A program made the position numbers and the translations under genes. The notes beneath the pieces are model-generated. The model saw only the letters and a list, made by a program, of their open reading frames with translations. It had not been told where the DNA came from and made no database searches. Shown one piece after another: positions 1 to 26,131 of a stretch of 26,131 nucleotides of DNA (positions within the stretch are counted from its first letter, which is position 1; the number at the start of each line of letters is the position of its first letter). The stretch is from a virus. The stretch spans positions 1 to 26,131 of IMG/VR virus record IMGVR_UViG_3300005253_001103; one strand, 5' to 3'.

Positions 1-696
1 GCCATAGATGGTCGTGGCCCCCGTTGTTACGTCCTCCTCGGTCTGGTCTAGGTCCACCGAGGTGAACATCTTGCAGCCGCCGGTCGATCTGGCGCTCTGG
101 TTCGTGACGATAGTGTCCAGCACCGCGTTGTCCGTCGCACCAAGGTTCACATCGCCGATGACTGTCCCCGTGACCAGCTTGGCGTTGATCAGGTCGAGGA
201 CAGCGTCGATAGTGTCGAGCACGGCGTTATCGGTGGCGCTGAGGTTGGCCGTGACGGTGCCGTCTACCGTGATAGTGTTCCCGCCATCGGCGATAGTGAT
301 GTCGGCATCCTGCCCGACGATCTGTGCATCCGTATGCAGGCGGCGGTCGGTGGACATCGCCAGCATCCCAATGTCGTTCGCGGTTATGGAGGTATCAGTT
401 GGGACAGCAACAGCCCCCACACCCATAAGCTTCGTAGTGCCCGTGGCATGCGTCGCGGTGTCGTCTACGAAGATCGCGTCGTCGATCAGCTCCAACGCCG
501 CAACGGCGGGGTCGTCCGACCCCAGCGTGATACGCAACACTCCAGTGCCGACGACGCCAGCGCCAACGGAGGCCACAACAGACGCCCCGTCACCGCCAAG
601 GTCTAACTTGATCTTCTGATAGAAGACGCTGGTGACATCATCAGCCGCAAGAACCTTGCCGCCTGTGCCGGAGTCAAGCTGAATGTCGTCTACGAT
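1..696 (-). CDS. Virion structural protein, C-terminus cut by window edge, probable ATC start
   Basis: The gene runs off the left edge; 232 codons are visible. The protein is beta-rich and Gly/Ala/Thr/Asp-rich. It opens with a block reading VDDIQLDSGTGG followed by LAADD, a style seen in phage tail or neck accessory proteins. A short internal repeat, ATDNAVLDTI, occurs at residues 154-163 and 187-196. The reading frame opens after a TGA only a few codons upstream and contains no ATG, GTG or TTG before the conserved-looking N-terminus. An AAGGAG site sits 8 bases before an ATC at 696-694, which I take as the start. It overlaps the stop of the upstream coiled-coil gene. Function inferred: virion protein, probably tail or appendage. 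Family not identified by name. Confidence 0.75.
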   Translation of the reverse strand, partial: MVDDIQLDSGTGGKVLAADDVTSVFYQKIKLDLGGDGASVVASVGAGVVGTGVLRITLGSDDPAVAALELIDDAIFVDDTATHATGTTKLMGVGAVAVPTDTSITANDIGMLAMSTDRRLHTDAQIVGQDADITIADGGNTITVDGTVTANLSATDNAVLDTIDAVLDLINAKLVTGTVIGDVNLGATDNAVLDTIVTNQSARSTGGCKMFTSVDLDQTEEDVTTGATTIYG

Positions 697-911
697 GGCT
701 TGCTCTCCTTCTTGCGCCTGCGCTCAGCACGGTTGGGCGGCGTCACTGTCGCTGCCATCAGCGTTGCTATATCCCTCTCCAGTTCCTTGATGCGCCGGAG
801 CATCACGTCTTCCCGGTCCATCCGCATCTTCACTTCTATGCGGAGCATGGCGTTCTCGCTCGCAACCACATCAAAGCGTTCCTGGTGCGTGATATTGATT
901 GGCTCAGCCAT
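690..911 (-). CDS. Small coiled-coil protein, 73 aa
   Basis: This short, charged protein is predicted to be almost entirely helical. A heptad-like stretch of alternating hydrophobic and charged residues runs from about residue 12 to 55, and the tail is very basic (RAERRRKKESK). It has no membrane segment or signal peptide. The ATG follows an AGGGGGA ribosome site and lies 8 bases after the preceding stop. Its own stop codon overlaps the start of the next structural gene, so the two are probably translationally coupled. Possible roles include a tail-assembly helper or a small virion component, but nothing in the sequence decides between them. Confidence 0.65.
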   Translation of the reverse strand: MAEPINITHQERFDVVASENAMLRIEVKMRMDREDVMLRRIKELERDIATLMAATVTPPNRAERRRKKESKPS

Positions 912-919
912 CTGTCCCC

Positions 920-1180
920 CTAGTCCGGCTTTGGTTCCCCGCAGCCAGGTACGTTGCAGTGCCGCTTGTCGTCGCCGTACTTATTCGGGTTCCTCTCCGC
1001 GAACTCGTGTACGTGAGCCGCAGCATCCCAGTCGCCTACAGAGACGGTGAAGCCGCTACTAGCCGTACCAGTCCCGATGCCCCGTGAGCGCAGCCGTAAG
1101 ATGAGCCATCCCACACCCAGGGCGCTCGCCCCTGAGAAGATGGTCGTGAGTATTAGTAGGGCCAGTTCGATGATGCCCAT
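920..1180 (-). CDS. Small single-pass membrane protein, 86 aa
   Basis: Residues 3-29 form one strong hydrophobic segment starting almost at the N-terminus and followed by RLRSRG, giving an N-out/C-in anchor by the positive-inside rule. The C-terminal half is polar and ends with a CNVPGCGEP motif with two cysteines. The start has a very good AGGAGG site 6 bases upstream, located inside the end of the preceding small gene. A single-span protein near the end of a virion operon could be a holin-like or lysis-accessory protein. It lacks any recognisable holin family signature and no endolysin is next to it in the window, so this is only a possibility. Confidence 0.65.
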   Translation of the reverse strand: MGIIELALLILTTIFSGASALGVGWLILRLRSRGIGTGTASSGFTVSVGDWDAAAHVHEFAERNPNKYGDDKRHCNVPGCGEPKPD

Positions 1181-1335
1181 CGAAGCCTCCTAAACATGCT
1201 GATCCATTCCCCATAGGGGCGCTTCCGCCGATGGCTGTAGGAGACACGCGGGTTGATCCCCAATGCTACTGCCGCCGCTACGTCGAGGTCGCCGCCGCTA
1301 AATGACAGGTTCATCAGCCAGCCCAGTGCAGCCAT
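1153..1335 (-). CDS. Small protein of unknown function, 60 aa
   Basis: The ATG lies one base after the TGA of the 200-aa structural gene, so translation would be coupled. The ribosome site is weak. The N-terminus (ALGWLMNLSFSGG) has the feel of short proteins found among phage virion genes, and the C-terminal half is basic and aromatic. The gene overlaps the next gene, which encodes a membrane protein, by 28 bases and carries that gene's ribosome site. It fills what would otherwise be a 156-base gap in a very compact operon. Other frames here give lower-quality products. I accept it with moderate confidence. Confidence 0.5.
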   Translation of the reverse strand: MAALGWLMNLSFSGGDLDVAAAVALGINPRVSYSHRRKRPYGEWISMFRRLRWASSNWPY

Positions 1336-1336
1336 G

Positions 1337-1939
1337 TCACAAGTCCGTCGTGAGGAATGCGGCTATCTTGAACGAGAACAGCCAGGTCGGGCCGGTGCTG
1401 GCGGCGTTCGTGTAGATGAGCCAGGCGGCAGGGCCGACGAGGAACTCAGGCGCCCCCGCAGGCGGCGTCCAGACCAGCTCGTTCGGCACCCCCTCCGCAG
1501 GCGAGATGTCCTGACCTACGATCACGCTCCATATCTGGTTGCCGTAGGCGTTCGTGGCGGTGATCGCCGTGCTGATGCGGGAGTACATGGCCGGTGATAC
1601 GCCGCCGGAGGAGGGCAGCGCACCACCGTCTGTGCGAGCGTTAAGCACCGTGAGGGCCGTACCCCCGGATGTGTAGCGGTCGGCGTTGTCCGTCTCCATG
1701 ATGACCGTGATCGCACCCCCAGCTACAGTCCCCGCCTGTTGCAGCGAGGAGCTGATGGGGAAGCAGGTGATGCCGGTCGGCACGTCCAGCAGCCACGTCG
1801 GCGTCGTGTTAGCGAGCGTCGTGGTGCCCAGCGTCGTCGTGTTGATGGCAGAAGCCGACAAGTTGAAGACGCGACCCTGCGCCGTGAGGACGGCAACGGG
1901 GTTATGCGCCTGCCGGAAGATGCTCTCGATGGCTCCCAC
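1337..1939 (-). CDS. Virion structural protein, 200 aa
   Basis: The gene uses a GTG start placed directly after the TAA of the upstream gene (TAAGTG), with a G-rich ribosome site upstream. The product is rich in Thr, Ala, Gly and Ser with regularly spaced hydrophobic residues, as in beta-structured phage tail or decoration proteins. Aromatic and proline-rich patches (ELVWTPPAG and PTWLFSF) lie in the C-terminal third. There is no signal peptide, no coiled coil and no catalytic motif that I recognise. Its position far downstream of the capsid gene and inside a run of similar beta-rich products suggests a tail, neck or decoration role. The family was not recognised. Confidence 0.65.
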   Translation of the reverse strand: MGAIESIFRQAHNPVAVLTAQGRVFNLSASAINTTTLGTTTLANTTPTWLLDVPTGITCFPISSSLQQAGTVAGGAITVIMETDNADRYTSGGTALTVLNARTDGGALPSSGGVSPAMYSRISTAITATNAYGNQIWSVIVGQDISPAEGVPNELVWTPPAGAPEFLVGPAAWLIYTNAASTGPTWLFSFKIAAFLTTDL

Positions 1940-2548
1940 TTAGCCCTGCACTCCCCCCTGGCACTGGTGGTCGGACAGCTTGCCCTCTATCTCCTGGCCG
2001 CAGGCGTTGCAGCGAACTTTCGGCAGGGATGTGCCGCTCGCCTTTTCCGCCAACGCCAATGTCGCGTCTATCTGGTCTTGCTGACGCTTGTTGGTCGCTG
2101 TCTCCTTCCTGTCATTTAGGAAGTCCTGGTACGCCTCCCATTCGTCGTGGTGGCGGTGTAGGGCGTGCATCCTCTTGGAGTGCGGGTTGGCGATGGTCGC
2201 CTTCGGACAGTAGATGCCCGACAGCCCGATCTCCTGGAGGAAGACCTGATCGGGACTCTCCCGGTGAAGGAAGCACTTGATCTCGCCTAGCTTGTACTCC
2301 GGCGCCTCTTCTTTGCGGGCGGTGAACATGTAGCCGCCGTTGTCCAGGCGCTTGCTGATCGCTCGCTCGGCCATGTACCGGGGCATAGTGAGGGGCTCGC
2401 CGCTCGTCATGGAGTAGATCGTCCGCTTGACGCGGCGGGGCGAGATCTCCTTGAAGACGATCTCCTGTTGCTCCTCTACCTGGAGGGTGCCGATCTGGTT
2501 CCGCAGGTCGCGCACGTCCTGTGCTCGCTGAATGTCGGTGTCAGGCAT
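1940..2548 (-). CDS. Protein with C-terminal zinc-finger-like motif, 202 aa
   Basis: This is a charged, mostly helical protein. A coiled-coil-like N-terminus (residues 5-30) and a helical region near 125-165 (HRHHDEWEAYQDFLNDRK) flank a central segment with C and H residues. The C-terminus carries CNACGQEIEG followed by SDHQC, a pattern able to bind one zinc ion. The ATG overlaps the upstream stop by 8 bases (ATGCCTGA). The stop touches the GTG of the next gene. It sits in the virion operon, but its makeup is less beta-rich than its neighbours, so a nucleic-acid-binding or assembly role is possible. Not recognised as a named family. Confidence 0.6.
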   Translation of the reverse strand: MPDTDIQRAQDVRDLRNQIGTLQVEEQQEIVFKEISPRRVKRTIYSMTSGEPLTMPRYMAERAISKRLDNGGYMFTARKEEAPEYKLGEIKCFLHRESPDQVFLQEIGLSGIYCPKATIANPHSKRMHALHRHHDEWEAYQDFLNDRKETATNKRQQDQIDATLALAEKASGTSLPKVRCNACGQEIEGKLSDHQCQGGVQG

Positions 2549-2972
2549 ACTTCTCCTTTGCTGCTGCTCGCGGATACCCGTTCCGCTGGGCCGTGTAGCC
2601 TGGCCCGAACTGGCTCCTGTTACGGATGGCTAGCCGGTTCACCTCCAACTGCTTGAGGTGGTCTTCTATCAGCGTGCTCCCAGCCAACATCTCGTCTACG
2701 CGCCCTGCCCAGTACGTGTCGTGCCTGTTCTTCTCTGCCAGGGCCTGCACCTCGGCCACGGTGTCGTCCCCGAAGCCTGGGATGAACATAGGCTGGATGC
2801 GTTCGTAGTCTGATGCAGACCCCAAGTCCTGCACGTACTCAGCGATGGTGTCGTCCCTGATGACGTAGATGGCCTGTATCCACCGCTTCCCCTTGCCGGG
2901 GATGCTACGCGGTCCCTCAAACAGGCCGCGAGAGGGTTCGTCAGGGCGCACATAACTGGTGGGAATCTTCAC
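2541..2972 (-). CDS. Hypothetical phage protein, 143 aa
   Basis: The gene uses a GTG start (the only in-frame start near the gap) with a weak AAGG site about a dozen bases upstream. The product mixes helices and strands. The first 35 residues are rich in Pro, Arg and Gly (VRPDEPSRGLFEGPRS). This is followed by a hydrophobic strand (WIQAIYVI) and a helical C-terminal half. The last 8 bases overlap the next gene at the recurring ATGCCTGA junction. There are no cysteines, membrane segments or recognised motifs. By position it belongs to the virion operon; function unknown. Confidence 0.6.
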   Translation of the reverse strand: MKIPTSYVRPDEPSRGLFEGPRSIPGKGKRWIQAIYVIRDDTIAEYVQDLGSASDYERIQPMFIPGFGDDTVAEVQALAEKNRHDTYWAGRVDEMLAGSTLIEDHLKQLEVNRLAIRNRSQFGPGYTAQRNGYPRAAAKEKYA

Positions 2973-3007
2973 GGCGAAGGGCCTTTACAGATCATGTCCT
3001 CATGCCC

Positions 3008-3292
3008 TCAACTAAAGCCCACTGTGGCCTTCACTGTCCCGCCCGTGATGTCGATGATGATGCTCGTATCGCAGTAGATTGGTGGGTCGAACACGGCATG
3101 GAAGGGCGGCATATTCTTGTCTAGGGCCTCTACTTGCACTCCCCACACATCCGTGCCGCCGTTGTCCAGTTCCACGTTCGCCGCATCCGTTGCGTGGATA
3201 TTGCTGATGGTGATCCAGTAGATGTAGCCGGAAGTCGCCTTCAACGTGGCATCTGCGGTGGAAACAATCGGCTGTACTTTTCCAGCAACCAT
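3008..3292 (-). CDS. Small beta-rich virion protein, 94 aa
   Basis: A compact protein with alternating hydrophobic residues throughout, and a final strand-like segment (SIIIDITGGTVKATVGF) typical of jelly-roll or fibre-associated phage proteins. The ATG follows directly on the TAG of the glycosyltransferase gene (TAGATG), with a strong AGGAGG site inside the end of that gene, so expression is coupled. Close spacing to the glycosyltransferase fusion raises the possibility that it is one of the virion proteins being modified, but nothing in the sequence shows this. Confidence 0.65.
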   Translation of the reverse strand: MVAGKVQPIVSTADATLKATSGYIYWITISNIHATDAANVELDNGGTDVWGVQVEALDKNMPPFHAVFDPPIYCDTSIIIDITGGTVKATVGFS

Positions 3293-4645
3293 CTACTCGC
3301 CTCCTGCTACGACCGCTTCCTCGAAGGCCGCTTCTACGCTGCCGTTATTGCGGCCTGGGATCTCAATCCCTTCCTTCTTGGCGATCTCATCCCAGTCGGG
3401 GAGCAGGGCTTTCGGTGAGACATGGGACACCTTGCGGGCCGTGGCGTACAGGTTCATCTCCCCGTCCTCGCCATCACCCGTCACCACCTCGATATCCTCG
3501 AAGATGGCCAGGCGCTCTAGCAGCAGCTTCAGGCGCTTCGGGGTAAAGCCGTTCTTGTGGAAGTCGCTCTCGTCGGCCTGCCTCCCGTAGAGCTGCCAGA
3601 AGGGATAGCGATCGGGCTCTATCACGCCCTCTTCCATGAGGATGATGTTTCGCATCGCCGCGATGATGTTGGGCACGGACAGGCGAAACTCCCCGCCCAC
3701 CCGCAGGATGCGTGTCCACTCCCTGAGCACCTTCATCACCTCTGCCCGCCCGAAGTGCTCCAGCACGTGGCGGCTGTGGACGACATCGAAGCTCTGGTCA
3801 TCGACGGGTAGATGCCGCAGATCGCAGCGGTAGTTAGGGTTGACCTTCTCGTTGCCGTCGAAGCGCACGACCTTCACCCTGTCGGCGTGCCCGAAGAAGG
3901 GCGACGATACCCCAGCCCCAAGCTCAGCGAGTTTCACCAACGGCGCTGCGTCAGTCTCGGCGTCCGGCAATTCCGGCTCCTTGCCGCTCTCGTACTGGGG
4001 CATATCGGTCGTGAGGGCAAACTGCTGGCCGCTGTTCCTATCCTCGTGAATGCACTGCACGTTGCTGTCGCACCAGAGCTTGAAGCCCGCCTTGCGCGCC
4101 TTGGTGTAGAAGTAGAAGTCCTCGGTAGCCAGTAGCGCCGGCCCTTCCTTGCCGCCCTCCCACGTCCACTCTGTTGAGAACCAGTCCGGCCCCAGCGCCT
4201 TCATCTCCGGCGTGAGCCGGATGAGCAGGCAGTCGCAGCCCGCATAGTCCAGCTCGAAGAACTCTCCGTGCTTCCAGTCGAGGTACGGGCCGCGCTGAAT
4301 ACCGCGCCAGATGTAGGGCTGCGTCGGCCACGTCTTCGTCCAGTACATCCCCGTCACGAGATGCACGTCGGCGTTGTCCCACGTCCGTTGCAGGAGCTCG
4401 TTCAGCGCGCCCGGTGGGAGCAACACGTCATCGCCCACAAAGAGGATGTAGTCGCAGTTGTTCTGGATAGCCGCCTCCATCAGCTCGTTACGAGCCTCCG
4501 CGATGGGCTTCCCCACGACAGGTGAAAGCTCTACCGTATTGGCGCCGAGCGGTCCGCCGAGGTGGCGCATTGCGCTCGCCCAGCTAATAGACACCTTGCC
4601 CCATGTCGGGATCGCCAGAGCAATGAGCGGATCTATCTTTGCCAT
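3293..4645 (-). CDS. Glycosyltransferase-methyltransferase fusion protein, 450 aa
   Basis: Residues 6-215 look like a GT-A fold family 2-type glycosyltransferase. They contain a nucleotide-sugar-binding start (LIALAIPTWG), a conserved ARNELMEAA helix, the metal-binding acidic pair in LFVGDDVLLP (69-77), a TEDFYF acceptor-side motif (174-179) and a CIHED segment (198-202). After a linker of about 20 residues, positions 237-330 match a class I SAM-dependent methyltransferase. There motif I reads LAELGAGV, an acidic residue follows in RFDGNE (D263), and DVVHSRHVLEHF (287-298) is the usual post-motif. Residues 405-450 are an extra tail. Inferred role: adding and then O-methylating a sugar on virion proteins, host surface glycans or modified DNA. 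The ATG abuts the upstream TAG with only a weak ribosome site. Confidence 0.88.
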   Translation of the reverse strand: MAKIDPLIALAIPTWGKVSISWASAMRHLGGPLGANTVELSPVVGKPIAEARNELMEAAIQNNCDYILFVGDDVLLPPGALNELLQRTWDNADVHLVTGMYWTKTWPTQPYIWRGIQRGPYLDWKHGEFFELDYAGCDCLLIRLTPEMKALGPDWFSTEWTWEGGKEGPALLATEDFYFYTKARKAGFKLWCDSNVQCIHEDRNSGQQFALTTDMPQYESGKEPELPDAETDAAPLVKLAELGAGVSSPFFGHADRVKVVRFDGNEKVNPNYRCDLRHLPVDDQSFDVVHSRHVLEHFGRAEVMKVLREWTRILRVGGEFRLSVPNIIAAMRNIILMEEGVIEPDRYPFWQLYGRQADESDFHKNGFTPKRLKLLLERLAIFEDIEVVTGDGEDGEMNLYATARKVSHVSPKALLPDWDEIAKKEGIEIPGRNNGSVEAAFEEAVVAGGE

Positions 4646-5242
4646 CTAGACCAGCTCGTAGGCGATGAACATGTCGCTCGCGGCCATGTCCGTCCCGTCT
4701 CCCGTGGCTGCCCCGATCGTGAGGTGCGAGCAGAGTACAATGGCCCCTACCGGGACAGTAGAGGCGGCAATGGCGAACGCACGCGATACCCTGGACGCCA
4801 CCGATGCGGTCGCGTTTAAGGAAGCCACGATGTTCGTGCCCGACCCAGCCCCGGCGGTGTTGGTGATGAGCGTCATCCGCCGATAGCTGGCGCTCGTTGT
4901 CAACGTGCCCTTCGTCACTTCGCTGGCCGTATGGGGCAGTCGCCAGGCCGAGACGATCTTGAGCGCCGCTGGGGCAATGAAGGCCGGGTCTGCCAGGAGG
5001 GCATCCCCCCCATTCGAGGCGACCGCAGCCGTCGAGCCCAGCTTCTGCACATGCGTCTTCAGGTCGGTAGCGATGCCCGCGTTCTGAACGAGGTTGTTGT
5101 TGATATATGTGGTCGTGCCGTCAGTGACGGTGAAGCCGCTGGCGTCGAGGTGCCCGACCTTCAGTCCTTTGTAGAAGAACTCCAGCCTGTTGTTCGGGGC
5201 ATCGAAGTGCCAGCCCCTGTGTTCTTGTGATGGTGTCGCCAT
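4646..5242 (-). CDS. Virion structural or decoration protein, 198 aa
   Basis: The N-terminal segment (RLEFFYKGLKVGHLDASGF) is a short strand-loop pattern common in phage head-decoration and fibre-like proteins. The rest is rich in Ala, Thr, Ser and Gly with no long helices. A good ribosome site (AAGGGAGA) precedes the ATG by 6 bases. The upstream gap of about 77 bases holds a GC-rich hairpin. The gene ends by abutting the glycosyltransferase fusion. Its high Ser/Thr content would make it a plausible substrate for that enzyme, though this is only inference. Confidence 0.7.
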   Translation of the reverse strand: MATPSQEHRGWHFDAPNNRLEFFYKGLKVGHLDASGFTVTDGTTTYINNNLVQNAGIATDLKTHVQKLGSTAAVASNGGDALLADPAFIAPAALKIVSAWRLPHTASEVTKGTLTTSASYRRMTLITNTAGAGSGTNIVASLNATASVASRVSRAFAIAASTVPVGAIVLCSHLTIGAATGDGTDMAASDMFIAYELV

Positions 5243-5285
5243 GTGTTATCTCCCTTGCCGAACAGTCGGCACTTGAAAGGGAGTC

Positions 5286-5304
5286 GGGGGGCGTGATGCC
5301 CCCC
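5286..5304 (-). promoter_or_regulatory. GC-rich stem-loop between two virion genes
   Basis: Seven base pairs of almost pure G:C (GGGGGGC with GCCCCCC) close a 5-base loop. On the minus-strand transcript it lies 15 bases after the stop of the 244-aa gene and about 45 bases before the start of the 198-aa gene. No U-tract follows, so it is a poor intrinsic terminator. A transcript-stabilising or partial-termination role is more likely. A second small inverted repeat (GCCGA/TCGGC, loop 4) lies at 5257-5270, close to the ribosome site of the next gene. Confidence 0.5.
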
Positions 5305-5319
5305 GCATCCCGCTAGGTC

Positions 5320-6054
5320 TTAGACGGTCCAGTCACGGTTGGCCTTGACCAGTAGGTAGTCCACTTGGATGATGGCGGCCTGGGTGGTGTTGGCAGCCGC
5401 CGCCAAGCACACCGCCACGTCGGTCGTGGTCGAAACCGCTCCCACGACGGTCTTCTTGACGTCGCCGTCCACTAGCCAGCGCACCGTGCCGTTGGTGTCT
5501 ACCTCAAGGCGAAGGATTTGGAACTCGCCCGCCGTGACGGTCGCACCCAAGGTAATATCGGCGGCGGTGGCACCGTCGGCGGTAGAACCGCCTGCGTGGA
5601 CGCCGTGCCAGTCGGTCGCGCTGGCTGTCAGCTCGTCACTGAAGTAGAACCCAGCGAGGTCCGCAGTAAGCGTGACAACCGTGGCCGATGAGTTGATGAG
5701 GATGTCTTGGAGCTGCTCATCGGGCGTGAGGATGCTGGTAATCCCGAAGAAGATTTCCTTGGTGTCCACGTCAGGCATCTGCACCCTAGTCTCGCAGATA
5801 ATCGGGCCATTCAGCGCCACGTCAAACCCGATGCCCGTGCCGATGAATACCGTGTCTGCGTCGGTGTTGTCTGAGGTAATCGCGACACAGCCCGACAGGA
5901 AAGATGCCGGGGCAACGCCCCCAGAGGTGGTTTCGTGCGACTCACCGCCAGCGTAAAAGTCGCCCATGTTGGAAGCGTCGAGCGTGTTGGCGAGGGCGTT
6001 TCCGCCGAAGAAGTCGTTGAATAGTCGAATCTTGCCTGGTCCTGCTTCTGCCAT
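5320..6054 (-). CDS. Virion structural protein, lectin-like beta-sandwich, 244 aa
   Basis: This gene lies directly after the major capsid gene. The product opens with RLFNDFFGG and is built of alternating strands. A segment such as ILRLEVDTNGTVRWLVDGD (about residues 180-200) is typical of concanavalin/LamG-like jelly-roll folds, which phages use for decoration and fibre proteins. There is no signal peptide or catalytic motif. The ATG is preceded by AAAGGAAG at good spacing and by a GNRA-type hairpin in the leader. Given its place next to the capsid gene, a head decoration protein is the most likely role. The fold call is inference from residue pattern. Confidence 0.72.
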   Translation of the reverse strand: MAEAGPGKIRLFNDFFGGNALANTLDASNMGDFYAGGESHETTSGGVAPASFLSGCVAITSDNTDADTVFIGTGIGFDVALNGPIICETRVQMPDVDTKEIFFGITSILTPDEQLQDILINSSATVVTLTADLAGFYFSDELTASATDWHGVHAGGSTADGATAADITLGATVTAGEFQILRLEVDTNGTVRWLVDGDVKKTVVGAVSTTTDVAVCLAAAANTTQAAIIQVDYLLVKANRDWTV

Positions 6055-6074
6055 TAGTGTCTTCCTTTCCCGCC

Positions 6075-6090
6075 CCCACCTTCCGGTGGG
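6075..6090 (-). promoter_or_regulatory. Tetraloop hairpin in leader of the post-capsid gene
   Basis: The minus-strand transcript reads CCCACC-GGAA-GGUGGG, a perfect 6-bp stem closed by a GNRA-class tetraloop. It lies between the major capsid stop and the ribosome site of the 244-aa gene. There is no following U-tract, so it is not an evident terminator. Such hairpins can stabilise or mark processing of abundant capsid mRNA. It is one of several hairpins upstream of virion genes in this window. Confidence 0.5.
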
Positions 6091-6100
6091 ATTGCGGCTA

Positions 6101-7054
6101 TTACGAAGTCGGCGCAGTCGCGTCCGAGAGGTGCCCGAAAGCCCAGTTACTCGCAGACCGCTCTACGAAGGCGTACTCGTCGGTCATGAAGATTTCGTCG
6201 GCGCCGCCCCCAAAGGCGGGGTCGCGCCGCGTCTCGGTCTTGATGCTCATCCCCATAACGGCGACGACGCCCTCCCTGGCGTGGGTTGCACCACGAGCGT
6301 CCGCAGAGCCGTCAATAGTGATGTTGCCGTCCTCGAACACGTTGACGCCGGTGACGGTTCCTGCGAACCCCTGGCGGAACGTGTCCTCAGTCATGCCGTG
6401 AGGGACGGCAAAGGTGCCGACGCCGGAGGTGATGGCGTCCTGGATGTCCTTGATCTGGAAGCCGTGCAGCACCGAGTAGATCGCGCCGATTGAGGGCTCC
6501 GTCGCGTTGGACGAGATGCGGTTCTTGGCGGCTGAGATGTAGCCGTAGGCAAACGCTACGCCAGCGCCCGGCTGGACTGTGGTGGCGAAGGTCGAGAACA
6601 GTGCGAGGTAGTCGTCGTCCTTCTTCCGCGCCATTGCGTTGCCGGCCAAGGTTCCCATCTTGGACTCGACCACATCCGCGATCTTGCGGTAGGTGCGGTC
6701 TGTGACCTTGATGAGAATCTGCGTCATGGTCGGCTCAACAGAGAGCAGCGTGTCTTGTACCTGCTGGGCGTTCTCGTTGTTCGTAGTCTCGCTGATGTCC
6801 TGGCTCGTGAGCTGGGCAAGGGAAATCTCCTGCCAGTTCAGGCCGGTGCCATCCTTCAGCTTTCGTACATCGGTGGTGCGCTGCCACGTCCCCTCGTACT
6901 CGCGGACAATGCGGGCGTCCGCAATGATGGAGGGGAGCGAGTCGGCCAGCGTACCGCTGGTGGTTTCGCCCGTTGCGCCACCAGCTACGGGATAGGCCCG
7001 CACCATTTGGCGCAGCCGAAGCTCACGCCATAGTCGTATGAGAAAATTAGGCAC
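6101..7054 (-). CDS. Major capsid protein (HK97-like fold), 317 aa
   Basis: Identified from position directly after a scaffold-type gene and from its residue pattern. There is a basic N-terminal arm, a region with the W-x-x-T-x-x-R and K-x-G-x-x-x-x-W-x-E spacing of an E-loop (about residues 57-80), a long central helix (TYRKIADVVESKMGTLAGNAMARKK region), and a C-terminal half of alternating strands ending FGHLSDATAPTS. Length is normal for a capsid subunit. The start is a GTG with AGGAGG about 9 bases upstream. An ATG between them is in another frame and gives only a 4-codon ORF. Met17 is an alternative start. Expected to form the icosahedral shell. No protease domain is seen in or next to it. 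Confidence 0.82.
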   Translation of the reverse strand: MPNFLIRLWRELRLRQMVRAYPVAGGATGETTSGTLADSLPSIIADARIVREYEGTWQRTTDVRKLKDGTGLNWQEISLAQLTSQDISETTNNENAQQVQDTLLSVEPTMTQILIKVTDRTYRKIADVVESKMGTLAGNAMARKKDDDYLALFSTFATTVQPGAGVAFAYGYISAAKNRISSNATEPSIGAIYSVLHGFQIKDIQDAITSGVGTFAVPHGMTEDTFRQGFAGTVTGVNVFEDGNITIDGSADARGATHAREGVVAVMGMSIKTETRRDPAFGGGADEIFMTDEYAFVERSASNWAFGHLSDATAPTS

Positions 7055-7069
7055 TTTGCATGCCCTCCT

Positions 7070-8011
7070 TTATCCGCCTTTCTGGCGGTTACGAATCTCC
7101 AATAGTCTCTCAACGGACGTGTCCGGGTCGGTCAGCACGTCTTTGTCGCTGCGCCCGTCAGATGCGCCCGTCTCCAGGGCACCCGTCGCACCGCTCGCGG
7201 GGATGAGGGCCTGAATCTTCGTCAGGTGCTCCGTCAGGCCGACCGTCTCCTCGGCTTCCTTCTTCGCCGCCAGCCTCACCTCAGCCGTCGAGCCGCGCTT
7301 GATAGCGGCGTCGAGCTGCGCGTGAATACGCATCCGCAGCTTGTCCTTGGGCTCCGCGTCGTCAATGCGTTTCCGGTCTTCCGCCGTGAGATAGCGGCGA
7401 GAGGTGTGGGTCTCCAGCATGTCCTGCACCGCGTCGTCATACATCGCGGCGGCAAGGCCGAAGCTAGCCCGCGTCATGTCGGAGCGCATCGTGTCGATGG
7501 AGGCTGAGACAGACTTAAAGTCGGTGGTGATGGTGGTCGCTTGTCCGTCACTCACGAGCTTGGCCTGCCGGGTTAACTCCGTCTCAAGGGCCTCGAAGGC
7601 GTCCGCGCCCTTGTCCCGGATCTCCTGCTCAGTGCTGGCGAAGGTTGAGCGAGCAGCATCCAGCGCCCCGCGTCGGTTGTACTGGCTCTCCCTAAGCGCA
7701 ACTTCCTCACCACGCTCTTCCTGCCCACCTTGCAGCCGCTCTCGCTCTGCGGGGGAGAGCACCGAGTCGTACAGGTCAGGATGCTCCTGCCTGAGCGCCT
7801 TGAGCGTCTCCGCTATCTGGCTACGTGGGTCTGGAGTCGCCTCCTGTCCGGGCTTGGCCTCGTCCTCTGTCCCGCTGGCTCCGCTCTCCCCCGCAGGGGG
7901 CTCTTGCTCAGCGGCGGGTGCGGCCCCGCCTTCAGGTGCAACCGCAGCAGTAGCCTCGGGCTCCGCTGTCGCTGCCGTGGGTTCGTCGGGTGACTGCCTG
8001 AGGGGAAACAT
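7070..8011 (-). CDS. Capsid scaffold protein, 313 aa
   Basis: The protein has a low-complexity N-terminal third rich in Pro, Glu, Ala and Gly, a long helical coiled-coil middle (about residues 70-240) and an acidic, helical C-terminus ending DTSVERLLEIRNRQKGG. It lies 15 bases before the major capsid gene. This composition and place are those of phage scaffold proteins, which guide shell assembly and then leave. The frame extends to a TTG at 8047, but that codon lacks a ribosome site. The ATG at 8011 has GGAGGG 4 bases upstream, so it is preferred. That site lies within the 3' arm of a strong hairpin, so its access is probably controlled. The scaffold call is inferred from context and composition. 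Confidence 0.78.
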   Translation of the reverse strand: MFPLRQSPDEPTAATAEPEATAAVAPEGGAAPAAEQEPPAGESGASGTEDEAKPGQEATPDPRSQIAETLKALRQEHPDLYDSVLSPAERERLQGGQEERGEEVALRESQYNRRGALDAARSTFASTEQEIRDKGADAFEALETELTRQAKLVSDGQATTITTDFKSVSASIDTMRSDMTRASFGLAAAMYDDAVQDMLETHTSRRYLTAEDRKRIDDAEPKDKLRMRIHAQLDAAIKRGSTAEVRLAAKKEAEETVGLTEHLTKIQALIPASGATGALETGASDGRSDKDVLTDPDTSVERLLEIRNRQKGG

Positions 8012-8015
8012 AAAA

Positions 8016-8041
8016 CCCTCCGAGGCTCGCACCTCGAAGGG
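8016..8041 (-). promoter_or_regulatory. Stem-loop covering the scaffold ribosome binding site (possible attenuator)
   Basis: The minus-strand transcript can pair CCCUUCGAGG with CCUCGGAGGG, giving 10 bp with one U-G wobble and a 6-base loop. The 3' arm contains the GGAGGG ribosome site of the scaffold gene, and UUUU then the AUG follow at once. The structure could therefore hide the ribosome site or act as an intrinsic terminator. It sits 40 bases after the stop of the Com-like gene. In phage Mu, Com opens a comparable stem-loop to allow mom translation (established for Mu). A similar switch here is inference. Confidence 0.65.
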
Positions 8042-8081
8042 TGTCAATAATAGCGGCTCAGAAGGCCGTCGTACCTGCCAG

Positions 8082-8255
8082 CTATGCTAACGTAGGAACC
8101 GTAACGTTGTCAAGCTCCCAGTTGAAGCTGTTGATGTTGCCGCACGTCCCCCTGCTGCATTTGATCTCGATGTACGCCACGACTAGGTTGCCCTTGAAGA
8201 GCAGATGCCCACAGCGCCGGCAGCGGTACTCGCTTGTCAACGCGCCATCTATCAT
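8082..8255 (-). CDS. Com-like zinc-finger protein (translational regulator family), 57 aa
   Basis: The segment YRCRRCGHLLFKG followed by YIEIKC closely matches the zinc-binding core of phage Mu Com (C-x2-C, LLFK, then I-E-I-basic-C). The second cysteine pair is spaced C-x4-C (CSRGTC) rather than C-x2-C as in Mu, an oddity that may change metal geometry. Com binds a stem-loop in the mom mRNA leader and frees its ribosome site (known for Mu). Here the next element on the same strand is a hairpin burying the scaffold ribosome site. The ATG has TAGGA 5 bases upstream. The gene lies 29 bases from the divergent plus-strand gene. Identity as a Com-family fold is fairly sure; target and effect are inferred. 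Confidence 0.8.
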   Translation of the reverse strand: MIDGALTSEYRCRRCGHLLFKGNLVVAYIEIKCSRGTCGNINSFNWELDNVTVPTLA

Positions 8256-8263
8256 GCTATCCT
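8234..8263 (+). promoter_or_regulatory. Candidate sigma70 promoter for the plus-strand exported-protein gene
   Basis: TTGTCA at 8234-8239 and TATCCT at 8258-8263 are separated by 18 bases, a fair match to the sigma70 consensus. Transcription would begin about 15 bases before the AAGAGGTGG ribosome site of the exported-protein gene. The site overlaps the start of the Com-like gene on the other strand, so the two transcription units would interfere. Confidence 0.4.
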
Positions 8264-8284
8264 ACCATTCCTAAGAGGTGGCCC

Positions 8285-8563
8285 ATGCAGTTGCGCTTCA
8301 CGTTCCTTGTTCTCATCGTGGCCGTAGTCGCCTCGGTCTTCGCCATCTGGCCCGCCGTGGCGGACGCGCCGTGGGAAGAGGAGGCGGTGATCGTTGTTGA
8401 GACTGAAGCCCCTGATCCGAGATGCGAAGCCGCGCACATTATGAAAGCGGAGGCTACTGTATCTCTGGCTGAAATCCCAAGACGCAACAGCAGGGGCAGC
8501 CCTCAGGGCCAGTTGGAAACTGTAATCGAAGACGCTGATCGGGACATTCGCCGCTACTGCTAG
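8285..8563 (+). CDS. Small exported or membrane-anchored protein, 92 aa, opposite strand
   Basis: This is the only plus-strand gene within the late region. The ATG is preceded by AAGAGGTGG. The N-terminus is a textbook signal sequence: a basic start (MQLRF), a hydrophobic core (about residues 5-24) and a small-residue site reading PAVADA before PWEE. The mature part is acidic, with one cysteine in the middle and one at the very end. The reading frame could extend 17 codons upstream, but that part lacks a ribosome site. It converges on the polyvalent gene with 2 bases between stops. Its orientation suggests independent expression, as for a lysogenic-conversion, superinfection-exclusion or other cargo gene. 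The mature part matches nothing I know. Confidence 0.68.
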   Translation: MQLRFTFLVLIVAVVASVFAIWPAVADAPWEEEAVIVVETEAPDPRCEAAHIMKAEATVSLAEIPRRNSRGSPQGQLETVIEDADRDIRRYC

Positions 8564-8565
8564 CC

Positions 8566-11500
8566 TCATCTGCCCGCTCGCCCAGAACGACCACCCCGCG
8601 ATGGCTGCACACTCTGCCCAAACACCCGCCTCCCTAGCCTCTGCCCGATGTTCGCCGCCCTCGTGCTGAGTACACGGCTCACCCTGCCCAGGACCCAGAG
8701 CTGCGCGTCCTGCTGCGGGTGCTGCCTGCGCCACTCCTCGCGGGCATTACCCCCACGCGAACCCCTGGCATCATCTTCGGCAGGGATCTCGTAGTAGGGC
8801 TCCAGGCCATCGTTGAGGTCATGCCACACCTTCTCAAGATCGTGATCCTCGACGACTAGCTGCCGCTCTATGTCCCGTAGCTCCCGTGCGTTGAGCGTGC
8901 GTTCCAGGTCGGCTTCGTAGGCAGCCCACTGTTCTTCCGTCTCTCGGTTGGAATGGCGGCGTTGCAACTCAAAATATTTCTTGAGCGCACGCCCGGTCGG
9001 ACTTATCGCCTCTTCGTTCCGCAGCTCCTCCACCACTGATGGATAGCGACGCTCTGCCGTCTCAAACGAGCCCGCCCTGCGCGTGAGCGTATCCTTGAAG
9101 GAGTCCCACATGGTACGCCGCGCATCCTGTTCGGAGAAGTCACCGTACACCCCCGTGCTCGCGGACTCCTGGATGCGCCCGAAGTTCTCCAGCGCCCCAT
9201 CGTCGGCAGCCTCGGTAAGCCGGAAGTACCGGCCCTGATCGTCGCCAGGCGCACCAGCAAACTGCTCCTCTTGCCTGGCGATAAGTTCCGGGTGTAGCTC
9301 CCTGAACTTCTGCGCGTCGCTGCCGTCCAGTTCGCCTATCCGTAGGGGCTGCACGTCGTAGTTCGCACCGATAGCACCAGTCTCGATGTCTGCTGCGATC
9401 TGAGCCGCGATCTCCTCCGACAGTGTGCGATAGCTCTGGGCGCTCGCGCCGAAGGCGGCCGGCAACGTGAGGAACGCACCCGTCACTCCCGCTTCCTGAA
9501 CCCCGTCCCAGAGATCTTGCAGGAACAGCGGGGTCAGCCGGTTCTTTAACTGGGTGCGGATGTTCGTTGGGTCAGTAGTGATCTCTTCTCCGATGAACGT
9601 CTCGCCACGGACTATATCCACGGCGGCACCAGCCTGGGGAGAGAGTTTCGATTGGAGGAAGCGCGTAGCCGTTTCTACCAACGACACCTCTCCAATATTG
9701 CCCAGCGCCGACTTTCTCTCACCTGTAGCAGCCTGGGCAATATATCGTGCGATGGGCTGGAAGCCTGCCCAGAAGTCCAGCCTCGTCGGCCCAACCCTAA
9801 TCTTTGCGAAGTTAGAGGAACGCGGGTCTAGTTCCACATCCGCACCGGCCAGCTTCGCCATTGACAGGATGCCGATGCCAGTCCCCACAAAGGCTGCGAG
9901 GTCGCGGGCTGCGAGTTGGCGCACTAACTTAGAAGACGAAAAAAGTTGGAGTGGTGCCTGTACGCGGCTGGCGAGCAACCGAGATGAGAAGAAAGCCTGA
10001 TTGAGAATAGGTGCAAACTCATTGAGGGGACCAAGGCTCCCCCTTCCGCTGAAGACGTTGAGCATGTTGGCTAACGCGGCTTCGTCTTCTGGCGCTGAGA
10101 TGCCCAGTCGCTCCCAGCCCGCAACGGTGTTATCGAACGTGTCAGCGCGGAGCTTGTTCAGGTAAGTGACATAGGCCCGTTGCGACTGACGTACGCCGGG
10201 TATCTTACTGGCCAGCGTGGTCATAAACGCTTCTTCGCGGGCTGCCAGTGTCGTCGCCTCCCCGATGTCAGCGATGAATAGCCCCGCCGCTTCACGCCGA
10301 GCAGCCTGCGGACCTGCTGCTAGTTGGGTGGCGACTTCATCTGCCACGCTCTGCTTAGCGAAGGCCCGTATCATCACAGGGAAGTTGCCGAAGAACTCCT
10401 TGGGGTGCCCGATGAGCAGCGCACCCTGCCGCAAGGGTGCCGACAGATCGAAGGCCGTAAGGATAGAACGGGGCAAGTTAGCTGCGCTCAGAAGGCTCTC
10501 AAACGCCCTAGTTGTCAACGGTCGCTTCGACAGTATGGCCTTCGCTAAGTCGGCTCCAAACACCTTCTCTAGGGCCACGATCTCACCCCGCGTAGGCAGT
10601 TCTCCAGCCAATATCTTTGTGAGCGCGTCCGCCACGTTGACGCGGTTCAGTGGGGTTAGTCCCCCCGCAGTACGAACCTGATTGAAGAGGTCGGTTACAT
10701 CGCTCGGCCCCAGTGACTCACGCGGCGGCTCAAACGCGGCCTTCGGCAGCTCGCCCTTGAGCTGGCCTTTGGCCCTGATGAATGCCTGCTCGCCCTCGCC
10801 TCTCTCGATCTCGCCCGCAACTCGCCCTACACGCCTCGATAGTTCCCGGCTCTTCAGGCGTTCCGTAAGCTTCCGCACGGGCTTCGCTTCCTTGATAAGT
10901 GCTGTCAGGCGCTCGACAGGGTTTGCCTGAGCAACGGGCGGATCCGGAGCCGCCTGCCGGACCGCAGGAGCGGCCCCAGGCTCCACGGGGGCTGGGACAT
11001 CCCCAAGGCGTATTGCGCTGCCTTCGGGGCCACGAGTCACAGAAGCTGGACGCCCGAAGAAGTTGCCCGTGCGTTCCACTTCCTGAATGATCTGCCCAGT
11101 TCTCTGTGACGCGGCTGCCTCCTGAGTAAATCGCACTTCAACAACCGCCGCATCTAGCGCGTTCTCAACCCTGAAGTTCGTACCTAATTGTGCGGCCAAC
11201 TCTGGACTCTGGCCTACTGGCCGAGACACCCTGCCTGTCAGCCTGTCAGCACGAAACACCACGGTTGCACCCTTACCTTGTTGCCCCAGCGCCAACTCGG
11301 CTGCATCAGACACGAATATCCCAGACCGCCCTGCTGGCCCACGGAGCGGCACTGTACCTGCATTCAGGAACTCCATAGCAGTATCGGGACTAGTTTCATG
11401 GAATACCAAGTTACGTCCAGTCTGCTGCTGGATACTCGGCCCGCCGAGGCCAGGAGTACGCCCTGTACCAGTAGGCGCCCCAGGCTCCACGGCGCGGGCG

Positions 11501-13587
11501 GGGCTCAGCGTTGTGAGATCTAGCACCTCGTCCTCGACGCCACTTCGGAAAATGATGGCATCATGGCCTTGGTCACGCGCTGTACGCGCTACGAGTTCGT
11601 CAAAGTTCTCCCGTCCTTGTATGAATTGCTTGGGCTCCCGTCCCGTGAGTTGCCTCATTGCATCAGCTTTGTCCCTCGCCACCAAGGGGTTTTGGAAGTT
11701 CACGTCATACGAAGTAACACGCGCACCAGGCTGGGCAGGGCCAAAGGCGGGTGCATCAGGGGCCGGAAACTCTCCAAGCCTAGACGCAACACGGGGGTTC
11801 GTAGTGAGAGAGCGCCCGGCAAGTTGCCATCTAGCAGGAGGGTTCGTGGCCGTAGTCGTCTCGCCACGCACCAACGTACCTTGCACAGGTGAACCTGTCC
11901 GTGCGGACCGGAAGCGCGTAGCTGTCTGCTGTAACTCCTCCGGGCTAGGAATACGCCCAGCAGCCCCAGGCTCCACGGGAGCGGCGCGGGCGGGGCTAGG
12001 CGCAGCGTCAATTACTACCTGGCCTGGGACTACTATTTTCCCGTCTACCTTCACCGTGGGTTGAATCACATCACTAACAATAAATTTCTCCGTACCAGCA
12101 GGCGCATCGTTGATGATTACCTCAGTAGTTTCCCCCAGGCCATAGGGAGTTCCAGTTCGGTCGATTATCTCTACGCCTTGCGCCTTTAAGCGTTTGTCTA
12201 TTTCGTTCAGGCGGAACAGTAGGCGTGTGTCACCAGTGCCGCCATCCGCAGCCTCGGCACGACGCTGAAGCCGCCAAAGGTCTCTCGCTTGGTCAGCAAG
12301 ATCATCGGTACTTTGTTCCAGTCGAGCAACTCGCTCCGCCAAACTTTGCGCTTGCTCTCCCCCAGCAGCCGCAGCCCGCGCTGGTACAGCCCGCGCAGGC
12401 GCTACGGGGGCAGGCTCCACGGCGCGGGCGGGGCCAGGAAGGCCGGTGGGCAGCTCAGCAGCGGCCGTGTCACGCACGGGGCCACCTGGCGGTGATCCCG
12501 TTAGGCCCCGCACCTCAGCAGCCTCGCCCGACGTGAGAACGGCTGCCCGCTCCACCTCTTCGGAGAACTCACGCAGCGCGATCCGGTCACCTGCGCTCAG
12601 GGCCTCGCTTGTAGCTTGTTCCGCAGCTTCTCGCCCCAGACGGTTGAGCAGAGAGCGGGTGATTCGTGCGCCAGTCTTGAAAGTGAAGCCGAGTATCCGC
12701 GCAACAGCAGGATCGAATAATGGAATGGCGATGAGGTTCAGCGGATTAAGAACGTCCGCTGGGCCAAGGGGAACTGGGCCAGGGATGGACACGTCGATGC
12801 TGCGCTCGATGGCACCCTGCAAACCGCCCTCGCGGGCAGCCTCAAGACTTGGCTGACCGCCGCCGGGTATCAGTGGCTCCGCAGTCTGCCGGATGCTAGT
12901 AGTCGCCAATGCCCCGATCTCGCGCCCCGCCTGTTCCACAGTTCCAGCCAGGGCAAGCCCAGCCCGTAGCGGTGACGGAGCGTCCGGCAGCTCCTTCTTC
13001 ACAAGCTGAGTGAACTCTGCCGTGCTGATGCCCGAACCCGGCACCTGCGCCTGAACAGCGCGGTCTATCGCCGTGACACGGGCGTTGGTGTCGAAGGACA
13101 GAAACTCCTCTTCGGTGATGCTGTTAACTTCAAGCACCCGCTGGAAGGCGCGTTCCGCAGGATCGATGAGCGGGTCCGGCTGTTCTGGAACAGCGACGGG
13201 TTCCTGCGGCACAGCCACAGGCTGCTGAACAGGTAGGGCCTGCGGCGGCGGCGTAGGCGTCACGACTGGTGCTGCGCCCAGGGGTATCCCGGTTGGCTGT
13301 GGCGCTGCTGGCGGCGCGGGCCGCTCCTGCACGGGCGTCTGGAACGCCGCTAGCTGGCGCTCCTTCAGCGTCTCGGCAAAGCTCATGGGGCGCAGCCTCT
13401 TGTCCTCCATGCGCTCACGCTCGTAGCGCAGGCCCAGCGGGAAGAGGTCGCCTGCCAACCCCGCGAAGTCCAGGTTACGGGCTCGCGCTCGGAACTGGCG
13501 AGCCTGCTCCCGCACCTCGGCCCGATCGCGGCGCCGGGACTGGGTCCGGCGCAGGGTGTCGAAGAAGGAGCCTACTAGGAGGGCCAT
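8566..13587 (-). CDS. Giant polyvalent virion protein with two ADP-ribosyltransferase-like modules, 1673 aa
   Basis: Residues 1-85 are basic and helical. Residues 85-140 form a Pro-rich linker. A conserved-looking block follows at 140-360, including a hydrophobic segment near 270-305, and a coiled coil with a beta module spans 410-528. Residues 550-695 resemble an ADP-ribosyltransferase fold (LVRGE, SLTTNPRVA, YDVNFQNPLV, GHDAIIF). Residues 725-860 resemble a second one (VFHETSPDTAMEFL, GIFVSDAAELAL). Residues 1000-1400 look like the large helical polyvalent-associated region (DLSAPLRQG with HPKEFFGNFP, then FFSSRLLASR and a hydrophobic helix near 1228-1248). The tail is charged and basic. 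Polyvalent proteins are thought to be packaged and injected with DNA (family knowledge). The ATG overlaps the upstream gene by 13 bases and has no clear ribosome site. Confidence 0.8.
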   Translation of the reverse strand: MALLVGSFFDTLRRTQSRRRDRAEVREQARQFRARARNLDFAGLAGDLFPLGLRYERERMEDKRLRPMSFAETLKERQLAAFQTPVQERPAPPAAPQPTGIPLGAAPVVTPTPPPQALPVQQPVAVPQEPVAVPEQPDPLIDPAERAFQRVLEVNSITEEEFLSFDTNARVTAIDRAVQAQVPGSGISTAEFTQLVKKELPDAPSPLRAGLALAGTVEQAGREIGALATTSIRQTAEPLIPGGGQPSLEAAREGGLQGAIERSIDVSIPGPVPLGPADVLNPLNLIAIPLFDPAVARILGFTFKTGARITRSLLNRLGREAAEQATSEALSAGDRIALREFSEEVERAAVLTSGEAAEVRGLTGSPPGGPVRDTAAAELPTGLPGPARAVEPAPVAPARAVPARAAAAGGEQAQSLAERVARLEQSTDDLADQARDLWRLQRRAEAADGGTGDTRLLFRLNEIDKRLKAQGVEIIDRTGTPYGLGETTEVIINDAPAGTEKFIVSDVIQPTVKVDGKIVVPGQVVIDAAPSPARAAPVEPGAAGRIPSPEELQQTATRFRSARTGSPVQGTLVRGETTTATNPPARWQLAGRSLTTNPRVASRLGEFPAPDAPAFGPAQPGARVTSYDVNFQNPLVARDKADAMRQLTGREPKQFIQGRENFDELVARTARDQGHDAIIFRSGVEDEVLDLTTLSPARAVEPGAPTGTGRTPGLGGPSIQQQTGRNLVFHETSPDTAMEFLNAGTVPLRGPAGRSGIFVSDAAELALGQQGKGATVVFRADRLTGRVSRPVGQSPELAAQLGTNFRVENALDAAVVEVRFTQEAAASQRTGQIIQEVERTGNFFGRPASVTRGPEGSAIRLGDVPAPVEPGAAPAVRQAAPDPPVAQANPVERLTALIKEAKPVRKLTERLKSRELSRRVGRVAGEIERGEGEQAFIRAKGQLKGELPKAAFEPPRESLGPSDVTDLFNQVRTAGGLTPLNRVNVADALTKILAGELPTRGEIVALEKVFGADLAKAILSKRPLTTRAFESLLSAANLPRSILTAFDLSAPLRQGALLIGHPKEFFGNFPVMIRAFAKQSVADEVATQLAAGPQAARREAAGLFIADIGEATTLAAREEAFMTTLASKIPGVRQSQRAYVTYLNKLRADTFDNTVAGWERLGISAPEDEAALANMLNVFSGRGSLGPLNEFAPILNQAFFSSRLLASRVQAPLQLFSSSKLVRQLAARDLAAFVGTGIGILSMAKLAGADVELDPRSSNFAKIRVGPTRLDFWAGFQPIARYIAQAATGERKSALGNIGEVSLVETATRFLQSKLSPQAGAAVDIVRGETFIGEEITTDPTNIRTQLKNRLTPLFLQDLWDGVQEAGVTGAFLTLPAAFGASAQSYRTLSEEIAAQIAADIETGAIGANYDVQPLRIGELDGSDAQKFRELHPELIARQEEQFAGAPGDDQGRYFRLTEAADDGALENFGRIQESASTGVYGDFSEQDARRTMWDSFKDTLTRRAGSFETAERRYPSVVEELRNEEAISPTGRALKKYFELQRRHSNRETEEQWAAYEADLERTLNARELRDIERQLVVEDHDLEKVWHDLNDGLEPYYEIPAEDDARGSRGGNAREEWRRQHPQQDAQLWVLGRVSRVLSTRAANIGQRLGRRVFGQSVQPSRGGRSGRAGR
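10973..12435 (-). repeat. Four dispersed copies of a linker-coding repeat within the polyvalent gene
   Basis: The core CAGGCTCCACGG on the plus strand occurs at 10973-10989, 11475-11505, 11962-11998 and 12411-12435. The last three continue into a shared GGCGCGGGCGGGGC block. They encode variants of a linker reading PARAVEPGA, at about residues 385-393, 530-543, 696-705 and 866-873. The copies fall exactly between modules: coiled coil plus beta module, first ADP-ribosyltransferase-like module, second such module, and the C-terminal helical region. Three copies carry the SPARA or GPARA version; the 10973 copy is the shortest. Confidence 0.75.
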
Positions 13588-15125
13588 TGCACAGCCGGCA
13601 CGTAGGTAACAGAGCCACCTTGATCGAAGTTCCCAAAGGAGATGCGGGACGGATCAGGGCCGGTAGGGAATGAGCGAGTGAGGCTGCTAAAGAAGTCCTG
13701 CGGCGGGACGCCGAGTGCCGATATCACGCTCTCTAAGAGCCCCAACTGCGACGGCAGGAGGCCGTGGAACTGCTGTGGCCCCAGCCCCGACATCAGCCTG
13801 CGGATCGCATCGCCCGGCGTGCGCGGTATCGAACGCTGGAACTCCTGTGCCGCAGTCCCGATGTCGCCCGCGCTCGTACCCTGGCCGAAGCTCCCGATAG
13901 TCTGTTGCAGGCCGCTGCCCTCAAAGAGAAAGCCGAGCAGCGCCCCGATGCCGGGGAAGTCGGGGAGGGTGAACGGCTGCTGAGCGGGAGGCTTCGGTGC
14001 GGCGGGGGGAGGCGCTGGAGGCTGTCCGCCACCTATTCCTGCGCCCGCCAAGATGTCTTCTATCGTAGTGCCAGGGCCGAACGGGTTGAAGCCCTGTCCC
14101 GGTGCCGTGACCTGGCCTCCGTGAGCGAGCGGCGTCACCTTCATTCGCCTGCCATCGGCACTGAACTCAACGTCCTCAGGCTTGCCACGGGGGAACCCTG
14201 GCGCGGGTTCACCCAGCGTGAACTTGGGCAGCCCGGAGAGAAGGCCGATACCAAGGATCGGCTCGTCCGTCACCATATGGGTGCCGCCCTTGCGGAACTG
14301 CGGCACGTTGCGGAAGAGATCGGCTGCCTCCTCGAAGAGAGGCACGTCGGGGCGGGCCGTGATGGACTGCAATAGCCGTTGGAAGTCTGCGCCCAGCGTT
14401 GGCGTCTGGCCGATGAGGGACGTGGACTGACCGCCGACCGGCTGCCGGTTAAGGAGCTGGCCAAGGAATCCCTGGCCCCCGCCCAGCCCAATGTTAAGCT
14501 GGGCGAAGTCGCGTGGGTTGGCGGCGAGCTGCGAGAGGAACTGCGCCCGCTGCGCCTCGATGTTGCCGCGTGACGACGCGAGCCCCGCGATGCCCTGCGC
14601 CCTGCCCAGCGATGCTTCTAGCTGCTGCTGACGCTGCTGAATCCGTGCGATCCGCGCCTCAGTCTGCTGGGCGAGCGCGAGGTTGCCCTGAGCGATAGCG
14701 TTGGCCTGCTGCTGCGTGAGGCGGCGCAGCTCTAGGTCGAGCTGGAACTGTTCTTGTTCAGCCTCGAACTGCTCCCGCAGGAACTCCAGCTCGCCTGCGC
14801 GGAACTGGGGGGCGGCAGCACCCCCACCGCCGCCGCCAGGGAGCGGAAACGCCCCAGCACGGATATCCACAAAGTCACCCGTTTCAGGGTCCCAGAAGAC
14901 GCCGGGCTGTCCTGGGATAGGAATGAGCCCCTCAGCCAGAAACGGATTCGGCTGGTTCCCCAACTGAGAAACCCCTCGTGGGCTACCAGGTAACGGCAGG
15001 CGACCTGACTGTCGCCCAGCGAGTAGAGCGTCAATCGTCATCCCGCCCTGCGCGGCCGGCACCCCGGGAATCCACTCATGCTGTGCTCGCTTCATGGCCT
15101 TCTTCCTAGCTCGCCTGCTGCCCAT
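13575..15125 (-). CDS. Virion-associated coiled-coil protein, 516 aa
   Basis: The N-terminus is very basic (SRRARKKAMKRAQ). A PETG-type strand region follows at 65-90, then a Gly run (97-102). A long Gln/Glu/Leu-rich coiled coil runs from about 108 to 185. The rest is a Pro/Gly/Ala-rich region with several short conserved-looking patches (QFRKGG near 300 and LPDFPGIGALLGFLFEGSG near 400). It lies between the portal group and the polyvalent gene, where internal virion or ejection proteins are found in podovirus-like genomes. It overlaps the preceding gene by 20 bases and the next by 13. The ribosome site (GAGGC) is weak. Inferred role: internal virion or head-tail protein; family unnamed. Confidence 0.68.
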   Translation of the reverse strand: MGSRRARKKAMKRAQHEWIPGVPAAQGGMTIDALLAGRQSGRLPLPGSPRGVSQLGNQPNPFLAEGLIPIPGQPGVFWDPETGDFVDIRAGAFPLPGGGGGGAAAPQFRAGELEFLREQFEAEQEQFQLDLELRRLTQQQANAIAQGNLALAQQTEARIARIQQRQQQLEASLGRAQGIAGLASSRGNIEAQRAQFLSQLAANPRDFAQLNIGLGGGQGFLGQLLNRQPVGGQSTSLIGQTPTLGADFQRLLQSITARPDVPLFEEAADLFRNVPQFRKGGTHMVTDEPILGIGLLSGLPKFTLGEPAPGFPRGKPEDVEFSADGRRMKVTPLAHGGQVTAPGQGFNPFGPGTTIEDILAGAGIGGGQPPAPPPAAPKPPAQQPFTLPDFPGIGALLGFLFEGSGLQQTIGSFGQGTSAGDIGTAAQEFQRSIPRTPGDAIRRLMSGLGPQQFHGLLPSQLGLLESVISALGVPPQDFFSSLTRSFPTGPDPSRISFGNFDQGGSVTYVPAVQWPS

Positions 15126-15411
15126 TGCTCTGCCTCGCTTCCAAAATTTCCTCCATCAGCTCGACGCCCTGCCCGCGAGCCGCCGTCTCCTGCGAGGACA
15201 TCATCTCCACCGCCTGCTGGGGCGCGGCAGGGCTGAGCAGGAACGCCTTGCGCTCCTCGCCCCTGAGGGGTTCGGTGAAGGGGAGGAAGCCATCCTGCAT
15301 AAAGTTCTCCAAGTTCCGTCTCAGCGTCTCCTCGAACACCTCTAGCCCGTGTTTCACCAGGGCGTTGATGTGCTTGGCCGACATCTCGCGGTTGAGCAGC
15401 TCATCGGGCAC
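15106..15411 (-). CDS. Small helical protein, 101 aa
   Basis: A GTG start with an AAGAGG site upstream lies inside the end of the 40-aa basic gene. The product is acidic and nearly all helical (LLNREMSAKHINALVKHGLEV), with a second helix near the C-terminus (GVELMEEILEAR). There are no cysteines or membrane segments. Its place between the portal and the coiled-coil virion protein suggests a portal-associated or assembly function. It overlaps both neighbours by 11 and 20 bases, so it is coupled to them. Not recognised as a named family. Confidence 0.65.
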   Translation of the reverse strand: MPDELLNREMSAKHINALVKHGLEVFEETLRRNLENFMQDGFLPFTEPLRGEERKAFLLSPAAPQQAVEMMSSQETAARGQGVELMEEILEARQSNGQQAS

Positions 15412-15523
15412 GGCGCTTTAGCCTCTTCGCTTCGATTACCTTTCCCTTGTGAAATGCGAGGCGCACTTTCTTACCACTCTTCGTCGTCTTAACCCTGAAG
15501 CGCGTTCCTTTCGGGGTTGGCAC
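15401..15523 (-). CDS. Small basic protein, 40 aa
   Basis: The GTG start shares its first base with the last base of the portal TAG (TAGTG), with a GAGGGGTGG site upstream inside the portal gene. The product starts PTPKGTRFRVKTTKSGKK and continues VRLAFHKGKVIEAKRLK. It is strongly basic with a two- or three-strand pattern, like short proteins often found beside phage portal genes. It is too short for most gene finders. It overlaps the next GTG by 11 bases. Possible roles include nucleic-acid binding in the head or portal vertex, but this is not shown. Confidence 0.6.
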   Translation of the reverse strand: MPTPKGTRFRVKTTKSGKKVRLAFHKGKVIEAKRLKRRAR

Positions 15524-17412
15524 TACTGGGCCACCCCTCGTGCCCCTCCGCCCACGGCTGCCGGCGCCGGTGCGCCGGGCTCGCTCTGCACAGGCGGCAC
15601 TATGGGCAAGCCCTGGCCGGGCACGGACCCCGCCGCTGGGCGGGCGGGCCTCGCCTCGCCACCCTCTTCTTGCTGCACCATCGCGGGCAGCCCCAGCTCC
15701 ATCGCTATCTGCTGGGCTATCTGGGGGGCCATCTGCTTGATGAACTGGATAGCAAACTCGTTCGCAGCCTCAGCCGACGCGAGGCCGACTTTGTCGAGAT
15801 CCACCTGCCTGGTCTCCCGCACAGGATCGTCAAACTTCTTGCCCATGAGGGTGCTGCGGGCCATGAAGCCCAGCTCCACGTCGCGCCGGTCCGACTCATC
15901 CTCTGCAAATTGGACTACGCGGGGTACGCTTTCGAGCCTCACTTCGAGGTCGATGTCCTCCAGGTCTTCGGGCTTGATCGTCACCATCGGGCGTATGCGG
16001 GTGTCCTCGCCCTGCGCTATCTGCATGACGGGTATCGTGACGGACAGCCCCACCGCCTTGATCTGCTCTGCCGCCAGTAGGAAGAGTTCGTGCCAGGCAC
16101 TAGCGATGTTGGTCAGGGGCGGTTCCAGGAAGTCCTGGGCGCCCTCCATCTGCTGGGCGCGGTCGTAGCCCGATGAAGCGTCTATCGGCACGCCTGGGCT
16201 GAGGATGCTGGGGAAGCCGGCATCCCGAAACTCGGCCAGGAGCTGCTGGTGAGTGGCGAGGAGCATGTTCATGTCGGGTGAGGGTACCGGTTCCCAATGG
16301 TATCCATCTCCCGCATCGGGCCAAGTATCCTGCGAGGTATCAAGCATGACAACGTTTCGCTCGTTGTCAGGACGCGCCATGATGGAGGAGAAGTCATCAG
16401 CGCGGCTACCGTCTTTCACCCGCTGATACGGGGCACGACCCGTCTTGAGGGCGCTGCTCGTTATCAGGGTTCCCGTGATGTTCAGCAGCTCGGCCAGAGA
16501 GTAAAGCGGGGCGAGGAGCGGCCTGAAATACTGCCACGGCTCGTCCCCCGTGCCCTCGTGCCCCGGCGAGAAGGCGTAGCGCGGGCGGCCTGCTGGGTTG
16601 GGCGAACTCCGCAGGAGCAACCTCCGCCTGTCCGTGGCCCCGCCAGTATCCCCGTCATTCGTTATCGCCTCGTAGATGTGGCCGTTTGTCTCGACGTGAT
16701 AGAAGCGGATGGTGGTAGGCGTGGCCTCCTGCGGGTGCTTTGACTTGAGGTCGGATGTGATGGCCGTAAAGTCCGCATTGTCCGCAAGACCGTAGGAGAC
16801 GGTGAGCTGGTCGATGCCTACGCGCCCGATCTCTGCCACCATCGACATGTCATCGTTCCAGAAGACGCGCAGCGGGTCCGGGGCGCGCAGCTCGAACGGG
16901 TTGCCCTCGAAGCCGTCCTTGAAGAGCACCTTGAGTTTCCTCGGCAATTCCTCGATCCTGCCGCCCAGCTTGCCGAAGAGTTTGTTGCGGACGTGCGGCG
17001 CCCAGTCGAGATGACGGATGCCCACGAAGTCCGACACCTGATAACGGATGGCGCGGTCGTCGGGGGCGCGGATGCGGCTGGTGCGCTTGCGGCGCAGGTC
17101 GTGGTAGAGGCGGTAGAAGAAGTTTTCGATGTTCTGCGCCTTCTCGACCGAGATGGACGCTTGTTTCCGCGACGCCACCAGTATCTTGATGTTGGCGGAG
17201 CGCAGGCGGTTGGCGTACCTATCCTCCGCAACTTCCAGGCCAGCGGTCTTGTACTCCAGCTTCTCGGAGATGCCGCTGATCGCCACATCGACCATGCGGC
17301 GGCGCAGGTTGCGGCGGTTCTGCACCCGCGTCCGGGTGTTGGCGAAGGACTCGTCGCGCTCCAGGCTGTCCGCCAGCCGGATCAGTTCTTCAACGTCGAG
17401 CGGCTCAGGAAT
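15523..17412 (-). CDS. Portal protein, 629 aa, probable ATT start
   Basis: Called from position directly after the terminase and from its character. A mixed N-terminal half contains FYRLYHDLRRKRT and HLDWAPHVRNKLFGKLGG. A long helical central region follows (PLYSLAELLNITGTLITSSALKTGR). Its C-terminal part carries EFAIQFIKQMAPQIAQQIAMEL before a Pro/Ala-rich tail. The first in-frame ATG, GTG or TTG is the GTG at 17325. However, 29 further coding-like codons (PEPLDVEELIRLADSLERDE) precede it, and a perfect AGGAGG lies 9 bases before an ATT at 17412. I place the start there. The portal ring at one capsid vertex is the DNA channel and docking site for the terminase (family knowledge). Its stop overlaps the next GTG by one base. 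Confidence 0.8.
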   Translation of the reverse strand: MPEPLDVEELIRLADSLERDESFANTRTRVQNRRNLRRRMVDVAISGISEKLEYKTAGLEVAEDRYANRLRSANIKILVASRKQASISVEKAQNIENFFYRLYHDLRRKRTSRIRAPDDRAIRYQVSDFVGIRHLDWAPHVRNKLFGKLGGRIEELPRKLKVLFKDGFEGNPFELRAPDPLRVFWNDDMSMVAEIGRVGIDQLTVSYGLADNADFTAITSDLKSKHPQEATPTTIRFYHVETNGHIYEAITNDGDTGGATDRRRLLLRSSPNPAGRPRYAFSPGHEGTGDEPWQYFRPLLAPLYSLAELLNITGTLITSSALKTGRAPYQRVKDGSRADDFSSIMARPDNERNVVMLDTSQDTWPDAGDGYHWEPVPSPDMNMLLATHQQLLAEFRDAGFPSILSPGVPIDASSGYDRAQQMEGAQDFLEPPLTNIASAWHELFLLAAEQIKAVGLSVTIPVMQIAQGEDTRIRPMVTIKPEDLEDIDLEVRLESVPRVVQFAEDESDRRDVELGFMARSTLMGKKFDDPVRETRQVDLDKVGLASAEAANEFAIQFIKQMAPQIAQQIAMELGLPAMVQQEEGGEARPARPAAGSVPGQGLPIVPPVQSEPGAPAPAAVGGGARGVAQ

Positions 17413-17490
17413 GAGAAACGCCCTCCTGCTTGTCGCAGTGGGCGGTTGTGTGGCCCGTGACAGTGGGCCGAACGTCCCGTGTTGCTTAAC
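17413..17490 (-). promoter_or_regulatory. Portal leader with hairpin and strong ribosome site
   Basis: This 78-base leader separates a zinc-ribbon gene from the portal. It holds a GGCCC/GGGCC stem with an 8-base loop at 17452-17469 and the AGGAGG site at 17422-17427. The upstream zinc-ribbon stop is in the same frame as the portal, so readthrough would give a fused protein. No canonical start lies in the leader. Confidence 0.45.
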
Positions 17491-17691
17491 TTAGATTACG
17501 TCTAGTGTAGCAGCTTCGTCAAGCTCCTTGTCGGTTCCGCACTCCTCGCAGGTGATGACGCAGGAGTCTGCTCGCACCACGCGGCCCTTCCAGCGCACGA
17601 TGATCTGCCCGTCGGGGCGGCGGCGCCCGATCTTGTTGCCGCAGTCAGGGCAATAGATTTCCATCATCGGGGGACGGGGGTCCTGGTTCAT
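17491..17691 (-). CDS. Zinc-ribbon protein, 66 aa
   Basis: Two CxxC knuckles, CPDCGNK (near residue 14) and CEECGTD (near 48), are separated by a strand-rich basic segment (GQIIVRWKGRVVRADS). This is the layout of a small zinc ribbon, and the second half (CVITCEECG) loosely recalls Com-type fingers. The ATG overlaps the terminase TGA (ATGA). Met9 or Met10 are alternative starts. It sits just before the structured leader of the portal gene, a place that would suit a local regulator of translation. This role is inferred from context only. Confidence 0.7.
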   Translation of the reverse strand: MNQDPRPPMMEIYCPDCGNKIGRRRPDGQIIVRWKGRVVRADSCVITCEECGTDKELDEAATLDVI

Positions 17692-19235
17692 ACCAGCAAC
17701 TTCCTACTAGGCTCCCGCACTCTCGGCCGCTGCCACCACTTCTTGCCCCGCCGCTCCTCCGCAGGGTTGCCGTAGCGGATGGGGCCTAGCTTGTTCCTGT
17801 CCCGCATCTCAAAGCGGTGCTTCTCGCGCTCAACATGGTAGATGAGCTGGGTGAGGGCCACCACGATGTCATCGTTACTCCCTTCGGGGTAGGCCATCAT
17901 CTCGGCCAGGAACTGCGGCACCCAATCGTCGGTCCCTTTCCTAGCAGAGAACTCAGGCGACGGTAGCCACAGCCGCCCCTCGTCAAGGGCGGGCGTGATC
18001 TGGTCTACCCAGTCGAGCTGCGCCGGACCGCCGCGTTGCCCCGGCGGGAGTACGGGCACGACGTTGCCGTACATGCTCGCATCGCCGGTCAGCTCCTGCA
18101 CGGCAGGTTGTCCGGTGGCCTTTGCCTCGATGACGGTGGTATCCACCATAAACCGGTTCGCCGCGCCCCTGATCGTATCTCGAACGCGGGCGTACTCCAT
18201 CTTGTCCCGATACATCATCATCACATAGTACTTCCAGGTCTTCGTCAGGACGACGATGAGGCCCACGGTGTACGATCTCCCGGTGAGGGTCCCGGCCGTG
18301 TCCCAGGTGGCGAAGACGTGGCGGATCTCCTCGGGCTTCGGTGCCCAGTCGAAGCGGTTGCGGAACATGTCGCGCTTGAACATGATCCCTTCATACGGGG
18401 TGATCTCGTTCTGGTACTGGAGGGCGAAGGACATGGGCTGCCGCTTCCTCAGCCCCTCCAGGTATTCCACGGTGAAGCGTTCGGGCCAGTAGGAAGAGCC
18501 GTCGTCACCGAGCGCCTTCATGTAGAGCGTGTGCCAGCCCTGGTTCATCGCCCAGGCTGCGGAGTCCTCTTCGTGCCACCTCGTACAGATCTTGATCGCC
18601 CGGCCCCAGGGAACGAGGACGGGCATCGCCGTGTTCTCGTGCCAGTGTAGGTTCTTCTCCCGTTCCAGCTTAGACCTCGTGTTCTCCTCGTCGTCGGTGT
18701 CGTCAAAGACGATGATCACGGCGCGGGCGCCGAGGAGCGGCCCGCCGACGCCGGTGGCGATGAAGTTGGAGTGGAGGGCGGTGTTGCCATCCACCTTCCA
18801 TTCCGGCTCCGACCACTTCTCCTTGTGTGGCTTGACGCGGGAGAAGCACGCCTGAAATGCGGCGTTTCCCTGGATCGTCGCCTTGATCGCGTTCGACACC
18901 TTGTACGCCTGGTGGGCGGTGTTGGAGGTGTAGGAGACGCGGAACTCGTTGGCCCAGTTGCCGCCCTCTAGCGAGGCCCGGCCCAGGCGCCACTCCAGCC
19001 AGCCCTGCACGAGATACGTCTTCGCCGCGCCACGGGGGGCGACGATGAGAGAGTGGCCGAGGGAGTCGTCCGTGAGGACGTTGATGATCTCCATGTGGTG
19101 TTTCGCCGGCAGGGCGCCGCCGCCGAAGAGCTCCGGCATGTCCGTGTCATGGACCAGGGCCATGTAGGAGGGGAAGTGCTCCCGCGCCCGCTCCACGTAG
19201 GCCCGCGTGGTCTCGTCTAAGGCCTTACGAGGCAT
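17688..19235 (-). CDS. terL: Terminase large subunit, 515 aa
   Basis: The DNA-packaging motor ATPase and nuclease. Residues 66-73 (APRGAAKT) are the Walker A loop, VIIVFDD (173-179) is Walker B with the catalytic acid near EE, and CTRWHEED (217-224) is a coupling segment. The RNase H-like nuclease shows acidic residues in ATWDTAGT (309-316), VIEAKATG (368-375) and GSNDDIVVAL (452-461). Length is typical. The frame opens with a TTG four codons earlier. I prefer the ATG at 19235, which has GAGGG 5 bases upstream. It overlaps the end of the nuclease gene by 11 bases. It works with the small subunit and the portal, both in this window. Confidence 0.95.
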   Translation of the reverse strand: MPRKALDETTRAYVERAREHFPSYMALVHDTDMPELFGGGALPAKHHMEIINVLTDDSLGHSLIVAPRGAAKTYLVQGWLEWRLGRASLEGGNWANEFRVSYTSNTAHQAYKVSNAIKATIQGNAAFQACFSRVKPHKEKWSEPEWKVDGNTALHSNFIATGVGGPLLGARAVIIVFDDTDDEENTRSKLEREKNLHWHENTAMPVLVPWGRAIKICTRWHEEDSAAWAMNQGWHTLYMKALGDDGSSYWPERFTVEYLEGLRKRQPMSFALQYQNEITPYEGIMFKRDMFRNRFDWAPKPEEIRHVFATWDTAGTLTGRSYTVGLIVVLTKTWKYYVMMMYRDKMEYARVRDTIRGAANRFMVDTTVIEAKATGQPAVQELTGDASMYGNVVPVLPPGQRGGPAQLDWVDQITPALDEGRLWLPSPEFSARKGTDDWVPQFLAEMMAYPEGSNDDIVVALTQLIYHVEREKHRFEMRDRNKLGPIRYGNPAEERRGKKWWQRPRVREPSRKLLV

Positions 19236-19767
19236 GGCTGCCCTCAAAACGTGCGGTACTTGCAGCCTCGAAAGCTGCCTGTAGACGATCTGAATCGCAG
19301 GTGCCCTTCCACCTCTCTTCGGTACAGACGCAAGCAGCGAACACAGTTTGAGTTGCGCCCCCTAGATAAAATCCGAGTGCGGGACACTTGCGACAGCCAG
19401 ACAATTCCCCCCCAGACTGAGTATCGAAATGGTTAGGGTAGTAGAGTGCAGCCCTATATTGTCCTGGGTATGGTCGCCCCTCTAGGAGGATACCTTCAGT
19501 TCCTGATTTCGTTACTAATTCTTCAATGGGCGGATACACCGCCATGTTTTCGAGCCTCGGCTTTATCTCAACCCAGATCTGCTCTCCTGGCAAATAGAAG
19601 TCTGGCAAATACCAGCGCTTCTCCAACTGAAACCCTTCTGGCTCATAATCGTATTCGGTGCCATACGTGTCAAAAAACACAGCCCACCTAGCCTCCAACC
19701 GAGATCGGAAAAGATGCCCGTTCCAATACGTATCAATTGGCTTAAGCTGCCCCATCCCACCACCCAT
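19225..19767 (-). CDS. PD-(D/E)XK-type endonuclease, 180 aa
   Basis: The motif set is clear: RSRLEARWAVFFD (residues 21-33, with E25), then YLPDFYLP (D56) and VEIKP (E67 and K69). This is the P-D-x(10)-E-x-K arrangement of a metal-dependent nuclease core. The C-terminal half has a cysteine cluster (GCRKCPALG, ACVC) that may hold zinc. It sits just upstream of the terminase large subunit, overlapping its start by 11 bases. The region is visibly poorer in GC than its flanks, suggesting recent arrival, as expected for a free-standing homing-type nuclease. It could equally aid packaging or DNA degradation. The start is uncertain: M1 or M5, both within a G-rich stretch. Confidence 0.8.
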   Translation of the reverse strand: MGGGMGQLKPIDTYWNGHLFRSRLEARWAVFFDTYGTEYDYEPEGFQLEKRWYLPDFYLPGEQIWVEIKPRLENMAVYPPIEELVTKSGTEGILLEGRPYPGQYRAALYYPNHFDTQSGGELSGCRKCPALGFYLGGATQTVFAACVCTEERWKGTCDSDRLQAAFEAASTARFEGSHAS

Positions 19768-19843
19768 CCTTGTGCTCGCACTCCCAGTAGGCCCCGCAGC
19801 GGGGGCAGAGATCGGGCGCGACCTGGGAACCCCAGTTAGGCAT
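19742..19843 (-). CDS. Very small zinc-binding protein, 33 aa
   Basis: The protein contains CPRCGAYWECEH, giving three cysteines and a histidine able to bind one zinc, and ends WWDGAA. The ATG overlaps the stop of the upstream gene by 8 bases (ATGCCTAA), the recurring junction in this window. It overlaps the start of the nuclease gene by 26 bases. Such tiny proteins with CPRCGAYW cores recur in environmental phages (from memory of the type). Function unknown. Confidence 0.55.
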   Translation of the reverse strand: MPNWGSQVAPDLCPRCGAYWECEHKDGWWDGAA

Positions 19844-20039
19844 GGGTCTTCTCGAACTCTTTTCTCTGCACTTCCAGAAACGCCCCCCAGGCATCCTCCA
19901 CCATCAAGGCAGGCAGCAGGCTATCGCCCACGCCGTCGCTTGCCAGCCGATAGAAGCGATCCCCCACATCGTTCTCTATCAGGGCGACTACCCGCCCCCA
20001 CGGACTGTGAAAGCCCTGGGGCACCGGAGTCTCAGGCAT
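19836..20039 (-). CDS. Hypothetical protein, 67 aa
   Basis: A small, mostly helical, acidic protein with several aromatic residues (FHSPWGRVVALIENDVGDRFYRLASDG). A GTG one codon upstream is an alternative start, but the ATG at 20039 fits the repeated 8-base overlap with the previous gene (ATGCCTGA). The C-terminus (FEKTHA) ends in the Ala imposed by the next ATGCCTAA junction. No cysteines or membrane segment. Function unknown. Confidence 0.6.
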   Translation of the reverse strand: MPETPVPQGFHSPWGRVVALIENDVGDRFYRLASDGVGDSLLPALMVEDAWGAFLEVQRKEFEKTHA

Positions 20040-20277
20040 CACGCACCACGCGCTTCTTCACGATGGCCTCGGCGGGGATGATGGTTAACTGGCACCAGGG
20101 CTCGTTAGCCGGGCCGACATCATGCGACGTCGCTATCGCCAGATGGTCGTCATTTTCTGCCACCAGGAAGCCGATGCTCTCAATTAGGGCAGCGCCGCGC
20201 TCTGCGTCGTAGCGGTCCCAGCCATGGAGGGCGACAGAGTCGCGCCAGGTGACGTGGACGACCTTGAGCTTAGGCAT
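20032..20277 (-). CDS. Hypothetical phage protein, 81 aa
   Basis: The product begins MPKLKVVHVTWRDSV and contains GFLVAENDDHLAIATSHD followed by PWCQLTIIPAEAIVKK, a compact alternating-strand pattern that looks like a small beta-barrel. The frame extends to a GTG at 20289, but the ATG at 20277 matches the 8-base ATGCCTAA overlap with the upstream zinc-ribbon gene. I recall similar short proteins in phage genomes but can give no function. It overlaps the next gene by 8 bases. Confidence 0.68.
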   Translation of the reverse strand: MPKLKVVHVTWRDSVALHGWDRYDAERGAALIESIGFLVAENDDHLAIATSHDVGPANEPWCQLTIIPAEAIVKKRVVRDA

Positions 20278-20395
20278 CGCTGTACCCACATTTCGGACAC
20301 TTTACGATGAAGGGCATTCCCAACTCAGTCCACTTGTGTCCGCAGGCGCCACAAGTCACGATCATCGGCCACTTACGAAGGCCGGGCTTAGCCAT
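20270..20395 (-). CDS. Zinc-ribbon protein, 41 aa
   Basis: Two CxxC knuckles, CGACGHKW and CPKCGYSD, are separated by about 16 residues (ELGMPFIVK between), a minimal rubredoxin-like zinc ribbon. The ATG overlaps the stop of the 17-aa ORF by 8 bases (ATGGCTAA), and the TAA overlaps the next ATG in the recurring ATGCCTAA. Such fingers bind RNA, DNA or protein. With several others nearby, it may be a small regulator. Confidence 0.68.
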   Translation of the reverse strand: MAKPGLRKWPMIVTCGACGHKWTELGMPFIVKCPKCGYSDA

Positions 20396-20441
20396 CACGC
20401 TTCCGTTTCTTCGGCACCACCCGGCCGCAGTCGGCGCACAT
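20388..20441 (-). CDS. Possible 17-aa CxxC peptide
   Basis: MCADCGRVVPKKRKRDG has one CxxC and a basic tail. An AAGGGG site lies 8 bases upstream of the ATG, which comes one base after the upstream TGA. Its stop overlaps the start of the zinc-ribbon gene by 8 bases. It is very short and may only serve to couple translation. It could be a real half-ribbon that dimerises, but the support is thin. Confidence 0.35.
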   Translation of the reverse strand: MCADCGRVVPKKRKRDG

Positions 20442-20442
20442 C

Positions 20443-20658
20443 TCAGGAACCCCTTTCCCTAATGCGCCGGAGAGATGGCACTGCCTCCTCGCACGTAGCG
20501 CACATCCCCGCGTGCCTCCCCCAGCGTGCCTGGAACGGGCCTATATGCCACCAGAACCGGTAGCCATGCAGCCCACTGCGGTTCCTGAAAGCGAACCAGT
20601 GCCACCACTCTCGGGCGAAGACCGCAACCCAGAGTCTACCAGCATTGATATCTAGCAC
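20443..20658 (-). CDS. Aromatic-rich small protein, 71 aa
   Basis: The middle is unusually rich in Trp, Phe and Arg (WHWFAFRNRSG, then GYRFWWHIGPFQARWG). It is followed by a single CATC knuckle and a basic end. The start is a GTG with only a distant AAGG. The aromatic density suggests a membrane-surface or stacking role, but no clear transmembrane span is present. It has only half of a zinc ribbon, and the other half may be in the next 17-aa ORF (CADC). Function unknown. Confidence 0.55.
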   Translation of the reverse strand: MLDINAGRLWVAVFAREWWHWFAFRNRSGLHGYRFWWHIGPFQARWGRHAGMCATCEEAVPSLRRIRERGS

Positions 20659-20673
20659 AGGGAACTAGCCTTT

Positions 20674-20877
20674 TTACACAGTAGGAACATGTCTCAGGAA
20701 CCTTCTAGCATAACTCATAGCTTGGCGAACGGGACCAAACTGCACCAGGCGGGCTGCTTGGCCGATGCCCCCCAGGGTGCTTGTTGCGCTGCCCCCACCC
20801 CCGCCCTTAGCGCTTCGGGATAGGGGGACTCGCTCGTAGACGTGGAGGATCGCACTATATGCCTTAAGTGAAGTCAT
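20674..20877 (-). CDS. Possible small protein, 67 aa
   Basis: The product has a helical N-terminus (SLKAYSAILHVYERV), a five-glycine run and a basic helical C-terminus (QAMSYARRFLRHV). The ATG has no convincing ribosome site. It lies 15 bases before the next gene and fills a gap in an otherwise packed region. There are no motifs. It could be spurious. Confidence 0.4.
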   Translation of the reverse strand: MTSLKAYSAILHVYERVPLSRSAKGGGGGSATSTLGGIGQAARLVQFGPVRQAMSYARRFLRHVPTV

Positions 20878-20904
20878 ATTGAGTCTGTACTTGACACGTT
20901 ATGG

Positions 20905-21057
20905 CTAGCCCTCAGGCTCCACGTCTGAGCCGGGGTGATCGGGGTCACGCTCCGGCTCGTACCCAGGACGGGGAAGGGCGCTCGGTCCAGTGACCCCGCC
21001 GAAGGGGTCGAGGCCGTGCACTTCCCCAGCCTCGCCGCAGTGCCGACACCGGGGCAT
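20905..21057 (-). CDS. Small CxxC protein, 50 aa
   Basis: The N-terminus reads MPRCRHCGEAGEVHG with one CxxC and a following histidine. The rest is Pro/Gly/Asp-rich and acidic, likely unstructured. The ATG shares its first base with the TGA of the terminase small subunit gene (TGATG). It is too short for most gene finders. A half zinc ribbon followed by a flexible tail suggests a protein- or RNA-binding peptide. Confidence 0.55.
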   Translation of the reverse strand: MPRCRHCGEAGEVHGLDPFGGVTGPSALPRPGYEPERDPDHPGSDVEPEG

Positions 21058-21644
21058 CACTCCACCACCTCGCCCTCCACCACGTCCCCGGGGTCACGAG
21101 GTATCGGGATGCTCGCGTCATGCTCCACAGTCCAGCCCGGCAGCTCTGCCACTTCCCCCTCTACCGTGTCCTGGTCCTGTTCAGGTGCCGGCAGGCTCTT
21201 CAGGGCCAGCTCTGCCAGGGCGCGCTGCCGGGCCGGGGACAGGGCCTCGACCGAGAAGGTGACGTGCTGGTCTATCGTGGTCTCTACCTTAGCCTCAAAG
21301 CGCCTGGCGAAGTCCTGGGGCCGACGGCGCTCCTCCCTAGTCATGAGGGCCACCCAGTTGCCCTTGCGCCCGTGCTCGGTGATCAGATCCAGCAGGGCAT
21401 CCACGCGCTGAGCCTCAGCCAGGTTTACCACCTTCGCAAACCGGACATGTGAACCGTGTTCCTCGCCGTCCTGGAGCTGCGCTTGTCCCAGCTTGTACCA
21501 CTCGTAGGCCGTACTCTCTCCAAGGCCTGCCAGGGTGCCAGCGGTGGTGATGGGGTGTCCCTTGCGGGTCGCCTGGTAGATGCGCCGTAGAACGCTGGGG
21601 TCGTCCGGCCTGGGCATCCGTGTCCGGTACTTGAGTTTAGGCAT
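21057..21644 (-). CDS. terS: Terminase small subunit, 195 aa
   Basis: Residues 28-58 (HPITTAGTLAGLGESTAYEWYKLGQAQ) form a helix-turn-helix of the kind used by small terminase subunits to bind the packaging site. A helical middle (about 65-140) suits ring assembly, and the acidic C-terminus (GEVVE-type) suits contact with the large subunit. A very good AAGGAG site lies 6 bases before the ATG. It is the first gene downstream of a strong minus-strand promoter. The large subunit lies about 1.8 kb downstream, separated by eight small genes and a nuclease, which is an unusually wide gap. Confidence 0.85.
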   Translation of the reverse strand: MPKLKYRTRMPRPDDPSVLRRIYQATRKGHPITTAGTLAGLGESTAYEWYKLGQAQLQDGEEHGSHVRFAKVVNLAEAQRVDALLDLITEHGRKGNWVALMTREERRRPQDFARRFEAKVETTIDQHVTFSVEALSPARQRALAELALKSLPAPEQDQDTVEGEVAELPGWTVEHDASIPIPRDPGDVVEGEVVE

Positions 21645-21666
21645 GTCGGCTCCTTAGTCTAGGTAC

Positions 21667-21681
21667 TAGGTCTAGGACCTA
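21667..21681. promoter_or_regulatory. Palindrome in the terminase leader, candidate operator
   Basis: TAGGTC-TAG-GACCTA is a perfect 6-bp inverted repeat with a 3-base centre. It lies about 20 bases downstream of the minus-strand -10 box and 22 bases before the terminase small subunit start. The surroundings hold further CTAG-containing copies (GTCTAGG at 21657-21663 and 21670-21676, GTCTAGT at 21699-21705). A phage repressor or a terminase recognition site could bind here. Confidence 0.5.
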
Positions 21682-21702
21682 CTGCCCACCCGCCGCCCGT
21701 CT

Positions 21703-21731
21703 AGTATGACCTAGTTCTTAGGCTGTGTCAA
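21703..21731 (-). promoter_or_regulatory. Sigma70-like promoter for the packaging and virion operon
   Basis: On the minus strand a perfect TTGACA (21731-21726) is followed after exactly 17 bases by CATACT (21708-21703), a four-out-of-six match to TATAAT. It fires toward the terminase small subunit gene. It is the most convincing start of transcription for the whole leftward block. Confidence 0.7.
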
Positions 21732-21765
21732 TACCCAGGCTTCACACATACATACCACAAGGGGG

Positions 21766-21794
21766 TTGACAGATGATGAATATGATGATACGGT
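21766..21794 (+). promoter_or_regulatory. Sigma70-like promoter for the rightward small-gene operon, with repeats
   Basis: A perfect TTGACA at 21766-21771 is followed after 17 bases by TACGGT at 21789-21794, a weaker -10. Two exact ATGATGA repeats (21773-21779 and 21782-21788), 9 bases apart, fill the spacer, so a regulator could bind between the boxes. The -35 is back to back with that of the leftward promoter, 34 bases apart. Confidence 0.6.
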
Positions 21795-21830
21795 GTATCT
21801 GTGGATAGACAAGAGGGTAAGGAGAGGGAG

Positions 21831-22049
21831 ATGGTAGAGGCGATAGACCTGCACAAGAAGAACGGCCAATGGATGGCTACCTACGTCAACGCACCATTCG
21901 ATCACCCTGTACGCCGGGCCTTCGGCACCGACACACTCCCAACAGCGTTCAAGGCCACGGTACTAGAGGGCACGGTTCGGGCAGCAATACTGGCCCGCAA
22001 CCCCGGCGCCGACGTTCGTATCCGCAAGCCCACACCACAGCTGCGCTAG
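21831..22049 (+). CDS. Small protein of rightward operon, 72 aa
   Basis: The start is set by a strong AAGGAGAGGGAG site. The frame extends 10 codons further upstream but without a ribosome site. The product (IDLHKKNGQWMATYVNA; AFGTDTLPTAF; LARNPGADVRI) has a strand-helix pattern but no recognised motif. It is the first gene after the rightward promoter, a typical place for an early host-takeover or regulatory protein. About 80 bases without a visible gene follow. Confidence 0.65.
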   Translation: MVEAIDLHKKNGQWMATYVNAPFDHPVRRAFGTDTLPTAFKATVLEGTVRAAILARNPGADVRIRKPTPQLR

Positions 22050-22127
22050 GCGACCCTGACGCCTGCGCGGTCCCCGACTGGTGCGGGCGCTAGGGCCGAC
22101 TGGAAGCCCACAGGAGAGGAGCAGGAG

Positions 22128-22376
22128 ATGGCAGAGATGACGGACACGCAGGTAGAAGCGATGGGCTTCACCCAGGAGGCCAGCATCGGAGCGCCCAGCA
22201 TGGGCACAGCAACTATGGAGCACGAGCAGGCCACGGGCCACAAGGTACTCTCGTTCTTCTGGGACGCTCGCTGTCGCGGCTGCGAGGTTAAGTGGACGCG
22301 CACGTTCACCGGCGAACCGTTCAACCCGAACAAGGCCAGCCAGTTCTTCTACCGTGAAGAGCCCGCCCATGCCTAG
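22128..22376 (+). CDS. Small CxxC protein, 82 aa
   Basis: The N-terminal half is polar and Met/Thr/Glu-rich. The C-terminal half has SFFWDARCRGCEVKWTR, one CxxC with flanking aromatic residues, as in half a zinc ribbon. The double site AGGAGAGGAGCAGGAG precedes the ATG. The stop overlaps the next start by 8 bases (ATGCCTAG). Function unknown. Confidence 0.62.
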   Translation: MAEMTDTQVEAMGFTQEASIGAPSMGTATMEHEQATGHKVLSFFWDARCRGCEVKWTRTFTGEPFNPNKASQFFYREEPAHA

Positions 22377-22491
22377 CGTCACCTGTAAGCGCTGTGGGCA
22401 CGCCTGGACGCCGGCCGTGCCCCAGCCTAAGTCCTGCCCTAGGTGCAAGAGCTACCAGTGGCAGGAGCCCAGGAAGCGAGACCGAGAGTAA
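22369..22491 (+). CDS. Zinc-ribbon protein, 40 aa
   Basis: Two CxxC knuckles (CKRCGHAW and CPRCKSYQW) separated by about 12 residues form a minimal zinc ribbon with a basic tail (QEPRKRDRE). This type of CPRCxSYxW peptide is common in phages of environmental origin (from memory of the type). The ATG lies in the 8-base overlap with the upstream gene. It is followed by 10 bases and the next gene. Confidence 0.68.
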   Translation: MPSVTCKRCGHAWTPAVPQPKSCPRCKSYQWQEPRKRDRE

Positions 22492-22501
22492 GGAGCAGGA
22501 G

Positions 22502-22750
22502 ATGAAAGAGGATCCTGATTGCGGCTGCACCATAGAGAAATGGGACGTACAGCGCAGTGCCAGGGAACATGTCTTGATGGCGAGGTTGTCTGGGCGGCTG
22601 ATCTACTGCCCCATGCACAAGGCCGCGCCCGCGATGCTGGACGCGCTGGAACAGGTAGTGCAGCTCGGTCGGCACCAAGGGGGCAAAGACTTTAGGGCAA
22701 TCGCCCAACCTGTTATCGCCCAGGCTAGGGGCCAGGAGGTGGGGGCGTGA
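22502..22750 (+). CDS. Small Cys-containing protein, 82 aa
   Basis: The start follows AAGGAGCAGGAG. A longer frame to 22394 is a shadow of the zinc-ribbon gene and lacks a ribosome site. Cysteines lie in DCGC near the start and in IYCPMHKAAPAMLDAL, a C-x2-H motif with a following helix, a pattern I have seen in small phage proteins. The C-terminus is helical. The TGA overlaps the next GTG (GTGA). Confidence 0.65.
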   Translation: MKEDPDCGCTIEKWDVQRSAREHVLMARLSGRLIYCPMHKAAPAMLDALEQVVQLGRHQGGKDFRAIAQPVIAQARGQEVGA

Positions 22751-22965
22751 GCAAACGCAGGGTTGGCTACGTCGGCAAAGACAACGTGTCAGTGGGCGCA
22801 GCCTGGGAGGGCGTCGTTCACTGGGAGGCTAGCCCGGGCAGTCACCAAGCCCTCTGTAATGGGCGTAACTTCACGATGGCGGGCGACCCGGAGCTACTCG
22901 TTAAAGATCGCGGCATCCTTACGGATAAGCTGAACATCTGCAAACGCTGTCTAGCCAAGTCCTAG
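22747..22965 (+). CDS. Small CxxC protein, 72 aa
   Basis: The gene uses a GTG start within the 4-base overlap GTGA with the upstream stop. The product contains VHWEASPGSHQALCNGRNF and ends in CKRCLAKS; a Cys/His set could bind zinc. It is the last rightward gene and its stop overlaps the stop of the leftward gene by 4 bases, so the two operons collide tail to tail with no visible terminator. Confidence 0.6.
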   Translation: MSKRRVGYVGKDNVSVGAAWEGVVHWEASPGSHQALCNGRNFTMAGDPELLVKDRGILTDKLNICKRCLAKS

Positions 22966-23330
22966 CCCTCCCCGCACTGGTCGCAGGGCACTAGCTCGTG
23001 ATCCCAGGCCCCCTTCGAGGGCCGTGTCGCCGGCGGCGCCATCTTCACGATCCGGGCATCCCAGCAAGTCCAGCACTCTATCTCCTCCTCGTTCACCATC
23101 ACGATAGCTCCGGTGAACAAGAACTCCGGCCTGCTCGGGTCACGGTAGAGGTACGGACGATCCTTGTCCGGTATCAGCCCCCGCTCCAGCGCCAGCGGCT
23201 TCATCTGCACGGGCCTTGAGCGCTGCTTCAACCTCCTCGCGGCTGACGATGTTAAGGCCTCCGCCAGTTCCTTCTGCTGGCTGCGCTCCTGCTTGCTGGC
23301 CCCACCCAGCACCTCGCCTAGCTTCTCCAT
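22962..23330 (-). CDS. CxxC protein overlapping the replication-type gene, 122 aa
   Basis: The N-terminal 45 residues are helical and basic. The C-terminal part holds CWTCWD and, at the end, CDQCGEG, a two-knuckle zinc ribbon around a strand-rich core (LFTGAIVMVNEEEIE). The ATG at 23330 has AGGAAGG about 6 bases upstream, but then the gene overlaps the end of the upstream gene by 191 bases in another frame. A later ATG at 23204 would cut the overlap to 65 bases but has a weak ribosome site. In the overlap this frame has G or C at most third positions, which favours it as coding. Confidence 0.65.
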   Translation of the reverse strand: MEKLGEVLGGASKQERSQQKELAEALTSSAARRLKQRSRPVQMKPLALERGLIPDKDRPYLYRDPSRPEFLFTGAIVMVNEEEIECWTCWDARIVKMAPPATRPSKGAWDHELVPCDQCGEG

Positions 23331-24009
23331 CTAGCGCCTTCCTCACATATGCCCAGGGATCTCCCTTGGCCGTGATACCCGCTACCATCGCATCGACCAT
23401 TCGCATACTCGATAGCTTCTCGTGGAAGTCCCTCACGAGCGCGGCGGCGAAACCTCCATTTCGCTCGTACCCCAGGCTGTCACCGATGCGTACGAGGGCG
23501 CTTACCCGGTTGCCCTTGTTAGCAGCTAGGTACTCGGTCACGACCTCCTTGAAAACCGCAACCTCAGAAGCCGCCGCTGGTGGCGGCTGAGAGAGATCAT
23601 TCTCTGAATGATCGAGCGAAGCCGTACTCTCGTTAACATGGCTCTCGTTCTCCTCGTCACCGGTGAATAGGGGGGGGCCGCTGTCTTGCATAGGGGTGTC
23701 GTCAGGTAGCCTCCTGAACACCGTGTAGTAGTTGGTTAGCTGGCCCTTGTACTTAGGGTCGCCATCGCGCCTAGCTTGTATGTGTAGTGCCTTCGCTTTC
23801 ACCAACTCGCCCAGCGCACGGTCAACAGAACTTGGGGAACAGTTAGCCTTCTTGCCCAGGTAGGCGCGACTCGGATAGCTGCCCCCGTCTGCATCAGCGC
23901 ACCTCGCCAGCAGCCCGTACAGGCGGATAGCGCGATCGCTTACCCCGCTCTCTAGCAGCCACTCTGGGATGATGGCGAACGGGCCGGTGTCGCTCTGTAT
24001 GCGCTTCAT
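23140..24009 (-). CDS. Winged-helix replication-type protein, 289 aa
   Basis: Residues 8-100 form a helix-turn-helix/winged-helix domain. IIPEWLLESGVSDRAIRLYGLL and SRAYLGKKANCSPSSVDRALGEL show the usual recognition helix, as in phage replication initiators of the DnaD/O type. A Ser/Glu/Asp-rich linker (about 115-150) leads to a helical C-terminal domain with DPWAYVRKAL. The start at 24009 has AAGGAGGG just upstream; the longer frame to 24099 is a shadow of the next gene. The final 64 codons overlap another gene in a different frame and have atypical third-position use at first. Inferred role: origin binding and helicase loading. Confidence 0.72.
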   Translation of the reverse strand: MKRIQSDTGPFAIIPEWLLESGVSDRAIRLYGLLARCADADGGSYPSRAYLGKKANCSPSSVDRALGELVKAKALHIQARRDGDPKYKGQLTNYYTVFRRLPDDTPMQDSGPPLFTGDEENESHVNESTASLDHSENDLSQPPPAAASEVAVFKEVVTEYLAANKGNRVSALVRIGDSLGYERNGGFAAALVRDFHEKLSSMRMVDAMVAGITAKGDPWAYVRKALDGEARRGAGWGQQAGAQPAEGTGGGLNIVSREEVEAALKARADEAAGAGAGADTGQGSSVPLP

Positions 24010-24020
24010 GTTTCCCTCCT

Positions 24021-24233
24021 TCATAGCGTCTGCTTGCTCCTCGCTTCCGCCTCGGCCAGCGTCCCGCAGAACCTGATCACCTGGGCGCTCCGCCCCCACC
24101 CCTGGTGCCGGTCGTTCTGGTAGCTAAGCCTGAAGCTCAGCGTCCAGGGCTGCTCGCGGTCCCCGTAGCGGAGCACCTGCCAGCCCTGCGGCACATCGGC
24201 CTGCACGGGTACGCCATTGTTCTTGCCTCTCAC
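24021..24233 (-). CDS. Hypothetical phage protein, 70 aa
   Basis: The product contains QPWTLSFRLSYQNDRHQGWGRSAQV followed by IRFCGTLAEAEA, a strand-rich core and a helical end. The GTG start is in the 4-base overlap GTGA with the upstream stop. Eleven bases separate it from the replication-type gene. No metal or catalytic motif. Function unknown. Confidence 0.65.
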   Translation of the reverse strand: MRGKNNGVPVQADVPQGWQVLRYGDREQPWTLSFRLSYQNDRHQGWGRSAQVIRFCGTLAEAEARSKQTL

Positions 24234-24442
24234 GGTGCCTTGCCCAGCCCCTCGATGCGTCGGCGCAGCCTACTAGACCCAAGGCCCTGCCCGCCATCAC
24301 GGACGGCCTCTTCCAGCACCGCCAGGGCCAGGGCGCGGACCGCGTCCTCTAGCGCGGCGGCCACGCCCGCCGATGACCTCGTATAGGCCGTCGTTGTCTG
24401 TACCCTGCCGAACGCCTCTTCCAGGGTCTGCGGCTCACTCAT
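24230..24442 (-). CDS. Small helical protein, 70 aa
   Basis: Predicted all-helical, with an Ala/Val/Leu-rich centre (GVAAALEDAVRALALAVLEEAV) and a basic C-terminus (SSRLRRRIEGLGKAP). The helix is charged enough to be a soluble coiled coil rather than a membrane span. The ATG overlaps the upstream TGA (ATGA) and the stop overlaps the next GTG (GTGA), so all three small genes are coupled. Confidence 0.6.
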   Translation of the reverse strand: MSEPQTLEEAFGRVQTTTAYTRSSAGVAAALEDAVRALALAVLEEAVRDGGQGLGSSRLRRRIEGLGKAP

Positions 24443-24642
24443 GCCCGTCTCTTTCCTTGATAGAATGCGATCAGGGCACTCACCTGGCGACGTGATAGAA
24501 GAACGCGCTCACTCGGCTCTCCTCCGTCGTGCTCCTGCGTGATGCCCAGGTAGCCGCCAGTAGTCTTATCGAAGCGAACTGGCCAGGTATAGTTGCCTTC
24601 TGTTCCTGGGATGGTATCGCTGTAGCGTGTGATGTCGCTCAT
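24439..24642 (-). CDS. Hypothetical protein, 67 aa
   Basis: A near-perfect anti-16S match, AAGGAGGT, lies just upstream, so this gene is probably highly translated. The product starts SDITRYSDTIPGTEGNYTWPVRFD and ends in a helical, basic segment (LSRRQVSALIAFYQGKRRA). No cysteines. It is the first of three coupled genes before the replication-type gene. Function unknown. Confidence 0.62.
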   Translation of the reverse strand: MSDITRYSDTIPGTEGNYTWPVRFDKTTGGYLGITQEHDGGEPSERVLLSRRQVSALIAFYQGKRRA

Positions 24643-24663
24643 GCTCCTACCTCCTTCTGGGCC

Positions 24664-24674
24664 TAGGCTGTGTC
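24664..24674. repeat. 11-base repeat shared by two intergenic regions
   Basis: TAGGCTGTGTC occurs here and at 21719-21729, where it overlaps the -35 box of the leftward promoter. Here it lies in the 102-base gap between the methyltransferase gene and the 67-aa gene. The gap also holds a GGCGC/GCGCC inverted repeat at 24701-24715. The repeat could be a shared operator, but the match is short. Confidence 0.35.
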
Positions 24675-24744
24675 TCTGTTGCCCGCTCCGCTAGGACTAA
24701 GGCGCTAGGCGCGCCCTGGCGACGCCTGGGGGCATCCTGGCGGG

Positions 24745-25431
24745 TCATTGCTGCGCCCTCCGCACGGCCTGGGGCCGCAATACGAGGTTGCTCCCGCATC
24801 GTCGCTCAGCCTCATCACAGAATTGAGGGTTGATTTCGATGCCGATTGCTCTTCGCCCTGTCTGCTCTGCTGCCACCAGGACAGGGCCGACACCACAGCA
24901 AGGGTCAAGGATAAGATCTCCTGGCGACGTACTCGCTTCTATGAGTTGGCGCATTAAGGCGGCTGGCTTCTCGGTCGGGTGAGCCATCGCCTGGGCTGCG
25001 ATGCGATCCGCGAATAGGACATTTGAGGGCCGTCCGTTCCTGAGTAAGTGCCGCCCCTTCACGGCGAAGATGATCTCTTCATATTGACTAGCCCAGTTGC
25101 CCTTCAGATCGCCCATGCCCCAGTTGTTCTTGACCCAAATGAGTTTGTTGAGGGGTCGAAGGTAGTTCCCAACCATGTGCCACCAGTCCGGCGAAACGTC
25201 GAAGCGACAGAACAGATAGAATGCGCCCTCCTTCTTGAGAATCCGCTGAACTAGCGGGAGCAGTCGCCAGAGAATGTTGCCGTAGTCACCAATCATCGCT
25301 TCGCGTTCCTGCTTGGAGCGATGCCCAGATTGATATGCGATGCCGTAGGGCGGATCAGCGATGATGAGGTCTACTGACTCGGCAGCCATTTGGCTCATAT
25401 GCTCGATGCAGTCGCCCTGAATCAGCTCCAT
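24745..25431 (-). CDS. DNA methyltransferase (N6-adenine/N4-cytosine type), 228 aa
   Basis: The catalytic motif IIADPPYGIAY (DPPY at 26-29) comes before HPTEKP (151-156) and the SAM-binding region LDPCCGVGPVLVAAEQTGRRAIGIE (DPCCGVGP at 176-183), the beta-class motif order. DPPY favours adenine N6 methylation. The ATG shares one base with the upstream TGA (TGATG). The frame is open far upstream, but that part is a shadow of the neighbouring methyltransferase. No restriction endonuclease is adjacent, so the enzyme may be an orphan that protects phage DNA or acts in regulation. Its glycine-rich loop has CCGVG where the neighbour has FMGSG. Confidence 0.88.
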   Translation of the reverse strand: MELIQGDCIEHMSQMAAESVDLIIADPPYGIAYQSGHRSKQEREAMIGDYGNILWRLLPLVQRILKKEGAFYLFCRFDVSPDWWHMVGNYLRPLNKLIWVKNNWGMGDLKGNWASQYEEIIFAVKGRHLLRNGRPSNVLFADRIAAQAMAHPTEKPAALMRQLIEASTSPGDLILDPCCGVGPVLVAAEQTGRRAIGIEINPQFCDEAERRCGSNLVLRPQAVRRAQQ

Positions 25432-26129
25432 CACACGCCCTCCAGCTTCGCCTGCCCAGCCGGGGCGGGGCGGGGCGCGAGGGGCAGCACGCTCTGCGCT
25501 AGGCGCTGGGCGGCGATCTTGCAGTACTTCTCCCCGATCTCGATGCCGATGGCCTTGCGCCCCAGGTCTTTCGCTGCTCGCAGCGTCGTACCGCTGCCCA
25601 TGAAGGGGTCGAGGATGGTCTCGCCCTCCGCCGAACAGTTTTGTACCAGCCAGCGCCAGAGCGTGATGGGCTTCGGGCAAGGATGGTCGCGCTCGGGTCC
25701 CTTGGAGAAGTTCAGGGGGTCTTGGCGGAAGTAGTCTTGGCCGTGCCACTTCTTCGGTGGGTATCCATAGAGCAGCACTGGCTCCCACGCATTGAGCCCG
25801 CGCATACGGTTGTAGGCGACGGCTGAAGGCTTGTGCCAGCAGAGCATCCAAAGTGGGGCAGGGTAATTCCAGGCATACTTGATGCCCGGCGTGAAGACTA
25901 GGCGCTTCGTAAGGGCGCTCGTTAGATCGAACCAGGTTTCACAGAATATCTGGTAGTCAGCATCGCTCAGTACCTCATGGTTCTCATACGTGCGTTCGTT
26001 TGGGCCGATATTCTTGGAGTTATACGGCGGGTCCGTCAGCACGACGTCTACCGGCCCCAGCGTGGGCAGCACCTCGCGGCAGTCACCGTGATAGATCACG
26101 ATGCCGTCTCGCTCGTAGTAGGGCTTCAC
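25431..26129 (-). CDS. DNA methyltransferase (N6-adenine/N4-cytosine type), 232 aa
   Basis: The protein begins MKPYYERDGIVIYHGDC, a typical start for this family. It carries TDPPYNSKN (DPPY at 33-36), PCPKP (150-154) and LDPFMGSGTTLRAA (DPFMGSGTT at 174-182), again in beta-class order. The GTG start lies 2 bases from the window end, so a longer N-terminus cannot be ruled out, though the family start fits. It overlaps the next methyltransferase by one base. The two tandem enzymes have clearly different sequences and probably methylate different sites. A role in evading host restriction is likely from family knowledge. Confidence 0.88.
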   Translation of the reverse strand: MKPYYERDGIVIYHGDCREVLPTLGPVDVVLTDPPYNSKNIGPNERTYENHEVLSDADYQIFCETWFDLTSALTKRLVFTPGIKYAWNYPAPLWMLCWHKPSAVAYNRMRGLNAWEPVLLYGYPPKKWHGQDYFRQDPLNFSKGPERDHPCPKPITLWRWLVQNCSAEGETILDPFMGSGTTLRAAKDLGRKAIGIEIGEKYCKIAAQRLAQSVLPLAPRPAPAGQAKLEGV

Positions 26130-26131
26130 AC

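Follow-up and report, generated by a model that had tools for sequence, protein, structure and literature searches.

A putative Com-type RNA switch in front of viral capsid scaffold and major capsid genes

Introduction

Could a Com-type RNA switch govern the genes that build a viral head? As far as the papers we searched show, Com has been described only as the activator of the mom gene of phage Mu. Mu Com recognizes CC(N)2-3GAG in a hairpin loop closed by C-G, the GA being essential; the target hairpin is flanked by GA, and the SELEX motif is NGAGNNCC(N)2-3GAGNNCCNN (PMC6483171). In the mom site, GAAUGCCUGCGAGCAUCC, these elements read GA-AUGC-CUGCGA-GCAU-C, and Com binds such a hairpin and activates translation (PMC6483171).

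The question is raised by a 26,131-base IMG/VR virus record, IMGVR_UViG_3300005253_001103 (positions 1 to 26,131; hereafter the window). The original prediction for this DNA described a small protein with the Mu Com core, a stem-loop carrying the ribosome site GGAGGG, UUUU and a scaffold AUG, and proposed that head assembly is placed under a Com-type translational switch. We found these elements in the predicted order, each in its place on the minus strand, and analyzed them together with their counterparts in related and unrelated loci.

Results

Gene order and the scaffold-capsid operon

Gene order along the minus strand of the window begins with the terminase large subunit (19247-17688; PHROG 38, E=3e-75) and a zinc ribbon of 66 aa. 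A protein of 600 aa occupies the position of the portal; small genes and a gene for 1673 aa come next, followed by those for the Com-like protein, the scaffold and the major capsid protein (Table 1). In tblastn comparisons, the last of these matched annotated major capsid proteins of the Pelagibacter phages HTVC111P and HTVC112P and of phage DSL-LC06, and on these matches its assignment can be considered safe. An annotated scaffolding gene lies directly upstream of the capsid gene in HTVC111P and DSL-LC06. The identities of both window genes fit, given the Pelagibacter phage capsid matches and the HTVC111P scaffolding gene in the same place. Upstream in-frame TTG and GTG codons were rejected as scaffold starts because they have no counterpart in L089, the closest relative (see below), which supports AUG 8011 as the start. 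The promoter-like element predicted at 8084..8113 would start the leader RNA for scaffold and capsid.

Table 1. Features of the com-scaffold-capsid region of the window.
Feature	Positions	Strand	Description
Com-like zinc-ribbon protein gene	8082..8255	-	57 aa, C-x2-C ... C-x4-C; product MIDGALTSEYRCRRCGHLLFKGNLVVAYIEIKCSRGTCGNINSFNWELDNVTVPTLA
Promoter-like TTGACA-N18-TAGCAT	8084..8113	-	inside 3′ end of com-like gene; 10/12 consensus match
Candidate Com-target hairpin	8029..8045	-	GA-CACC-CUUCGA-GGUG-C; 36 nt after com stop; proposed anti-blocking hairpin
Blocking hairpin, 12-bp	8015..8042	-	ACCCUUCGAGGU-GCGA-GCCUCGGAGGGU; U-rich tail after; terminator-like
Scaffold Shine-Dalgarno GGAGGG	8016..8021	-	wholly within 3′ arm of blocking stem
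Capsid scaffold gene (putative regulated gene)	7070..8011	-	313 aa; alanine/glutamate-rich; directly precedes capsid gene
Major capsid protein gene	6101..7054	-	same operon as scaffold

Other features of the window were recorded alongside this operon. The 66-aa protein is a second small zinc ribbon, located directly after the terminase gene (17491-17691, minus strand); no Com-family match was found for this window copy, and a relative has a zinc-ribbon ORF in a comparable place (L106:1489-1662). Two DNA-methyltransferase-like ORFs occupy 24745-26129 on the minus strand, and no Com target was found upstream of them. On the plus strand, ORF 8285-8563, situated between the 1673-aa gene and com, encodes a signal peptide (MQLRFTFLVLIVAVVASVFAIWPAVADA...) and comes with its own ribosome site and promoter-like element (8234-8263); being absent from L089, it is possibly a moron. 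This ORF prompted a reading of the leader hairpin as the plain terminator of the moron, which was dropped because L089 lacks ORF 8285-8563 yet retains com, leader and hairpin.

A divergent Com-like zinc ribbon

The 57-aa protein contains CRRC (C-x2-C), LLFK and IEIKC, the core noted in the original prediction, and its four cysteines make up a zinc module. The second metal knuckle is C-x4-C as opposed to Mu's C-x2-C; the C-x4-C spacing is also present in L110 and L113. Against PF10122 (Zn_ribbon_Com), the protein scored 20.5 bits (E=3.4e-4), below the Pfam cut-off of 22.9; because of this score we treat it, from its sequence, as Com-like and not as a Com certified by Pfam's rule. It further matched PHROG 6417 'translational regulator' (9.4e-5) and PHROG 13819 'gpCom' (1.8e-4). 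The com gene of L074, a relative discussed below, is above the Pfam cut-off (23.2 bits; PHROG 6417, 1.5e-7). No close sequence relatives of the 57-aa protein were found in viral contigs or cultured phages, and solved structures returned only generic zinc fingers and ribbons.

The leader can form two mutually exclusive hairpins

The blocking stem pairs 8042-8031 with 8026-8015 around a GCGA loop. It comprises 12 bp, including two G-U pairs, rather than the 10 bp originally counted, and carries GGAGGG in its 3′ arm as predicted; UUUU and the scaffold AUG at 8011 follow. In the predicted folding of the free leader, this stem forms and the mean P(unpaired) of the Shine-Dalgarno (SD) sequence is 0.000, a structure that hides the translation start. 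In its folding, the sequence stands out only moderately (z = -1.76 over the 92-nt leader, -0.89 over 266 nt), so that the significance of the stem rests on comparison; folding significance alone, being weak, was not used as evidence. The hairpin also scored as terminator-like. Its U-tract is short (UUUUAUGUUU), which makes termination in the window uncertain, and terminator-like sites in the region are not above chance (6 found vs 7.9 expected).

The original prediction missed a second structure in the leader, a candidate Com-target hairpin. Using a search pattern modelled on the mom site (GA, four pairs, C-N2-3-GA, C), which also recovers the mom site itself, we located this hairpin at 8045-8029, near the scaffold AUG; it fits the published Mu Com target pattern. 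All-Watson-Crick matches to the search pattern number nine in five leaders vs about five in the rest of the 1.14 Mb formed by all loci. The five leaders are those of the window (single copy) and of L054, L074, L110 and L118 (two tandem copies each), and the L074 leader includes an exact match to the bipartite SELEX motif, GAGAACCUUGAGUUCC (CGAGAACCUUGAGUUCCGU).

The target uses 8043-8030 and, with these positions, the 5′ arm of the SD stem; the two hairpins are thus mutually exclusive. In the free window RNA, the blocking stem is favoured (predicted -34.6 kcal/mol). Forcing the target at a predicted cost of 5.9 kcal/mol raised SD openness from 0.00 to 0.09-0.17 in the window, and forcing it in L089 at 8.8 kcal/mol raised openness from 0.002 to 0.31. 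Predicted openness is modest even with the target formed, as GGAGGG is still able to pair weakly with CCCCUC just after the AUG. Because the free blocking hairpin is more stable, Com would need to supply about 6 kcal/mol or else act during transcription.

Both hairpins are kept in the closest relative

Scanning with the scaffold protein identified only one close relative of the window in the collections searched, IMGVR_UViG_3300037247_000872 (L088/L089; 44,174 bases), whose scaffold counterpart is 73% identical. L089 presents, in order, a Com-like ORF (5714-5896), TTGACA-N17-TAAGCT and the stem with GGAGGGCG-UUUU-AUG, keeping the Com-like ORF, the stem, the SD position, UUUU and AUG. By hand count, 12 of 12 blocking-stem pairs are preserved between the two leaders, with 7 unchanged, 4 changed on one side and 1 on both sides (A-U to G-C); the compensation envisaged by the original prediction was thereby borne out in this relative. 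The target equivalent in L089 reads GA-GCGCU-CUUUGA-GGCGU-C, with an A-U to G-C exchange in its stem.

The capsid protein encoded in L088:1-1793 is unrelated to that of the window, and the exchange point falls in the 3′ end of the scaffold gene. Hence com, leader and scaffold have stayed together as a block through an exchange of the coat gene.

Targets accompany com genes in related leaders

Capsid-based scans yielded many relatives, and 56 distinct scaffold leaders were compared. A Com-like zinc ribbon is encoded upstream in 10 of the 56 (window, L018, L021, L054, L064, L072, L074, L110, L113 and L118), with one extra ORF separating com from the leader in L054 and L110. Nearly all 10 have a stem and a U-run directly before the scaffold ribosome site, which usually falls outside the stem. 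The expected co-occurrence was observed: the target is present in 6 of the 10 leaders with com vs none of the 46 without (Fisher 6e-6, uncorrected for kinship). No recognisable target was found in L018, L021 and L072, which have com and a terminator-like hairpin.

These counts bear on the reading that the window hairpin is an ordinary terminator or a 5′ stabilising stem unrelated to Com, and that the Com-like gene acts elsewhere, for instance on the window's methyltransferase genes. Many com-free relatives (e.g., L010, L011, L014, L019, L023 and L026) likewise have a terminator-like hairpin before the scaffold, and the two methyltransferase ORFs offer an alternative object of regulation. However, the com-free leaders lack the Com target altogether, and the window's canonical target sits in the scaffold leader, overlapping the stem; the one further all-Watson-Crick match that the window contains falls within an ORF and not before the methyltransferases. 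We consider this reading quite unlikely.

In the window, L089, L018 and L064, a promoter-like element lies at the 3′ end of com or close to it; in L054, one is found between com and the leader. These positions suggest that the leader is transcribed separately, as an RNA whose outcome Com would determine.

In several leaders, the target is duplicated. Tandem targets lie 23-24 nt apart in L074:5111-5150, L054:5147-5185, L110:2011-2050, L118:2131-2170 and L204:1436-1475; in all five, the second copy occupies the tip of the terminator-like hairpin. Binding there would be compatible with the hairpin or would stabilise it, as expected if the Com-like protein represses, through pro-termination or feedback on com mRNA, rather than activates. 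Against this, the promoter-nearest target in the tandem leaders overlaps the base of the blocking stem, the window's single target is incompatible with its blocking stem, and Mu Com is an activator (PMC6483171). Repression is, in our judgement, unlikely, and we infer that binding activates.

Further variation was noted among these loci. Both tandem targets of L064 (4634-4680) have GU in place of GA (GU-GCU-CUAGU-AGC-C and GU-GUC-CUAGU-GAC-C) and the Com-like protein encoded beside them is divergent, so that the specificity of the two partners may have changed together. An element TTAACAA-N3-4-AATA, which we take to be reminiscent of boxA, is common to the leaders of L074, L054, L204 and L081 upstream of the targets, L081 being without com. 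HNH-endonuclease-like genes are inserted around the com-scaffold junction at L074:4354-4935, L110:1484-1828 and L063:4771-5235. The phage of L011 has no com before its scaffold; it has a com-like gene elsewhere (L103:1486-1605), followed by an amidase-like gene, with no strict target.

Independent scans recover the pairing of com and target

The RNA pattern GAGCTACNNAGATAGCC was scanned over 2.9 million viral contigs and matched at 43 places. Most of these were set aside as chance matches without a second site; a second target nearby was found only in the known leaders and in one new contig, L204. Although L204 was found by the RNA pattern alone, it has a com gene upstream (PHROG 6417, 1.1e-5); downstream come a scaffold-like gene and a capsid gene, the latter from another family (PHROG 267, 4.5e-27).

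Scans with Com proteins alone added loci without capsid bias, giving 51 distinct com-downstream regions. A sequence-only motif without any pairing rule had 72 matches in these regions, 50 of them with all four pairs; the corresponding controls were 2/16 on the antisense strand, 14/274 in other sequence windows and 0.44/20 in shuffles. Overall, a paired target was present in 31 of the 51 regions vs 0.25 expected from shuffles. The 20 regions without a strict match are accounted for in part by targets outside the scanned stretch (L054, L110 and L218) or deviant ones (L089 and L064). Positions in the target stem vary widely yet stay paired, indicating covariation. Rfam returned no family match up to E=1 in seven leader-bearing loci.

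Terminator-like stems are built on the target

In 18 loci (L229 and L252 by eye), the 3′ arm of the target, usually ...AGCC in the relatives, forms the base of the 5′ arm of a terminator-like stem. It is the last target whose 3′ arm supplies this base, or the first target in the tandem leaders of the capsid family, and a U-run follows the stem. The overlap between this antiterminator-like hairpin and the 5′ arm of the terminator is 12 nt in the window, where terminator strength is uncertain, and 3-16 nt in the other loci.

Target and terminator-like stem precede scaffold genes in the window, L089, L074, L054, L110, L118, L113, L064, L204, L243 (next gene: major head protein, PHROG 212) and probably L223, and the scaffold genes so preceded span at least three capsid families. 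Elsewhere, they precede a portal-size gene (L218), an amidase gene (L267), a cell-wall hydrolase gene (L271), a PIG-L-type gene (L220), a prohead-protease-like gene (L252) and two others (L229 and L236). For L218 and L223, the portal and scaffold roles, respectively, were assigned solely by location, size and composition. A different layout was seen upstream of DNA methyltransferases and related genes, those of the cultured phages AP3 and Mana among them: the target is no more than some tens of nucleotides from the start codon, a proximity shared with Mu, and the scanned loci of this type showed no terminator-like stem overlapping it.

Because a U-tract follows the stem in most relatives and the ribosome site lies outside, the conserved blocking hairpin resembles an intrinsic terminator, and the family-wide output is probably antitermination; SD occlusion is, among the leaders compared, special to the window and L089. 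Antitermination might then be the whole effect in the window as well, with 8042-8015 acting as an intrinsic terminator, Com as the antiterminator, and the SD in the 3′ arm as a by-product of compact packing. The terminator-like score of the window hairpin fits this proposal, as do L074, L054, L110, L118, L113, L064, L204, L218, L220, L223, L243, L267, L271, L229 and L236, in all of which the 3′ arm of the target is the base of a U-run stem and the ribosome site lies outside. However, in the window and L089 only UUUU precedes the AUG and the SD has stayed within the stem, suggesting selection for occlusion, and the region shows no excess of terminator-like sites over chance. We regard antitermination as the sole effect in the window as possible but doubtful.

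Discussion

A Com-type RNA switch that controls head synthesis is the best explanation of the locus, and we consider it probable on the comparative evidence. The switch proposed in the original prediction gained a target hairpin that excludes the SD hairpin and recurs with other capsid families; its translational output holds less well, as the output across the family is probably antitermination.

Based on these findings, we propose a plausible mechanism. By default, the scaffold-capsid leader would fold into hairpin 8042-8015, hiding the scaffold ribosome site; with its U-rich tail, this hairpin may also terminate transcription. We infer that the Com-like protein encoded just upstream recognizes hairpin 8045-8029. 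Because this target uses the 5′ arm of the blocking hairpin, binding would stabilise the target and prevent the block, so that production of scaffold and capsid is switched on. With a terminator as the block, polymerase would read on once Com holds the target. The block would thus be ribosome occlusion, perhaps plus termination, in the window, and termination alone in most relatives, a division that we propose from the position of the ribosome site.

The arrangement shares with Mu com-mom a small zinc-ribbon protein encoded just upstream, a target of the form GA-N4-CN2-3GA-N4-C, and an inhibitory structure at the translation start that adjoins the target and interacts with it. It differs in that the downstream genes encode scaffold and major capsid protein rather than a DNA-modification enzyme, in that com and scaffold do not overlap and are separated by a 70-nt leader with its own promoter-like site, and in that the target itself excludes the blocking hairpin, which is terminator-like; the protein, as described above, is divergent. 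In the Burkholderia P2-like phages AP3, Mana and KS5, com likewise lies directly upstream, and AP3 and Mana have the same kind of target (GA-GGGC-CACGA-GCCC-C), whereas the downstream gene is an N4/N6 DNA methyltransferase and there is no overlapping terminator-like hairpin in such loci scanned.

Antitermination systems offer a second comparison. LicT/BglG proteins stabilise a hairpin that shares a strand with an intrinsic terminator, the 3′ strand of the former being the 5′ strand of the latter, and the window leader would resemble them in having an antiterminator-like RNA hairpin that overlaps a terminator. In contrast, the window protein is a 57-aa zinc ribbon without CAT or PRD domains, the RNA motif is unrelated, and the blocking stem also contains the ribosome site. 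Late-gene antitermination by a phage protein is known from lambda-type Q or N. By analogy, the Com-like protein could carry polymerase past a terminator in the leader of structural genes, with the difference that in the window the leader hairpin itself would be the switch.

Taken together, we lean slightly towards a view of Com as a general phage RNA regulator with two outputs: it would unmask start sites ahead of methyltransferases and act as an antiterminator ahead of capsid, portal and lysis genes. The window would stand between the two, a single hairpin doubling as terminator and as SD lock for head assembly.

In the literature searched, whose coverage was incomplete, no paper was found that joins Com, mom and antitermination, or the scaffold equivalents. 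A Com-type switch on capsid assembly and its antiterminator-like layout, both proposed here from sequence comparison, are thus undescribed in the papers searched or in Rfam. What looks like the same protein-RNA recognition is present in many phages upstream of genes for capsid construction and for lysis, in an arrangement that would affect the termination of transcription. Were this so, phages would have a new way to time head assembly, and many unexplained small zinc-ribbon genes beside structural operons would gain a function. It would also reveal a compact, portable protein-RNA pair whose specificity seems to shift in step, as in the GA to GU change of L064.
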